In this document: positions 1-64,000 of the stretch, in pieces
Position numbering within the stretch: position 1 is the stretch's first letter
Layout of the letters: the number at the start of each line of letters is the position of its first letter
Assembly: GCF_001468135.1 (NCBI RefSeq)
Contig: NZ_LNYU01000091.1
Span: 105,751-169,750 of the forward strand
DNA length: 64,000 nt
Origin: Legionella santicrucis
GTDB lineage: Bacteria > Pseudomonadota > Gammaproteobacteria > Legionellales > Legionellaceae
Reading direction: 5' to 3'
The notes under the pieces: model-generated
Seen by the model: only the letters and a program-made list of their open reading frames with translations
Databases searched by the model: none
Told to the model about the DNA's origin: nothing
Translations under genes and position numbers: made by a program

Positions 1-18
1 CTGTTCAGGTTATTCTGA

Positions 19-309
19 TCAATCCCAAAGCACATCTTTATCCTTTTTAATGGCTGCTTGTAATAAACCAATTAAAGGAATAGCTCGTTTTTTCAAACTA
101 ATTTCTTCATCATTTTCCTCATCATCTTCCACTGTTTTTTCTTCTTTTTTAAGACCAGATTGTAAATTCAGCAAAGCCTCGGGAAGATCTTCAGATTTGA
201 TTGCTCCTGGGATAGCGCCGCTATGTCCCATTAAAGAAAGTAAACTCTTGGCTATATCCGCAAAATACGTAATGTCCTCATAAGCATCAGTATGAAACGT
301 AACCAACAT
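19..309 (-). CDS. DUF1840 domain protein
   Basis: A 96-residue protein whose start matches the DUF1840 family: a beta-strand opening (MLVTFHTDAYEDI), then LLSLMGHSGAIPGAI, followed by an acidic, charged linker and a C-terminal helix. The family is widespread in beta- and gammaproteobacteria and has no established function. The gene is complete, with the ribosome binding site AAAGGAG just upstream. It lies about 30 bases downstream of the aminopeptidase gene on the same strand, so it is probably the last gene of a murJ-aminopeptidase-DUF1840 transcript. Family assignment is from recognised sequence pattern; the operon is inferred from spacing. Confidence 0.8.
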   Translation of the reverse strand: MLVTFHTDAYEDITYFADIAKSLLSLMGHSGAIPGAIKSEDLPEALLNLQSGLKKEEKTVEDDEENDEEISLKKRAIPLIGLLQAAIKKDKDVLWD

Positions 310-340
310 TAAAATCTCCTTTTAATTTTTTATCCTATAA

Positions 341-1705
341 TCATCCGTAAGTTTGCAACAAATATGCGGCAATTGTACGAAATCCCATCGCTTCACCACC
401 TTCCGGTTTACCTGGTTTATTGCTTAAATTCCATGCCATAATATCAAGATGTATCCAAGAGGTAGTCTTTGACACAAATCGCTGCAAAAATAATCCTGCA
501 ACAATGGCTCCGGCATATGGATGGTCACTTGCATTACTTAAATCAGCCACATTGGAACGAAGGATCTCTTCATAAGCATCAAATAACGGTAAACGCCAAA
601 CAGGATCGACTGCTTTCAAAGAAACATCACTCACTTCTGTAGCAATCTTATTGTTATTCGTAAAAAATGCAGCGATTTCACTACCCACTGAAACTCGAGC
701 AGCGCCAGTTAACGTAGCAAAGTCGATTAATAATTCAGGTTGTTCTTCGCATGCTTTTACTAAAGCATCAGCCAAAATCAAACGACCTTCCGCATCAGTA
801 TTGTGTATTTCCACAGTTAAACCGTTACGCATGGTTAAAACATCCCCTGGTCTAAATGCATCAGGTCCTATAGAATTTTCTACTGCAGGAATCAGCATGT
901 GTAATCGAACAGGTAAATGACGCGTCATAATCCACTGTGCAAGGCCAATTACATGTGCTGCTCCCCCCATGTCTTTCTTCATAAGACGCATTCCGTAGGC
1001 TGATTTAATGTCCAAACCACCGCTATCAAAGCATACTCCTTTTCCTACCAGAGTAACACGGGGATGATTCTCATCACCCCAAGTTAACGACAACAAACGT
1101 GGTGCAGATTTAGAAGCACGTCCTACAGCATGGATAGCTGGAAAATTATCTTTGATTAATTCCTCTCCAACCCATTGTTTAAATTGTGCATTATGTGTTT
1201 TAGCTAATTGCTCAACTACTCCAGCCATCTCTTTTGGCCCTAAATCACTAGTTGGTTTATTAATCAAATCTCGAACTAAAAATTGAGCTTGTACTAAATT
1301 TAAGAGATCATTTAAATCATCTGAATTGACTACCAAAATCCGTGGCTCAGTTTCGTTTTTCTTGTAGGCTTCAAAACAATATTGTGCTAAAGCCCAATTC
1401 ATTAATGCCTCTTGAGAACAGAAGCCCTGTACTTTATAAGTACTAGGAGGAAGTAATAGAGCCGCATTAGCCATCGCTTGAACCTGATTTTCATTACCAC
1501 AGCCTATATAGGCTTTATCAATTAGACCATCTGCATTAAAGATAAAACAAGAATCACCTATATTTCCTTTAAATTGATGTAAAGCAAAACAATTTCGTTC
1601 CGCAGACGTTAGTTTGCTACTCTGCTCTTCCCACTGCCCCTGTGAAATCAAATAAAGAGGAATAGCTCTATCACTCTGAGTTTCATAAAATAATTTTGCT
1701 TGCAT
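341..1705 (-). CDS. Leucyl aminopeptidase family protein (M17)
   Basis: A 454-residue cytosolic metallopeptidase of family M17, expected to remove N-terminal residues from peptides using two divalent metal ions. The C-terminal catalytic half is clear: VGKGVCFDSGGLDIK supplies a metal-binding Asp and the active-site Lys, KKDMGGAA a second metal ligand, and NTDAEGRLILADAL the family signature with its Asp, Glu and Arg. The N-terminal half is the more variable macrodomain-like region. Length is normal for short M17 members (450-500). It starts 5 bases from the stop of murJ, so the two are probably co-transcribed. Legionella carries more than one M17 enzyme, so no symbol is given. Confidence 0.92.
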   Translation of the reverse strand: MQAKLFYETQSDRAIPLYLISQGQWEEQSSKLTSAERNCFALHQFKGNIGDSCFIFNADGLIDKAYIGCGNENQVQAMANAALLLPPSTYKVQGFCSQEALMNWALAQYCFEAYKKNETEPRILVVNSDDLNDLLNLVQAQFLVRDLINKPTSDLGPKEMAGVVEQLAKTHNAQFKQWVGEELIKDNFPAIHAVGRASKSAPRLLSLTWGDENHPRVTLVGKGVCFDSGGLDIKSAYGMRLMKKDMGGAAHVIGLAQWIMTRHLPVRLHMLIPAVENSIGPDAFRPGDVLTMRNGLTVEIHNTDAEGRLILADALVKACEEQPELLIDFATLTGAARVSVGSEIAAFFTNNNKIATEVSDVSLKAVDPVWRLPLFDAYEEILRSNVADLSNASDHPYAGAIVAGLFLQRFVSKTTSWIHLDIMAWNLSNKPGKPEGGEAMGFRTIAAYLLQTYG

Positions 1706-1710
1706 ATTTC

Positions 1711-3288
1711 TTATTCCTTCACTTGGCCACGAAAATGAGAAGCTCTTAACCCTGTTAATCCTAAAACCAACAAATAAATGACTACTACCACCAATACATG
1801 CAGTGATAATACACTTAAACGTTTTATTGGAGAAAAACTAAGCCAATAACTTACTGTTTCAGTCGTAAAAATTAAATAAACACTAATTGCAATATTAGCA
1901 CAAATTAATTGGATGCTATATTTTAACCATCCTGGGGAAGGTTTGAATACTCCACGTTTAATCAGTAAAAACAATAGACTGCCACAGTTTATATAACCTG
2001 CTAATGCAGAAGCCAAAGTCAAACCGGCATGAGCAAAATGTCGAATAAACAAAAAGCACAATAAAGTATTCATTACCATACAAATAGCGCCTACTTTAAC
2101 TGGCGTACTGATATCTTGTTGTGCATAAAAACCTGAAGCCAAAACTTTAACCATCATAAAAGCAGGAACACCTGCCCCAAGAGTAATTAAACTCTTCTGG
2201 GTTTGTAGCACATCATAGACTGTAAATTTACCGTATGCAAAACAGCTGGTGATTAAAGGCATTGCAAATAAGCACAACCCCAAACCAGCAGGAATTCCAA
2301 TCAGCAAAATTAATCGTAATCCCCAATCTAATGCACTCGAATACTGACTTATACTTTGTTCAGAATATCTTCTAGATAAGTGAGGCAAAATTACTGTAGC
2401 AACAGCCACTCCAAAAACACCTAACGGGAAATCAGTGAGACGATCGGTATAATATAACCAAGAAACACTGCCCACTTTTAGAAAAGAAGCAAAAATACTG
2501 TCAACCATTAAATTAAGCTGAGCTATAGAAACACCAAATAAGGCAGGGATCATTAATTTTAGTACTTTATTAACCCCTGCATCATCTCTAACTACACGTG
2601 GTCTTACCAATAAATTACGTTGATATAAAAAAGGAATTTGAAAAATTAATTGTATAATTCCCGCAATAAGGACTCCCCACGCTAAACCAACTACAGGGGT
2701 AGGCAAATGAGGGCATAAATAAATCGCTGCAAGAATCATGCAGATATTAAGCAAGACCGGAGTAAATGCGGGGATTGCAAAATAACCATAGGTATTTAAC
2801 ACTGCTCCAGCCATAGCTGTTAAAGAAACTAACATCAAAAACGGAAAGGTAATACGCAGCATTTCTGTAGCCAATAATGCACGACTACTATCGTGGCTAA
2901 ATCCAGGAGCAAACAAAAAGATAATCACAGGTGCTGCAAATATTCCAATTAAAGTAACAACACTGAGAATAGATCCTAAATATCCAGCAATACGAGCAAT
3001 AAAAACACGAACATCCTCTGGAGTGCGTGTTTTTTGATATTCTGCGAGTACAGGAACAAATGCCTGCGCAAAAGCCCCTTCCGCAAATAAACGACGCATA
3101 AAATTAGGAATACGAAATGCAACAAAAAAAGCATCCATGCCTGCTTGAGCACCAAAAAAATTGGCAAGGACCATATCACGTACAAAACCAACAACCCGTG
3201 AAATAAAAGTCATCACTGATACTAGCGTAGTTGAGCGCAATAAGCTTTGTCGTTTAGGTACCATAATTTCTGCATCTGTTGCTGACAT
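1711..3288 (-). CDS. murJ: Lipid II flippase MurJ (MviN)
   Basis: A 525-residue inner-membrane protein of the MVF/MOP superfamily that moves lipid II across the cytoplasmic membrane for peptidoglycan synthesis. Family landmarks are the N-terminal LLRSTTLVSVMTFISRVVGF and RDMVLANFFGA, then MDAFFVAFRIPNFMRRLFAEGAF, and about fourteen hydrophobic segments. Length agrees with E. coli MurJ (511). The first ATG has no strong ribosome binding site; an in-frame ATG eight codons later (VPKRQ) is also possible. The gene is divergent from rpsT, as is common in gammaproteobacteria, although here a small gene and a long spacer lie between them. Confidence 0.96.
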   Translation of the reverse strand: MSATDAEIMVPKRQSLLRSTTLVSVMTFISRVVGFVRDMVLANFFGAQAGMDAFFVAFRIPNFMRRLFAEGAFAQAFVPVLAEYQKTRTPEDVRVFIARIAGYLGSILSVVTLIGIFAAPVIIFLFAPGFSHDSSRALLATEMLRITFPFLMLVSLTAMAGAVLNTYGYFAIPAFTPVLLNICMILAAIYLCPHLPTPVVGLAWGVLIAGIIQLIFQIPFLYQRNLLVRPRVVRDDAGVNKVLKLMIPALFGVSIAQLNLMVDSIFASFLKVGSVSWLYYTDRLTDFPLGVFGVAVATVILPHLSRRYSEQSISQYSSALDWGLRLILLIGIPAGLGLCLFAMPLITSCFAYGKFTVYDVLQTQKSLITLGAGVPAFMMVKVLASGFYAQQDISTPVKVGAICMVMNTLLCFLFIRHFAHAGLTLASALAGYINCGSLLFLLIKRGVFKPSPGWLKYSIQLICANIAISVYLIFTTETVSYWLSFSPIKRLSVLSLHVLVVVVIYLLVLGLTGLRASHFRGQVKE

Positions 3289-3515
3289 AATTTTAAAATA
3301 AAACGAAAGATATCTTATGATATACCTAAATCCATTCTCTTACATAATCTTATAACGCATGAGAAGTGAAACAATCATTCATCACTCAGAAACAAACAAA
3401 GCAAAATCAAACTGTACTCAACGAATTCGATATACTGTCTTTGATCCATTTAACGACATCAACAGCATAAAATGCCTTTTATGCTGCACATAAATAAAAC
3501 TCAACTCTGTTATAA

Positions 3516-3806
3516 TTATGCCTTTGTGGCTGGAGTAATATTATTTAATTGGCTTTCGATAATTTCAGTAATCTCCCCAAACATTTTTTGGCATGACTCA
3601 CTATTTCCAGAAGACTGCTGATAAATAACATTCACTAAAAAAGCAGATAATGCATTACAAACCATTTTTTGATTATGGAAATGAGGAGGGAGTTTTTCCA
3701 TAGATTCAACTAAAGAAGAATATAAATTTTGTCCTATAAAATTCATTATCCGTGAGTAATCTTCTGCAGTAGGTTTGTCTGAAGTTTCTTTAATACTGGT
3801 ATTCAT
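3516..3806 (-). CDS. Hypothetical small helical protein
   Basis: A 96-residue protein I do not recognise. The start is placed at the ATG at 3806 because AGGA lies six bases before it; a longer upstream reading has no such site. The protein looks soluble and alpha-helical (SRIMNFIGQNLYSSLVESME, FGEITEIIESQLN), with no signal peptide or membrane segment. It is isolated between murJ and the rpsT leader and reads on the minus strand. It is probably a Legionella-specific gene; no function can be inferred. Confidence 0.6.
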   Translation of the reverse strand: MNTSIKETSDKPTAEDYSRIMNFIGQNLYSSLVESMEKLPPHFHNQKMVCNALSAFLVNVIYQQSSGNSESCQKMFGEITEIIESQLNNITPATKA

Positions 3807-4238
3807 TAATATCCTGTAAATTATGGATGAAATTTGCAATGCAATTATAGATGTCCCAAAAGTGAAACACAATAAAGAGCTTTGGACAAAAATCAGTACC
3901 TCCTAGTATGAAAGAAAATTAGGTATTGTTGGCAATTTATTCTGTCCCCTAAGCCTCGCTTATTATGATCTTGATTCAAAAATGCTAAATCCATTTGAAC
4001 CAATATTGGTTTCTTGTAACTCCAGATAAAAGCGTGGCACGTAAGCAGGAGAACCCCATTGTCAAAATACCCTAATATAACCTGAAAAAAATGAGCATCT
4101 TAGACATTCAGTCTCTTGGTTATAAGGGAATTAAAATTTGATTTTCCATGAGTAAACAAATAAATTATATTGACAATTTGTATCTTGTTGTGCATGATCA
4201 TCATCTTTTGTACCTACTGAATGAGTGGAGATTTTTAA
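3807..4238. other. Intergenic region with rpsT leader
   Basis: About 430 bases without a convincing gene. It carries the divergent promoters of the small hypothetical gene (minus) and rpsT (plus). No RNA gene or repeat is seen. Confidence 0.5.
4170..4198 (+). promoter_or_regulatory. Probable sigma-70 promoter of rpsT
   Basis: A perfect -35 hexamer TTGACA at 4170-4175 is followed after 17 bases by CATGAT at 4193-4198, preceded by TG-rich sequence. Transcription would begin about 30 bases before the GTG start of rpsT. Assignment is by inspection only. Confidence 0.5.
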
Positions 4239-4505
4239 GTGGCAAATATTAAATCAGCAATCAAACGTGCTCGCCAAAACGTTAAACTGCGTCAACATAA
4301 TGCCAGTGCACGTTCTATGTTCCGCACTTACATCAAAAATGTGCTTAAAGCTGTTGAATCAGGTAATAAAGAAGCTGCTCAAGCTGCCTATACTAAAGCA
4401 CAACCTATTATTGACAAAGCTGCAGGAAAAGGTTTGATTCATAAAAATAAAGCTTCACGAATTAAAAGCCGTTTAGTAGCACGTGTAAAAGCAATGGCTG
4501 CATAA
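4239..4505 (+). CDS. rpsT: 30S ribosomal protein S20
   Basis: An 88-residue basic protein with the S20 signature: [13 protein letters not shown] at the start, an [14 protein letters not shown] helix and the C-terminal [16 protein letters not shown]. It binds 16S rRNA early in 30S assembly. The start codon is GTG, preceded by GTGGAG; a weak start codon is typical of rpsT, whose product represses its own translation in E. coli. It is a single-gene unit closed by its own terminator. Confidence 0.98.
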
Positions 4506-4524
4506 TTATCTGAATTTATAACTT

Positions 4525-4556
4525 CGAACTGGTAACATGCCAGTTCGTTTGTTTTC
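4525..4556 (+). terminator. rpsT rho-independent terminator
   Basis: An 8-bp stem CGAACTGG / CCAGTTCG (4525-4532 with 4540-4547) with a 7-base loop, followed by TTTGTTTT, 20 bases after the rpsT stop codon. Confidence 0.85.
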
Positions 4557-4684
4557 TGTAACAACCTAAGTAACCCACTATTTCTAATGCTGGTGTTTTT
4601 TGCTAGAAAAGATGAGTTTTCTGCTAAGCACACGTCTCGGACTGAAGAAGCATTGAAGCCGTTCTAAAGCTTAGTACGATATTC

Positions 4685-5872
4685 TTAATAAATAACATTT
4701 GAATGATCCGCTAATTTCCATTTTCTAGCTAACTCATAAGCATTTTGCGCCGCCTCATGTTGTCCATTTTTTCCGGCTATATCAATAAAACTAGTAAATG
4801 TAACTGCATTAGCCAATCTCATTTTTTTTGCTAATTCAAAAGCTCTTTGTGCTGCTTCAAACTGTCTATTTTTTCCTGCTATGTTAATGAAACAATTAAA
4901 TGTAAATTCATTAATTAGTTTCCATTCTTTAGCTAACTCAAAAGCGTTTTTAGCTGCCTCATATTCACCATTCTTCCCTGCTAAATCAATAAAACTTGCG
5001 AATGTGACTCGATCAAGCAATCTTTTTTCTTTAGCTTGTGCAAACGCATTTTGTGCAGCTGCAAACTGCTTATTCTTTCCTGCTGCATTAATGAAACTAT
5101 TAAAAGTAATCTGATTTGCTAAGTTTCTGCTTTTAGCCAATTCAAAAGTATTTTGTGCTATTTCGAAGCGTCCATTTTTACCAGCTACATCAATAAAACT
5201 TGCAAAAGTGACTTCATTAGCCAGTTTACAGTTTTTAGCTAACTCAAAAGCATTATGCGCCAATTCAAATCGTCCATTTTTACCAGCTACATCAATAAAA
5301 CTAGAAAAGGCAGCTTCATTGAGCAATCTACATTTTTTTGCTAATTCAAAGGTATTATGTGCCACTTCAAATTGTCCATGCTTTCCAGCTACATCAATAA
5401 AAGTCGCGAAGGTAATGGCATTGGTCAATTTCCATGTTTTTGCCAATTCAAATGCATTTTGTGCTGCAAGGAACTGTCCATTTTTTCCTGCAACAACAAT
5501 GAAACTATTAAATGTAATCTCATTAACTAATTTTCTTGTTTTAGCAAATTCAAATGCATTTTGTGCCGCTTCAAACTTTTTATTTTTTCCTGCCATTGTA
5601 ATAAAACTATTAATGCTGGCTGCATTAGCTACTTCTTTAGTAATTAATAAATTGTAAACAGCACATATAAAATTCCAATCCCTATTAAACTTATTCATTA
5701 ATTGATTGCAAACAACTACATCAATACTGTTTTCAGGTGCATTTTTTAAAAGAGATAAAATAGGTGATAAATGTTTTTGATATGCAATATGTTTGCTCAA
5801 TGCAATTGCGCCACTAATGTCTTTTTTTATTGTTACCTTATCTCCTAAGATTTTTATTAATTCCTCAAACAT
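4685..5872 (-). CDS. Pentatricopeptide repeat (PPR) protein
   Basis: A 395-residue protein, nearly all of it tandem helical repeats. After an 85-residue N-terminal region come nine contiguous repeats of exactly 34 residues (pattern TFxSFIDxAGKNGxFExA and so on, ending LANxV), then four residues. A tenth, degenerate repeat precedes them. The pattern matches PPR motifs (VTYNTLI...KNGRFEEALxxFExM), which form an RNA-binding superhelix in mitochondria and plastids. PPR proteins are rare in bacteria and are mostly found in host-associated species, including Legionella. The start is the ATG at 5872, preceded by GAGAG; a GTG four codons upstream is possible. No signal peptide is seen. A secreted effector acting on host organelle RNA is inference. 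Confidence 0.8.
   Translation of the reverse strand: MFEELIKILGDKVTIKKDISGAIALSKHIAYQKHLSPILSLLKNAPENSIDVVVCNQLMNKFNRDWNFICAVYNLLITKEVANAASINSFITMAGKNKKFEAAQNAFEFAKTRKLVNEITFNSFIVVAGKNGQFLAAQNAFELAKTWKLTNAITFATFIDVAGKHGQFEVAHNTFELAKKCRLLNEAAFSSFIDVAGKNGRFELAHNAFELAKNCKLANEVTFASFIDVAGKNGRFEIAQNTFELAKSRNLANQITFNSFINAAGKNKQFAAAQNAFAQAKEKRLLDRVTFASFIDLAGKNGEYEAAKNAFELAKEWKLINEFTFNCFINIAGKNRQFEAAQRAFELAKKMRLANAVTFTSFIDIAGKNGQHEAAQNAYELARKWKLADHSNVIY
4700..5617 (-). repeat. Nine tandem 102-bp PPR-coding repeats
   Basis: Nine in-frame units of 102 bases, each encoding a 34-residue helical hairpin. Unit length is fully constant and many positions are nearly invariant (AGKN, A-x-AFELAK), so the array probably grew by tandem duplication and could change copy number by recombination. 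Confidence 0.85.
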
Positions 5873-6301
5873 AATAACTCTCACTATCTAGTAGTTTTAT
5901 TGATTTTTAGCCAAAAGGGCATTTGAAAATCAGTCAACTATCCATACTATGTGTATTATTTTTGCACATAAAACTTAACCTTAAGTGATATCAAAATGAA
6001 TAAAATGAATAGCATATTACCGGAAGGAATACAAAGTGAGTTTCGTTAAGGCTATATTAATCTTTTTTTAAAATTGAGTGTGCTCGAGTTGTCTATGCAA
6101 AAAAAATTAACATGAGTTGCAACATATAAAAGCAAAAGATGACTCTTTTTAAAAATTTTGAATAACGCCCAAATACGCAAGATGGCATCTTCTGCCTACA
6201 TGACATCGTGAGCCACCCCAATCAAATTTGCTCTGTAAGGCTATTATTCATAATAGCCTTTAGCTCTATATATTTGTACAAAAACTCAATTGGCAACTCC
6301 C
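5873..6301. other. Intergenic region
   Basis: About 430 AT-rich bases between two minus-strand genes. Apart from a 10-bp stem hairpin at 6238-6259, nothing recognisable was found; short plus-strand readings here lack ribosome binding sites. Confidence 0.4.
6238..6259. terminator. Hairpin, possible terminator
   Basis: A perfect 10-bp inverted repeat AGGCTATTAT / ATAATAGCCT with a two-base centre, about 45 bases beyond the end of the minus-strand coiled-coil gene. There is no strong T-run on that side, so it is a weak terminator candidate. Confidence 0.4.
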
Positions 6302-7027
6302 TTAACCACCTAAAGATCTGTTATTTCCCGCTAGCGCTGCCCTCGCATTTGATAGATCATCTTCTAAGGACGCGTGTATATCAAATGATTGCATTATATT
6401 TAAAAGACGCTCATTCATTTGCAAAAAGTTGACAAGTGCTCCAGCTACAGCCTCATCTTGAGGATAAGAGATGAGCCGATTCAAAGAACCTTCCATAAGA
6501 TTATTCTTCTCTAAAATTTCAGCCTCAATCATATCAATCACATCTGCTGAATCTGCTTGACTAAGGCGCTCTTTCAATTTCTCTTCTTGACTCATAAGAG
6601 TTTCTGAAAGTATCTCAAGTTCTTTCAAGCTCTTAATAAAGCTACGAACTTCATTCTTTTGAGTATCAGTTAAATTCTTCAACGTTTCTTCAAGAGCAGC
6701 TGACTCATTTTTTTCTAAAATGCTTTTTTTTACGCCCATGTATTTTGAAAGCTGTCCTACATATTTAGAACCGTATATTAAAGCTAACCTAGCCTCCTGT
6801 TCTTTCCCTGCTGCCAGTGTTGATAAAAACTGATACGCATCTTTTCCCTGAGTAATTAATTTTTTAGCTACACTATCAAATTCGGTTTTTGTTTTTGCCG
6901 AGTAAAGCTCTTTTTGCAACACATCCAACTTATTGCAAAAAGATTTTGCTTTTTCTTCCGCCGTAATGAAATTTTGATGTATACGATTAGCCATAGTTCT
7001 CTTGTCCTCGAATGATTTAGTACTCAT
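6302..7027 (-). CDS. Hypothetical coiled-coil protein
   Basis: A 241-residue hydrophilic protein predicted to be almost entirely helical, with heptad-like stretches (NFITAEEKAKSFCNKLDVLQ, LKELEILSETLMSQEEKL, IEAEILEKNNLMEGSLNRLI). It has no signal peptide or membrane segment and I recognise no domain. Long coiled coils and a position beside the PPR gene fit a candidate Dot/Icm substrate, but nothing here proves secretion. A second in-frame ATG lies eleven codons in (MANRIHQNF); the longer form is kept because the region before the second ATG is equally polar. Confidence 0.6.
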   Translation of the reverse strand: MSTKSFEDKRTMANRIHQNFITAEEKAKSFCNKLDVLQKELYSAKTKTEFDSVAKKLITQGKDAYQFLSTLAAGKEQEARLALIYGSKYVGQLSKYMGVKKSILEKNESAALEETLKNLTDTQKNEVRSFIKSLKELEILSETLMSQEEKLKERLSQADSADVIDMIEAEILEKNNLMEGSLNRLISYPQDEAVAGALVNFLQMNERLLNIMQSFDIHASLEDDLSNARAALAGNNRSLGG

Positions 7028-7269
7028 GTTATTTTCTCACTAAATTAGCGCTTATTTATTGAATCAGTTGATAAACGTCCATGAACAATATTTTCTTTTT
7101 TCAAGAAGAAAAGTACCTTTATACTTATCAGGAGAAACAGTAAAAAACTCACTTGAAAAAGCTCATTCTGACCCCCAGAATAACTTGGCCTAAAAAAACA
7201 CATTGTTGTTTTTGATTATGATACTAAATGAATTGTGAAACAAGAATTTTATGAATGTTAAACATTAAT

Positions 7270-7304
7270 CAAAAAAGAGCAACTCTTCGCCGAGAATTGC
7301 TCTT
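7270..7304 (-). terminator. Rho-independent terminator of the 449-residue gene
   Basis: Read on the minus strand: an 11-bp stem with one mismatch (AGAGCAATTCT / AGAGTTGCTCT), a loop of about six bases, then TTTTTTGATT. It begins about five bases after the stop codon at 7310. Confidence 0.85.
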
Positions 7305-7309
7305 GTAAA

Positions 7310-8659
7310 CTATCTTTGTGCTGCGACTGAAGGTACTGTTGAAAGTGACTCGTCACTCACGTCTTCATCTTCTTCACTCTCGATATAACTGCGCCCTAAT
7401 ATCTGGCAAAGTTGTTTTTTATCATCTATCGATAAATAAGAAACAACTGCTTCAAGCGGATTATAATCTTCATCATTTTCAGTGGCAGATACTTCGGAAG
7501 GATACTTCTCGTCAATTATCCATCCATCAACAATTGCCATGTAAATAGAATTTAAAAGCATTTTGGCCTGATGAATTTTTTCTTGTAATTTTTTCTCCTC
7601 TCTACTTCTTGGTAATGAGAATAGAGAAAGAGCAAATCCTTGCCACCCTGATATTTTTGTATCTTTTTTAGGCTCCACAATAGCAAATGCTTTATAACAA
7701 GCAATAACTTTATCAATTAAATTATCTTTATATTCTTGGTATCGAGTAGGCAAAGAAGCATTTCGTAATGACCATTCCAAACGTTGCAACTTACTTACAG
7801 TGCTCTTAACCTCTGTAACATATTCTTTATCTATAGATAATAAATCTAGTGTGTCTGTTGACAAAGCATCAACATGTTGAGGAGGAACACTCCAATACAA
7901 TTTAACATCTTCATCGCGTCTATCACGATAGAAAACTTCTTTGCCAGAACTTCGGGTATGAGTGCGCAATTTACCAGTACTATGTAACAGAATAGGCTCT
8001 AAACCACGTATAAATCGAGGCAAGGAAGTAGCTTTAAAAGGTGCAAGTTGTTCTTCTGTTAATATCCCTTCTAACAGATTAAGAGCTTCACTTTTACAAG
8101 TATGAGATTTTTCAAGACTGGGTCCCCAAAAACCAAATGACACATGTAAATCAAATGGCTTTAGCCGGGAAGCACGTCCCTCCATTTTTGCTTTGTATTT
8201 TTCTATCTCAAAAATATGCTTGGATACCGGTTCTTCTTTATAAAATCTCACCTTTTGCGATGGATTCGATGGGATTTCAGAACCTACAATTTCTTTAATG
8301 GCAGCCTCTTGATCAGCTACTGCTTTAATGCATCTTTTTTGTATCTCATTAAATTGCTCCTCAGTGAGTTCAAAAGTATATCCATGCAACCCATGACCAA
8401 GATCCATAAATCGAACTTCTTCGTGAGTGAGTATTCCATGATTACCTTGAAAATCAACATCCAAAGCAAATTTAGTTTTTAATTTACCCCACCAGCTCTT
8501 TTTATCAGTTGTACTTGTTACACCATAAAATCCCCAAGTCTCTGTGACCTCAAGCAACTGTTTACTTTCATTCAATTTAGATAGAAAAAAAGAACCATGC
8601 CAAAAAGGATTACCTTCTACAGTATGATCAAATACGCAAATAGTTAACGTATGTTTCAT
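7310..8659 (-). CDS. Legionella-type protein of unknown function, effector candidate
   Basis: A 449-residue soluble protein. The start is moved to the ATG at 8659 (MKHTLTICVFDH) because AGGGG lies seven bases upstream; the longer reading adds 18 residues without a site. The N-terminal third is beta-rich and compact (GNPFWHGSFFLSK, VTETWGFYGV, NHGILTHEEVRFMDLGHG, HGYTFELTEEQFNEIQKRC). The C-terminal part is helical and ends in an acidic stretch (ESEEDEDVSDESLS). I recall similar N-terminal regions in several Legionella proteins but cannot name a family with certainty. The Glu-rich tail resembles Dot/Icm secretion signals. Function unknown. Confidence 0.65.
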   Translation of the reverse strand: MKHTLTICVFDHTVEGNPFWHGSFFLSKLNESKQLLEVTETWGFYGVTSTTDKKSWWGKLKTKFALDVDFQGNHGILTHEEVRFMDLGHGLHGYTFELTEEQFNEIQKRCIKAVADQEAAIKEIVGSEIPSNPSQKVRFYKEEPVSKHIFEIEKYKAKMEGRASRLKPFDLHVSFGFWGPSLEKSHTCKSEALNLLEGILTEEQLAPFKATSLPRFIRGLEPILLHSTGKLRTHTRSSGKEVFYRDRRDEDVKLYWSVPPQHVDALSTDTLDLLSIDKEYVTEVKSTVSKLQRLEWSLRNASLPTRYQEYKDNLIDKVIACYKAFAIVEPKKDTKISGWQGFALSLFSLPRSREEKKLQEKIHQAKMLLNSIYMAIVDGWIIDEKYPSEVSATENDEDYNPLEAVVSYLSIDDKKQLCQILGRSYIESEEDEDVSDESLSTVPSVAAQR

Positions 8660-8900
8660 CTCAACACCCCTGTTATGTGAATTTTGGTACCATTCTAAAA
8701 CCAGATAAAGCAAAAGATATTTTGAGTAAATATTATCAAGGATGCAAGAATTTATTTCATAGAAAAATAGGAAAGTGTACTGCCACTATCTAGAGATTTA
8801 ATAAAAAACCACAATAATAACGATCAATTTCTCTGATAAGCCAATGAAAGTTTTCGCTTCTTACTAAAAAGTGATGTTTCTACAACATTTATAATGTGAT

Positions 8901-8930
8901 TATAATATGTTTTACCTATAAACATGAGGG
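8901..8930 (+). promoter_or_regulatory. -10 element and ribosome binding site of the RHH gene
   Basis: TATAAT at 8901-8906 with no good -35 box, and GAGGG at 8926-8930 ten bases before the GTG start at 8940. The GAGGG supports the GTG start. Confidence 0.45.
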
Positions 8931-8939
8931 CAATAATAA

Positions 8940-9140
8940 GTGGAAAATAAGACAGCGCGTTTTACCGTACTAATGGATCCGCAAAAAAAACAGGCGTTTG
9001 AAAAGCTATGCGCTTCCCAAGATTTGACTCCATCTCAAGTTGTCAGACAATTAATTCGAGAGTATCTTGAGAAACACGAGGTCCGTTATCTTGAAGAAGG
9101 TACAGACACAGCTCTTAATCCACAAGAAAAAAATGAGTAA
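8940..9140 (+). CDS. Ribbon-helix-helix (CopG-like) DNA-binding protein
   Basis: A 66-residue protein with a ribbon-helix-helix fold: the strand TARFTVLMD, the helix PQKKQAFEKLCASQ, the turn DLTPSQ and the second helix VVRQLIREYLEKH. Such proteins bind DNA as dimers through the paired strands and serve as antitoxins, plasmid regulators or small repressors. No toxin gene follows; the next gene, a SulP transporter, is convergent. It is therefore probably a solitary regulator whose target cannot be read from the sequence. The GTG start is supported by an upstream GAGGG. Confidence 0.75.
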   Translation: MENKTARFTVLMDPQKKQAFEKLCASQDLTPSQVVRQLIREYLEKHEVRYLEEGTDTALNPQEKNE

Positions 9141-9178
9141 ATTATCTTCTTTCCGTAGGCTGATGATCAAAAATTTTC

Positions 9179-10897
9179 TTAATCTGTATTCTGCACATTC
9201 TGAGCAAAGTCGCTTACAGCAATTTTCTGGAAAGATGAAGCTTCACTTAATTCATGAATGCTTTCTTTTAGAAAGGCTAATGCCTCATCAAAAGTGCAAA
9301 AATTATTTTTTTCTCCAATCAAATCGATAAGCCCAGATTTTTGCAATTTTCCCTTAACTCGGTTGTTAGCACCAGACAATATGACGTTGACACCACGCTT
9401 TTGTAAATCTTTAATAACTTCTTCTAAAGTTTGCAGCCCAGTTATATCGATAAAAGGAACCCATTTAAGTCGAATAATAAGATGTTTTGGATCGGTATGT
9501 GTTCCAGCTAAAGCACGTTCGAAATTTTCGACAGCGCCAAAAAAGAAAGGGCCTTCAACAGCAAAAACTAACACCCCATGTGGCAAAGTGATAAACCCTT
9601 TGTGTGCAAACTCCTGTACCAACTCCTGCTCTGTCGCCTGACGAACTTCAACGCTGGTTGCCATTCTTCGAAGAAACTGGAGTGTTGCCAGAATGACACC
9701 AATATTAACTGCGACTACCAGATCAACAAAAACAGTCAGTACAAATGTAATCAACAAAATCACTGCATCTGCCAAAGGAGCCCGATGTAACATTTTAATA
9801 AAATGCTTCGCTTCACTCATATTCCAAGCAACCACAAAAAGTATAGCGGCCAATGTGGCCAATGGAATATGGACCGCCAAAGGAGCCAATATCAATAAAA
9901 TAATGATTAAGGTAATTGAATGCACAATACCCGCAATTGGACTTGTACCACCATTACGAATATTAGTTGCTGTTCGTGCAATTGCACCTGTGGCAGCAAA
10001 TCCCCCAAACAAAGGAGCTACAATGTTGGCCAAGCCTTGACCCACTAGTTCTTGATTGGAGTCATGTCTAGTACCAGCCATGCCATCAGCAACCACAGCA
10101 GATAAAAGCGACTCGATGGCTCCAAGCATAGCAATTGTAAATGCAGGACCAATTAACTCAATGATTTTGTCCCATGTGACGGAAAGAGGTGCAAACCCAG
10201 GTATCCCCTGAGGAATCCCGCCAAAAGCGGTACCAATTGTTTTGATTCCTTTGAATTGAAATATTACTTGAATTAAGGTCGTAACGATCAGTGCCACCAA
10301 AGGCCCAGGAACGCGTTTTAGCATTGGCACTTTTGGACTGTAGACAACTAATATGATTGCAAGAACGGCTAGCAAAGTAGTTGCTAAGTGGAACTGAGGA
10401 AGCACTTGAATTAAATGGATCAATTTAGTATGAAAGTGTTCCCCATTAACAGCAGGTAGCCCAAAAAAATCTTTCCATTGCCCTACCCAGATAATAATGC
10501 CAATCCCTGCAGTAAAACCAACGATTACGGGATCAGGTATAAATTTAATAATAGTTCCCATTTTAGCCAAACCAAGTAATAGCAACATTACCCCTGCCAT
10601 CATACTTGCAATTTGTAAGCCTTCAATGCCGTATTTTGCTGTAATACCAGATAAAATAACGATAAATGCACCCGTTGGTCCTGCAATTTGAAGTCGACTT
10701 CCCCCAAATATCGAAACAAACAATCCAGCCACAATAGCGGTGTAGAGCCCTTGTTCTGGTTTAGCTCCCGATGCAATTGCGAATGCCATAGCAAGCGGTA
10801 AAGCAACAACACCTACAATAACTCCAGCAATAATATTATTGATCCAGTGTTTTGGCTGGAGAAGGCCTGCTTTATTTGCTTCTAGAATCGCTAACAT
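9179..10897 (-). CDS. SulP family anion transporter with STAS domain
   Basis: A 572-residue inner-membrane protein. The N-terminal 400 residues hold the SulP permease core: WINNIIAGVIVGVVALPLAM, then GPTGAFIVIL, VGFTAGIGIIIWVGQ, and ELVGQGLANIVAPLFGG with GAIARTATNIRNGG. The C-terminal STAS domain is at about 440-545 (FEGALAGT-type strand, RLKWVPFIDITGLQTLEEV). SulP proteins carry sulfate, bicarbonate or dicarboxylates; the substrate cannot be decided here. Residue order and length fit full-length bacterial SulP. The upstream sequence carries an 8-bp-arm palindrome over the predicted promoter. Confidence 0.92.
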   Translation of the reverse strand: MLAILEANKAGLLQPKHWINNIIAGVIVGVVALPLAMAFAIASGAKPEQGLYTAIVAGLFVSIFGGSRLQIAGPTGAFIVILSGITAKYGIEGLQIASMMAGVMLLLLGLAKMGTIIKFIPDPVIVGFTAGIGIIIWVGQWKDFFGLPAVNGEHFHTKLIHLIQVLPQFHLATTLLAVLAIILVVYSPKVPMLKRVPGPLVALIVTTLIQVIFQFKGIKTIGTAFGGIPQGIPGFAPLSVTWDKIIELIGPAFTIAMLGAIESLLSAVVADGMAGTRHDSNQELVGQGLANIVAPLFGGFAATGAIARTATNIRNGGTSPIAGIVHSITLIIILLILAPLAVHIPLATLAAILFVVAWNMSEAKHFIKMLHRAPLADAVILLITFVLTVFVDLVVAVNIGVILATLQFLRRMATSVEVRQATEQELVQEFAHKGFITLPHGVLVFAVEGPFFFGAVENFERALAGTHTDPKHLIIRLKWVPFIDITGLQTLEEVIKDLQKRGVNVILSGANNRVKGKLQKSGLIDLIGEKNNFCTFDEALAFLKESIHELSEASSFQKIAVSDFAQNVQNTD

Positions 10898-10920
10898 AGT
10901 GATGTTCTCACGGGTACATA

Positions 10921-10948
10921 TGATAATAGTATTATAATGATATTATCA
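10921..10948 (-). promoter_or_regulatory. Palindrome over the sulP promoter
   Basis: Inverted repeat TGATAATA / TATTATCA with a 12-base spacer, 24 bases upstream of the SulP start codon. Read on the minus strand the spacer contains TATAAT, so a dimeric repressor bound here would cover the -10 element. This is either an operator or simply AT-rich symmetry. Confidence 0.4.
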
Positions 10949-11132
10949 TATCTCAACAACAAGTAAGCTTAGGTCATAACTATAGATACTGGACTTTTTC
11001 CGCCTATTCAGTTTATTACTCATTAATATCACACACATTGAGCCATTTTTATGGATTTGAAATGAAATTTGATAGCCTGAATGCAGAAACCAAATTAGAT
11101 TCCGTTTTGCTGCGCTCAGGCTATATAGAGGC

Positions 11133-14100
11133 CTAACTATAAATGCTTACTAACCGTGCTTGATTCAATTGATCAAAAGCACGTTTTGCTGGTGTAAAGT
11201 TAGGATATTGGGTCACTAAACGTTGTAAAATCATTCGTGATAAAACTTCATCACCTTGATTCCACTCATTAAGCGCTTCTAGGTACATTAAATCAGCTGT
11301 TTGTCCTGCAGCAACTACAGGTGCATTATTCATCAACACAGGCTCAATAAAACTAACTCGTGCTTGAGTTTGTGCTTCTAATCGCTGTAAAACTTGGCGT
11401 GCTTGCAAATTACCATTATCACTTGCTTGCTGCAATAATTCTTTGCCTTTAGAAACTGAGTGCTCGCCTGCAGTACCTTCCAAATAATAAGTGCCTAATT
11501 GGTATTGAGCATAAGCATTTTGACGTAAGGCTAATTTTTGATAAAAGCTTGCTGCCATTTTAGGATTTTTTTCAACACCCAAGCCATAGTGATACATTCT
11601 AGCTAAAGCCAGCATTGCCTTTTCATTACCTTTATCTGCTGATTGCTGGTAATATTTGAGTGCGTCATTAAAATCAAGCTTGGTAATGACACCCGTCTCA
11701 GATAATAATCCCAATTGATAAAGTGCATTAGCATTTCCTAGTTCTGCTGCTTTTTTATACCATGCTAAAGCTTGCTGTGTATCGCGGGCTTGTCCTAATC
11801 CATAAAAATAAATGGTCCCCAATTGATTCATAGCCTCATGAACTCCTTGATTTGCTGCCTCAGCAAAGAAGTCCCTAGCCTTTTGGTAATCCACTGGTAT
11901 GCCTTTTCCATATAAATACATTAAACCCAAATTATATGTTCCTAAAGCATCGCCTTTTTCTGCTGCTTCTTTATATTCTTTCAATGCCTTAGGATAATTA
12001 TCATCAACAGTTTCATGTATAAAACCTAATGCGACTAAAGCTTCGGGCAATGCCGTAGCGGCCTTTTGGTACCACTCTTGTGCCAAATTATAATCGGGAT
12101 CACTATTGATACCCAGTTGATATAATTGAGCTAATAGGTATTGGGCTAGAGGATTTCCTTGTTCTGCTGAAGCAGTATACCACTGTCGGGCTTCAGTCAA
12201 ATCAGGTTCAGAGCCTAAACCCTTCTGCAACATATATGCTAATTTCAATTGGGCATACTGATCTCCTTTTTCAGCAAGACCAGCGTAAATTTGTTTCGCT
12301 TCCTGCATTTTTTGGGGATCAGAATTGTCTATTAAATAATAATCCGCTAAAACAATTCCGGCATGGCTATTTCCTAACTGATAAGCTTGGATCAAATTAG
12401 GTAAAAACTCCACTCCCATCTGTTTTTGCAACACAGCCATATTGAAATCAGCGTAGGAAAATTTATTATTAACTGATTGTTGTAACTGTTCCATTCCTTT
12501 TGCTGTGTCCTGAGCAATGCCTTTGCCTTCTGCTACATAAGTACCCAAAATAAAATCGCTTACGGCATTTTTTCCTGATTGTTGATACCAAGTGATTGCT
12601 TGTCCAGGATCAGCTGCTACCCCTATGCCTCGATCATAAAGTAATCCTAACAAGAGTGCGGCTTCATCATTACCGGTTAAGGCTTGTTCCTTAGCAATCT
12701 GGAAAGCTTGGTCTTGTCTTTGCTTGTCTTCATCCATTGCATTATAAAAAGCAAGTGGTAATAAAGCTTGAGATACTCCGCGATCTGCGGCTCCTTGATA
12801 AAGCTGACGTATCATTGCTATTTTATGCTTTCTGACATTGACACTTAACGCACTATCATTCTGTCGCGCCAAGTTATCTGCTAATTCATATTCCGCAGGA
12901 CCATAATTATTAGCTGCAGCCAGATACAACATAGATGTTGCCTGTTCTTGATTAGGCTGAATATATACCGTTCCATCCTGCCCCGTTACTCCTTGAGTAA
13001 GAATTCTGGCGAGTACATATTGAGACTTTTTATTTCCCTTAAATGCAGCATCCGTTAAATCATTTAAAGCAAGCTGATAATCATTTTTATCCTTAGCATG
13101 TTGCAAATATAACATGCCTAGATTGTACTCGGCGCCTAAATGTTGTTGTTGTGCCGCATTTTGATAAAAAATAATTGCAGAAGCATCACTTTGAGCGACA
13201 CCAATACCGTATTGAAACATTTGCCCTATTTCAAACTGCGATTGAGCATCACCTAATATTGCTCTGGAATATAAATTGCTAAAAATAGACATATAATTCA
13301 GTTGAGCTTGCCAATCATTTGTCCATAAATCCAGGATACTCGCTTGTGAGTTATCATCATAATCGTAATAATTTGCATCAATATAAGGTACAGGTAAATT
13401 TGTTTGGTTAAAAACAGGACTATGTTCCCTTAATGCAGCGGCCAGCTGCTTGTTTAAAGGATAAAAAGGATAAGTCCATTGATTGGATTGGAAATCAGGA
13501 TTTTTACGAAGTAGTACATCATAAAAACTGGTTATAGGAACATCATTGGGCTGAATCAATTCAAATTGGGGTTTAAATACAGATTGACGTATCACATTCT
13601 TCAATTTGGGTGCTTGATTATAAGCAAAATCACCTAAGACAGATGGATTTTGCCAGGCACTGAATATTCCTTGCATTTGAAAATCAGTCTGCTCCAATTT
13701 ATCCGTTACACCATTACTCAACCACAATGCCGCTTGTGCCAAAGCAGCTTCTTGATTTTTTGAGCTTTCATCTTGATTAGCTTGGTCTAACCATTGCTTT
13801 GCTATATTAGAGTCCGTCTCAACACCTATTCCTTTTTGGTACATTTCGGCCAACTCACGTTTACCCTGAGGCAATCCATCTTGAGCCGCTTTTAAAGTCC
13901 ACATAAAAGCAGTTTTAGGATCATAAAGTGGACTTTTGGGTTGTAAATAAATATGAGCCAAATCTAAGTATGCTTGATCATTCTGCTGATTACTTGCTTT
14001 ATTAAACCACTCCAGAGCTTGATCCTTTTGATTATGCTCTAAAGCCAATTCTCCCAAAGCAACCATTGCCGGTGCAAAACCTTGAGATACAGCCCGATTT

Positions 14101-14741
14101 AATAATTCGATCCCTTTATCTTCATCTTTATCAACCAATTTTCCTTCAATATAAAGATTGCCTAACATAGTAAGAGCCTGGGGATTATTATTGGCAACTG
14201 ATTTATTCAACCAAATAAGCCCCAATTTACGATTTGATGAATTTCGGCTATCTATAAAGTTCTTTGCTAAAGTAAATTGTGCAATTGAATTACCATTTTT
14301 TGCTGCATTAATATAATAGCGACTTGCTATATCACTATTTTTTTTGACTCCAATTCCATACATATAAGCCGCTGCGGTAAACATTTGGGCATCTACATCC
14401 CCAACATCTGCTGCTTTTTTAAACCATCCTAGAGCTTGCTCGGGATTTTTTTCATGTAATAAAGAGTATTTGGCCATGAGTAAAATGGCAGGCAAATATC
14501 CTTTTTGCGCCGATTGGGTAAAATAACGTATGGCAAGCTGATTGTTTTTTAGTTGACTATATCCATAAAGGTAAATTCGACCTAAATAATAATCAGCAAC
14601 AGCATTTTTTCCTGATTGACTCATCAAAGGTTCAATCGCTTTATTATAGTTGCCTAATCGATAAGCACTGAAATCATCAGCAAAAGCTTGTTGGCCGGCT
14701 GATGCAACAAACAAACATACCCAAGGTACTAGCGATTTCAT
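11133..14741 (-). CDS. enhC: Enhanced entry protein EnhC, Sel1-repeat periplasmic protein
   Basis: A 1,202-residue exported protein. The signal peptide (MKSLVPWVCLFVASAGQQAFA) is followed by about twenty Sel1-like repeats of about 36 residues (AxxxLGxxYxxGxGVxxDxxxAxxWYxKAA), grouped before and after a non-repeat segment at about 360-480. In L. pneumophila, EnhC promotes host-cell entry and intracellular growth; it binds the lytic transglycosylase Slt in the periplasm and limits release of NOD1-activating muropeptides. The start at 14741 is chosen because AGAGGGAG precedes it. It is the last gene of an enhA-enhB-enhC run, matching the known locus order. Confidence 0.93.
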   Translation of the reverse strand: MKSLVPWVCLFVASAGQQAFADDFSAYRLGNYNKAIEPLMSQSGKNAVADYYLGRIYLYGYSQLKNNQLAIRYFTQSAQKGYLPAILLMAKYSLLHEKNPEQALGWFKKAADVGDVDAQMFTAAAYMYGIGVKKNSDIASRYYINAAKNGNSIAQFTLAKNFIDSRNSSNRKLGLIWLNKSVANNNPQALTMLGNLYIEGKLVDKDEDKGIELLNRAVSQGFAPAMVALGELALEHNQKDQALEWFNKASNQQNDQAYLDLAHIYLQPKSPLYDPKTAFMWTLKAAQDGLPQGKRELAEMYQKGIGVETDSNIAKQWLDQANQDESSKNQEAALAQAALWLSNGVTDKLEQTDFQMQGIFSAWQNPSVLGDFAYNQAPKLKNVIRQSVFKPQFELIQPNDVPITSFYDVLLRKNPDFQSNQWTYPFYPLNKQLAAALREHSPVFNQTNLPVPYIDANYYDYDDNSQASILDLWTNDWQAQLNYMSIFSNLYSRAILGDAQSQFEIGQMFQYGIGVAQSDASAIIFYQNAAQQQHLGAEYNLGMLYLQHAKDKNDYQLALNDLTDAAFKGNKKSQYVLARILTQGVTGQDGTVYIQPNQEQATSMLYLAAANNYGPAEYELADNLARQNDSALSVNVRKHKIAMIRQLYQGAADRGVSQALLPLAFYNAMDEDKQRQDQAFQIAKEQALTGNDEAALLLGLLYDRGIGVAADPGQAITWYQQSGKNAVSDFILGTYVAEGKGIAQDTAKGMEQLQQSVNNKFSYADFNMAVLQKQMGVEFLPNLIQAYQLGNSHAGIVLADYYLIDNSDPQKMQEAKQIYAGLAEKGDQYAQLKLAYMLQKGLGSEPDLTEARQWYTASAEQGNPLAQYLLAQLYQLGINSDPDYNLAQEWYQKAATALPEALVALGFIHETVDDNYPKALKEYKEAAEKGDALGTYNLGLMYLYGKGIPVDYQKARDFFAEAANQGVHEAMNQLGTIYFYGLGQARDTQQALAWYKKAAELGNANALYQLGLLSETGVITKLDFNDALKYYQQSADKGNEKAMLALARMYHYGLGVEKNPKMAASFYQKLALRQNAYAQYQLGTYYLEGTAGEHSVSKGKELLQQASDNGNLQARQVLQRLEAQTQARVSFIEPVLMNNAPVVAAGQTADLMYLEALNEWNQGDEVLSRMILQRLVTQYPNFTPAKRAFDQLNQARLVSIYS

Positions 14742-14797
14742 GAAAATTCTCCCTCTTAACACAGCAATTTAACCTGAATTTTTTTATGATTTCAGAT

Positions 14798-15367
14798 TTA
14801 TACCCCAGGTATTATGCCATAATGCACTACCCCATTAACTGCCTCATTTCGAGTAGCACCATCTACGATCCAATAATTACCTTTATTATTTAAACCAAAT
14901 TTAACATGAACGTACTCACATACTTTAATCGTATCAGCACAATCTAAAATTTTTCCATAGGAAGTTTTACCATCTCCTAAAGTACAAATAAATTTGACTA
15001 AAGGTTCCCCGGTTGCTAAAACTGCCCATTGGTTACCACCAATAGAATGATTCACACGTGTTGAATATTCGCTGTCCTCATCACGCATTTGGTATAAACT
15101 CACGGTTTGCGGCAATTTATTGAAAAAGAAATATAAAGATTGCAAGGCGCCCTCTTTTCCTGGATAAAGGCTCAATATTTTTAAACTTTCCTTATACCCA
15201 ACAGGTCTGCAGCCTATGGGAAATCGAGTTTCCTCTTTTGCCGACTTTGCTTGTGCATCCCCATCTTTGTTTTTTTTAGATTTAGTAGCCGCGTCAAGAT
15301 GAGTAGATAACAGCCCCAAGAAAATAATCAATGAAATTGAAGTGAATCTTTTTATTGTATTCATCAT
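14798..15367 (-). CDS. enhB: Enhanced entry protein EnhB
   Basis: About 189 residues with an N-terminal signal peptide (MNTIKRFTSISLIIFLGLLS) and a basic, low-complexity stretch (TKSKKNKDGDAQAKSAKEE) before a compact domain containing four cysteines. Assignment to EnhB rests mainly on its position between enhA and enhC in the known order. The ATG at 15367 follows GAGTGAG; an upstream GTG at 15376 overlaps the enhA stop as GTGA, so translational coupling is likely. The biochemical role of EnhB is not established. Confidence 0.85.
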   Translation of the reverse strand: MMNTIKRFTSISLIIFLGLLSTHLDAATKSKKNKDGDAQAKSAKEETRFPIGCRPVGYKESLKILSLYPGKEGALQSLYFFFNKLPQTVSLYQMRDEDSEYSTRVNHSIGGNQWAVLATGEPLVKFICTLGDGKTSYGKILDCADTIKVCEYVHVKFGLNNKGNYWIVDGATRNEAVNGVVHYGIIPGV

Positions 15368-15372
15368 TTTTC

Positions 15373-16086
15373 TCACTCACTATCATTTATTGGACGGACA
15401 ATTATTGTTGTACCCATGAAATTATTACGTTCACTGGATAACTCAACAAAATTTTGATTTAACCATTTAGCATCAGCAGTAAACATCCTCACACAACCGT
15501 GGCTTGCTCTGACTCCTGGTATGTCTTCAGAACCATGTAATGCGAAGCCTTTATGAAAGAACATGCAAAAAGGCATCTTGGCTCCACCTTTACCGATTGG
15601 GAACACATCGGATGTACATTTCTCATTTTCTTTACTAAAGACGCGATAAATACCTGTTAAAGTCCGGCAAGAACGATTCGCATCAGGACATCTATCTCTT
15701 CCTGATGAAATAGGTCCCCATTTTACCAAGTTACCTTCAGCATCATAAGCGGCATAAGCTAATTTATCTTGGTCTACAATAATTTGCTTTTGATGCTCAT
15801 CGGGTATCTTAAGCGGGAAAGGAGAAACATCAAAAACAGTGAGATACGCTAAGTTTTTTGGTACCGCAACAATTTTACCAGCCCATAGGGGGTTATAAGT
15901 ACGATTAACCCTTTGTACAATGTCACGCTGGGTAGGATCAGGAAATAAAGTTTCCCAACTTTGTCCTGACTCTATTTTAATACAGTCATATTGAGGATAA
16001 CCACATAATCCTGTGCCATAGAAATTAGCGGCATTTACTACAGCACCCATGAGCATCATTAATGCAATGGAAAGTATTTTATACAT
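15373..16086 (-). CDS. enhA: Enhanced entry protein EnhA, L,D-transpeptidase family
   Basis: A 237-residue exported protein: a signal peptide of about 20 residues, a region resembling a LysM-type peptidoglycan-binding module (SGQSWETLFPDPTQRDIVQR, LWAGKIVAVPKNL), then a YkuD/L,D-transpeptidase domain. The catalytic signature is complete: His184 in FALHGSE and Cys198 in SHGCVRM. Such enzymes cross-link peptidoglycan or attach proteins to it. AGGGGGG lies just before the ATG. It is first of the enhABC group, and together the three proteins point to cell-wall remodelling that affects host entry and immune sensing. The domain is clear; the specific reaction is not shown. Confidence 0.9.
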   Translation of the reverse strand: MYKILSIALMMLMGAVVNAANFYGTGLCGYPQYDCIKIESGQSWETLFPDPTQRDIVQRVNRTYNPLWAGKIVAVPKNLAYLTVFDVSPFPLKIPDEHQKQIIVDQDKLAYAAYDAEGNLVKWGPISSGRDRCPDANRSCRTLTGIYRVFSKENEKCTSDVFPIGKGGAKMPFCMFFHKGFALHGSEDIPGVRASHGCVRMFTADAKWLNQNFVELSSERNNFMGTTIIVRPINDSE

Positions 16087-16157
16087 ATGCCCCCCTCACC
16101 TTACTTTTTATTTTTTATCTGCAAGATCTGTGCTGAAATACAATTTTTTTCTAATTA

Positions 16158-16319
16158 TTATTCGAGCATATCTATCCTAAGTGTAGTACGAATACTAGAA
16201 ATTTTGCTAGGGTTATAAATAATATTCTCATCCTCTATTTCGTTAAGACTGACATTAATAATCACAAATAAATCTTTGTGATTAAATAGTGTGCATGCAA
16301 GATTATTATTCATCTCCAT
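16158..16319 (-). CDS. Doubtful small ORF after uvrC
   Basis: A 53-codon reading from the ATG at 16319 (MEMNNNLACTLFNHKDLF...), five bases before the uvrC stop. It is in the right position for a gene following uvrC, but the ribosome binding site is weak, there are no family features and the composition is AT-rich. It could equally be a chance reading. Confidence 0.25.
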   Translation of the reverse strand: MEMNNNLACTLFNHKDLFVIINVSLNEIEDENIIYNPSKISSIRTTLRIDMLE

Positions 16320-16323
16320 TTTT

Positions 16324-18186
16324 TCATGGCAATGTATTTTCGCCATGAAAAAATAGAAAAATGCGCCTTGCCAAATGCTCATTAATACCCGGTACCTTAG
16401 CAATTTCTTCTAACGGCGCTTTCGCAAGTTCACGAAGCCCTCCAAAACGATGCAATAATGCTTGTCTGCGTTTTCCACCTACTCCTTCTATATCTTCAAG
16501 AATAGAATCCAGCTGTTTTTTTTGTCTTTTCTTGCGATGGGCAGTAATCGCAAAGCGATGTGCTTCATCGCGAATATGTTGTAACAAATGCAATGCCTTA
16601 GAATCATCAGGTAAGCTCAATTCCAGCGCCTCATGCACTAAAATTAACTTTTCCCATCCAGCTTTTCGTGACGGTCCTTTTGCGACGCCCAATAAAATCA
16701 CAGAGGATATATTTAAAGATGAAAGTGCTTTTTGAGCAACAGCAACCTGTCCCTTACCTCCATCAATAATGAGTACATCAGGTAAAGATTGAGTTTCTAC
16801 TAAACGTTTAAAACGACGAGTAATTGCCTGCTCCATAGCAGCATAATCATCACCTGGCGTGATGCCTTCAATATTAAAACGCCTGTATTGATTAGGACAA
16901 GGGCCTTCCTGTTCAAATACGACACAAGATGCCACCGTCGCCTCTCCAAGCGTATGGCTTATATCAAAACATTCCATGCGTTCAATTGGCCTTTTCAGTC
17001 CTAAAAATTGTTCTAACTCTTGAAAACGAGATCTCATGGTAGAATGTTTCGTGACATATTCAGCAACAGAAACACGTAAATTATTCAATGCAAAATCCAT
17101 CCAACGTAATTTAACACCACGAGGATTGACCTGAAGTTTACATAATTTACCACGTTGCTGCGATAATGCTTCTTGAAGTGCTTTTTGATCATCTATAGGG
17201 TGATTCGTAATAATCAGTGCTGGAATTTTCTCCGGGGCATCTAAGTAATAAAAGCCAATAAATGCGCTAAAAATTTGTTGCCATAGAGCTTCCACACTGA
17301 ACTCTTCATCCAATCCTTTTTGTGGCAAAGATGGGAAATAACTATGGCTTGTTAATATTTGCCCCTCTCGAATGGTCACACACTGCACGCAAGCAAAACC
17401 CGGATTTACTTCAATGGCAATGGCATCCGCATCTCCTTGTAATTGTAAAATTCCTTGTTGCTCTTGAACTAATCGTAAGCTTTTAATCTGATCTCGCAAA
17501 AGAGCCGCTTCTTCAAAATTCAACTCGCTGACTGCCTTATCCATTCGTTTTGCTAATTCATCAAGAATTAATTGGCACTTACCTTGTAAAAAACGCATGG
17601 CATCTTGTACTGAGCGTTTATACTCCTCTGGAGAAATGTAATTAACGCAAGGTGCAGTACAGCGCTTAATTTGATACTGCAAACAAGGCCGTGAGCGTGC
17701 ATTAAAATAGCTGTCACGGCAATTACGAATTTTAAATACTTTTTGAATGGTTACTATAGTTTCTTTTACTGCCCCACTACTAGGATAAGGACCGAAGAAA
17801 TCTCCAGAAAGTGGTTTTTTTTTCGAGCGATAACTCTCTATTCGCGGAAATTCAGAATGATTAGAAAGATGGATATAAGGATAAGATTTATCATCACGTA
17901 ATAAAACATTGTATTTGGGTTTTAATGTTTTAATGAGATTGCTTTCTAAAAGCAATGCCTCCGTTTCACTTCGAGTAACTGAAATTTCAATAGAAGCAAT
18001 TTGAGTTACTAAAGAACGTGTTTTAATCCCTGTTTTTTGCTTATTAAAATAGCTCGTAACCCGTTTTTTCAAATTAGCAGCTTTACCCACATAAAGCACA
18101 GTACCCTCTTCATCCAGCATTCGATAGATACCCGGTTCATTAGGAAGCTTAGCGAGGAATAATGCCAATTCTTTAGAAATATTCAT
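16324..18186 (-). CDS. uvrC: UvrABC system protein C (excinuclease)
   Basis: A 620-residue nucleotide excision repair nuclease that makes both incisions around lesions marked by UvrA-UvrB. Domains in order: a GIY-YIG nuclease at the N-terminus ([33 protein letters not shown]), a Cys-rich segment ([20 protein letters not shown]), a UvrB-binding UVR motif ([17 protein letters not shown]), the RNase-H-like endonuclease domain ([31 protein letters not shown]) and a C-terminal helix-hairpin-helix pair ([20 protein letters not shown]). Length is standard. It follows letA on the same strand with about 125 bases between, the same pairing as uvrY-uvrC in E. coli. Confidence 0.98.
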
Positions 18187-18311
18187 ATTGATAATAATAG
18201 CAGTATTTTTATGGAGCAGCGGATTATAACTTGGACGACAAAAAGATAATCCACGTTTTTGACATTAAAAATTAGAGAATTAAAGCAATGAATTCTTAAT
18301 GTAGCAATTTT

Positions 18312-18971
18312 CTATTCTTCTGACGTCAAACCAGTAGGATTTTCTATGATTCCATGTTTCAAAGCTAGGTAGGTAAGCTCAACATCATTTTTTATACCTA
18401 ATTTCTCAAACGTACGATAACGATAACCATTAATCGTTTTAGTACTCAAGAAAAGCCTATCGCTGATTTCCTGAACATTCATGCCACTTGTAATCATCAA
18501 CATCACTTGCATTTCTCGTTCAGATAATATATTAAAAGGAGATCCTTGTGCTTCTTCCAAGCTGTTGATTGCCATTTTTTGAGCAATTTCGGCACTAAGA
18601 TATTTTTCTCCTTTAGCTACTTTACGTATCGCAGCAGCCATTTCTTCAGCACCCGATTCTTTAGTGAGATACCCCATAGCCCCTAATTGTAAAACCCGAG
18701 TGGGTAATACATCAGAACACATTGCAGTTACGGCTATGACTTTAATATGTGGATTTGATTTTTTCAGACGGCGCGTTACTTCCCAGCCATCAATTCCAGG
18801 CATTTTCATATCTAAAAGAACTACATCAGGAGAATATTGCTTGACTAATGCTAAAGCTTGCTCACCGCTTTCTGCATCAGCAACAACTTCTACATCTGAC
18901 ATATCTTCGAGTAATCGTCGAATACCCATTCGAACCAATGCATGGTCATCAACAATTAGTACTTTAATCAA
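18312..18971 (-). CDS. letA: Response regulator LetA (GacA/UvrY family)
   Basis: A 219-residue two-component regulator: a receiver domain with the acidic pocket DD (residues 8-9), the phosphoacceptor Asp in VVLLDMKMPG and Lys in YLTKES, then a LuxR-type helix-turn-helix (LSEREMQVMLMITSGMNVQEISDRL, KTINGYRYRTFEKL). In Legionella, LetA with sensor LetS activates the small RNAs RsmY and RsmZ, relieving CsrA repression and switching cells to the transmissive phase. The start codon is TTG, preceded by AGGAG. Identification rests on its close match to GacA/UvrY and its position upstream of uvrC. Confidence 0.93.
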   Translation of the reverse strand: MIKVLIVDDHALVRMGIRRLLEDMSDVEVVADAESGEQALALVKQYSPDVVLLDMKMPGIDGWEVTRRLKKSNPHIKVIAVTAMCSDVLPTRVLQLGAMGYLTKESGAEEMAAAIRKVAKGEKYLSAEIAQKMAINSLEEAQGSPFNILSEREMQVMLMITSGMNVQEISDRLFLSTKTINGYRYRTFEKLGIKNDVELTYLALKHGIIENPTGLTSEE

Positions 18972-19079
18972 ATAATGCTCCTTGACTCGAAACAGCCAAT
19001 GAACAAACTAGGTTGCTCGATGTTAACAACACTGGCTGCGCATTACAATACATACTTCGAGCGATTATACTATGGTACA

Positions 19080-19898
19080 TTAACACGCCCTAATATGAAT
19101 ATTAGGATTATCCGGATCTACTGCAAACAAAGGTGGAAATTCACCTAGCTCTCGAGTTCGTGCTAAAAGCTCACTTATATTAGACAAAACAAAATCGTAC
19201 AAAATTTGATAATCGCTAATCACAAAATAAACCGGTTGTAGCATATCGATACGGTAAGGCATACGAAATGCCGGTATTGGTTCAAAAATCACTCTAAGTG
19301 GAATATCACTTTCTACACTGTAAACAATTTCACTAATTGATGAAAGTATTCCACCGCCATAAGCCCTTAATCCTGTTTGGGTTTTAATTAAACCAAATTC
19401 AACGGTGAACCAAAACATACGTTGTAATAAGGCCCAATCAGACTCAGGGAAAGTTAAAACTTTACGAGCATAATCATAAACAAACTCAGCGTAAACTTTA
19501 TCGGTCAACATAGGGCAATGGCCAAAAACCTCATGAAAAATGTCAGGTTCTTTTACATAATCCAATTCTTCTTCGCTACGTATAAAAGTAGCGACCGGAA
19601 AATGTTTTGTGGCTAATAATTCAAAAAATTCACGGGCGGAAATTAAGGCTGCGACAGCAGATACTTGCCAACCTGTCTCAGCTTTAAGGCATCGACTTAA
19701 GTCTGGAATCTGTGGTATGACATCAGAAGTGATACCTAAAGTTTTTAATCCACTTATAAACTCATCACAAGCTCTTCCAGGTAATAGTTTCACTTGCCGT
19801 TCAAATAAAGTTTTCCAAATCTTGTTTTCTTCCGCAGAATAATTTACAAACCCTTGAGCGTCGGGAATATGCGCTACATAACGGCTTGAAAACTCCAT
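19080..19898 (-). CDS. phhA: Phenylalanine-4-hydroxylase
   Basis: A 272-residue iron- and pterin-dependent enzyme converting phenylalanine to tyrosine. The aromatic amino acid hydroxylase core is clear: FIRSEEELDYVKEPDIFHEV, then HEVFGHCPML with the two iron-binding His, and the iron-binding Glu in WFTVEFGLI. The C-terminal SSISEIVYSVES segment is also typical. GAAGGAGAT precedes the ATG at 19898, so the longer upstream reading is rejected. In L. pneumophila this enzyme supports tyrosine supply and pyomelanin formation. It stands alone, between letA and dinB. Confidence 0.96.
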   Translation of the reverse strand: MEFSSRYVAHIPDAQGFVNYSAEENKIWKTLFERQVKLLPGRACDEFISGLKTLGITSDVIPQIPDLSRCLKAETGWQVSAVAALISAREFFELLATKHFPVATFIRSEEELDYVKEPDIFHEVFGHCPMLTDKVYAEFVYDYARKVLTFPESDWALLQRMFWFTVEFGLIKTQTGLRAYGGGILSSISEIVYSVESDIPLRVIFEPIPAFRMPYRIDMLQPVYFVISDYQILYDFVLSNISELLARTRELGEFPPLFAVDPDNPNIHIRAC

Positions 19899-20388
19899 AA
19901 TATCTCCTTCAATTACACAATAAATCTTAAAAAACTGTTCAATAAGAGTAGTGCTTATTATAAAAAAAATCATCTTTTTCTGTTATTAGGTAATATACGG
20001 ATAAATGTCAATAGATATTAGTAATTTTTCAACTTTTTCTATGAAATTACTGCACTCATCTAAAATAATAGAACAAGAGCTAGGCAATAAAAACTTTATA
20101 AAAGTTATTATTAAGAAGATTTAAGTGAGCATTATTTTAAAATCCATAACGCTCACGTTCAGAGTTTATAGAAAAGTTACAATGCAGGCGAAAGAGCTGG
20201 GCTTCAGGTCACTCGAACATTATGTGAGTAAACAATTTCTGCTTTTTCAACCCTAGAACGTGTAATGAGGTATTCGTTAGTAGCATTTTCTCATTGTTGT
20301 AAGGATAAAACTATCGATATAAATTGATACTAATAATCAATTTTTTTGTTAATAGTAGCCTCCTAGGCTTAATATTTCTCAATAAGAA
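19899..20388. other. Intergenic region between phhA and dinB
   Basis: About 490 AT-rich bases. A short inverted repeat (GTGAGC...GCTCAC, about 20125-20155) is the only structure seen. No gene, tRNA or recognisable leader was found. Confidence 0.35.
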
Positions 20389-21465
20389 TTATAGGTCAAA
20401 TAAAGGAAGCTGAATCATCTCATTTGTCTTTTCTTGTCTTAATTTAACTCCTATACCCAATAATCTTACAGGCATATATTTTCTGGAAAACCCTTCCTGG
20501 GTAAGCTGTTGTAAAATAATTAAGTCAATCTTATCGTGCACGCATTCCACCGTAGTTTTCTGAAAATCATTAAATTTCAATTTAACAAACAAACTATGAA
20601 TTCCAGAAATTTTTCCTACCCGCTTTATTCGTACTTCCAGGCGTGCCATAAGTTCTGGCAAAGCAGCCAAGCACGCATCACCATCAGGCAAGTCCTTGAG
20701 ATAAGTTTCCTCCACACTGATGGATTTTCTAATCCGCTCAGGATTAACAAGACGATAATCTATTCCTCGTGCTAACTCATAGAGTCTCTGCCCCATAATG
20801 CCGAATTCTTTGCATAAAGCTTCAATTGAATAGTGCTGTAGCTCACCACATGTTTTAATATTCAGTACATTTAATTTTTCCTCCATCCTAGGCCCTACAC
20901 CAAATAATTTACGCACTGGTAAATGAAGCATAAATGCAGCAACTTCTTCTGGTCTAATCACCATTTGACCATTAGGTTTATACCAATCACTGGCGATTTT
21001 TGCCAAACTTTTGTTTGGAGCAATGCCGGCACTTGCAGTAAGTCCTCGTGTGCGATAAATTCGTTCGCGCAATTCTTGCGCTATCCAAGTCGCACTTCCC
21101 TTACATTGTGTGGAATGAGTGACGTCAAGATAAGCTTCATCCAATGATAAAGGCTCAATAAGATCCGTATATTCTGCAAATAAAGCGCGAATATAGTGAC
21201 TTTCTTTTTGATAAACCTCCATACGTACTGGTCGTAAGATGAGCTGCCGACATAATTTAAGTGCCTGTGCTGTTGGCATTGCAGAGCGTACGCCGAATTG
21301 GCGGGCTATATAGTTACAAGTAGCAATAACCCCGCGACGATTGGCATCCCCTCCTACTGCAATAGGCTTATTTGCTAACTCAGGAAAATCTCGCATTTCA
21401 ATCGCGGCATAAAAACAGTCCATATCAATATGAATAATTTTTCTTATTGGGTTTATAAGTTCCAT
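20389..21465 (-). CDS. dinB: DNA polymerase IV (Y family)
   Basis: A 358-residue translesion DNA polymerase. Y-family motifs are all present: IIHIDMDCFYAAIEM (catalytic Asp), RGVIATCNYIARQFGVRSAM, SLDEAYLDVT (catalytic Asp-Glu), GLTASAGIAPNKSLAKIASD, then the helix-hairpin-helix LPVRKLFGVGPRMEEKLN, and the little-finger domain. The C-terminal QLPLFDL is a typical beta-clamp-binding motif (QLxLF). Length matches E. coli Pol IV. Directly upstream on the same strand is a umuD-like gene, an unusual partner for dinB, 108 bases away. Confidence 0.96.
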   Translation of the reverse strand: MELINPIRKIIHIDMDCFYAAIEMRDFPELANKPIAVGGDANRRGVIATCNYIARQFGVRSAMPTAQALKLCRQLILRPVRMEVYQKESHYIRALFAEYTDLIEPLSLDEAYLDVTHSTQCKGSATWIAQELRERIYRTRGLTASAGIAPNKSLAKIASDWYKPNGQMVIRPEEVAAFMLHLPVRKLFGVGPRMEEKLNVLNIKTCGELQHYSIEALCKEFGIMGQRLYELARGIDYRLVNPERIRKSISVEETYLKDLPDGDACLAALPELMARLEVRIKRVGKISGIHSLFVKLKFNDFQKTTVECVHDKIDLIILQQLTQEGFSRKYMPVRLLGIGVKLRQEKTNEMIQLPLFDL

Positions 21466-21573
21466 AGTATATCTTTGGGTTTATTCACTTGAGGCATGAC
21501 GTTGAAGGACTCGGAACCAAACAAGCGTTCGCTGCTTGCATAAAAACTATTGCAGTTCATTAAGGAAAACATG

Positions 21574-22080
21574 TTAGGGTAACTCATGAAGAACTAAAGT
21601 AACCACACCCCAAATCACCATGTCACTGTCTTCCGTAATATTAATGGGTTTAAATTGAGGATTAGCAGGAAGTAACTGTACCTTGTCTTCCTTTTTAGAC
21701 AGACGTTTTACCGTTAATTCACCATGAATTGCTGCAATCACAATACGGCCATCTAAAGGTTCTATGCTTCTATCGACTAAAAGCCAATCACCTGAAAAAA
21801 TACCTGCCTCCACCATAGAGTTCCCCACCGCTTGCACCACAAATGTGGAGGAAGGATGCTTGATAAACTTAGTATTTAAATCCAGATACCCTTCAATGTA
21901 ATCATCGGCAGGTGATGGAAATCCAGCTTGTACTTTACTGGAAAATATGGGTAATTGATAATTGGATTGATCTTTTAATCGCGCAAAATCCGAAAGCTGA
22001 GATACCGGTACACGAATGATTTTGGTAGGCTCGCCTCTAGGGCGCCCGGCTCCTTCCCTTTTTCCACCTCTTGGAGACAT
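21574..22080 (-). CDS. umuD: UmuD-like S24 self-cleaving protein
   Basis: A 168-residue protein of the LexA/UmuD family. The N-terminus (SPRGGKREGAGRPRGE) resembles that of plasmid and chromosomal UmuD proteins. The Ala52-Gly53 cleavage site is in KVQAGFPSP, the nucleophile Ser88 in AVGNSMVEAGI, and the general base Lys125 in GELTVKRL. RecA-stimulated autocleavage would yield UmuD', normally the partner of UmuC in Pol V. There is no helix-turn-helix DNA-binding domain, so it is not LexA. It lies upstream of dinB, not umuC. AGAGG precedes the start. Confidence 0.88.
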   Translation of the reverse strand: MSPRGGKREGAGRPRGEPTKIIRVPVSQLSDFARLKDQSNYQLPIFSSKVQAGFPSPADDYIEGYLDLNTKFIKHPSSTFVVQAVGNSMVEAGIFSGDWLLVDRSIEPLDGRIVIAAIHGELTVKRLSKKEDKVQLLPANPQFKPINITEDSDMVIWGVVTLVLHELP

Positions 22081-22363
22081 GATAACCTCTTTTGATTTAT
22101 GTTACACATATCATAGGCTCAGAAAAAGACACTGTAAACTATATCAAAAGTATATACGCTAAAATTAATTCTAGGTCTTCGAAAATATTAAGAAATTTTT
22201 TTATTAGGATTCAAGAGTACAGCACCAAAAAATCATTACAACCAGAACTAGAGTTACAAGTAAAAATCTTGGAAAAGCCAGATAATAGGATTCAACCATT
22301 TAAAAAAAGCAAAGTTTATTGTCTATGAGTTTGGCCGTATCAATAGTACCAACCTCAAAACAG

Positions 22364-23392
<1,029 letters not shown>

Positions 23393-23402
23393 CTACCTCA
23401 AA

Positions 23403-23424
23403 ATAAAAAACCCCGTTACCGGGG
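23403..23424 (-). terminator. Terminator between rpmA and obgE
   Basis: On the minus strand, CCCCG-GTAA-CGGGG is followed by TTTTTTATTTT, ending just before the obgE ribosome binding site. It should end most rplU-rpmA transcripts and so set the lower level of obgE expression. Confidence 0.85.
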
Positions 23425-23556
23425 CTAAAAACGATACCGCATTAGGAAATAACAAAAAACCTAGCACAGCAAAACTGAAAATTTCTTGCTTTTAAACCTG
23501 AGAATAGTGCAGCAAAGCTACAATTCATCTATCCTACGTAACTCGTAATGCTCAGA

Positions 23557-23835
23557 TTAATTTGCAGTTTCTTCTTTTTGTTCTGCAACAATAGTTACAT
23601 ACTTACGATTTTTGCTTCCTTTAACAACGAATTGCACTAAACCTTCAACCAAAGCAAACAAAGTATGATCACGACCGCAACCAACACCAGGGCCTGGATG
23701 AAAACGTGTGCCACGTTGTCTTACAATAATTTCACCTGCATTAACAAATTGACCACCAAAACGCTTCACGCCAAGATACTTGGGATTCGAATCGCGGCCG
23801 TTACGAGTACTACCACCTGCTTTCTTATGAGCCAT
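23557..23835 (-). CDS. rpmA: 50S ribosomal protein L27
   Basis: A 92-residue L27 beginning [19 protein letters not shown], with the conserved [22 protein letters not shown] and [18 protein letters not shown] segments. Its N-terminal tail reaches the peptidyl transferase centre. It follows rplU by 12 bases and is followed by a terminator, then obgE: the usual rplU-rpmA-obgE order. Confidence 0.98.
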
Positions 23836-23847
23836 TGCTATCCTCTC

Positions 23848-24159
23848 TTACTTACTTATCGCAATAATTTTAACTTGCGAATAATATTGTCTGTGCCCCA
23901 TTTGTTTCTTGTGGTGCTTGCGACGACGGAACTTAATGATTTTAACTTTTTTGTGGCGACCATGATCCAGCACTTCCGCTTTCACTGTAGCCTTATCAAC
24001 TAATGGAGATCCACAAACAATCTTATCACCATCAGCTAACATTAATACTTCTTTAAATTGTATTTCATTGCCAACATCTTCAGGCAGTAATTCAATTTTT
24101 AATACATCACCTTCCTTCACGGTGTATTGCTTACCGCCAGTTTTGATTACTGCATACAT
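23848..24159 (-). CDS. rplU: 50S ribosomal protein L21
   Basis: A 103-residue L21: MYAVIKTGGKQYTVKEGDVL, then a C-terminal basic region KVKIIKFRRRKHHKKQMGHR. The ATG at 24159 has GGAG seven bases upstream; the longer upstream reading is rejected. First gene of rplU-rpmA, transcribed from a promoter that overlaps the divergent rplY promoter. Confidence 0.98.
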   Translation of the reverse strand: MYAVIKTGGKQYTVKEGDVLKIELLPEDVGNEIQFKEVLMLADGDKIVCGSPLVDKATVKAEVLDHGRHKKVKIIKFRRRKHHKKQMGHRQYYSQVKIIAISK

Positions 24160-24211
24160 AATTTTTCTCCAACTCGCCTGCTTGGCTATCAAAAATTCAA
24201 TAAAGTCGCAT

Positions 24212-24264
24212 ATTCTATGAAATTATGACTATGACTTCAAGTTCATTTTAAAATATTGTATACT
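24212..24264. promoter_or_regulatory. Overlapping divergent promoters of rplU and rplY
   Basis: Minus strand: TTGAAG (24235-24240) and TAGAAT (24212-24217) with a 17-base spacer, driving rplU. Plus strand: TTCAAG (24236-24241) and TATACT (24259-24264) with a 17-base spacer, driving rplY. The two -35 elements share the same bases, so the polymerases would compete. Confidence 0.55.
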
Positions 24265-24276
24265 TCGCCACCCTTT

Positions 24277-24292
24277 CCGGATTTTTATCCGG
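24277..24292 (+). promoter_or_regulatory. Hairpin in the rplY 5' leader
   Basis: A perfect 6-bp stem CCGGAT / ATCCGG with a TTTT loop, starting about 13 bases after the predicted rplY -10 element and 60 bases before the start codon. It is not followed by a T-run, so it is more likely a 5' stabilising or regulatory structure than a terminator. Confidence 0.4.
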
Positions 24293-24351
24293 TGTTTAAT
24301 CTGGTCGCGGATTAGATTTCAAAGGATTTATATCAATTTTAGGAGTATATA

Positions 24352-25011
24352 ATGCCAAACATCCTTTTAGAAGCTCAAACAAGAACGGATATGGGGAAAG
24401 GTGCGAGCCGCCGCCTACGTCGTCTTGAAAATCAAGTACCTGCCGTAATCTATGGTGGCGATAAAAAACCCACTTCTATTCATTTTCAACACAACAAAGT
24501 AATCAAAGCGTTGGAAACTGAAAGTATTTACTCAAGTGTTTTCGATATCACCGTTGATGGTAAAGTAGAACATGTTATTTTAAAAGCATTACAACGCCAT
24601 CCTTACAAACCTGTTGTTATGCATATGGATTTACAACGTGTTTCTAAAACTGATATCCTCGTTAAATTAGTACCTGTTCATTTTATTAATGAAGAAAAAG
24701 CTCCAGGCATTAAAGCAGGTGGTATCATCAACCACACCATGACTCAAGTAGAGGTCCGCTGCCAAGCAAAAGACTTACCTGAATTTATTAATGTAGATAT
24801 GTCTGAAGTCAAAGTTGATGATGTAGTTCACTTATCTCACTTAAAATTACCTAAAGGAGTACAACTTACTGTTGATGTTACTGATGGAAGTCATGATGCA
24901 CCGGTGGTAAGTATTCATATGCCTAAAGTAAGTGCGGCATCAGAAGAAGAAACGGCAGAAGTTTCAGCATCAGCTGTACCTACTGTTGACTCTACGAAAA
25001 GTGAAGAATAA
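24352..25011 (+). CDS. rplY: 50S ribosomal protein L25/general stress protein Ctc
   Basis: A 219-residue L25 of the long (Ctc/TL5) type: the 5S-rRNA-binding domain (MPNILLEAQTRTDMGKGASRRLR, VPAVIYGGDKKP, LKALQRHPYKPVVMHMDLQRV) followed by the C-terminal beta domain and a Ser/Glu-rich tail. It stabilises 5S rRNA in the large subunit. It is the first gene of a plus-strand group rplY-pth-ychF, a common order in gammaproteobacteria. Confidence 0.97.
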   Translation: MPNILLEAQTRTDMGKGASRRLRRLENQVPAVIYGGDKKPTSIHFQHNKVIKALETESIYSSVFDITVDGKVEHVILKALQRHPYKPVVMHMDLQRVSKTDILVKLVPVHFINEEKAPGIKAGGIINHTMTQVEVRCQAKDLPEFINVDMSEVKVDDVVHLSHLKLPKGVQLTVDVTDGSHDAPVVSIHMPKVSAASEEETAEVSASAVPTVDSTKSEE

Positions 25012-25144
25012 AAAATTTATATTCTTATTGTTACGTAATACAATAAATAGAACCTGGGTGAACCTAGAGAAGCTTCTTGCTCACTCTGCTTCACCCAAGC
25101 AACATAAGTCCAAAATTACAATCATAGCAAAGAGCTTATAATTC

Positions 25145-25714
25145 ATGGCCATTAAACTAATTATCGGTTTACGTAATCCAGGCTCAGCTTATGAGCATAC
25201 TCGTCATAATGCAGGAGAATGGTTAGTTTCCGCATTAGCACAACGATATAGTGTTTTCTTTAAACTTGAAAAAAAGATGCAGGCTGAGCTGGTTGATTTA
25301 GAATTAAATCAACATCTGTGTAAATTGGTATTACCCTCCACTTTTATGAACCATAGTGGACAACCTACCCGGCTTATAAGTCAATTTTATCGCATTCAAC
25401 CCAATGAGATATTAATCGTGCATGATGAGTTAGATTTACCTGCAGGACGCATTAAACTTAAAACAGGTGGAGGCCATGGAGGTCATAATGGCTTAAGAGA
25501 TATAATTGCTCAATTAGGAAGCGCGGAGTTTCACCGTATGCGTATTGGGATTGGCCATCCTGGACATAAAGATTTAGTCCATCAATTTGTGCTCAGTAAA
25601 CCCTCAGCACAAGAAAGACAATTAACTTATGACGCGATTGATAGGGGTATTGCTGTAATACCATCCATCTTTTCGGATGATTTAGCCAAAGCAATGAATC
25701 AATTAAACGCTTAA
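25145..25714 (+). CDS. pth: Peptidyl-tRNA hydrolase
   Basis: A 189-residue enzyme that frees tRNA from abortive peptidyl-tRNA. Family residues are present: Asn in GLRNPG, His in YEHTRHNAGEW (catalytic), TFMNHSG, VHDELDLPAGRIKLKTGGGHGGHNGLRDI, and HRMRIGIGHPGH. Length is standard. It lies between rplY and ychF and is probably co-transcribed with both. Confidence 0.97.
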   Translation: MAIKLIIGLRNPGSAYEHTRHNAGEWLVSALAQRYSVFFKLEKKMQAELVDLELNQHLCKLVLPSTFMNHSGQPTRLISQFYRIQPNEILIVHDELDLPAGRIKLKTGGGHGGHNGLRDIIAQLGSAEFHRMRIGIGHPGHKDLVHQFVLSKPSAQERQLTYDAIDRGIAVIPSIFSDDLAKAMNQLNA

Positions 25715-25771
25715 GGATTTGTGCCAGTTTTTGCACTCATCCTAAATATAACTTTTTTAGAGGTACTACAT

Positions 25772-26863
25772 ATGGGATTTAAATGTGGAATAGTGGGCTT
25801 GCCCAATGTTGGTAAATCAACTTTGTTCAACGCCCTAACTAAAGCGGGTATTGAAGCAGCAAATTATCCTTTTTGTACTATTGAACCCAATGTGGGAATT
25901 GTGACTGTTCCTGATCCACGTCTTGATGCCTTAAGTAAAATAGTCAACCCTCAACAAGTGCTCCCAGCAACCATGCAATTTGTTGATATTGCAGGTATTG
26001 TTAAAGGAGCCTCAAAAGGAGAAGGATTAGGCAATCAGTTTTTAGCAAATATTCGTGAAACAGATGCAATTGCCCATGTAGTACGTTGCTTTGAAAATAC
26101 TGATGTAGTTCATGTAGAAGGTCATGTCCATCCACTAAGCGATATTGAAGTCATTAACACAGAGTTGGCTTTAGCAGACATGGATACTCTGGAAAAAGCT
26201 TTATTAAAAGCCGGAAAAAACAGTCGTAGTGGCAATAAAGAAGCGCTATTTGAAATGAAAACCTTAGAAAAAATCAAAGTGCATCTTGATGAGGGTTATC
26301 CCGTTCGTACCCTTGTACTCACTGCTGAAGAAGAACCCATTTCACGTCGACTTTTCTTACTCACAGCAAAGCCGGTGCTTTATATTGCAAACGTTGATGA
26401 TAATGGGTATGAAAATAATCCATTACTGGAACAAGTTCGTGAGTTGGCGCTACAAGAAAAAGCAAGTATTGTTGCTCTATGCGCAGCAACTGAAGCAGAA
26501 CTCGTAGAGTTAGATGAAGCTGATCGCCAAGAATTTATGGAGGATTTAGGTTTAAGTGAACCAGGTTTACATCGAGTTATCCGAGCAGGTTATGAACTAT
26601 TAGGATTGCAAACTTATTTTACCGCTGGAGTTAAAGAAGTAAGAGCATGGACCATCTCTAAGGGAGCTACCGCCCCCCAAGCTGCAGGAGTAATCCATTC
26701 GGACTTTGAAAAAGGCTTCATTCGTGCCGAAGTTATAGCTTATGATGCATTTATCCAGTGTGGCGGCGAGCAAGGTGCTAAAGAAGCGGGTAAATTACGT
26801 TTAGAAGGTAAGGAATATATCGTTTGCGATGGTGATGTCATGCATTTTCGTTTTAATGTATAA
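25772..26863 (+). CDS. ychF: Redox-responsive ATPase YchF (OLA1 family)
   Basis: A 363-residue Obg-like ATPase. Motifs: P-loop [15 protein letters not shown], switch [12 protein letters not shown]3 [23 protein letters not shown], the altered G4 that favours ATP (YIANVDD), and a C-terminal TGS domain ([15 protein letters not shown]...[11 protein letters not shown]). The start is the ATG at 25772, preceded by AGAGG; the longer upstream reading has none. YchF binds ribosomes and represses oxidative-stress responses in E. coli. Confidence 0.97.
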
Positions 26864-26942
26864 TTAAATCCAAGCCCAGTTTTACTTGACAATTCTTATG
26901 CTCAACCTTAGCATTTGTTGATTGAGTCGTAGAGGACAAACA

Positions 26943-27911
26943 ATGGCGATTGACAGTATACGTGCGCTAATTAATGACGATTTTAATGCCGTTAATAATT
27001 TAATTATTAATAAAATTGAATCGCAAATTGGCCTAATTGATAAAATGTCCCACCATATGATTGAAAGTGGGGGAAAAAGATTACGCCCATTGTTAGTTCT
27101 TTTAACAAGCAATGCCTGTGGTTATCAAGGTCAAGAACATATTGACCTAGCTGCAATGGTAGAATTTTTTCATACAGCAACTTTATTGCATGATGATGTC
27201 ATTGATGAATCGACGTTAAGAAGAGGACGCCAAACAGCAAATAATATCTGGGGAAGCAAAGCAAGTATTTTAGTTGGCGATTATCTTTTTACTCAATCCA
27301 TTGAATTAATGGTTGATATAAATAATTCCGAGGTACTTAAGCTTTTCTCCAGAACAGCACTTGAAATCAGTTGTGGTGAAGTCAAACAATTAACGAACCG
27401 TCATAATCCTGCATTAACTTTTGAGGAATATTTTGATGTAATTCGTGCCAAAACAGCCTTATTATTTGCGGCGGCTGCATGCATAGGCCCAATAATTAGC
27501 AACTCCCCTAAGGAAATGCAAGATGCTCTTTATGCTTATGGTTTACATCTAGGGAATGCGTTCCAACTTATAGATGATGCATTGGATTATTGCTCTGATG
27601 CAAAAACAATTGGTAAAAATATAGGGGATGATCTTGCAGATGGAAAAGCAACCTTACCTTTAATTTATGCATTGCAACATGGAACGGAAGTACAAAAGCA
27701 ACAAATTGAAGAAAGCCTAAAACACGGCACACTGGACTTTTTACCCGAAATTCTCGATGCATTGGAAGAAACTAAGGCTATAGAATACACTAAAGAAATT
27801 GCAGCCAAGGAAGTCAATGCCGCAATTTCCAGCTTAACACTATTGTCTGACTCAAAATATAAAAATGCGCTTATCGAGCTCGCGCAATTTGCATTACTCA
27901 GAAATTATTAG
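26943..27911 (+). CDS. ispB: Octaprenyl diphosphate synthase
   Basis: A 322-residue trans-prenyltransferase that makes the isoprenoid side chain of ubiquinone. Both Asp-rich metal-binding motifs are present: LLHDDVIDESTLRRGR (first) and QLIDDALDYCSD (second), plus GGKRLRPLLVLL near the N-terminus. AGAGGA lies six bases before the ATG at 26943. Chain length (C40 or similar) is inferred from close resemblance to IspB rather than shown. Its downstream neighbour is a tRNA gene. Confidence 0.95.
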   Translation: MAIDSIRALINDDFNAVNNLIINKIESQIGLIDKMSHHMIESGGKRLRPLLVLLTSNACGYQGQEHIDLAAMVEFFHTATLLHDDVIDESTLRRGRQTANNIWGSKASILVGDYLFTQSIELMVDINNSEVLKLFSRTALEISCGEVKQLTNRHNPALTFEEYFDVIRAKTALLFAAAACIGPIISNSPKEMQDALYAYGLHLGNAFQLIDDALDYCSDAKTIGKNIGDDLADGKATLPLIYALQHGTEVQKQQIEESLKHGTLDFLPEILDALEETKAIEYTKEIAAKEVNAAISSLTLLSDSKYKNALIELAQFALLRNY

Positions 27912-27967
27912 TTTCGATCATTAACTTAGAGAGTTTATCCGGCACAGAAGAATTTCGTCTTTCAACA

Positions 27968-28044
27968 CGGAGTGTAGCTCAGTCTGGTAGAGCACTGCCT
28001 TCGGGAGGCAGGGGTCGCAAGTTCGATTCTTGTCACTCCGACCA
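27968..28044 (+). tRNA. tRNA-Pro (anticodon CGG)
   Basis: A complete 77-base cloverleaf. The acceptor stem CGGAGTG pairs with CACTCCG, the D arm contains AGCTCAGTCTGGTAGAGC, the anticodon stem-loop is CTGCC-TTCGGGA-GGCAG with anticodon CGG, the T arm contains GTTCGATTC, and an encoded CCA ends the gene after discriminator A. It marks the point where core genes stop and accessory genes begin. Confidence 0.97.
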
Positions 28045-28202
28045 ATGAAATCAAGAGTCTCTGAAGAAACTTATACCGGGGATCTTGGAAAAAAATGAAA
28101 ATACACAGAGGACAATAAAAAACCATATCCATTTCAGAATGTCTTGGGTTCAATGCAGTCTTTTTTTAATTGAATCTTTTTCCTTAATAAAGGGGCTTTG
28201 AT

Positions 28203-28234
28203 AAAAGAGGTTATCCACAAAGTTGGGGATAACC
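28203..28234 (-). terminator. Terminator of the AAA+ protein gene
   Basis: On the minus strand an 8-bp stem GGTTATCC / GGATAACC with a 10-base loop is followed by TCTTTTAT, about 30 bases after the stop codon. Confidence 0.65.
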
Positions 28235-28262
28235 CTTCGCGTCATGCCATATAAAGATCATC

Positions 28263-31019
28263 TTACTTCAAAATTAATCCAAATCGTTTATCGTATTCAT
28301 GCTGTAATTCGGCATTTTCGTGACGAGACTTCATTAAAAGCTCTTCCTCTTGTTTACGGAGTTGTGCTGTATAAATTCCTTTCGGAATACCACTATATTT
28401 TTTCACTCCTGTTTCAGGCTTCGGTGGATTAATATTATTTGATTTTGTATATACCTTTTTTGCATCCTTGAAAAAACTTAGCAGTATTTTGGAAAGAATG
28501 GGTTGGAGGTCAAAATCCTTTTGAGTAATTCCCAAAAGAGAGTTGTTTTCGTGAGCCTCTTCGACAGGTAAGAATGAATCGTTTTCCATTAACCTTGTTG
28601 GAAAATAGGGACGACTCTTCTTTAGTACAGATAGCCGATTTAATCCATTGCTCTCTTTAGACAAAGATCTCTTTGGAATAGCATTTTCAATATACCCATT
28701 AAATTGATCATATTTGAAAATAGATTCTTCTGTTTCACACAGTAATAGCAACAAACGAGACCAGGTTCTTTCACGCTCAGACTTTGGAAGTTGTTTTTTA
28801 ATTTGAAGTAATAGCTCCTCTGAACTAAAGCTGGTTTGATTGATTAAAATAACCCGTCTACCACCTTGATCATGTGCATAATTAAGTATACGCATGAGTT
28901 GAGCCATGGAGGTTAGATCAATTTCCTTTCCAGAAAAAAAAGAATCATACTCCCTCATTTCAAGAGCTATCGTTTTGCAAGTAGTTTTTTCAAATTTTGA
29001 GGGATTTGCCGTGAGATAAGGTTCTATATATTGGGAGTGACCTTTACCAGAAAATGAGTACACGCCACCGGCTTTATGCACATGGATCCAGCGCTTTTGA
29101 ATAGGACGTAATTTATCGTAAGCAATACAATTTATAGAACTTGTATTACATAATGATCGGCGAATAGGAGCTAATTCCTTGTCCTCGTCAAAAGCTGGAA
29201 TTAGTTCAACACATCCTATCTTATTTTCGTTGATTTTCCAGATTGAATCACTCACTACAGCACCTATGGATTGGCCATCACGTTTTGAACGTAGACTTTC
29301 ACCTGCTAAATCCGCTTTATGATGCCAATTTAAGTATTGTGTCGAATCGTAAGGACTAAAAGGAGGATAATAATATTGTCCATCCAATTTATATCCATAA
29401 CAATTCTTAAAGCAAATAGACTCATTAGACGTAATAAATAATCCTTTTCCTGGATGACTCACATACCAGGAATATATTTTTTCAAGCAATAAATTACCGC
29501 TAAAACCTGCCAAATTATCGTCATCCAGAAATACTGCATCAGGATTAGTGGCTAATAAGCTATCGATTTCTAGGCCACAATCATCAAGATCAGAGAGGCT
29601 TTTGGCTTTATCCGCCCACCCGTTAACCATTACCTCTGAAATCCAGGCAACTTTTTTCCCTCTGGCTGTTAAATCTTTTGCAGCACATACTGCCGCTGCT
29701 GTTTTACCAACACCTGCTTTTCCACTTAATATAACAAATTTAGATTCGCCCGCTAATACGCTTTGACAAAATTGCTTGCTCATTGCCATGAGCTCTTTCT
29801 GTTGGGGTGTGTCTTGTTTAAATTGAGAAAAGTCCATTGAGGTTTTATTTTCGAATGGAATCACATCAAGTAATTCAATTGGCATAAGAGAGTAGTCAAT
29901 AGGTTGGGGTGAATAATCAATGGAATTAGAGGGTATGGTATTTTCCATGCGCTGTAACCAAGTTGCAAATTTATGCAAATCAAAGGTAAGCTCAAGCGCA
30001 GGATTTTGTTTCACATGAGAAAATTCACCTTCCGTGAACGTTTTATCACGTAATTTTTCAGCCTCATTAATTAATTGGCCATAAGTTTGTAAAAACCTGG
30101 GATTAAATTCTTCTGGGGTTGCCGCATACAAGGATAAACGCTCTATATCATAAGGTTTCCTGTCTTCATTAAATGCATCACGTAGTAAATTTAATACAGA
30201 AGCTTCTGTAATTCCTTGAGTGCTCTCTAAATGAGGGTCAAATATATAATATTGCTCGCCAATGACGATGCAATTTTCACCGCCATAATTTCCTCCAGGA
30301 TGTTTTAATAGGTATAAAGGCGTGTTTGTAAGATGTTTCACCTTTACAGAGGGAACATCTGTTATCTTGTCTGATAAAAATGAATAAAGTGGATTTCCAG
30401 AGTAAGGTTTGTCGCTATTCTCAATGCTATTGTAGACATTCTGAGTTATAAAAAATGGGGCACGTCCAAAACATTGATTAAATCTCTCATTACCTAACAT
30501 ATAACGAATACCAAACCACAAGCTTAATTGAGTAAACATACCACAATCGATGACTGTCGGTCCTTTGACTAATTCGTCTAACGCTTGAGCTGGCTGCTGT
30601 CCCTTATAAATAAGTGTGATAAAACCATCCTGCAATGTGGAATCCCATCCTGATGGGGCTAGAGTTGTTATTTGTGACGCCTTAATAGGTTCATGGTTAA
30701 GATGTTGGGCATTCCATAATTTTACTAAATCATTATTATAATGAAGGCCAGAATAAATATTTCCATACAATGTTTTTCTATTGTGTTCCTTATCAAGAGG
30801 ATTAGAGTTTGCCAACTCAATAAATTTTTTCACGCCTTCCATAAATATTTTAGAATCAACTGACTTGGGTTCAGCGAAGTTTGATAAAAATGTTTCTAGC
30901 TGAGGTGAAGAGGATGTCATTTGTAGCTCTCGAAAATATTTGATTGCTGGATGAATTTTTTTCGAAAGAGATGTATTTAATTTTGATTGAGGAGTAAAAA
31001 ATAAATTGATTTTTTTCAT
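28263..31019 (-). CDS. AAA+ ATPase with putative papain-like N-terminal region, effector candidate
   Basis: A 918-residue soluble protein with no close family I can name. Residues 150-265 contain Cys159 in VIDCGMFTQL, His240 in LLKHPGG and Asp261 in YYIFDPHL, in the order Cys-His-Asp of papain-like folds. Residues 425-535 form a P-loop ATPase of the DnaC/IstB-like AAA+ type: Walker A SGKAGVGKT (to 440), Walker B DAVFLDDD (494-501) and sensor 1 FITSNES. The rest is helical and has no obvious motif. There is no signal peptide or membrane segment. Size, lack of bacterial housekeeping relatives and its place just after the tRNA suggest a Legionella effector. Protease activity is inference. Confidence 0.6.
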   Translation of the reverse strand: MKKINLFFTPQSKLNTSLSKKIHPAIKYFRELQMTSSSPQLETFLSNFAEPKSVDSKIFMEGVKKFIELANSNPLDKEHNRKTLYGNIYSGLHYNNDLVKLWNAQHLNHEPIKASQITTLAPSGWDSTLQDGFITLIYKGQQPAQALDELVKGPTVIDCGMFTQLSLWFGIRYMLGNERFNQCFGRAPFFITQNVYNSIENSDKPYSGNPLYSFLSDKITDVPSVKVKHLTNTPLYLLKHPGGNYGGENCIVIGEQYYIFDPHLESTQGITEASVLNLLRDAFNEDRKPYDIERLSLYAATPEEFNPRFLQTYGQLINEAEKLRDKTFTEGEFSHVKQNPALELTFDLHKFATWLQRMENTIPSNSIDYSPQPIDYSLMPIELLDVIPFENKTSMDFSQFKQDTPQQKELMAMSKQFCQSVLAGESKFVILSGKAGVGKTAAAVCAAKDLTARGKKVAWISEVMVNGWADKAKSLSDLDDCGLEIDSLLATNPDAVFLDDDNLAGFSGNLLLEKIYSWYVSHPGKGLFITSNESICFKNCYGYKLDGQYYYPPFSPYDSTQYLNWHHKADLAGESLRSKRDGQSIGAVVSDSIWKINENKIGCVELIPAFDEDKELAPIRRSLCNTSSINCIAYDKLRPIQKRWIHVHKAGGVYSFSGKGHSQYIEPYLTANPSKFEKTTCKTIALEMREYDSFFSGKEIDLTSMAQLMRILNYAHDQGGRRVILINQTSFSSEELLLQIKKQLPKSERERTWSRLLLLLCETEESIFKYDQFNGYIENAIPKRSLSKESNGLNRLSVLKKSRPYFPTRLMENDSFLPVEEAHENNSLLGITQKDFDLQPILSKILLSFFKDAKKVYTKSNNINPPKPETGVKKYSGIPKGIYTAQLRKQEEELLMKSRHENAELQHEYDKRFGLILK

Positions 31020-31130
31020 AAAAGGATGTTTTTTAATTTAAAATGGAAAAATAAAATACATAAGTGCTGTTTTTAAGCACAAATGAAGCTGCGAGGAATT
31101 CATTAGACACCCTGCAAAACGAGACAAATA

Positions 31131-31283
31131 TTACTCCAATAGTTCAATTAATGTAACTATCAAAACATAACAGGCGCGTGCAATAGGAAAACATGGATGA
31201 GGAATATGCGGCAAAACTTGGGCCTTGAGTTTCCTACGTTCATCATGATGCATAAAACGGCAAACATCACAATAATCAAACAT
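31131..31283 (-). CDS. Small Cys/His-rich ORF
   Basis: A 50-codon reading frame beginning ATG at 31283 with GGAG eight bases upstream and ending TAA. The peptide starts MFDYCDVCRFMHHDERRKL, a CxxC followed by HH that could bind zinc, and has two more Cys and a hydrophobic C-terminal segment. The good ribosome binding site is the main argument for it. Its family is unknown; it might be a fragment of a larger gene. Confidence 0.4.
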   Translation of the reverse strand: MFDYCDVCRFMHHDERRKLKAQVLPHIPHPCFPIARACYVLIVTLIELLE

Positions 31284-31336
31284 AATTGCATCTCCAAATC
31301 GCTTCCCTAGCTAAGAATAATTTGAGAAATTTTTAA

Positions 31337-32398
31337 TTAATAACAGTTCATCGTATTCGAGTTCTTTAGCTCATGCAAGGAACAATCTTGAACAAGGCTT
31401 TCTCCTTTTATAGCCAAATCATAGTTATACTTTAAATTATATTTTTTATAAATAGCATGAATAAATGCTTCATAATTATCACGGTCATTAACATCATCAA
31501 ACATATAATTAGGATGACTAGAATGCTCTAGTTCTAAAAGATAAACATCATTCTTACCTTTATCTGCTAAAGTTTGAGCAATATTTCTTGTGTTTTTGCA
31601 GGTTACCACTGTATCTTTTTTTGATGTTATAAAAACAATTGGAACCCCTTCAGGAAATTCTTCAACACTTTTTAGTGGTGAGGGTCCTTGAGGATCGTAC
31701 TGCATCAAGTTATATTTCTTAAAAAAAGAAAAACCTGAAGTTATCGCACTTGTAATTCTTTTTGAAAGAAAATCTACTGGGATTATATTTGTAACTCTGC
31801 TGGGTATGACATTTTGTACAGAATCAATAGCCCCTTCTAAGACCACTAATTTTACTTCTGGATATTTTTCTTTTGCAAAAGCGCAAAATGTTGCCGCGGT
31901 ACCACGAGAAACACCCCATAAAATAAGTCCCGTTGTTTTATCTTTACTAACTAGCCAGGAATCATATTTCTTTCGATGAGATTGTATATCAGTTTCTTGG
32001 CCAATACTCACCTGCGAAAGAATTGGAGCATGAAATGCCACTGATTCTGTTTTTGGCATACTCGATGCAAAGTGAAACCCATAATACCAATTTGATCCCC
32101 AGGTTATAGCCGAACCTATTATTTTAATAGGATTAAAATAGGATAAATACGAATCAAAAGGCTTTAAATTTACATCGGCAATCTCTACACCTATATGCAA
32201 TTTATAAATTACATTAAGAGGCGAAAGGTTATTACGCCCAGTACACCACATTGTTTCGCCAGTTGTTGCAGTAATTTCTTGATTTCCCACATACTTAAGT
32301 GCTTGAGTTTGAGAAGAGCCATTACCTTGAAAAAATAGAGTATCGCATAACTCTCCTGACTCTATCTCTCTTAATTTTTTTATTCTTTTTTCTTCCAT
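31337..32398 (-). CDS. Alpha/beta hydrolase, putative effector lipase
   Basis: A 353-residue soluble protein with the alpha/beta hydrolase nucleophile elbow GLILWGVSRG (Ser164), an acid in FITSKKDTVV (Asp262) and a candidate base in ELEHSSHPNY (His292 or His295), in the expected order and spacing. It has no signal peptide, so it is not a conventional secreted lipase. Its N-terminal 100 residues are not typical of housekeeping esterases. Isolated minus-strand gene in the accessory region. The hydrolase fold is well supported; the substrate and delivery to host cells are inference. Confidence 0.7.
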   Translation of the reverse strand: MEEKRIKKLREIESGELCDTLFFQGNGSSQTQALKYVGNQEITATTGETMWCTGRNNLSPLNVIYKLHIGVEIADVNLKPFDSYLSYFNPIKIIGSAITWGSNWYYGFHFASSMPKTESVAFHAPILSQVSIGQETDIQSHRKKYDSWLVSKDKTTGLILWGVSRGTAATFCAFAKEKYPEVKLVVLEGAIDSVQNVIPSRVTNIIPVDFLSKRITSAITSGFSFFKKYNLMQYDPQGPSPLKSVEEFPEGVPIVFITSKKDTVVTCKNTRNIAQTLADKGKNDVYLLELEHSSHPNYMFDDVNDRDNYEAFIHAIYKKYNLKYNYDLAIKGESLVQDCSLHELKNSNTMNCY

Positions 32399-32784
32399 AG
32401 ATATTATAAATCAATCGATTATCTTAAAAAAATGATACCAAAAAACCGGCAAAATTAAAGATAGATAAATAAAAACTCTGTATTATTTTAGATTAAGGAA
32501 AGCTTCTTCGTTAAATACTTTTTGATGTAATCTTAACACTTGCGATATCCATGCCAGTCTCCAGATTATGATCCTCATGTTTGCCTCCATGGTCTTTCAT
32601 TTTGCAAATGCTCAATAATAAAATCAAAAAAATTGCTATTCTTTCCTTGTTTTGAGATCTTTTTTAAATCGCGCTTAAACTAAGTTGCTAATTCTAATTC
32701 AAGCATTATCTATAGAATCCCATAAATCTTTCATAGTTTAAATCGCTCGTCATTACTAGACTCTAACTCGATCATTGCGTCATG
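32399..32784. other. Intergenic region with a gene remnant
   Basis: Apart from the short minus-strand reading at 32511-32600 and the end repeat at 32789, nothing recognisable is present. Confidence 0.35.
32511..32600 (-). pseudogene. Short exported-protein remnant
   Basis: A minus-strand frame of 29 codons from the ATG at 32600 (MKDHGGKHEDHNLETGMDIA...), continuing open upstream through a strongly hydrophobic stretch (IAIFLILLLSIC) that looks like a signal peptide but has no proper start codon. The tail resembles the N-terminal part of small exported DUF2790-like proteins. It is probably a decayed small exported protein. Low confidence. Confidence 0.3.
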
Positions 32785-33378
32785 TTACGTTAAGTTGACG
32801 GTGCTCTGCCAAACTTTTATTTGAGGAGATTCGTGAATGAGATTAATCAGGTTCAAGATAAAATTATCATGAATCTCGTAAGCCAGCCATAACTCAAACC
32901 CCAGACCAATGAGCACAATGAACCACGAAGGAAATTTCCAAGCCATTCCAAAGCCCATTATCATCGATAAAGTATCACTTAGAGAATTGATAACACTATC
33001 ACCGCTGTACCCTGCGGCTAATGCTTGCTGACGATATCGCTGTATTATTACAGGCGTATTTTCAATTACTTCCCACGAAATCTCAACCCCAACCGCAAAT
33101 ATCAAGCGTAAACTAACAGGTGTTTTAGGAAAGAAAAGCCAGCTCAGGAAATAAAAAATAAAACCATGAATTATATGGGTAAAAGTATACCAGTCGGTCA
33201 AATGCTGAGAATTACCAGCACTGGCTATATTACCTTCCCATAGTTTAATGTAACCACAAACACAAATCAGCGGTTGCCCCATTATAAGAAGTAAGCCAGC
33301 CTGAATTAGTAACATGAGTAGTATCAATATACTAGTATGCTTTATCGCATGCATAAATACCTGCGTCTCGAATCTCAT
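32785..33378 (-). CDS. UPF0314/DUF2585 family membrane protein
   Basis: A 197-residue integral membrane protein. The family pattern is clear: a first membrane helix, MGQPLICVCGYIKLWEGN, then GNSQHLTDWYTFTHIIHGFIFY, EISWEVIENTPVIIQRYR, and YSGDSVINSLSDTLSMIMGFGMA. DUF2585 proteins have no known function and occur mostly in alphaproteobacteria, so this copy may be acquired. A second ATG at 33354 has a better ribosome binding site than the first. The last codons lie in one of a pair of 12-bp inverted repeats that flank the gene. Confidence 0.85.
   Translation of the reverse strand: MRFETQVFMHAIKHTSILILLMLLIQAGLLLIMGQPLICVCGYIKLWEGNIASAGNSQHLTDWYTFTHIIHGFIFYFLSWLFFPKTPVSLRLIFAVGVEISWEVIENTPVIIQRYRQQALAAGYSGDSVINSLSDTLSMIMGFGMAWKFPSWFIVLIGLGFELWLAYEIHDNFILNLINLIHESPQIKVWQSTVNLT
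32789..32800 (+). repeat. Inverted repeat copy A (GTTAAGTTGACG)
   Basis: Perfect 12-bp partner of copy B at 33548-33559 in the opposite orientation, enclosing the UPF0314 gene. It also overlaps the last codons of that gene. Confidence 0.6.
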
Positions 33379-33547
33379 TGCCAGTAAAGTATAGCCTGCT
33401 TTTAAACTTTGCTTTCGCTTTTGATATTTAACTGCCAGATTATTTCAAGAGAATATATTTGGGTACCTTAACGAGAGTAAGAGAGGGTATTGTCGAATTT
33501 TAGACGCAAAGAATCTGTGCTACAGCGGATTTCCAAATTTTTGGCGT

Positions 33548-33559
33548 CGTCAACTTAAC
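33548..33559 (-). repeat. Inverted repeat copy B (GTTAAGTTGACG)
   Basis: Perfect inverted copy of the 12-mer at 32789. It directly abuts a 5'-truncated reading frame at 33561, as expected for an insertion boundary. Confidence 0.6.
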
Positions 33560-33560
33560 T

Positions 33561-33746
33561 TTGAGCCAAACTGAAATTTATTTAGCCGGTGAAAGAGATG
33601 CAGGAACAAAAGCCTATAAGATGTCATTATCCTGCGGAGCTAATCAGTATTGCAGTATTGATGTGAGTTATGAACGGTACGCTAATGGTACCTTAAGTGT
33701 GACATTCACTGTAGGTTTCATTAAATCGCCCCTCTCTTCAAAATAA
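33561..33746 (+). pseudogene. 5'-truncated fragment of an unknown protein
   Basis: A 61-codon frame (SQTEIYLAGERDAGTKAYKM... GTLSVTFTVGF) with coding-like content but no ribosome binding site; its only start is a TTG directly beside repeat copy B, and a stop codon lies just before. The beta-strand pattern and the cysteine pair suggest the C-terminus of an exported protein. The original gene was probably cut by insertion of the repeat-bounded segment. Confidence 0.4.
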
Positions 33747-33814
33747 TTTGAAATCATGAGTTTTACCACATATTAAGCCTAACTGGCAATGCACTAAACA
33801 TGCTGCAGAAAATT

Positions 33815-34954
33815 TTAGTTAAATTCAAGTTGGAAACTTGTTCCTTGAACTGTTTTACTTCCAGCAACTTGAGAATCAGGATTTGAGTTGCCAAATAGTG
33901 TTTGAGATGTAGATATAAGAAGAGCGGCCAATTTTGATTCATTCAGCTTCTTTTCTTCCTCAGTAATAGAAGGGTCCTTAGGTGCGAATTTCTTGGCTTG
34001 ACTAAGTGCTTCTTCGGCCTTATCCCACTTTTTCTCTGATCTATAAGTACAAGCAATATTTAACCAAGCATCTGCAATTTCTTGTTTATCCTCTGTTTTA
34101 TCCAAGATAGAAGAAAAGTATTTTCTTGCTTCTAGGAAACAATCCTGTTTAAAAAGAGACATTCCAATTTGATTAATGACAATAAGATGTTCTGGATCAA
34201 GAAAAAATGCTTCCAAATAAGTTTCATGCGCTTTTTTATAATCTTTATTTTTATACAAATGGTGGCCGTATTGCGCTAAACACTCTATAAGGTTAGATAA
34301 AACAATGTTTCTTAATGCTAAGTCTTGTTCGTTACATACTGATAAAGCTTTTCGGTAATAATGTATTGCATAACTAAAATTGCTTGCTATATTCTTCTGT
34401 ACAGCATCTTCGTCTTCAACAACTCTTTCAAGAACCTCAACGTATTGTTCATACCAACTGGCTACACTTTGTAAAAATACAGGATTGTCACTACATATTT
34501 CCAAAGCTTTTTTGATAAAAGCTTCCGCTCCTCTAAACAGCTTAGCGCTATTTGCCAAGTCTGTTTCAAGATAATCCAGAGCGGATTTTATATAAAGCAA
34601 ACCCATGTTATTCCAAGCAGAAGCACCAGACGGATAAATTTTGGTTGCCATCTCGTAACATCTTAATGCCGCAGTGTCCTTGTTTTCCGATTCATAACAT
34701 TGGCCTAATAAATCGAATGCATATGAAACATTAGCAACTTCATCTAAATTATTTTGTCTTAATTCAATGAATTTTTTTAAAGGAGAAATAGCTTGTTGTT
34801 TTTCATCACAAAAAAAGAAACATTTTCCTAAATAAAGATAGCTTTCCGCTACTTCTGGGTTTTTATCAATTGATTGAAGAAAAAAATCTTTAGCTACTCC
34901 ATAATTCTTTTCATCAAATGCTTTTACTCCATCTATATGAAACGAATTAAACAA
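33815..34954 (-). CDS. Tetratricopeptide repeat (TPR) protein
   Basis: A 379-residue protein made of TPR hairpins: AESYLYLGKCFFFCDEKQQA, YAFDLLGQCYESENKDTAAL, SAWNNMGLLYIKSALDYLE, EHLIVINQIGMSLFKQDCFL and AWLNIACTYRSEKKWDKAEEA are the clearest. TPRs mediate protein-protein contact. No signal peptide, membrane segment or catalytic domain is seen, so it is a soluble scaffold or an effector. The start codon is TTG with AGGA six bases upstream. It is alone between two gene-poor stretches; the role is unknown. Confidence 0.8.
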   Translation of the reverse strand: MFNSFHIDGVKAFDEKNYGVAKDFFLQSIDKNPEVAESYLYLGKCFFFCDEKQQAISPLKKFIELRQNNLDEVANVSYAFDLLGQCYESENKDTAALRCYEMATKIYPSGASAWNNMGLLYIKSALDYLETDLANSAKLFRGAEAFIKKALEICSDNPVFLQSVASWYEQYVEVLERVVEDEDAVQKNIASNFSYAIHYYRKALSVCNEQDLALRNIVLSNLIECLAQYGHHLYKNKDYKKAHETYLEAFFLDPEHLIVINQIGMSLFKQDCFLEARKYFSSILDKTEDKQEIADAWLNIACTYRSEKKWDKAEEALSQAKKFAPKDPSITEEEKKLNESKLAALLISTSQTLFGNSNPDSQVAGSKTVQGTSFQLEFN

Positions 34955-35512
34955 ACTGAATCCTATTTATTACCATTATAAATGGTCATAATTTTATCAT
35001 AGAAGGTCATGTATTTATATAAGATTTCAGATAAGTACTTGCCATAGACTAGAGGTATGGAGATTGTTTTTGTATTGGTATTCCCAATAGAAAATAAACG
35101 TTCAGTGTCTGCTTTTAAAATTAATCAGACCTAATTTAACATTCTAATCCGCGCCTCTTCAGATTAATGCTCGATGATAAATTCAGCTCAAATTCGGCTT
35201 AATCCTATTTCAATAGATTAGCCACGCGCTGCGTGACGAATTTACAAGGTAAAATTGTCTCAGATCTTTAGTGTATTAACACTAAACTCGTTTTCCATAT
35301 TTTTTAGTTACAAGCTCCGTTGGAGAGACTTTGAATTGGGCTTTTAAAAGTGAAGGTAGAAGCTATTTTTTATAACTCTCTTTTTTCGTCCAACAATTCG
35401 CGACTATATCAAAGCAAAACAAAACTCGGAATATGAATAATGCATAGAATAAATTGATTTAATGATAAGATTGATAGACACCTCTTATTCCCTACTTCCC
35501 TGTAGGTCCAAT
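34955..35512. other. Gene-poor region
   Basis: About 560 bases. A short minus-strand open stretch near 35300-35360 (ending KKYGKRV) may be the tail of a lost gene, and a small palindrome CACGC-GCT-GCGTG lies near 35223-35235. No convincing gene was found. Confidence 0.35.
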
Positions 35513-35737
35513 TTACAATGTCATATTCGGTGTAGCACTGTTTTTAGTATATTGCTCTAATTCCTCTTCCAAATCGGATACTCTTATCTTTGCTCCCTCA
35601 AGCAGCTGTTTTATTGACGAGAGAAACATGTAGCGATCAATACCACGATCATCGTTATCAGCAACTTCCTTTTCCAGGCCCTTAAGGCGGTTCCTTTCTT
35701 TAGTTAATTCGGCTTCTATTTCTACTTTTAATCTCAT
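35513..35737 (-). CDS. Hypothetical short coiled-coil protein
   Basis: A 74-residue, strongly charged peptide that forms one heptad-patterned helix (VEIEAELTKERNRLKGLEKE) and a second one (IRVSDLEEELEQYTK). GGAG lies upstream of the ATG, with a further GGA closer in. No family is recognised; it could be a small structural or regulatory protein. No partner gene is adjacent. Confidence 0.5.
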   Translation of the reverse strand: MRLKVEIEAELTKERNRLKGLEKEVADNDDRGIDRYMFLSSIKQLLEGAKIRVSDLEEELEQYTKNSATPNMTL

Positions 35738-35924
35738 TTTTCCATTTCTCCATTTAGAGTATAATCTTAATATTTTATATTAAAACAATATGGTTATAAC
35801 ATATTACCCATGTTTTTTTATACTATCTATTTACTTGAAATCAATTAAGATTTGCTTTTGGGACAGTTAATATTATTCATTGTGTTATATTGATACAATG
35901 TATTTTTAATGAAGATATACTTTT

Positions 35925-36644
35925 ATGGATACATCCAAAAACAAAGCTGCTTCCATTGCAGCCACTCAAGAGCTAAGAGCTCTGTTTGAAATCGAAAATA
36001 CCAACAGACAAGCTGCTTGGTATGATCGTCTAATAACGTGCCTACCCCACGCTATCTTCACTAGTGGTGAACCTCAGATCATCTTCAATCCCGCAGGTCT
36101 CACCTACTATAATCTCGAGCTATCTGAAACCATCCCTGAAGATGGCAGCCCCCTAACAAGCTATACCATTCCTGAACTCATCGATACGTTCTTAATCAAC
36201 GAAGGGGTTGGCATAGCCATCGAAGCGCGTAATCCAAAACAAGCTATCGATCTCAGCTATGGCGACGTCTTAGGTTTCCATCTCTATCGTACGTTTGCTG
36301 AACCAGAGAGCCATCCCTTCAAAACAGATAAAGCGCATGTCCATATTATTCGCGAAGGAACGGATATCCTTATCAGCGACGTTCCAACGACGATCCTACC
36401 CGATACCTCAATAAAATTACTTGAAGCCATCATGAAGCATTTCGATATCAACGACGCCAAAATCAAACTCGCCTATCTCCCAGAAACCGAGCAGCATGAG
36501 TTAGTCTTCTCGATTGATAAGAATCAATTTGCACAAAACAAAATACAAGCACTGCTTCAAAAATTAGGCTGGTTTTTACCAAGGTATTACTCATATTTGG
36601 CTTGTGATTTGAATAACTTATCCCCTATAGTTGAAAAACACTAA
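35925..36644 (+). CDS. Hypothetical protein with divergent composition
   Basis: A 239-residue soluble protein with mixed alpha/beta pattern (YDRLITCLPHAIFTS, GDVLGFHLYRTFAEPESHPF, KAHVHIIREGTDILISDVPT). I recognise no domain and see no signal peptide or membrane segment. The first two-thirds of the gene is clearly richer in G+C than its neighbours and prefers C-ending codons (ATC, CTC, GCC), while the last 100 bases return to local AT-rich use. That contrast points to recent transfer, perhaps with recombination near the 3' end. Function unknown. Confidence 0.6.
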   Translation: MDTSKNKAASIAATQELRALFEIENTNRQAAWYDRLITCLPHAIFTSGEPQIIFNPAGLTYYNLELSETIPEDGSPLTSYTIPELIDTFLINEGVGIAIEARNPKQAIDLSYGDVLGFHLYRTFAEPESHPFKTDKAHVHIIREGTDILISDVPTTILPDTSIKLLEAIMKHFDINDAKIKLAYLPETEQHELVFSIDKNQFAQNKIQALLQKLGWFLPRYYSYLACDLNNLSPIVEKH

Positions 36645-36798
36645 AGCAGATGGAGTGATCCATTTTGGTGGAACATCATGATAGGAAGACAGCCTGTCGA
36701 AAAATTCCCATTGAAAGTTACTTTTTATTATCATGGATAAGGTTAATGAAAGGCGAATAAAGCCAAGGAAAATCGTCCGAAATAGTAGAAATTGAGGC

Positions 36799-36837
36799 TC
36801 TAATGTAATGAATCATCCCACCCGCTGAGTTGGTAAA
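36799..36837 (+). repeat. Dispersed repeat, copy 1
   Basis: Shares TCTAATrTAATGAATC, a following TCC, and TGAGTTGGyAAA with 46304-46340, allowing a 3-base gap. The second copy sits directly before an IS6-like transposase remnant, so this may be the scar of the same element. Confidence 0.5.
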
Positions 36838-36863
36838 TTGTTTGTTACATTAAAGCCCTAAAA

Positions 36864-36880
36864 GTTAAGTTGGCGATGCC
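36864..36880 (+). repeat. Dispersed 17-bp repeat GTTAAGTTGGCGATGCC
   Basis: Member of a family with consensus GTTAAGTTGrCGryGCC, also found at 32789 (plus), 33543-33559 (minus) and 44388 (plus). Probably the end of a mobile element. Confidence 0.5.
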
Positions 36881-36901
36881 GTCTGTATATTAGAGCAACG
36901 A

Positions 36902-38329
36902 TTATACTCTCGTGGTTACTACTATACTCTCTGTTAAATCTGTGTCAGCTTCATTTTCACGACGAAGATCAGTAACACCTTCTCTCATTTGTCTCTGTCG
37001 TTGCAGGGCATCCTCACCAACAGGAACTTGCCGATGGGCTGCAAGCTCTGTCCCAGTAATCTCTGGAACATCAAATAGCTCCTCGAAATCCAGTTTTATA
37101 TGAGGTGTCACCAGTTGCTCCAGGGATTCAGCACCTAAGCTTTTAAGATGAAACTGCACCAAACTCCCTAAAGATGAATCTGTTAAACAAGCGGTTTGCT
37201 CCTTTAATTTTATATATTGTGACTCACTAATCTCTTTTCCATCATTAATATCTTTTAAAATCCCGGTTAACAATTCAACAGCTGCTAACTTGGCTAGTTT
37301 ACTGTACCCAAAATTTAGCATCCCTTTTTCAGGCTGTTGCGCTCGTAATTGGCCATAAACTTCCAGGGCAGAGATGAACTCCGAGAGATCTGTTGGAGAA
37401 ACACTCCCTTCGCTCATCGTACGCTCAATATCAGTAAAACCTAAAGTTCGATACTTGATACAATCTTGAATTTGCTGCACGTGGGTTGCTGTTAAGTAAC
37501 TGTCCGACGTAATATAGCCCGAACCCGGAATTTTTACAGGAATTTCGTGGGCCGCTGAAGAAACAACTTCTTTAATTGTTCTGAACGTATAAGAACCACA
37601 ATTACCTTCAGTAAGACGATTTTGATGATTGTAGGCAACTCGATTAAGCTCACTAACAGTAAGAGAAGAATCAACGTCCTTAGCTGCTTTCTTAATACTT
37701 TGATTTACAATATCATCGCAAGTCGATCTGGATTTTGATTTAAAATAAAATGAAAATGATTCGGCATAAGTATCTCTACCTATAGAATCATATATTGTAG
37801 GCGTTAGTTGTTTCTTGATTGGATCATAATTAAGAGTAAGTAATATTTGATGCTGAACTCCTTTACTTAAATTAGTGGGCATTTCCACACAAGGAATTAC
37901 AAAAGTGGTGGGTTTTGTTGTTGTCGCACAAAATGCGGTGATTTCTGCCAAACTTTTTTGAAGCTGCTCATCGAGCCAACCTGCTTCCGATTTGGAATCC
38001 GCATCATAGCATGCAACATTGCCGCCATCAGGCCTAAATAAAAAAATTTGTTGATCGCTGTGTTTAGCCTGTAAACTATAAGCACTTTCTAAAGGACTTT
38101 TTTCAGACACAGTAACATCTTCACCCAAATTAAAAGCCGATTTCTCATCAAAGAATAAGCTATATAATTTGTGTAAACGAGAGGAGTTCATCCCGGTATT
38201 CACTTCCCAATTTGTTTCCGGACGATAGACAAATTGCGTCTTATCAACTGTTCTATGAGGAGCAGGATCGTCTAGAGCAAACCCATCTAGGTCATCAACT
38301 TCTAATTCGCTATCTATTCTTTCTCTCAT
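36902..38329 (-). CDS. Putative CE-clan cysteine protease effector (deubiquitinase-like)
   Basis: A 475-residue soluble protein. Residues 140-250 show the ordered catalytic set of clan CE (Ulp1, YopJ and ElaD-like) enzymes: His160 in GVQHQILLTLNYD, Asp181 in PTIYDSIGRD, Gln236 in YNHQNRL and Cys244 in EGNCGSYTF. The YDS and GNCGSYT contexts are typical. Clan CE effectors remove ubiquitin or SUMO, or acetylate host proteins. There is no signal peptide; the N-terminus is acidic and the C-terminal 150 residues are helical. A Dot/Icm-delivered effector is likely by analogy; which of the three activities it has cannot be told. Confidence 0.68.
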   Translation of the reverse strand: MRERIDSELEVDDLDGFALDDPAPHRTVDKTQFVYRPETNWEVNTGMNSSRLHKLYSLFFDEKSAFNLGEDVTVSEKSPLESAYSLQAKHSDQQIFLFRPDGGNVACYDADSKSEAGWLDEQLQKSLAEITAFCATTTKPTTFVIPCVEMPTNLSKGVQHQILLTLNYDPIKKQLTPTIYDSIGRDTYAESFSFYFKSKSRSTCDDIVNQSIKKAAKDVDSSLTVSELNRVAYNHQNRLTEGNCGSYTFRTIKEVVSSAAHEIPVKIPGSGYITSDSYLTATHVQQIQDCIKYRTLGFTDIERTMSEGSVSPTDLSEFISALEVYGQLRAQQPEKGMLNFGYSKLAKLAAVELLTGILKDINDGKEISESQYIKLKEQTACLTDSSLGSLVQFHLKSLGAESLEQLVTPHIKLDFEELFDVPEITGTELAAHRQVPVGEDALQRQRQMREGVTDLRRENEADTDLTESIVVTTRV

Positions 38330-38728
38330 GTTACTTTCTCTATTTTACGTAGTTGAACTGTATATATTTTAATAAATTATTCTTAAGAAAAAGTGATATC
38401 TTTCTTAAGGAATGCTGAACAGAATAAATTACTATTGTTCAAAAAAAGAAATAAATATCGAAATATTTTTTAAAAGCAAAAGATTAGTTAATCTTTTATT
38501 AATTGATGGGGGATCAATCAACTCTTTAAATATTTTATAGAATATAGTGCTTTGTCCAAAATGTACGTCATTTAACGAACTCGATGAGAGGTTGAATATT
38601 GCGATGCCCTGTTTAGATAGACAATAACCCGCCGAATTTAGCCTTGGACTAACACTCTCATTTAATCTAATGAATGCATAATTTAAGTTGGATTCGCTTT
38701 GTCCCGTTTCTCTAAAATAACAAAAAAC
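38330..38728. other. Intergenic region upstream of the toxin-antitoxin pair
   Basis: About 400 AT-rich bases. A 101-codon minus-strand frame here (38432-38737) starts inside the antitoxin operator with a GTG and no ribosome binding site, so it is not called as a gene. Confidence 0.4.
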
Positions 38729-38752
38729 AAAATGCACAAATTAGTGCATTTT
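38729..38752 (+). promoter_or_regulatory. Palindromic operator of the Xre-RES operon
   Basis: Two 9-bp arms AAAATGCAC / GTGCATTTT with a 6-base centre, ending about 38 bases before the antitoxin ATG and overlapping the probable promoter. The antitoxin helix-turn-helix protein is expected to bind here and repress its own operon. Confidence 0.7.
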
Positions 38753-38790
38753 ATGCTAATATATACAATATAGTGCGTAGAGGAGCGATT

Positions 38791-39156
38791 ATGAATATTG
38801 AATCAAAACCTAGTGAAGATCAAGTATTAGCTACGGCTCTGATTAATTTAAGAGAGATATTGAGTATTTCAATTAATGATCTCAGTAAAATTATTGGGCT
38901 CCATCGTAATACATTAAGAAACGCACTAAATAATAAAAAAATTGAAACTAAAAGCAAGGAAGGAGAATGTGCATTATTATTGATAAGGATCTATCGCTCA
39001 TTATTTGCACTTAATGGTGGCAACATAGATGCAATGAACCATTGGCTAAAAACTAATAATCGACATATTCAAGGAGTTCCTTTAGAAACAATGAAAACAA
39101 TTTTGGGCTTATCAAGAGTGGTAAATTATTTAGATGCTATTAGAGGAAAAATTTAG
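38791..39156 (+). CDS. Xre/MbcA/ParS-type antitoxin
   Basis: A 121-residue antitoxin. The N-terminal half is an Xre-like helix-turn-helix (LATALINLREILSISINDLS, KIIGLHRNTLRNAL). The C-terminal half is the toxin-binding MbcA/ParS/Xre domain (DUF2384): NIDAMNHWLKTNNRHIQG, VPLETMKTILGLSRVVNYLD. It neutralises the RES toxin and represses the operon. AGAGGAG five bases upstream fixes the ATG at 38791. The stop is immediately followed by the toxin start, so translation is coupled. Confidence 0.9.
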   Translation: MNIESKPSEDQVLATALINLREILSISINDLSKIIGLHRNTLRNALNNKKIETKSKEGECALLLIRIYRSLFALNGGNIDAMNHWLKTNNRHIQGVPLETMKTILGLSRVVNYLDAIRGKI

Positions 39157-39909
39157 ATGGTTGATATTTGGTTAAAATGCAAAGGAATAAATCATGTAAA
39201 ACCATTTATGGCGAAAATTTATAGATTAGTAGAATCCCAAGAACAAATAGCAACTTTAGGTTTAGTAAATAATGTGCATGAGCAAGGTATACTAGAAGAT
39301 TTATTAGAGTCGACTAAAAGCCCTCTTCCTGCAGATACCTATTCTTTACATTATTTACTTTCAACTCCTTTTCGGTACCCACCTCTTAAATATGGCTCAA
39401 GATTTGGAACCACTTTTGAGCAAGGAATTTTTTATGGATCTTTAAATTTACATACTGCATTAACTGAAACTGCTTACTATAGATTTGTATACATGCTTGG
39501 CCCAGAAGCTCCTTACAAACATCCAATATCAAATCAGTATTCATCCTTTTCAGTAAAAGTGAGAAGTGATAGAGGAATATTTTTGGATCACCCCCCTTTT
39601 TCAAAATATGAAGAAATTTTAATCTCACCGTCCTCTTATATCGATACTCAACAATTAGGCTCTAATATGCGGAAATCTGAAATACAGATTTTTCAATACA
39701 TATCTGCAAGAGATAAAAATAAAGGAAAGAATGTAGGGCTATTCTCTCCAAAGGCATTTCAAAGTAAAGCCCCTGACCCAATAACGAATTGGTTGTGCCA
39801 GACAAGTATAGAAGAAGTGGGTTTTATGACAAAAGAAAGGCAACAAAGAGTATCTTACTTTCAAAAAGACTTCTGGGTTAATAATAAACTCCCCTCTCCT
39901 GCCACATAA
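39157..39909 (+). CDS. RES domain toxin
   Basis: A 250-residue RES-family toxin. The conserved Arg, Glu and Ser of the fold occur in RYPPLKYGSRFG, TALTETAYYRF and the C-terminal region around SPKAFQSKAPDP. RES toxins (such as MbcT) break down NAD+ using an ADP-ribosyltransferase-like fold and so stop growth or kill the cell. The gene starts directly after the antitoxin stop codon, with AGAGGAAA inside the antitoxin's end. The pairing antitoxin-first, toxin-second is standard for Xre-RES systems. The operon is intact. Confidence 0.9.
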   Translation: MVDIWLKCKGINHVKPFMAKIYRLVESQEQIATLGLVNNVHEQGILEDLLESTKSPLPADTYSLHYLLSTPFRYPPLKYGSRFGTTFEQGIFYGSLNLHTALTETAYYRFVYMLGPEAPYKHPISNQYSSFSVKVRSDRGIFLDHPPFSKYEEILISPSSYIDTQQLGSNMRKSEIQIFQYISARDKNKGKNVGLFSPKAFQSKAPDPITNWLCQTSIEEVGFMTKERQQRVSYFQKDFWVNNKLPSPAT

Positions 39910-40094
39910 TTTAGTAACGAACTTCCCTGGAAATAAATACAGTAAGAAATATAGAAAATGAGTTATCAATGAATTGAACTCACATGAACTAAAAGCAAGA
40001 GAATTTTAATTGATTATATTTCTATTGTAAAAAATTCTTGTACATAAAATATGAAAAAACTTTACTCAACTGTGGGTAATGATCTAATTCTATA

Positions 40095-40119
40095 CCCATA
40101 AGAATTGAACTCTTATGGG
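40095..40119. terminator. Hairpin between the RES toxin and the DUF1566 fragment
   Basis: A perfect 9-bp stem CCCATAAGA / TCTTATGGG with a 7-base loop, lying between two convergent genes. It may end transcription from both sides; no long T-run follows. Confidence 0.5.
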
Positions 40120-40131
40120 CTTAAATAATAC

Positions 40132-40596
40132 CTAAGGGTTGAAGATAGATACACAACGAATTGATTCGAGATTATCCTTAAAATAAGAAGTTGCGGAACC
40201 AGCAGCATGGGATATCATAAGCATAGCGAAAGCAGTGGACATTTTGTCATCAGCAACTTCAGTAGAGCTCCAATAGTCACCCTGTGGAAATTGAGCTATC
40301 CACGGAGCATTATCGTAGAGACAATAGAGCTGATTTTCAGCTGGCAAGAACCAATTGCTATAGCAGGTGCCTGTTTTACAAGGCGAGTTTCCTTCCGAAT
40401 CCACCTCATAGTCATCACACAATTGTGCCGCATAGGGTGTGTCCTCATTATTTCCTAATGCACTAATGATTTTCTTCGTGTTCCTCTGTCCATCTCTGGA
40501 ACTGGTTGCAAAAGTTCTTATTTTAGTGGAACCCCAGCCCATATCGTATGAATTATTGGCCGACGCGGCAATCAAATTTTGAAGACCATCGTTCAT
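40132..40596 (-). pseudogene. C-terminal fragment of a DUF1566 (Lcl-like) protein
   Basis: A 154-codon frame with the DUF1566 pattern: NWFLPAENQLYCLYDN, YWSSTEV and the final ESIRCVSIF. DUF1566 forms the C-terminal domain of Legionella surface proteins such as the collagen-like adhesin Lcl, which are longer and exported. This copy lacks a signal peptide and any N-terminal domain, the ATG has no ribosome binding site, and the frame stays open 13 codons upstream to two TAA stops. It is most likely the remnant of a truncated surface protein gene. Confidence 0.6.
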
Positions 40597-40978
40597 GCAA
40601 GCAACGATGGTACTGAGAGTGCTAAGGTTATTCTGTTATTACGCATACTTATCCTTAAAAAAATACAATGTTTCCATATTACATGCAAGATGTCCAAGCA
40701 ACAAGGCGGACTATGAAAAGTTTCATTAAGGGTATTATTAAGAAGTTCAATAAAGAGATTAAGTTTTTGAGGGCAAAAAAACTAATGCATTAAAATCAAA
40801 TTCTTTTTTATCGCCTTCGATTATCATTTTATTCGGTGCAAAAAGATCATCGTGTAAATCTTACCCTAAAAAAGGGAGGAGAAGGCGCCTCTATTAGTGT
40901 AAATAAATTAATCTAGCTTAAATGTGTATTATACTGAAAGAACTTTGTCATCTTCAGCATTCTTACAAGGAGAAGTGA
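40597..40978. other. Gene-poor region with a possible remnant
   Basis: About 380 bases. A minus-strand open stretch at 40757-40860 (DDLFAPNKMIIEGDKKEFD..., ending at a TAA) reads like coding sequence without a start codon and may be the tail of a lost gene. Confidence 0.3.
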
Positions 40979-41662
40979 ATGAAAATATTAATGGTGCTGA
41001 CCTCACATGATATGCTCGGTAATACGGGTCGTAAAACAGGATTCTGGTTGGAGGAGTTTGCAGCTCCATATTTTGTATTCAAAGATGCAGGTATTGAACC
41101 CACATTAGCCTCACCTAAAGGCGGGCACCCCCCTATTGATCCAAAGAGTGATTTACCTGAAAATCAGACTCCGGCTATGCAGCGATTCAAGCAAGACGAG
41201 TCGGCTCAAAAAAAGCTATCTCAAACTGTCAAACTTGCGGATATGAAAGCAGAAGATTTTAATGCGGTATTCTATCCGGGTGGCCATGGCCCTTTGTGGG
41301 ATCTTGCTGAAAGCGCTGAGTCAATCAGTTTAATTGAATCGTTTTATAATTCAGAAAAACCTGTTGCTTTAGTATGTCATGCACCAGGAGTACTACGACA
41401 TGTCAATTATAAAGGGGTTCCTCTAGTCAAAGGAAAACGCGTGACGGGTTTCACCAATAGTGAAGAGGAGGAAGTACAGCTCACAGGAGTAGTTCCATTT
41501 CTCGTAGAAGATGAGTTGAAACGATTAGGAGGATTATTCGAAAATGCACCTAATTGGCAAAGTTTTGTTATCGTTGATAGCCATCTAATTACGGGACAAA
41601 ATCCCGCATCTTCAACCGCTGGCGCGCAAGCATTAGTCAAGCTACTCTCGCAATCCATATAA
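40979..41662 (+). CDS. DJ-1/PfpI family protein (Hsp31-like glyoxalase III type)
   Basis: A 227-residue protein of the class I glutamine amidotransferase-like/DJ-1 superfamily, nearest in layout to Hsp31-like glyoxalase III and chaperone proteins. Landmarks: MKILMVLTSH at the first strand, the TGFWLEEFAAPY loop, the nucleophile elbow PVALVCHAPG with Cys, the Glu near the N-terminus (in GFWLEE), and a C-terminal LITGQNPASSTAGA. Expected activities are methylglyoxal detoxification or stress protection. AAGGAGAA lies just before the ATG. Single-gene unit closed by a strong terminator. Confidence 0.92.
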   Translation: MKILMVLTSHDMLGNTGRKTGFWLEEFAAPYFVFKDAGIEPTLASPKGGHPPIDPKSDLPENQTPAMQRFKQDESAQKKLSQTVKLADMKAEDFNAVFYPGGHGPLWDLAESAESISLIESFYNSEKPVALVCHAPGVLRHVNYKGVPLVKGKRVTGFTNSEEEEVQLTGVVPFLVEDELKRLGGLFENAPNWQSFVIVDSHLITGQNPASSTAGAQALVKLLSQSI

Positions 41663-41666
41663 TGCA

Positions 41667-41703
41667 GAAACTCTCTTGAATTACAAAATTCAAGGGAGTT
41701 TCT
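41667..41703 (+). terminator. Terminator of the DJ-1/PfpI gene
   Basis: A long stem GAAACTCtCTTGAATT / AATTCAAGgGAGTTTC with a loop of a few bases, starting five bases after the stop codon. Confidence 0.75.
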
Positions 41704-42075
41704 AATTAAAGACTGATTTGGGGATAATCAGACTTAAATGTACTAACAAACCTAGACTGCCTATGGATATTAATCCATCTCGCATAATTCTCTTCATAAA
41801 TTTTGATGTAATTTGATATCGAGTACTCCTTCCTCCCCCAGACAGTTTTTCGAAATAACTTGAAAAAGAAAGGCAAACGCTTTTTGAAGAATTAAGCTAT
41901 CTAGAAAAGAACAAGTTGTCCCTCAGGAGTAAGGTATATGTAACAGGATTTCAGTAATAGGATCCTGTTACATACCTAATAACAGGTTTTTTTTAAAGAG
42001 AATTATCAAAAGACTTGACCTCTAGCGTTCACCCAGGCTACAACAATGCTGCTTTTTTTATTACAAGGAGTGGTT
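41704..42075 (+). other. Long leader of the small membrane protein gene
   Basis: About 370 bases without a gene, ending in alternative hairpins at 41937-41994 and then the ribosome binding site of the next gene. No known riboswitch class was recognised. Confidence 0.4.
41937..41994 (+). promoter_or_regulatory. Mutually exclusive hairpins, attenuator-like
   Basis: A 13-bp stem TATGTAACAGGAT (41937-41949) with ATCCTGTTACATA (41962-41974). Its right arm contains CCTGTT, which can instead pair with AACAGG at 41981-41986, directly before a run of eight T. The first stem and the terminator-like second stem cannot coexist. This layout fits transcription attenuation of the gene at 42076. Confidence 0.5.
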
Positions 42076-42561
42076 ATGGCTGAAGAAAAACGAGAAAAAA
42101 CTTCTAATGTCGATGGGTCTAAATTAGGTGCAGATGTATATGAGAGTGCTGCTAAATTTAACCTGCAAATCGCTACCAAAGGCCCCGCAATTCTCTATGC
42201 CCTCAGTAAAGCGGATCAAATGATTAACAGTGATGTGGTCACCGGGGTGGGTGGGCTGGTTGTTGGCGGAATTGGTTTTTTTGGCAATCGATATTATAGG
42301 GGAAAGGGTGAAGATTCTGCTTATTCTTATATGGGTCAATTAATGGGAGGAGCACAATTTATTACGGGTTTTTTGCTTCTCACTTTTAAAGCAGCGGAAA
42401 TATACACAAATACTGGTGAGCCTAGCCAGTTAATGGGCGTTATAAAAATGGCAGGAGTAGCATTAGCTATAACACAAAGTACACTAATATTATTGAACTC
42501 TTATATATATGGAGATGCTGCACCTCAATCCGAGCCAGTAACAAGCCCCAAACTTGATTAA
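42076..42561 (+). CDS. Hypothetical small membrane protein
   Basis: A 161-residue protein with a charged N-terminus (MAEEKREKTSNVDGSK) and three hydrophobic segments: VVTGVGGLVVGGIGFFG, FITGFLLLTFKAAEIY and VIKMAGVALAITQSTLILLN. The start at 42076 is chosen because AAGGAG lies nearby upstream. No family is recognised; several small Legionella inner-membrane proteins linked to secretion have a similar size and layout, but that is only an analogy. The gene has a long leader with alternative hairpins. Confidence 0.6.
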   Translation: MAEEKREKTSNVDGSKLGADVYESAAKFNLQIATKGPAILYALSKADQMINSDVVTGVGGLVVGGIGFFGNRYYRGKGEDSAYSYMGQLMGGAQFITGFLLLTFKAAEIYTNTGEPSQLMGVIKMAGVALAITQSTLILLNSYIYGDAAPQSEPVTSPKLD

Positions 42562-42568
42562 TTAACAT

Positions 42569-42586
42569 ACCCCTCTCCCAAGGGGT
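42569..42586. terminator. Hairpin between convergent genes
   Basis: A 6-bp G+C-rich stem ACCCCT / AGGGGT with a 6-base loop, eight bases after the membrane protein gene and facing the convergent riboflavin-synthase-like gene. No T-run follows. Confidence 0.45.
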
Positions 42587-42620
42587 GTAACAATCATTGA
42601 AACGAAAAGTTATTCCAAGC

Positions 42621-43262
42621 TTATAGCTTACAAGTTCTATCTTCTATCTCACCAGGTTCAGTGATATTGACTCGAACACCTGGTTTAAGGTATTCGTTAA
42701 ATTGTGATTTTTCTCTGGTTTCTCGGCCACAATAAATTGAAAACTTAATTAAATGACTATCACTTGATACTTCACGCGCAGTCAAGCTAGAGCCCGCGAG
42801 GCCTAAATGGCAATCTTGATGAATAACAGATGCAAGCTCCAAGGGAGCTTCAAAATCTAGTTTCAAAGTATACTCATGACCATCTAATACCGAACAGTTC
42901 AGATACCTTACTTGACTTAAAGCTGATGGTTGTAACATCCATAAGCGATCATGCGCTATATCCTTTTCTGCCAATATTCCTAAGGTCAATTTACTGCCAG
43001 TATTGATATTCTTAATTGATGTATTGTTTGCCAATTCAAAAGTGCTGCACGCTTTAAAACAAGAACCACTCGTTTCAATAATCTGAAAAAGAACTCCATC
43101 AAGTTGTATGTAGTCATCTTTGGATAATACGTGTTTACCCGTGTTACGGCATGTCAAAAGAATTGTTTTAAGCTCAAGATTTTCCAAATAATCATGAACC
43201 TCAATATCTTGATGAGCAAAACCTGAAAAGAAACAAAATAAATCATTTTTACTTTTTGCCAT
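42621..43262 (-). CDS. Divergent riboflavin-synthase-like (lumazine-binding fold) protein
   Basis: A 213-residue beta-rich protein with two tandem halves of about 95 residues. Each half follows the riboflavin synthase barrel pattern. First half: LSKDDYIQLDGVLFQIIETSG, then FKACSTFELANNTSI, NTGSKLTLG. Second half: SVIHQDCHLGLAGSSLTARE, FSIYCGRETREKSQF, YLKPGVRVNI. These match the GDSIAVDGVSLTV...ETLxxTxLxxLKxGDxVN pattern of RibE halves. The MFTGI start of true riboflavin synthase is replaced by DLFCFFSGF, and other key residues differ, so enzyme activity is doubtful. It may bind flavin or lumazine. Stand-alone gene, not near rib genes. Confidence 0.6.
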   Translation of the reverse strand: MAKSKNDLFCFFSGFAHQDIEVHDYLENLELKTILLTCRNTGKHVLSKDDYIQLDGVLFQIIETSGSCFKACSTFELANNTSIKNINTGSKLTLGILAEKDIAHDRLWMLQPSALSQVRYLNCSVLDGHEYTLKLDFEAPLELASVIHQDCHLGLAGSSLTAREVSSDSHLIKFSIYCGRETREKSQFNEYLKPGVRVNITEPGEIEDRTCKL

Positions 43263-43696
43263 AAAAACTGCAACCTCGTTAAATTTCTAATATCTTATCA
43301 ATTCATAGCGCTATACATTGATTATCATTCAGAATGGGAAGAAACTAAAGGCGCTTCAATTGAGATTTTTAGATCTTAACTATCCTTCCCGCAAATGTGA
43401 GTTAATTAAGAGGTACGTTTTAATTCCACAATATAATTAAGATATTGACTCCTCAATTGATCTCTAATCAAAAGCTCGATTAATGGTTCTAAGGAACGAA
43501 CAAGTCCACCGAATGTCATTTCATTCCATATATCTTTCGTTATTCATTGCTAGGCTTAAAAAGAAGAAGTTAACCGTTTACTCAGCAAAAAATCAATCAA
43601 TTTAGGATGAGAAAAGAGCTGTGCGTGTTAGAGCAACTCCTTGAATATAATTTAACATCCATGTATAGTTTTTATCTTTTTTTATTGTGAAATATC
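43263..43696. other. Intergenic region with one short ORF
   Basis: About 430 bases between divergent genes. Besides the short minus-strand frame at 43406-43519 nothing was recognised. Confidence 0.35.
43406..43519 (-). CDS. Very short helical ORF or fragment
   Basis: A 37-codon minus-strand frame (MTFGGLVRSLEPLIELLIRD... ending KRTS) with GGA five bases before its ATG. The peptide is amphipathic and coding-like, and the frame stays open nine codons further upstream. It is either a small protein or the 3' end of a lost gene. Confidence 0.3.
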   Translation of the reverse strand: MTFGGLVRSLEPLIELLIRDQLRSQYLNYIVELKRTS

Positions 43697-44338
43697 ATGA
43701 AATGTAATGCTTATTTTGGTAACAAAGGACTTATGCTTGAAATAGAGGGTAATAATGAAGCTACCCTAAGACAATATGCTAAAGCCTGTGCTATGGATGA
43801 TGCCACTATAGTTACTTTTGATAAAAAGAAATATATTCTTTATCTGCCACATATGAATAAAGAAACATATTCAAAACTATGTCAAGTAGCTGAAGGAGAA
43901 AAACCAACATTTGATGAGCTAGAAGAACGAGCAGCAATAGAGCAAAAAGAGAAAGAACGATATGCTCTTCGTGATTATGGATTTATTAAAACAAAACTGG
44001 TCAAAAAAGATCACGAAATAAGTTATCTGGTAAAGCTTGTTGATAAAAAACATATTAATATAACATTAGTAAGTAATGATAAATTATTTTTATCTCTGTG
44101 CGAACAATATTTCGAAGGGAACACTGGTATAACCGCTACCGATAAAAAATCATTTAAGCAATTAATTATTCCCAAAATAAGCAAAGATACATACAACTCT
44201 TGTCTTAGTATAATGAAAGATGGACTTCCCCGCGGTTATAAAAAAGATCTACGAAGTTTTGAGCAATTAAAGCATATTGCAGTTGATGCAAATGAGTATA
44301 ATTTAATAAGTTCCCGCTTCAAAGGTTTAACAAACTGA
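43697..44338 (+). CDS. Hypothetical protein with internal duplication
   Basis: A 213-residue soluble protein. Two similar blocks are visible: TIVTFDKKKYILYLPHMNKETYSKL and ITATDKKSFKQLIIPKISKDTYNSC, each preceded by a strand and a helix (LRQYAKACAMDD; FLSLCEQYFEGN). The protein therefore seems to be a duplicated alpha/beta unit of about 100 residues joined by a charged helix (LEERAAIEQKEKER). No family is recognised and no signal peptide is seen. The ribosome binding site is weak. A strong terminator follows. Confidence 0.6.
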   Translation: MKCNAYFGNKGLMLEIEGNNEATLRQYAKACAMDDATIVTFDKKKYILYLPHMNKETYSKLCQVAEGEKPTFDELEERAAIEQKEKERYALRDYGFIKTKLVKKDHEISYLVKLVDKKHINITLVSNDKLFLSLCEQYFEGNTGITATDKKSFKQLIIPKISKDTYNSCLSIMKDGLPRGYKKDLRSFEQLKHIAVDANEYNLISSRFKGLTN

Positions 44339-44387
44339 AAGAGTTTTAAATCTTATAATTCTTTCTTACAGGCCTAGGTGTACGTAG

Positions 44388-44402
44388 GAGTTGACGATGC
44401 CC
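44388..44402 (+). repeat. Dispersed repeat copy (GAGTTGACGATGCCC)
   Basis: Partial member of the GTTAAGTTGrCGryGCC family seen at 32789, 33543 and 36864; the first bases differ. Confidence 0.4.
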
Positions 44403-44404
44403 AG

Positions 44405-44435
44405 AGGTGGTTCATTTAGAACCACCTGTTTTTAT
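44405..44435 (+). terminator. Strong rho-independent terminator
   Basis: A perfect 9-bp stem AGGTGGTTC / GAACCACCT with loop ATTTA, followed by GTTTTTAT. It ends the plus-strand gene at 43697-44338; the opposite gene also ends here. Confidence 0.88.
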
Positions 44436-44441
44436 CCCCAT

Positions 44442-46217
44442 TTAGCAGATAGAATTTATGTATTTACTCTCCAAGCGAAGCTCATTAGTTATTGATTGCT
44501 TTCTATTGCATGCAAAAAAAGACATTTTTACTTGCCATGCATCAAGTTGCTCGGGAGATAACCGTACACTCTGTCTATTGCTAGAGATGACTTCATTAGC
44601 ACCTATCTCTATTTCTTCCGCAACATAATGACTTTGAGGTGTAAAAACAAAGCGTGCATAGCCATGAGTATGTTTACGCCATTCATTTTTTTGTGTCCAT
44701 TGACTATCGATTAATGTTTCTTCCTGTCCATCTACTCTATTTGTAGCATCTCCAGAATGTCGAGAAGAAATAAGTGCCTGTTTACTTCCAGGAGAGAAAT
44801 AAGAAATGACTCGCGACCCTTGATAAAGCTCTTTAGGAAAATCGTTATCCTGAGGAAGCAAGAGTGGCCTTCCAGGAGTATTGATTCGTTCATTTTCCTC
44901 ATCTGTAATATGTTGAGCACTTCCACCTAAAGTCCCAATGAGGTGCTGATGAATAATCCAGCGGTTTTTATCATTCGGATCATCGGCATTACTTACATGA
45001 ATTTCACTTTCACTGAAGTTATGGGAATCAGCAGTAAGAATAGTACCAACTTTGTATTTTCGGCATAATTGAATAAAGCGGTGCCATTCTTGCCAATGAG
45101 CTCGATAATCTTCACCTGGATTTTTCCCCATCACGAAAGGCAAAGGTGAAATAATAATCTTATTACTGGCCTTTGATTCTGCAAGCGATTGCTCCAACCA
45201 CTCCCATTGCTTCTCGCCTAACAAAAAAGATTCAGGTTTTGCATCTGTTGTTTGAGTAAGACGATTATGAAGAATAAAAAACTCACTCTGTCCTATTCGT
45301 TTTTTAAAAAAAGGACCAGCGCGACCCGATGTTTTTACATTGCCATAACCATCATGTTCCTGAATACTAAAACGGGGTAACCCGACATTCTTGTGAAAAG
45401 AATTCTCCATGTACTGCCGGGCTGCTTTTTCTTGCTCAGTAATCGCTTCTTTCTGATCATTATTTCCACCATCATGATCATCACAAACATTGTAAAAACC
45501 ATGACTAAGTTTGGCTAAATACCGTTTCGCAGGGTGGAGAAAATCTGCCTTTAAATGATAATCAAAAGCCTCTTCCGTTTGAACTTTTCGCTCAAAAACA
45601 CGACGGCCAGAACGAAATAGATTACGTAAAGAAAAATAAACTTCGCCATTAAATAAATCGCCCAAATGAATAAATAGTTGATATCCTTGACTGCTGCCAA
45701 TATGTTTATAAATTTGTTTGGTGTGAGAATAGTTATTGATACCAAACAATTGCCCCAAAAAACCCAACTGTTCATGTCGCTCCTGATCTCCTCCCACCGC
45801 GATAGTAATAGATTGAGGATCTTGTCTGGCAGGAGGAGTTTCAATGGTTAAAGGAATATAGTCACCTTTTGGAGCCTTCAAGACAGATAAAGTGCTTCCT
45901 TTGTAAAAGATGTCGCATTGATAGTCTTTTTTGCACAATAATTCTGGGGTACGAAAATGTAAAAACGATTCTTTTTTATTGTCGGGATTTATTTCATCCA
46001 AAGACTCATAGGGATCAACAAACACTTCTTGTTCAGAACCATCTTCATCAATCCATCGTAACCGCATTTGAAAGTTTTTAGGATTATTTCGCCCATTTAG
46101 ACGAACAATCGTTGTAAGAAAAACTCGATCATCTTCTATAGCGGGTTCAAAATCCCCACAATCAATATAATCCAATTCTGCCCATAATAGATTTTTAATG
46201 GTTGGTTTGCGCTCCAT
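44442..46217 (-). CDS. PhoD-like metallophosphatase (alkaline phosphatase D family)
   Basis: A 591-residue phosphoesterase. Metallophosphatase motifs appear in order: ITIAVGGDQER (first metal Asp), IHLGDLFNGE, YNVCDDHDGGNND (the PhoD-type His), IIISPLPFVMGK and TILTADSHNFSESE with the late Asp and His. PhoD enzymes cleave phosphomonoesters or diesters, often with Ca and Fe. No signal peptide is seen, unlike classic exported PhoD, so it may be cytosolic or an effector. The ATG at 46217 has AGAGG eight bases upstream and is preferred to the ATG at 46226. Acts alone; the substrate is unknown. Confidence 0.82.
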   Translation of the reverse strand: MERKPTIKNLLWAELDYIDCGDFEPAIEDDRVFLTTIVRLNGRNNPKNFQMRLRWIDEDGSEQEVFVDPYESLDEINPDNKKESFLHFRTPELLCKKDYQCDIFYKGSTLSVLKAPKGDYIPLTIETPPARQDPQSITIAVGGDQERHEQLGFLGQLFGINNYSHTKQIYKHIGSSQGYQLFIHLGDLFNGEVYFSLRNLFRSGRRVFERKVQTEEAFDYHLKADFLHPAKRYLAKLSHGFYNVCDDHDGGNNDQKEAITEQEKAARQYMENSFHKNVGLPRFSIQEHDGYGNVKTSGRAGPFFKKRIGQSEFFILHNRLTQTTDAKPESFLLGEKQWEWLEQSLAESKASNKIIISPLPFVMGKNPGEDYRAHWQEWHRFIQLCRKYKVGTILTADSHNFSESEIHVSNADDPNDKNRWIIHQHLIGTLGGSAQHITDEENERINTPGRPLLLPQDNDFPKELYQGSRVISYFSPGSKQALISSRHSGDATNRVDGQEETLIDSQWTQKNEWRKHTHGYARFVFTPQSHYVAEEIEIGANEVISSNRQSVRLSPEQLDAWQVKMSFFACNRKQSITNELRLESKYINSIC

Positions 46218-46303
46218 CTCGATCATCCTCTACGTACGCTATATATTCCATAAGATATTAATAATACGTAGTTTATAAAAAAATACCAACATTAAATATG
46301 TGT

Positions 46304-46340
46304 TCTAATATAATGAATCCTCCTCCGTTGAGTTGGCAAA
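46304..46340 (+). repeat. Dispersed repeat, copy 2
   Basis: Matches the repeat at 36799-36837. A near-perfect palindrome (TTGG-AAAA-TA-TTTT-CCAA around 46333-46352) continues from it. It precedes an IS6-like transposase remnant and is probably part of the element's left end. Confidence 0.5.
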
Positions 46341-46390
46341 ATATTTTACCAACTTAGTATTAAAATTGGAGAGCAGACTCCTATGAGGTA

Positions 46391-46585
46391 TCAAAAAAAC
46401 TCAAAAGATATCATTACTCTGCACAGCCCGTCAGCATTACGTTATGGAATTATCATCGTTTTAATGACAACTACCGAGATGGTTCAGAGCGCTTGTTGTA
46501 TCGGGGCATTGAAGTAAGTTATGAAACGGGGCGGCAATGGTGTCTTAAGTTTGGCGATCACTTTAAGAATGTGATTAAGAAATGA
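46391..46585 (+). pseudogene. IS6-family transposase remnant (N-terminal part)
   Basis: A plus-strand frame of about 65 codons without a start codon that reads LKRYHYSAQPVSITLW, then NYHRFNDNYRDGSERLLYRG, IEVSYETGRQWCLKFG and ends in a stop. It matches the N-terminal region of IS6/IS26-family transposases (WLYxRFNLSYRDVEEL...RGIxVSYETIRxWCLKFG). The DDE catalytic domain is missing. This is a decayed, non-functional insertion sequence. Confidence 0.8.
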
Positions 46586-46741
46586 GAACCCAGACCTTCG
46601 GATAAATGACATTTAGATAAGCAAGTGATAGCTGATACAGATGATTAAGTCATCGGATGCCCTATGCGGTTCGCAATGGATTGTGTCCCCCCATGACGAG
46701 TGCAATTTTTGATTGTAATCATTGCATAGATCCCTCTTTAA

Positions 46742-47638
46742 CTAACCGTTGGATGGACTAGAGTTGACTGTTAATTGCGCTATGGGGGCCTTGTATTCTT
46801 TATAAAGCATACTAAAGCTTGTGTAAAAAATGATAGCGGTGATTATCCATTGTAACCAGGCGACATTTAATTCCTTAATGACATAAACAGCAATAAGCAC
46901 CCCTAGGACACCAAACGTCGATGTAAACAAGGTAATTTTTCGGCTGTATTGGCCGTGCTTGATAAACTGCACACTGGCAATGGATGTAGAAAAAGCACAA
47001 GCTCCCATCATAATAGGAAAGGAGGCCAGCGGACTCATCCCAAGCATATAAATCGTTGCCATGGTAAGTGGATAAGAGCCAATACCTACATTATTTAACG
47101 CCCCAAAAATAAAAAGTGCGCCCGCGGCAATCAGTAATTTCACACCATGTAATTCTGTTGCTACTCCTCCTGCTGGTAACCAATGTAATTGGCCCAATAC
47201 AATAAATACTGCAGCAAGAAAAAGCCCCAGGCTGATTATTTTTCTGATCATACTGATAGAAAGCTTAACAACAAATTGAGGTCCAATATAAGCACCCACT
47301 ACTTGAGCAATAATACAGACAATCAATGTTTTAAGACCGACTTGAATTGATGAAATAAAAGCACAGGCCATTACTGCTACAGGAATAACGCATTGGGTAT
47401 TTAGCGTTCCCGGTAATTTCTTATCAGAAACAAGCTTCTTAAATCGATAGAAAATAGTGGATATAGCAAAATCACAAATACCAAAGGAAGATAAGAAGAA
47501 AATTATCATGGAAGAAAACGCTAACAGCACAGGATTTCCGTTTTCTTTCTTAACCAGCTCAATGTGTCGAATGAAGTCCAAAGAAAATCGAAAAATAAAA
47601 AAGCCATTAACCACCAGGATCAGAAGAGGCAAGTTCAT
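46742..47638 (-). CDS. TauE/SafE family sulfite exporter-like permease
   Basis: A 298-residue inner-membrane protein with about eight hydrophobic segments and the family layout of two similar halves: FSSMIIFFLSSFGICDFAIS near the N-terminus, VIPVAVMACAFISSIQVGLK, then AAGALFIFGALNNVGIGSYP and MLGMSPLASFPIMMGACAFS in the second half. TauE/SafE proteins export sulfite or organosulfonates, or take up other small anions. The substrate cannot be read from the sequence. Stand-alone minus-strand gene between two insertion-sequence remnants, so it may have arrived with them. Confidence 0.85.
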   Translation of the reverse strand: MNLPLLILVVNGFFIFRFSLDFIRHIELVKKENGNPVLLAFSSMIIFFLSSFGICDFAISTIFYRFKKLVSDKKLPGTLNTQCVIPVAVMACAFISSIQVGLKTLIVCIIAQVVGAYIGPQFVVKLSISMIRKIISLGLFLAAVFIVLGQLHWLPAGGVATELHGVKLLIAAGALFIFGALNNVGIGSYPLTMATIYMLGMSPLASFPIMMGACAFSTSIASVQFIKHGQYSRKITLFTSTFGVLGVLIAVYVIKELNVAWLQWIITAIIFYTSFSMLYKEYKAPIAQLTVNSSPSNG

Positions 47639-47794
47639 TGACAGTATAGTCCCTTAGTTTTTTAACGGACATTATAGGACTTGATACTAGGGAAACAATA
47701 GCTTATGTTTGATAACATATTTTACTTTTTAAACATAATATGAGTATTCTGAATGATACGGCTTTATTTGGCCTATCATTCCGAAACTTATGCT

Positions 47795-48099
47795 ATGACG
47801 CAAATTTCGAAATCAAATGAAATATTAATTCCAATACTATTAGCTATTCCCTTGTTTTGGACGCTCTTGAATAAAGCGGCACCACCACGGCAAAATAGCA
47901 GATTAAATTGATTTCACACTTAATTACTCTTTTTGGCAAAGAGCCTGCTCAAGGTATCTTGGCCGACCATGAACTCCTTAATAAAGAACTTATCTCATGG
48001 TTAGTCGCTGAAAATATCCTTTTTTATTTAAGGACCAAGGACTACATAAATGTTTGTACAACTGGTACCAATTCTTATTCTGATCATTTTGTGGATTAG
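47795..48099 (+). pseudogene. IS4-family transposase remnant
   Basis: Two plus-strand frames separated by a frameshift near 47908. The first reads SNEILIPILLAIPLFWTLLNKA and the second LITLFGKEPAQGILADHELL, then ELISWLVAENILFYLRTKD. They match the central DDE region of IS4-family transposases (IPLxWxLLxKxGNS...LFGKxPxxxxADREFIG...WLxxxxIxFYIRxK). Both ends of the gene are lost. Non-functional. Confidence 0.78.
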
Positions 48100-48809
48100 A
48101 TCATAAACTATTCCTATCGAAATTGGCCGTATCTTAAATTGATGATTTAAATTGGGGGGAAACGCTTTGCTCTATCTATTAGTATATACTTATGGCACAA
48201 ATAACTTACAACCAGAATATTCTTACAAAAATATATAAGAGAGACATGCCGACTATTGGTATGATCACAAAGCCAAGAAAAAGATGGATCTGAGTTCTGT
48301 TTTCTGAAGAGGAATTGTAAAATTTTTTGAATTTTTTAAATAGAGACATTTAATAAATTTCCTTTTAATTTCTTTATCCTAGCAAATGAATAGATATTTA
48401 TACATTTGCCAAAGAATCTATCGTTTAAGAGCTATAACTTGATTTCCCTAAACAAATAAGAGATAGAGTACCAACCGATAATACCTTCTATAATCAATGC
48501 GATAACTCAAGATCGGAAAATCACCAATAACATCATTATACTTATCTTTTGCCATGAGTTAAGCGGATTATTAATGAAATCTACATGCAGTTTTTGGGTA
48601 GATTAAATTTTAATTTTTGTTCTTAGTTTATTGAAAAAAGACAAGTCTGGTTCACTTTTGCTTCAGATCTACAATTAACCCCATTGATCTGATTTTGAGC
48701 TATGCAACAAAGCCAATAAACTCAATATTTACGCTAACTATGTATAATAAATACATTGTAGTGTATAATTTTTACACTTATCGATTTCATTGAAACCAAT
48801 GGAGCTCTA
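48100..48809. other. Gene-poor region
   Basis: About 710 bases. It holds the end of the IS4 remnant and, on the minus strand near 48450-48555, a short coding-like stretch (MAKDKYNDVIGDFPILSY...), which has a hydrophobic alternative frame (IIEGIIGWYSISYLF) and looks like a decayed gene. Tandem TATAAT-like boxes at 48743-48748 and 48764-48769 probably serve the gene at 48810. Confidence 0.4.
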
Positions 48810-50117
48810 ATGCTTTCCTCCAAAAAATTGCAACAATTGGCTATATTATTTGAAAACGAAGGCAATTTGTCATCCAATCATCAAGACTTATGTGAATTAA
48901 TAAACATATTGAATGGGAACGATCAAAACCAACTAGATACGATTCTAGACACGCTGCAAAAATACAAAAAAACACATCCTCACTGTACAACCTTACTTAG
49001 CTTTATGACACAATATCGCAAAGTAGTCCCCGAAGCCAATATCTATAATGATACTTTGATCACGGTAAGAGACAATGTAACGCTACTACAGAAAAAAATT
49101 AATGCGCCTATCCAACCAGTCAGCGTAAGTAGCTATTTTAAAATACTAGAACTGGCAGGACACCATATTTCTATGTATGAAGACCAAGATGATCGAATTC
49201 ATAAAGCCTGTTTAAAACTGCAAGCATTTATGGATCAAACCAATATACAACTTAAGCATTTTGAAACTTTCTTTTCATTAGAACAGAAGTCTAAAGAAGT
49301 TCTTGATGCACTAGATCTTGAATTCCAACACGAAATTAAAGGTACTCTTCAAAGCGGCGATATCTTACAGCCCTCGAATGAGAAAGAAGAAAAAATAATA
49401 CCGAGCTTGCATGACAATGAAAGTGTATGGGACAAAATCTATTTTTGGTTTAAAAATAAACTAACTAAACATGCGCACAGTGCTCTGATGATATTTGATA
49501 AAGAGGACAATAATGCGATGCATTACTCTCATATTGTCGATGCCTATCAACATAACAGAGTAGAGTTGCATCATTTTTTATACTCCGATGTTTATCGTGT
49601 TAAAAAAGAGCTCTTTAAAGACAAACGCATCCAAAATCCTGAAAAAAGCGAGGATGCATTAAACGAATATAGAACCATTCATGAAAATTTGTATACACTT
49701 TCTAAAGAACAATATAGTGCCCAACAAGTTCGTCTTGAAAACAATACCTGGCGAAAAATATTCTCAGGTTTTGTAAATATGCTCTATCGTGTTTTTTCTT
49801 TCATCGGACATTGGGTAGCAAGAGACACCAGTCCAGATGAGGCTATTCGCTCTGTATTAACGGCCCATCCTACGAAACGTTCTAACGACAAAAATACACT
49901 TCCTAAGCCTACAAAAATGTTTTGCTCCGAATTTGTGGCTAATACGTTAAACATCGCAGCCTCACAATCCTTTGCCCTATTTGATGAGTGGAAGATAAAG
50001 CGCCATGCTCATTATGTACCTCCCGAGGCATTAGCTGAGCATTTGGAAAAAGAAGATTTAGTGGGGCACGTTACCCCGGAGCAGCTCAATATACCATTAA
50101 TGCGTATGTTTCATTAG
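48810..50117 (+). CDS. Permuted NlpC/P60-like (papain-fold) protein, effector candidate
   Basis: A 435-residue soluble protein. The N-terminal 175 residues are helical. The C-terminal part has the layout of permuted NlpC/P60 (YiiX/YebB- and LRAT-like) enzymes: LQSGDIL (183-186), a catalytic His223 in KHAHSALMIFD, the YSHIVDAY strand, and the nucleophile Cys372 in KMFCSEFVANTLN. A 140-residue insertion between His and Cys is unusually long. Such folds act as peptidases, amidases or acyltransferases. No signal peptide is seen. A Legionella effector modifying host lipids or proteins is plausible but unproven. Confidence 0.65.
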   Translation: MLSSKKLQQLAILFENEGNLSSNHQDLCELINILNGNDQNQLDTILDTLQKYKKTHPHCTTLLSFMTQYRKVVPEANIYNDTLITVRDNVTLLQKKINAPIQPVSVSSYFKILELAGHHISMYEDQDDRIHKACLKLQAFMDQTNIQLKHFETFFSLEQKSKEVLDALDLEFQHEIKGTLQSGDILQPSNEKEEKIIPSLHDNESVWDKIYFWFKNKLTKHAHSALMIFDKEDNNAMHYSHIVDAYQHNRVELHHFLYSDVYRVKKELFKDKRIQNPEKSEDALNEYRTIHENLYTLSKEQYSAQQVRLENNTWRKIFSGFVNMLYRVFSFIGHWVARDTSPDEAIRSVLTAHPTKRSNDKNTLPKPTKMFCSEFVANTLNIAASQSFALFDEWKIKRHAHYVPPEALAEHLEKEDLVGHVTPEQLNIPLMRMFH

Positions 50118-50164
50118 CCCTACATATAATCTAATGCGCGTTACCGCCTCTAATCTAAGTCAAG

Positions 50165-50191
50165 AGGAAAAGCGCTCATAGTGCTTTTCCT
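50165..50191 (+). terminator. Hairpin after the NlpC/P60-like gene
   Basis: A perfect 9-bp stem AGGAAAAGC / GCTTTTCCT with a 9-base loop, about 48 bases after the stop codon. No T-run follows, so termination is not certain. Confidence 0.5.
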
Positions 50192-50324
50192 ATGGTGCTA
50201 TCAGCCACTAGCGGTAGAGCAACTTCCATCATGGCTCGGACTAAAGATCAAAAATTTTTGCCGCCATTTGAGAAAAGTTAAATTTGAATACTTGTTCGAT
50301 TAAAATAAGCTAAGCTAGAGTTAA

Positions 50325-50687
50325 TTAAATTTTAAGCTGCTTAGTAAAATGAAAATTACTCTCAGTTGAATATGAGTAAAATGACTTTATCTCCTCCTCT
50401 CTTTCACAGGATGGTAAATCCCCTAACTCAACATGCAATACCTCAGCAATTTCTGATAAGTCAACACTAGTATGCTCTTCAATATGATAAATTACATCAA
50501 CCATTTTTTTAGGTAACTCAATATAAGCGAAATGATTTCTAAATAATGCATCCAGAGTAGGCACAATAAATCTCACTGTATCAGAATTTATTTGCTCTGT
50601 ATCGGGACAAAATTTTTTTAAACATTTGGCGCAGAACCTTAATGATATATCGTGTGACTGTGAACTCGTGCTAATTTTATCAAACAT
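50325..50687 (-). CDS. Hypothetical small Cys-rich protein
   Basis: A 120-residue protein with a possible zinc site near the N-terminus (FCAKCLKKFC) and a predominantly helical remainder (DVIYHIEEHTSVDLSEIAEV). AAGGA precedes the ATG by five bases. I recognise no family. It could be a small DNA-binding or adaptor protein, but only the Cys motif supports that. Confidence 0.55.
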   Translation of the reverse strand: MFDKISTSSQSHDISLRFCAKCLKKFCPDTEQINSDTVRFIVPTLDALFRNHFAYIELPKKMVDVIYHIEEHTSVDLSEIAEVLHVELGDLPSCEREEEIKSFYSYSTESNFHFTKQLKI

Positions 50688-50885
50688 AACAATCCTTTAT
50701 CAATTTTAATAGGCAACTTTGGGACAGCATTACATTATAAAAGCCGAAAGTCAATGAGAATGATTATCAATTGCATTTAATTCAAATAAACTTTTGAAGC
50801 AAATAAGAGTGGCAATATTTTGATATTTATATAAGTCTTTGATACTTTGGATGCATTTTTTTTAAAACCGACCGCTACTCTATTG

Positions 50886-50918
50886 ATACTCTCAAAATAA
50901 ATGCTTTTTTGAGAGTAT
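50886..50918 (-). terminator. Hairpin after the LysE-hydrolase operon
   Basis: A perfect 12-bp stem ATACTCTCAAAA / TTTTGAGAGTAT with a 9-base loop, 18 bases beyond the hydrolase stop codon on the minus strand. Confidence 0.6.
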
Positions 50919-50935
50919 TAAGTTTAGCCAAAAGA

Positions 50936-51658
50936 CTAACTTTTAAACTGTCCTAAAATATTAGCCAATTCCAGAGGTTTAGCCAGAAATGGGGCGTGAC
51001 CAGTAGCGATGTTTTTGATTTGCGAATCTTGAAATCCAAAACATGTTGCCATATCAAGCTGAGACTTGGGATTGACAACCCTATCCTTTTCACAAAGCAC
51101 ATAAGTGCTTTTTACTATGCTATATCGAGGATTTACTGCCTGTTGTGGTGTGTGATCAGGTAATTTATTTTTAGGTTTGATGCGCGAAGTAGCAAATTGT
51201 TTGTCTTCCTCCGAACAATCATGATAAAAAAGTTCTTTAGCACCTTCGGGATCAAGAGCTGTCCATAGTGAATTCTCAGCAGGGATAAATATAGAGGGAA
51301 GATTCGAATTATTAAAAGCAACAGCCATGTCCACTAATGAGTTATCTTCACGTGGAAGCCAAGCAGCTAGATAAAAAGTATGATGTATTTTGTAAGCATA
51401 CTTTTCACTTAGCCTAGCCACAAGGAGTCCGGCAAAGGAATGGGCAACAATACAAAATGGTTCACTAAGTTTATTGATCTCATTTTCCACGCAGTCAATC
51501 AATAGCTCTAAATTAACTTCATCGATTTCTGAGAACCGACTACCACTACCCGGCAAATCAAAGCAGGTAACTGAATGTCCTTGCTTGCATAAATAAGGGA
51601 TTAATTTTTCCCAGCACCACATGCCATGCCAAGAACCGTGAACTAACAAATAGTGCAT
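50936..51658 (-). CDS. Alpha/beta hydrolase (plant-esterase-like)
   Basis: A 240-residue alpha/beta hydrolase. The oxyanion region is LLVHGSWHGMWCWEKLIPYL, the nucleophile elbow FCIVAHSFAGLL with Ser, the acid Asp in YVLCEKDRVV and the base His near the C-terminus in NIATGHAPFLAKP. The HGSWHGMWCW start is characteristic of the salicylate/methyl-ester esterase group. It is nine bases downstream of a LysE-type exporter gene on the same strand and about 0.9 kb from the PKS, which it diverges from. It might act on the PKS product, or be unrelated. Substrate unknown. Confidence 0.87.
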   Translation of the reverse strand: MHYLLVHGSWHGMWCWEKLIPYLCKQGHSVTCFDLPGSGSRFSEIDEVNLELLIDCVENEINKLSEPFCIVAHSFAGLLVARLSEKYAYKIHHTFYLAAWLPREDNSLVDMAVAFNNSNLPSIFIPAENSLWTALDPEGAKELFYHDCSEEDKQFATSRIKPKNKLPDHTPQQAVNPRYSIVKSTYVLCEKDRVVNPKSQLDMATCFGFQDSQIKNIATGHAPFLAKPLELANILGQFKS

Positions 51659-51667
51659 AATACTCTC

Positions 51668-52300
51668 TTATTCATTGCTTTCTGCGATAAGGACCTTATA
51701 GGCAAGTGCGCAGAATATAAAGCCAGTTAATTTATTGATAATCTTTTGTGTCATTTGACTGCATAGTATAAATTGGTTTAAACGCGAGATAAGTAAGGCA
51801 TACCCCAAATTAATTATTGTTCCAGAAATAACAAATAAAATCCCAAGGGTGAGTAATTGCAGTTCGACACTTCCAGCCTCAATATCAACAAACTGTGGTA
51901 AAAAAGTTAAAAAGAAAATCCCCACTTTGGGGTTAAGTAAGTTAGTCAATACGCCATTTTGAAACGTCTTCCACCCTTTAGTCTGGTGCAGTTGATTACT
52001 GATTAATGAAGACGAGGGTTGTGTAAATGACTGCCAAGCCAGGTAGATTAAATAAATTGCACCTATGATTTTAACCATATTGAAAATTAGAGGAGACTCT
52101 TTCAAAAGAGTTGATAATCCAAAAGCGGTGGCAAAAGAATAAATAAAGATGCCCATGCTGATACCTAATGTAGCAATAACCCCCTGCTTTAACCCTTGCA
52201 GGCTTTTATTGCTTATATAAAGTACATCAGCGCCAGGAGTTAAATTAAGAAGAACAGTTGAAGTAATGAATAAAATTAATTGAGACAAATCAGGAAACAT
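51668..52300 (-). CDS. LysE/RhtB family exporter
   Basis: A 210-residue inner-membrane exporter with six predicted helices and the family opening LNLTPGADVLYISNKSL, G-x-x-A-TLGISMGIF and GAIYLIYLAWQSF. Members export amino acids, homoserine lactones or related small molecules. It is the first gene of a two-gene unit with the alpha/beta hydrolase and diverges from the PKS gene, sharing the 277-base promoter region. Export of a product connected to the PKS is a reasonable guess from context only. Confidence 0.9.
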   Translation of the reverse strand: MFPDLSQLILFITSTVLLNLTPGADVLYISNKSLQGLKQGVIATLGISMGIFIYSFATAFGLSTLLKESPLIFNMVKIIGAIYLIYLAWQSFTQPSSSLISNQLHQTKGWKTFQNGVLTNLLNPKVGIFFLTFLPQFVDIEAGSVELQLLTLGILFVISGTIINLGYALLISRLNQFILCSQMTQKIINKLTGFIFCALAYKVLIAESNE

Positions 52301-52577
52301 CTGTAAACCCCAGAATTTTGTTATTCAATTATATCCATAATTGGCTTCAATTACTAATCATGTAAAAGTAAAACAGTTCCTGTTTATCACAACCGTGAAG
52401 ATATTTTTTGCTTATCGATAGGTACAAAATTCTCACCATCAATATCCGCAAGTTCTGATTAAGTATAAACTATTGTTTTTTTTTCAATAGAACCAATTAT
52501 CGTTCTAATTGCGATACTATTCTCACCACAATGTGAAAACTCATTCTTTGAGTGCGATTCAGAAAAGGATTTAAAAA
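52301..52577. promoter_or_regulatory. Shared upstream region of the exporter and the PKS
   Basis: 277 bases between divergent genes. AT-rich, with no clear operator; AAAGGA lies nine bases before the PKS ATG. Coordinated control of both units is possible. Confidence 0.35.
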
Positions 52578-55500
52578 ATGCAAATACTTCATAAATTGTC
52601 TCGTGATACCGAATGCCGTGATACTGATATTGCTATTATTGGGATGGGTTGTCGTTTCCCAGGCGGAGCAAATTCGTACCAGCAATTCTGGCAACTGCTT
52701 TTAAACAAATTTGATGCCATTTCACCGGTTCCCCAATCAAGATGGGATTCAAGAAAATTTTATCATCCAGACAGCAAACATCCGGCAAAGACTACTATTC
52801 AATCGGCTGGATTTATTGATCAAAATCTTGAAGACTTTGATCCACTATTTTTCGGTATTTCACCACGAGAGGCAGCAGCGATTGATCCGCTGCAACGCTT
52901 ATTGTTAGAAGTATGCTGGGAATCTATTGAAGATGCGGGGATTCTGCTTAAGCAGCTTCATGGTAGCAAAACATCCGTGTTTATAGGTGGCTTTTGTCTT
53001 GATAATCAACTGCTTCAACTTAGCGAATTAAACCGTGCATTAATTGACTCACATACTGCGACCAGCTCAAGCATGACTTTATTAGCAAGCCGTCTTTCTT
53101 ATACTTTTGATTTAAAAGGGCCATGCCTAACGCTGGATACTGCTTGCTCGTCTTCTTTAGTTGCCCTGCATTATGCCTGCCAAAGCATTATTCACAAGGA
53201 AGCAGATATGGCTATTGCTGGTGGTGCCAACGCCATGTTCAAACCAGAAAATGCCATAGTGATGAGTAAGGGACAATTTTTATCTCCAGATGCGAAATGC
53301 ATGACTTTTGATGCCAAAGCAAATGGTTATGCTCGTGGCGAGGGGGTTGGCATTGTCATTTTAAAATCATTAAAACAAGCTTTATTAGACAACGACCGAA
53401 TTCATGCCATCATATCTGCAACAGGGGTCAACCAGGATGGACATACTTTAGGAATTACATTGCCCAACGGAACAGCGCAACATGATTTAATGCGAGAGGT
53501 CTATCATAAGGCACAAGTTACAGTAAATGATATAGGTTATATTGAAGCCCATGGAACAGGTACACAAGCAGGGGATATAACAGAGGTTAACAGTATTAAT
53601 GCCTTGTTTAACCAACGCAAAAAACCCGTTTATATAGGCTCTGTTAAAACCAATATTGGCCATTTGGAAGCAGCTGCAGGTGTTGCTGGGCTTATTAAAG
53701 CCGTTTTATGCTTAAAATATAAAAAAATACCAGCTAATTTACATTTTCATACCCCCAACCCTCATAGTTCATTGAATCAACTTACCGTACCTGTTGATAC
53801 TGTGGATTGGCCAGAGGAGTCTTATGCTTCGGTGAACTCTTTTGGCTATGGCGGGACTAATGCTCATGCATTGCTGCGCACCATTGAACACTGTTCGGCC
53901 CAGGATCAGGAAAAATTTGAGGTGGATTTGTCTATACCCGTTGTATTTAGCGCCATGAATAATGCACGATTGGATGCAGGCATTAAGCAATATCTTCACT
54001 GGCTGTCGTGTAATCCTGGGTTACATTTGCGAGATATCGCTTACACGATGAATCATAAAAAAACACATTTTAATTATCGTTTGATCACCTTGGTTAAATC
54101 TAATGAGGAACTTATTAATAAACTAGCCAGCTATAATGCAGGAGAGTCCGTAGCGAATTTATTTACTGCCAACACAAGTACAGAAGAAGTCGTTTTTGTA
54201 TTCACAGGTATGGGGCCACAACGGCCACAGATGGGAAAAGAGCTATTTGAAAAAGAACCCATATACAGACAAATGGTTCTTACTTGTGACTCGCACCTGC
54301 AAGCCATTGCAGGCTGGTCAATATTAGATGAATTATTTAAGCCAGAACAAGAAAGTTGTATGCATGAGCCCCGAATTGCACAATTGGCCAATTTTATTTT
54401 GCAAGTTAGTTTAACCACATTGTTATCTTCCTGGGGCGTAAAACCAGCAGCAGTAGTAGGACATAGCGTAGGAGAAATTGCCGCCTTTTATGTCAGTGGT
54501 GTGCTTGATTTACATGATGCCATTTTAATTTCTTACCATCGTAGTTGTCTGCAAAATAGTTTAATGGGCAGGGGAGAAATGCTTGCGGTAAATCTGTCAC
54601 GTGACGAGATTCAACCGTTACTTGGCGGAAAATCTGTAGGTATAGCGGCAGTAAATAGTCCCAATAATATTACTTTATCAGGCGATAAAAAAGACATTCT
54701 GGATATAGCTCAGCAATTAACTGAAAACAAAGTTTTTAATCGATTACTCCATGTTAATTTGGCGTATCACAGTCAAGTTCTGGAACCGATAAAAAATGAT
54801 TTTCTCAGCGCCATCGATTCTGTTCAGTTGTGTAAAAACACCATTCCTTTATATTCCACAGTAACAGGAAAAGCTATCTTATCCTCTACACTAACAGCAT
54901 CCTATTGGTGGGATAATGCCAGAAAAACTGTAGAATTTGAGCTGGCTATTAACTCGTTACTAGAAGATGGCTTTAATAGTTTTATTGAAATTGGACCCCA
55001 TCCGGTTCTTAAGAATTATTTAAATGAGATTGTCCAACAAACGCCACTGCAATTATTTCATACTTTAAACCGCCACAAAAAGAATGAAAGAGAGTATTTA
55101 CTCGGTACTATTTGTGATTTGTATTGTAGAGGTATCCCTATTAATTTTAACGCATTACAGCCCTCTGGCCAATTTATTGATACCCCCCTGCAATTGTGGG
55201 CAAGAGAAAAATATTGGCGAGAAAGCGAAGCGTCAAAACAACAACGGATTGGCTCAAATAATGAGAACTGGTTTTATCAGGAAATAGCCACCACTCCCCC
55301 TTCCTGGCAAGTGGAATTAAATGAAGCATTTTTTCCTTATCTACGCGATCATCGAATTTTTAATATGCTGGTTTTTCCGGGAGCAGCTTATATTTCAGCT
55401 GCAATTGCGTTAAATAAAAAAAGCGATCCTGTCTCGTCTTGCATTATTGAAGACATGCGATTTAAATCCATGCTTGTTTATAATGAGAATGATCCACTTG

Positions 55501-58500
55501 TTTTAACCTTGACTCAGCAAAAGGAAATAAACAAATTTAGCCTACATACTTCCAATCATTCTTTAAGTCAGGAACATTGTACTGCTTTCTTATACCCAAT
55601 GGATTTAACTTCACTAACATATCCTACGGATATAAATCAACTGAAAAACCAATTACAGGCTTTTAGTCCAATAGAACAATTATATGAATCCTTTGATAGA
55701 TTAGGCTTAATTTATGGGAGTTCTTTTAGAACGATTCATACTATTTATCGAGGTGATAATCAAGTATTAGCTCAGTTAGTTTGGAATGGAGAACATCAAG
55801 AACTATTTGATCAAACCTCTATTTATCCTCCTTTACTGGATGGTGCATTTCAATCATTAATAGCCTTGCAACTTGACAAATCTAAAGCGTATTTACCTCA
55901 TAGTATTAATAAAATTTTATTCTATAAACCACTGCCAAAATCTTGTTGGTCGCATGCTTTTTTAACTACTGTAAATGAAAAGACATTATTCGGTCATGTG
56001 GATATCGTTGATGAACATGGGGAGTTATGTCTGCAATTACAAGGCCTGCGCTTGAAGGCTGTCACATCAGCAAATTCGCTGCTTTCTTCGCACATTTACT
56101 ATAAGGTGCAGTGGCATGAGCATACACTACAACCTGTTATTAAAGAACATCTTCAGAATCAATCCTGGATAGTGATTTATGACGGCAGTACCCATTCAGA
56201 GTTGGTGCAGCAATTAAAAAATACAATTCCGAATTTAATCTTTGTGAGTTGGGCAGATGAACGTCTGCAAATCAGTGATGCCCAATGGCAAATTTCTGCA
56301 CATAGTTTGCAAGATTATTTATGGCTATGGCAATGTTACCAGCCTAAACATATTGTTTATATTAGCTCTATGGCAAATGATCTTTCCCTGGAATCTGTGT
56401 CGGAGCAAACCTGGGCGTTGATAGTACTAGCCCAATCCTTAAGCAAGCATAAAATTCCGCTTAACCTTTTTGTTCTCACCTGGGAAGCACAACATCCCTT
56501 TGATAAGAATCATCTAGCGTGCTCGGCATTGCCTAATTTGACCCGCGTTATAGAAAATGAAGTACCTTTTATTAATATTAAGGCCATAGATATCGATAGA
56601 GAAACTTCTTCCCAGCATATTCTTGCTGAATTGCTTTCATCGTTATCCTGCGACACTGTCGTTTATAGGAATAATGTTCGCTATATTCAACAAATTGAGC
56701 AGGGACAAGTGAAAAAAAATGAATTTCAAAATATATCTTTGAGTGAGCATAATGTTGAGTTGAAAATAACTCAACCTGGCTTATTGGATAGTCTCTTTTT
56801 TATCTCTGCTCCGATAAGAAAGCCTACGGCAAATGAAATTCAAATTAAAGTGTATGCCAGCGCGCTTAATTTCAAAGATTTATTAAAATTATCTAACAAA
56901 CTGGATGATAAAATTACTGACAATACTTTTTTTGGTGATTCACTTGGTATGGAGGTAGCCGGTGTGATCACTGATATAGGATCGCAGGTGACGGGTTTTC
57001 AATGTGGTGACGAAGTCATCGCACCCTTGCCTCAAAATTTCTCTTCATATGCTTATGTCGATCAACGTTATGTTCTGCGCAAACCGAGTACGCTTGATTT
57101 TTATCAAGCCCCGGTATTAACAGGTTTTTTGGCGGCTTACCGTGGATTAGTGCAAATTGCCGATATTCAACCAGGTGAAAAAGTCCTTATTCATAATGCA
57201 ACAGGCGGAGTGGGGATAGCAGCAATTCAAATAGCACAATGGAAACAAGCAGAAATTTATGCAACTGCTGGCACTACAGAAAAACGAGCCTATCTTCAAA
57301 CGCTAGGTATTAAATATATCTACGATTCAAGAACCTCATTATTCAAAGAGCAAGTATTGCGTGACACCTATGGTTATGGGGTTGATGTAGTGATTAATTC
57401 TATCGCAGGCGACGCGTTGATACATAGTTTTAATTTATTAGCGCCATATGGTCGGTTTATAGAAATTGGCAAGAGAGATATAGCTGAAAACACGCTTCTG
57501 CCTATGCAGGCATTTAATCAGAATATTAGCTTTTCAGCGATTGATATTGACCGCATGCTTGTAAATAAAATGGATAGTATTTCAGCCATGTCAAAAACCA
57601 TCTTGGCTCTGTTCGAAGAAGGTATTTTAACTCCACAGCCTGTTAAAGTTTTTCCAGCATCAGCAATTAAAGATGCTTTTCATTTTATGTTACAAAGTAA
57701 GCATATAGGCAAAATAGTTATTGATTATAAAAATCAGCAGTGTCCCGTAGCAATCCCATGTAAAACAGTCGATAGCCAGGCGTCATATATTGTTACTGGA
57801 GGTACTTCAGGGTTTGGTCTTGAAGCAGGAACATTACTTGCTAGAGAAGGTGCGGGCAAGGTGTATTTATTAAGCCGTCACGGACAAAGGGATCTTTCTT
57901 TGCCTTATGCCAATCTTGAAGCCAGGGCATTGGATGTCAGTGATAAAAAAGCTTTAACTGCATTATTTGTTGAGATTAGTCAAAGCCCATTTCCCCTGAA
58001 AGGTATTGTGCATAGCGCCATGGTTTTGGATGACTCTTTAATTCATCAACTCGAACGAGAGCAATTTGATAGGGTTTTACAACCTAAGGTAGCAGGAGCT
58101 ATTAATTTACATGAGTTAACCGAAACACTGGATCTGGATTTTTTTATAGTGTTCTCATCAATTTCATCGCTTATTGGAACTATAGGTCAAGCAAGCTACG
58201 TGGTAGCGAATGGCTTTTTAGATGCACTTGCTGATTATCGCCAACAGCATGATTTACCTTGCACTTCAATTAATTGGGGTGTATTTACACAAACAGGTGT
58301 TGTGGCCCGTAGTGAATATTTACAACCGCTTTTAAATACTGCAGGTATTAAAGGATTTAATAATGATACGGCATTACACATTCTAAATAATTTGTTCTGC
58401 GCACCTTCTCAGTCTTTAGGTATATTCGATATTGACTGGGAGCAGTGGTCAAAACAGTATAAAAAAATGGCATCAAAATCTTTATTTAACTCACTACTAA

Positions 58501-58820
58501 CGCAAAATAAGGAACACGAATTGACACACTCTTCATTACATGAAGAGTTAATGTTATTACCTGACAATGCAAGAATGGATCAACTAAGCCAAATAATTAG
58601 AGATAAACTAGCTGTTATTTTAAAAATGCAAGCGACACAAATCGATATTAACGAAAATATAACTTATTACGGCGTAGATTCTATTTTAGCTATAGAGTTG
58701 GTTAATCTGTTACGATCGACTCTGGAAATAACCCTATCGCCTGCTGATTTTATGGAGGGTAAAAGCATTAAAGAGTTAGCAGGTTTATTAAATGCACGGT
58801 ATCAACCTATCTCGGCTTAA
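52578..58820 (+). CDS. Type I polyketide synthase (KS-AT-DH-ER-KR-ACP)
   Basis: A 2,080-residue single-module synthase with full reducing capacity. KS (about 17-440): Cys in DTACSSSL (about 192), His in EAHGTGT and in KTNIGH. AT (540-840): Ser in GHSVGE (about 630) and AYHS, of the malonyl-CoA-selective type. DH (910-1190): HRIFNMLVFP, where the usual Gly of HxxxGxxxxP is Asn, and LLDGAFQS. A structural region with no methyltransferase motif follows. ER (1410-1720): SLGMEVAGVI and NATGGVGIAAIQIA. KR (1735-1930): TGGTSGFGLEAG, the LDD motif, Ser, Tyr and Asn in QASYVVANGF. ACP (2000-2075): GVDS at about 2031. No thioesterase. The layout equals that of mycobacterial Mas-type synthases. An adjacent acyltransferase may release the product. 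Confidence 0.95.
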   Translation: MQILHKLSRDTECRDTDIAIIGMGCRFPGGANSYQQFWQLLLNKFDAISPVPQSRWDSRKFYHPDSKHPAKTTIQSAGFIDQNLEDFDPLFFGISPREAAAIDPLQRLLLEVCWESIEDAGILLKQLHGSKTSVFIGGFCLDNQLLQLSELNRALIDSHTATSSSMTLLASRLSYTFDLKGPCLTLDTACSSSLVALHYACQSIIHKEADMAIAGGANAMFKPENAIVMSKGQFLSPDAKCMTFDAKANGYARGEGVGIVILKSLKQALLDNDRIHAIISATGVNQDGHTLGITLPNGTAQHDLMREVYHKAQVTVNDIGYIEAHGTGTQAGDITEVNSINALFNQRKKPVYIGSVKTNIGHLEAAAGVAGLIKAVLCLKYKKIPANLHFHTPNPHSSLNQLTVPVDTVDWPEESYASVNSFGYGGTNAHALLRTIEHCSAQDQEKFEVDLSIPVVFSAMNNARLDAGIKQYLHWLSCNPGLHLRDIAYTMNHKKTHFNYRLITLVKSNEELINKLASYNAGESVANLFTANTSTEEVVFVFTGMGPQRPQMGKELFEKEPIYRQMVLTCDSHLQAIAGWSILDELFKPEQESCMHEPRIAQLANFILQVSLTTLLSSWGVKPAAVVGHSVGEIAAFYVSGVLDLHDAILISYHRSCLQNSLMGRGEMLAVNLSRDEIQPLLGGKSVGIAAVNSPNNITLSGDKKDILDIAQQLTENKVFNRLLHVNLAYHSQVLEPIKNDFLSAIDSVQLCKNTIPLYSTVTGKAILSSTLTASYWWDNARKTVEFELAINSLLEDGFNSFIEIGPHPVLKNYLNEIVQQTPLQLFHTLNRHKKNEREYLLGTICDLYCRGIPINFNALQPSGQFIDTPLQLWAREKYWRESEASKQQRIGSNNENWFYQEIATTPPSWQVELNEAFFPYLRDHRIFNMLVFPGAAYISAAIALNKKSDPVSSCIIEDMRFKSMLVYNENDPLVLTLTQQKEINKFSLHTSNHSLSQEHCTAFLYPMDLTSLTYPTDINQLKNQLQAFSPIEQLYESFDRLGLIYGSSFRTIHTIYRGDNQVLAQLVWNGEHQELFDQTSIYPPLLDGAFQSLIALQLDKSKAYLPHSINKILFYKPLPKSCWSHAFLTTVNEKTLFGHVDIVDEHGELCLQLQGLRLKAVTSANSLLSSHIYYKVQWHEHTLQPVIKEHLQNQSWIVIYDGSTHSELVQQLKNTIPNLIFVSWADERLQISDAQWQISAHSLQDYLWLWQCYQPKHIVYISSMANDLSLESVSEQTWALIVLAQSLSKHKIPLNLFVLTWEAQHPFDKNHLACSALPNLTRVIENEVPFINIKAIDIDRETSSQHILAELLSSLSCDTVVYRNNVRYIQQIEQGQVKKNEFQNISLSEHNVELKITQPGLLDSLFFISAPIRKPTANEIQIKVYASALNFKDLLKLSNKLDDKITDNTFFGDSLGMEVAGVITDIGSQVTGFQCGDEVIAPLPQNFSSYAYVDQRYVLRKPSTLDFYQAPVLTGFLAAYRGLVQIADIQPGEKVLIHNATGGVGIAAIQIAQWKQAEIYATAGTTEKRAYLQTLGIKYIYDSRTSLFKEQVLRDTYGYGVDVVINSIAGDALIHSFNLLAPYGRFIEIGKRDIAENTLLPMQAFNQNISFSAIDIDRMLVNKMDSISAMSKTILALFEEGILTPQPVKVFPASAIKDAFHFMLQSKHIGKIVIDYKNQQCPVAIPCKTVDSQASYIVTGGTSGFGLEAGTLLAREGAGKVYLLSRHGQRDLSLPYANLEARALDVSDKKALTALFVEISQSPFPLKGIVHSAMVLDDSLIHQLEREQFDRVLQPKVAGAINLHELTETLDLDFFIVFSSISSLIGTIGQASYVVANGFLDALADYRQQHDLPCTSINWGVFTQTGVVARSEYLQPLLNTAGIKGFNNDTALHILNNLFCAPSQSLGIFDIDWEQWSKQYKKMASKSLFNSLLTQNKEHELTHSSLHEELMLLPDNARMDQLSQIIRDKLAVILKMQATQIDINENITYYGVDSILAIELVNLLRSTLEITLSPADFMEGKSIKELAGLLNARYQPISA

Positions 58821-59377
58821 CCCTCGAGATTGATCAAGGATTGAACCTGAATGGTCATTGCAATAACTGGTTGTTCATACCCTTCAGGCTTAATCCAGTC
58901 ACTACAGGGACTGAATTGATAATGCTGGTAATACGGCACCATCTCTTCGTGTGCTTCGATAAAGATACGCTGGATATTTTTATCTCTTGCATGAGTTAAT
59001 ACTGTTTGCAGTAAACAGTAAGAGACTGAGGTATGATGATATTCCGGCAATATACAAAAAAAACTGAATAATGCACAGTTGTCTGTCAGATAATGAGCCG
59101 GCACCTTATGATCTTTTAATATAAAATTGTCTGTACTTTCCAGACAGCTGAAAGGAGTTACACGCAAGGTCCCTACTGGATTATCATTGATGCTAGCTAG
59201 GAACAGATAAGATATATCGTCAATTTGGTTGGAGAATAGTTGAAGCCCATGATTCATGCCAGGAGGACTATGATGCTTATATACCTGACTAAAGATATAA
59301 TACCGTAATCTAAATATCTTTTCTCTTTGCTGGATATCCCGCTTACTGACAAGTTTAATATCAATATGTTCTTTCAT
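58817..59377 (-). CDS. GNAT-fold acyltransferase, autoinducer-synthase/FeeM-like
   Basis: A 186-residue protein of the GNAT superfamily. The N-terminal FRLRYYIFSQVYKH and HGLQLFSNQIDDISYLFLAS, then NPVGTLRVTPF, and a C-terminal YYQHYQFSPCSD, follow the pattern of N-acyl amino acid synthases (FeeM) and acyl-homoserine-lactone synthases, which take acyl groups from carrier proteins. The start at 59377 has AGAGAG upstream and is preferred to 59425. The gene is convergent with the PKS and their stop codons overlap by two bases, so it is not co-transcribed, but its placement suggests it might unload the PKS. This role is inference. Confidence 0.7.
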   Translation of the reverse strand: MKEHIDIKLVSKRDIQQREKIFRLRYYIFSQVYKHHSPPGMNHGLQLFSNQIDDISYLFLASINDNPVGTLRVTPFSCLESTDNFILKDHKVPAHYLTDNCALFSFFCILPEYHHTSVSYCLLQTVLTHARDKNIQRIFIEAHEEMVPYYQHYQFSPCSDWIKPEGYEQPVIAMTIQVQSLINLEG

Positions 59378-59669
59378 GTGAAACTCTCTATGGGGACAAA
59401 AGATTGAATGTAACTCAAGGGTCATGAAACGTCTATTTTTATAAACTATTTTCGCATTAGTTATTAAAAAATCTTCAAAACCAATTCTTTTGATTTGAAT
59501 AAATTAATCAATAAATTTTTAGAAAATACTCCAAAAAAGATCTGGTGCGTACATCAGGCCCAGTTTTTTGTAACTTTGTCGACCTATTTAACCGCATTAT
59601 CCGTACCGTGAGTAAATCTTAATTGGCTATAATTAATATATATTATTGGTTTTAAGAGAATAAGTTAAA
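59378..59669. other. Intergenic region upstream of the Fic-ankyrin gene
   Basis: About 290 AT-rich bases with divergent promoters. A CTTAAT...AATTAATAT stretch near 59619-59642 faintly resembles PmrA-regulated Legionella promoters. No gene is seen. Confidence 0.3.
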
Positions 59670-61673
59670 ATGCACCTCTCCCATATAGATTTTTTATTAC
59701 CTGAACCTCAACACGCCGTTCATAGGTCTACTGAAATTCCGAGATTATCTAATCCAGAAGAAGCTCTTTCTCATTTCAAAAAAAACTATCCAAGAGATAG
59801 ATTATGGCAATTAGCTGTGGATGGTGCTCTTTATTCCCCTTGGGAGTGCGCCTATCAGGCACGACATGATGCAGGATATGATTCTAAATTGAAGGATAAA
59901 AAAAGACCTGAAAGAGGTTGGAGACTTTATGAATTAAGAGAACCAGGAAGTCTTGCGGCATTTTTTAGAGGCTTAAAAAGAGCCATGCAAGATATAGAGG
60001 ACAAAACTATTAGTGAACAATTAATAAAAGACTTGCATGCAGCTGTCAGTATCAATGTGAATGGAGAAATGATAGAAGAACTAAAGCCTGGCGAGTTTAA
60101 ACAACGAGAGAACCAATTTACAATTTATTTTGAAAAAAAACGCGTCACAGTAAAAGGTTTAAAAGATTTTCTTGATAAATTAGAAAATAAGAAATTTGGC
60201 GATATTAAAGATAACGATTCAGCTATCTTATTGTATTTTAAAAATAAAAGTCAAAATACACCGTTGTTTTGTGAGAACTTTGCAAAAATTAAAGCAAAAT
60301 ACCATCTAGCAAATAACGAAGAGCTTGCTCAATTTATTCTGGATAATTGTATTGGTTATAATTACAACGCCCCATGGCCGAATTATGTTAAAAGTTTATT
60401 AAAAGAAGCTATAGAAGAATATAATACAGAGCTTACTGAATTATATAATAATACGAATCCTGATCCCGATGCTATTTTAGAGTTGATCGGGAAAACGATT
60501 GAAACCTGTGAACAAATTCATCCCTTTATTGATGCCAATGGCAGAACTTTTGTTAATTTACTTTTAAATCGATTGTTAATACAAAATGGTTTTCCCCCCG
60601 CTACATTTTTTCAGCCAAATCTTTTTGATGCACATGATTACCATGTGGAAGTTTTAAAGCGTGCCATGCTGAATACCTTAGAAATTTATAAAGGCCAAAA
60701 TGTGTTTGGTTTTAATATAAGAGAGATGTGTAAAGAAGATCAGGAGTTTTTTAATCCATGTAATCTCTATTTAATATCTCTAGATGATAAAGCACAAATA
60801 GATAAGAATACTTTAAAAAGAGCAAGGGAAAAGGGCACACCTATCTTAATTAAAATAGGAGATAAATTTCAAATATATGGCGACTCACGAGGAAATGGGA
60901 TGTGGAATTTCACCGAAATTGAAGACTCGAATTTTAATCTTAGGGCATTACCTTTTGAGGAAGGAATCATTAAACGTGATAATCCACTATTCTCAACAGA
61001 TCTTATCGAGCGATTAAAACCTGGCCATGTGTTTTTTGCAAATTTTTGCGAATTGGAAGAATTTGAAAAAATGAGTGATTCTTCCCCATTGGATCAAGAA
61101 ATGCTAAGAAAGCTCTTGAAAAATGCACTCATTAGGGATGATGTTGAAAAGTTTATTGAGCTTTTAGAAGAGGGGGTAAATCTAGAAGACATCAATGAAG
61201 TACCTATTTTATTTTTTGCGATTTCGCAAAATGCCTCTGATATTGCTCGTTACCTGCAAGAGAAAGGAATATGCAAGTCTGATGCTGCATTTAAGGGAGA
61301 AACACCCTTAATGTATGCGATAAAAAACAATAAAAAATGTGTGAACATTTTAGCAGAATATATAGATGACATTGATGCATTAGAAAAAGCCAAAAGACTG
61401 TGCAAGCAAGACTCAGAGGACCATTTCGATCTTGACCGAAGAATCCAAACATTAAAAAAAGCAAACAAAGGTTTAAAGGATAAAACTTCTCAGCAATCAT
61501 CTCAAACAGCGACTCAAACTTCCCCACCCCACTTGGAATCCTCAATAAATTTCTCTTATTCAATAAGCAAGAGAACAACAATTTTTTCACCAAATGCATC
61601 TAAAGAAGCGTCACAAACAAATTCTACTGAAGCTAAGACGAGCTCAACTTTGCAATCAAGAAAACCTAAGTGA
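59670..61673 (+). CDS. Fic-domain protein with ankyrin-like repeats, putative effector
   Basis: A 667-residue soluble protein. A Fic fold spans about 85-330, with the catalytic loop HPFIDANGRTFVN (His284, Arg292) and a likely flap before it. The usual HxFx(D/E)(G/A)NGRxxR lacks the final Arg (Asn instead). Residues 480-585 form two or three ankyrin-like hairpins (DDVEKFIELLEEGVNLEDIN, GETPLMYAIKNNKKCVNILA). The last 60 residues are rich in Ser, Thr and Gln, like Dot/Icm secretion tails. The Fic-ankyrin order is that of AnkX, which phosphocholinates host Rab1. Whether it transfers AMP, phosphocholine or something else is unknown. Confidence 0.82.
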   Translation: MHLSHIDFLLPEPQHAVHRSTEIPRLSNPEEALSHFKKNYPRDRLWQLAVDGALYSPWECAYQARHDAGYDSKLKDKKRPERGWRLYELREPGSLAAFFRGLKRAMQDIEDKTISEQLIKDLHAAVSINVNGEMIEELKPGEFKQRENQFTIYFEKKRVTVKGLKDFLDKLENKKFGDIKDNDSAILLYFKNKSQNTPLFCENFAKIKAKYHLANNEELAQFILDNCIGYNYNAPWPNYVKSLLKEAIEEYNTELTELYNNTNPDPDAILELIGKTIETCEQIHPFIDANGRTFVNLLLNRLLIQNGFPPATFFQPNLFDAHDYHVEVLKRAMLNTLEIYKGQNVFGFNIREMCKEDQEFFNPCNLYLISLDDKAQIDKNTLKRAREKGTPILIKIGDKFQIYGDSRGNGMWNFTEIEDSNFNLRALPFEEGIIKRDNPLFSTDLIERLKPGHVFFANFCELEEFEKMSDSSPLDQEMLRKLLKNALIRDDVEKFIELLEEGVNLEDINEVPILFFAISQNASDIARYLQEKGICKSDAAFKGETPLMYAIKNNKKCVNILAEYIDDIDALEKAKRLCKQDSEDHFDLDRRIQTLKKANKGLKDKTSQQSSQTATQTSPPHLESSINFSYSISKRTTIFSPNASKEASQTNSTEAKTSSTLQSRKPK

Positions 61674-62059
61674 CACAAACTCGGTAGATAATAATCAATA
61701 TTTAAAAATTTAACGCCATATTCTCATTATAAGAGCGGTATTTGTGAGTATAATTTATTGAGTACTATGAAATAATTATAAGCTGAACTAATTTTTTGAG
61801 ATGGTTGGATGTTTTTTAAAAATGACACACTTGTTCAATCAAAAATTTTTAATTGCACAGATAATTATATGTATATTGCAAAAGTACAAATGAAACAGAA
61901 AGTTCTTTAATGCTGTAAAACCAACTGGCAAAAGGTAGATTATCATCACTTCTGTTACCAACAATTGAATTCTAATGCCTTTTATCTTAACATCAGAACT
62001 AAATATCAAAGCCTATATAGAGTACAAACCTTCGAATTTATAAACTAGAGATTACTTTT
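61674..62059. other. Intergenic region
   Basis: About 390 AT-rich bases at the end of the accessory stretch. Nothing recognisable apart from the promoter region of the next gene. Confidence 0.35.
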
Positions 62060-62695
62060 TTGATTCAGAATAAAATTTCAGCACTTAGACTTCTTACAGT
62101 TGCACATGTTTTTTTTATAACTATCAGCAATATATTAGTACAATACCCTTTTGAACTCTTTGGTTTTCACACTACTTGGGGGGCTTTTACTTATCCCTTC
62201 ATTTTTATTTTGACCGATCTGACTACTCGGCTCTCTAATGCCAAGACAGCTCGAAGCATCATTTTTCTTAGTATGATTCCCGGATTACTCATCTCCTATT
62301 TTATAGCAAGCTCTATTGAAATTCTTGGAGCCTTAAGCTGGAATAGTTTTTTTGCAATACACTATATGCCTTTACGTATTGCATTAGGATGCTTCGTTGC
62401 CTATGTCATTGGCCAGTTTATGGATATCTTTATTTTTCAACGCCTTCGAAATAGCTCATCTTGGTGGGTGGCTCCTGCTCTTTCAACTACAATAGGAAAT
62501 ATAATAGATACCCTTTTGTTTTTTACTATTGCGTTTTACCATAGTACCCATCCTTTTTTGAGCCAACATTGGCCGGAAATAGCCATCGTTGATGTCTGTT
62601 TTAAAATTATAATCAGTCTGATAGCCTTTGTTCCTATCTATGGCTGCGTGTTACATTTTTTTAGTATCATATATAGGGATAAAGTTACGGCATAA
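62060..62695 (+). CDS. yhhQ: Queuosine precursor transporter (YhhQ/VUT family)
   Basis: A 211-residue inner-membrane protein with six predicted helices and the family sequences HVFFITISNILVQYP, WGAFTYPFIFILTDLTTRL and PALSTTIGNIIDTLLFF. YhhQ imports 7-cyano-7-deazaguanine or related bases used to make queuosine in tRNA. The start codon is TTG with AGAG upstream. It is a single gene; no queuosine biosynthesis genes are nearby. Confidence 0.93.
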   Translation: MIQNKISALRLLTVAHVFFITISNILVQYPFELFGFHTTWGAFTYPFIFILTDLTTRLSNAKTARSIIFLSMIPGLLISYFIASSIEILGALSWNSFFAIHYMPLRIALGCFVAYVIGQFMDIFIFQRLRNSSSWWVAPALSTTIGNIIDTLLFFTIAFYHSTHPFLSQHWPEIAIVDVCFKIIISLIAFVPIYGCVLHFFSIIYRDKVTA

Positions 62696-62907
62696 TCACT
62701 AAAATTTAGAGTTATTTCACCTATTAATAACTCCGATATATTCAGCCATCCACTAGGTGTTGAGGCTGCTCGTTTTCGCATAATAAAATTTTAGCCCATG
62801 ATCTATCATTGGTTATCTTCCAGTCCTTCAATATTTGGAGGATGGCAAATGTAATGATTGCTTGAAATTGGGCTTAGTTGACTAATATAAAAAAAGTGGG
62901 TTTGGTC

Positions 62908-63753
62908 ATGATAAAAGTTGGACAATTTAATAAATTAAAAATGGTACGAGAGGCTCCTTTTGGGGTGTATCTTCAAGGAGGAGAGTGGGGGGAAATTTTA
63001 TTACCCAATAAATTTGTCCCTAAAAACGCTTTAGTTGGTGATATGCTGAATGTATTTATTTATTTTGATTCAGATGACAAAATTATAGCGACAACAGTAC
63101 GCCCCCATGCCAAATTAGGTAACTGTGCTTTTTTAAAAGTGATTGATGTGAATTCTGTAGGAGCTTTTCTTGATTGGGGATTAGATAAAGATTTATTGGT
63201 ACCCAAACCAGAACAACACCGCCCTATGGAAAAGGGAAAATCTTATCTTGTCTATTTAAAGCAAGACAATCAAGGACGCATTATTGCAAGCTCAAAAATC
63301 GATTATTTTTTGGATAGAACAGCAGCTCACTTTAAGCCAGGTGAAGAGGTTAGTCTACTTATTGCGGATAGTACACCGTTAGGACGAAAAGTAATTATCA
63401 ACAACAGTCACTGGGGATTAATCCATGCAGGTGATATTTTTCAAACATTAATTTATGGCGAAAAAATAAAAGGGTACATTAAGAAGGTACGTGAAGATAA
63501 TAAAATTGATGTTGTTTTAAGACAAATAGGACAAAATAGTATTAATGAATTAGCGCAACGAATTTTATCAAAACTTGAACATCATGATGGTTTTTTAGCA
63601 TTGCATGACAAAAGCTCTCCTGCAGAAATTCAGCAAATATTTGCTGAGAGCAAAAAAAATTTTAAAAGTGCATTGGGGCAACTATATAAACGAGGTTTGA
63701 TTGATATTGAAGAGAAAGGTATTCGTTTACAGACAGAAAAAAAGAGGCGCTAA
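62908..63753 (+). CDS. CvfB/YitL family S1 RNA-binding protein
   Basis: A 281-residue protein with three tandem S1-like beta barrels and a C-terminal winged helix: MVREAPFGVYLQGGEWGEIL, VIDVNSVGAFLDWGLDKDLL, and the helix SALGQLYKRGLIDIEEKGIRL. CvfB proteins bind RNA and affect virulence gene expression in Gram-positive bacteria. The ATG at 62908 is chosen; a TTG ten codons earlier is less likely. Stand-alone gene. Confidence 0.9.
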   Translation: MIKVGQFNKLKMVREAPFGVYLQGGEWGEILLPNKFVPKNALVGDMLNVFIYFDSDDKIIATTVRPHAKLGNCAFLKVIDVNSVGAFLDWGLDKDLLVPKPEQHRPMEKGKSYLVYLKQDNQGRIIASSKIDYFLDRTAAHFKPGEEVSLLIADSTPLGRKVIINNSHWGLIHAGDIFQTLIYGEKIKGYIKKVREDNKIDVVLRQIGQNSINELAQRILSKLEHHDGFLALHDKSSPAEIQQIFAESKKNFKSALGQLYKRGLIDIEEKGIRLQTEKKRR

Positions 63754-63779
63754 TAAAAAAGCTTATCTATTACAACTTT

Positions 63780-64000
63780 TTATCTTTTGTATTTTGGCGA
63801 TCCAATAAATCCATAAAATCCTTTTTTATTTTGTCTCATTTTATGATAGATAAGGTAATAGGAATGATGTTTACTTTGATGTATTGCCAAAGCCCGTCTT
63901 TGAATTTTTCCTAACAGGAAGATCACAGACATCTGTAAAGTATCTTTCCAAATACCGATGATCACCTGCTGGTAATGGGCGTTGTTAAAAAGCCACTCAT
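63780..64000 (-). CDS. 3' end of a gene running off the window
   Basis: A minus-strand frame open from the window edge to a stop at 63780: NNAHYQQVIIGIWKDTLQMS, then VIFLLGKIQRRALAIHQSK, and a basic C-terminus ending GFIGSPKYKR. No start is reached, so the protein is partial at its N-terminus. I recognise no family. It is convergent with the CvfB-like gene. Confidence 0.4.
   Translation of the reverse strand, partial: EWLFNNAHYQQVIIGIWKDTLQMSVIFLLGKIQRRALAIHQSKHHSYYLIYHKMRQNKKGFYGFIGSPKYKR

What the first reader, a model, noticed from the sequence alone, without database searches (positions are those of the whole stretch)
50936..59377. Compact polyketide cluster: Mas-like PKS, acyltransferase, exporter and hydrolase
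A fully reducing single-module PKS without thioesterase has the domain order of mycobacterial fatty-acid-elongating synthases. It is bracketed by a FeeM/autoinducer-synthase-like GNAT protein, which could take the chain from the ACP, and by a LysE-type exporter plus a hydrolase. The predicted product is a long saturated acyl chain joined to an amine: a possible signal or surface lipid not described for this genus to my knowledge. No phosphopantetheinyl transferase is in the window.
Basis: partly seen in the sequence, partly recalled or inferred. Interest (0 to 1): 0.75.

Follow-up and report, generated by a model that had tools for sequence, protein, structure and literature searches.

The report
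Legionella polyketide synthase paired with N-acyltransferase
A Legionella genome carries a small movable two-gene unit, a fatty-chain-building polyketide synthase and a FeeM-like enzyme that probably hangs its chain on an amine, and related enzymes sit beside other fatty-chain synthases in some unrelated bacteria.

Summary
At 52578-58820 there is an intact 2,080-aa fully reducing single-module PKS (KS-AT-DH-ER-KR-ACP, no thioesterase). At 58817-59377 on the other strand there is a GNAT that passes Pfam's FeeM cut-off. The LysE exporter and hydrolase are real, but comparison removes them from the unit: the block shared with the nearest relative is 52506-59505, only PKS plus GNAT, 93.9% identical in DNA and at a different chromosomal place. 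The same convergent pair, stop codons overlapping, is in L. norrlandica, where the PKS frame is broken. Orthologues of both occur in the same 3 of 45 genomes of the genus. Both evolve under purifying selection between the two nearest genomes.
The new evidence is recurrence. FeeM-like GNATs also adjoin PUFA-type synthases: fused to a FabV-type reductase in two further Legionella, closing a pfa-like operon in another gammaproteobacterial family, and overlapping a pfa-like synthase in one genus of another class. Many other GNAT hits have no such neighbour. Best reading: a FeeM-type N-acyl synthase takes the chain from the PKS carrier protein and amidates an unknown amine. This is a new variant of a known kind. 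Product, role and acceptor are unknown. The genome has one PPTase, elsewhere.

The parts
52506..59505 (.). conserved two-gene cassette (PKS + GNAT)
   Evidence: Single blastn block, 93.9% over 7,002 columns, against G006 (L015); no other match of L015 (18 kb) or L034 (15 kb) to the window at E 1e-5. L. norrlandica (L016) shares 52561-59377 at 76%.
52578..58820 (+). fully reducing single-module type I PKS, 2,080 aa
   Evidence: Pfam; PDB relatives; dN/dS 0.146 against G006
52623..53750 (+). KS domain (residues 16-391)
   Evidence: PF00109 276.4 and PF02801 133.9 bits; DTACSSS
54192..55091 (+). AT domain (residues 539-838)
   Evidence: PF00698 210.3 bits; GHSVG, and LAYH at the specificity position
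55299..56075 (+). DH domain (residues 908-1166)
   Evidence: PF21089 40.0 and PF14765 90.0 bits; HxxxNxxxxP, DGAFQ
56760..57725 (+). ER domain (residues 1395-1716)
   Evidence: PF08240, PF00107, PF13602; limits from TIGR02824; CurK ER 224 bits, MAS ER 205 bits
57780..58289 (+). KR domain (residues 1735-1904)
   Evidence: PF08659 174.5 bits; LDD and catalytic Tyr/Asn motifs
58593..58790 (+). ACP domain (residues 2006-2071), GVDS
   Evidence: PF00550 49.6 bits
58817..59377 (-). FeeM-like GNAT N-acyltransferase, 186 aa from the conserved start
51668..52300 (-). LysE/RhtB-type exporter: neighbour, not part of the conserved unit
   Evidence: PF01810 117.7 bits; outside the conserved block
50936..51658 (-). 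alpha/beta hydrolase, 9 bp from lysE: neighbour, not part of the conserved unit
   Evidence: PF12697 75.4 bits; coordinates; outside the conserved block

Best explanation
The unit is a mobile two-gene pathway for an N-acylated lipid. The PKS builds a reduced acyl chain iteratively on its own ACP. Having no thioesterase, it hands the thioester to the FeeM-like GNAT, which acylates a free amine (amino acid or small amine) and so releases the chain. Shown by computation: domain make-up, FeeM family match and compatible fold, strict pairing, conservation at non-orthologous places, purifying selection, and linkage of related GNATs to other reducing synthases. Inferred: malonyl as extender (bulky Tyr in the AT specificity motif), full reduction in every cycle, ACP as the GNAT's donor, amide product. 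Unknown: starter, chain length, amine, biological role.
For: PKS and GNAT orthologues occur in the same 3 of 45 genus genomes, each time tail to tail with overlapping stops. GNAT passes the FeeM cut-off. Among the 50 structural rows shown, the three longest alignments are to N-acyl synthases: RpaI 174, FeeM 170, TofI 168 residues. In the three PKS-linked GNATs the GxG/A positions of the usual CoA loop (motif recalled) read S-V-S or S-V-T, while the G008, G034 and G146 proteins keep GVA, GIG, GVG; this fits a carrier-protein donor. Linkage recurs: reductase-GNAT fusion beside PUFA-type proteins in G008 (Pfam) and G034 (by similarity); GNAT right after a pfaD-like gene in G146; GNAT overlapping a pfa-like synthase and facing a PPTase in G811 and, by similarity, in G797. 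dN/dS 0.146 (PKS) and 0.094 (GNAT), own Nei-Gojobori script.
Confidence: 0.55

Rival explanations
1. The PKS makes an unusual fatty acid for membrane or surface lipids, passed on by general acyltransferases; the GNAT is an ordinary acetyltransferase that modifies or detoxifies something else.
For: Mas-type synthases make lipid chains (recalled). Foldseek's best rows for the GNAT are small-molecule and protein acetyltransferases. Tobias et al. suggest that type I PKSs of some Legionella could make unusual fatty acids or lipids.
Against: FeeM family hit, lost CoA-loop glycines, strict pairing and recurrence with other synthases.
Confidence: 0.25
2. A four-gene cluster as first read: PKS, GNAT, LysE exporter for the amide product and a hydrolase that trims or degrades it.
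For: Adjacency; LysE-type proteins export amino acids and derivatives (recalled); lysE and hydrolase lie on one strand 9 bp apart.
Against: The conserved block ends at 52506, before lysE; no match for either protein in the stretches held around the pair in G006 and L. norrlandica. Their presence elsewhere in those genomes was not searched.
Confidence: 0.1
3. A drifting genomic passenger: a transferred pair kept only by chance and decaying.
For: Patchy distribution (3 of 45), different places in two relatives, broken PKS in L. norrlandica, a 76-bp GNAT relic elsewhere in the own genome.
Against: Intact in two genomes with dN/dS 0.146 and 0.094.
Confidence: 0.1

Closest known systems
Mycocerosic acid synthase (Mas) and Pks2-type mycobacterial synthases
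   Same: Single fully reducing module KS-AT-DH-ER-KR-ACP, aligned over residues 12-2068 (945 bits), no thioesterase; chain removed by a separate acyltransferase (PapA type, recalled).
   Different: NCBIfam Pks2 equivalog model scores 1126.8 bits against a cut-off of 2400; AT reads LAYH and GHSVG where the aligned 6-dEB synthase has YASH and GHSQG; the linked partner is a GNAT.
FeeM, N-acyl amino acid synthase (2g0b, PF21926)
   Same: Family cut-off passed; same fold over 170 residues.
   Different: FeeM works with a small stand-alone ACP, FeeL (recalled); here the linked carrier is the ACP of a type I PKS. 13% identity in the structural alignment.
Acyl-homoserine-lactone synthases (LuxI type: RpaI, TofI)
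   Same: Same fold with long alignments (174 and 168 residues).
   Different: No Pfam autoinducer-synthase hit; no LuxR-type protein among the 8 neighbouring proteins scanned.
PUFA synthases (PfaA-D) and secondary-lipid synthases
   Same: Iterative type I synthases whose loci in G008, G034, G146, G797 and G811 carry FeeM-like GNATs.
   Different: The window PKS is not of this type: PS-DH rather than FabA-type dehydratase, and a single ACP.

Membership tests
FeeM N-acyl amino acid synthases (PF21926) | Score above the curated family cut-off | tested here: met
   37.9 bits against 27
FeeM N-acyl amino acid synthases (PF21926) | FeeM/LuxI-type GNAT fold over the full length | tested here: inconclusive
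FeeM N-acyl amino acid synthases (PF21926) | Transfers an acyl chain from a carrier protein to an amino acid | not testable with these tools
   needs an enzyme assay
Mas/Pks2 mycobacterial synthases | KS-AT-DH-ER-KR-ACP in one chain, no thioesterase | tested here: met
   aligned with 9d2z over residues 12-2068
Mas/Pks2 mycobacterial synthases | Curated equivalog cut-off for Pks2 | tested here: not met
   NF041183 1126.8 bits against 2400. Hence 'Mas-like architecture', not a member
Mas/Pks2 mycobacterial synthases | Methylmalonyl-specific AT (YASH / GHSQG, recalled rule) | tested here: inconclusive
   Motifs read LAYH and GHSVG; suggests malonyl, but the rule is rough
LuxI-type AHL synthases | Pfam autoinducer-synthase family match | tested here: not met
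   Not among the 4 families listed at E 0.1
LuxI-type AHL synthases | AHL-synthase fold | tested here: inconclusive

The most novel reading that the evidence does not exclude
FeeM/LuxI-type GNATs are a general, so far unnamed chain-release module for iterative reducing type I synthases (Mas-like PKS and PUFA-type synthases), perhaps recruited more than once, turning their ACP-bound chains into N-acyl amines; Legionella carries two versions of it, one of them a reductase-GNAT fusion that would couple the last enoyl reduction to amide release.
Probability: 0.45. Interest if true: 0.75.

Novelty: new variant of a known kind. Interest (0 to 1): 0.55.

Why it matters
PUFA-type and Mas-like synthases usually give fatty acids for membranes or surface lipids. 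A linked N-acyl synthase would instead make lipoamino-acid or fatty-amide molecules, a class known for signals, surfactants and host-active lipids. The pattern over four kinds of locus gives a concrete rule for genome mining and a testable chain-release chemistry, and it offers candidates for the poorly known small molecules of Legionella, which lives inside amoebae.

Tried and rejected
Four-gene cluster: rejected for lack of conservation; whether LysE and hydrolase exist elsewhere in the two relatives was not searched. Terminal repeats at the cassette ends: one 11-bp direct match in the window, none of 11 bp or more in G006, within about 360 bp on each side. In G006 the 239 bp just upstream of the shared block match another contig of the own genome, perhaps an insertion-sequence piece, not followed. 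Plasmid carriage: no tblastn match of the GNAT in 72,556 plasmid records. Genome scan by peptide patterns: the single query confirmed nothing; the alignment gave two loci, L. norrlandica and one Legionella metagenome assembly. GNAT in the order: 5 of 143 genomes including the own, one genus. Class: 19 of 369 including the own; 5 of the 18 other contexts viewed, 1 (the best-scoring) beside a PKS. Phylum: 18 of 398 including the own; 6 of the 17 other contexts viewed, 2 (one genus) beside a PKS. The remaining 13 and 11 contexts were not viewed. Contexts were judged by eye from ORF lists; Pfam was run on part of them. FeeM family in the genus: 9 of 45 genomes, 4 of them PKS-linked, 5 not. Defence-system models: no hit. 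L. longbeachae genome paper PMC2824747: no occurrence of 'polyketide', 'PKS' or 'acyltransferase' in its main text. L. lytica genome paper PMC11828895: term passages only; it maps type I PKS clusters, none described in those passages with an N-acyl enzyme. Literature: searches (25 of 94 listed; 24 of 24; 4 of 4; 1 of 1; none found; 9 of 9; 5 of 5; 20 of 30; 12 of 15,307) showed, by titles and abstract starts, no paper that joins a FeeM-type GNAT with a type I PKS or PUFA synthase. PMC13291983 and PMC3098273: term counts and passages only, no 'Legionella' or 'GNAT'. Most subscription journals are not in that library. A KS phylogeny with Mas was not made: no reference sequences at hand. PDB search of the AT alone at E 1e-60 gave nothing, at 1e-30 48 sequences.

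Full report
What is there. The window lies in a 4.82-Mb genome of 92 contigs, in a genus that includes Legionella norrlandica: contig C54 of G016, same genus, agrees in length (22,374 bases) and content with NZ_JNCF01000047.1 of L. norrlandica LEGN. The PKS at 52578-58820 is one open frame of 2,080 aa with KS, AT, DH, ER, KR and ACP in this order and no thioesterase hit. Catalytic motifs are in place; the DH motif has Asn for Gly and the AT reads GHSVG and LAYH. I read the bulky Tyr as favouring malonyl, hence a straight chain; this is inference. The best full-length relative of known structure is mycocerosic acid synthase, but the curated Pks2 model's cut-off is not reached, so it is Mas-like in architecture only.

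What belongs together. Against the nearest relative G006 (UvrC 96% identical) the shared block is 52506-59505; nothing else in the 33 kb held around it (L015, L034) matches the window. In G006 the pair sits behind two genes that I read by eye as ubiD-like and flavin-reductase-like; the own genome has those two at 402-404 kb of C91 with a different gene beyond them. Conversely, the G006 region that matches the window at 62.9-63.7 kb and at 24.5-28 kb has about 13 kb of mostly other sequence between, instead of the window's 28-62 kb. So the pair lies at different places in the two genomes. L. norrlandica (UvrC 80%) has it at 72-82% protein identity, PKS frame broken in two. Orthologues of both genes are in the same 3 of 45 genomes; the three next closest by UvrC (G021, G011, G010) have neither. 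dN/dS between own genome and G006 is 0.146 for the PKS and 0.094 for the GNAT. LysE and hydrolase lie outside the block.

Recurrence. The same GNAT search hits two more Legionella genomes, where the domain is the C-terminal part of a FabV-type enoyl reductase. In G008 Pfam shows the reductase and GNAT parts, a neighbour with three FabA-like domains and one with KS, AT, four ACPs and KR; an NRPS-like gene stands beside it, by eye. G034 has the same set by similarity. In the class-wide sample the top other hit, G146 of another family, lies right after a pfaD-like gene, a six-FabA protein and KS-containing frames. In the phylum-wide sample G797 and G811, one genus of another class, have a FeeM-family GNAT (40.7 and 42.5 bits); in G811 its frame overlaps the end of a KS/FabA synthase and faces a PPTase, and G797 looks the same. 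A tree unites the Legionella and G146 proteins (91/89, not starred) and sets G797/G811 apart; it needs two changes of the PKS-linked label, but its starred branches force only one, so two recruitments are suggested, not shown. Against this, 5 FeeM-family hits of the genus and 8 of 11 distant hits viewed are not beside a PKS.

Mechanism. Most likely the PKS extends and fully reduces a chain on its ACP, and the GNAT takes it from the phosphopantetheine arm to an amine. The single PPTase of the genome would activate the ACP, as proposed for Legionella in PMC5126622 (first part of Results and whole Discussion read). Starter, length, amine and role are open.

Known and new. FeeM-type synthases using a free ACP and Mas-type synthases using PapA-type transferases are known (recalled). 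Type I PKSs for unusual lipids in Legionella were mentioned in 2016. I found no paper joining a FeeM-type GNAT to a type I PKS or PUFA synthase in the searches named in Tried and rejected, judged from listings; that library lacks most subscription journals.

Noticed in passing
L017 7129-8970(-) and L018 8124-9944(-): FabV-type enoyl reductase fused to a FeeM-like GNAT within a PUFA-type PKS cluster with an NRPS-like gene in two Legionella genomes.
   Followed up: partly
L094 9393-9974(+); L122 15937-16527(-); L123 9871-10461(-): FeeM-family GNATs ending pfa-like synthase loci outside Legionella; in L123 a PPTase gene (Pfam ACPS) faces the GNAT, in L122 a similar one.
   Followed up: partly
L019 1279-1354 (own genome, contig C53): A 76-bp relic of the GNAT gene, 94.7% identical to window 58847-58922, just after a gene that looks by eye like a short-chain dehydrogenase.
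   Followed up: no
window 59670-61673(+): Protein with Fic and ankyrin domains, matching the AnkX effector model at 130.9 bits, far below its cut-off of 1400.
   Followed up: no
window about 28050-61900: Region largely without match at the corresponding place of the nearest relative G006, where about 13 kb of mostly other sequence stands; the cassette lies in it.
   Followed up: partly
L032 near 9060-9460 (G001): FeeM-family match with two stop codons inside, a broken gene.
   Followed up: no
L016 12177-18121(-): PKS of L. norrlandica is split into two frames while its GNAT is open.
   Followed up: no
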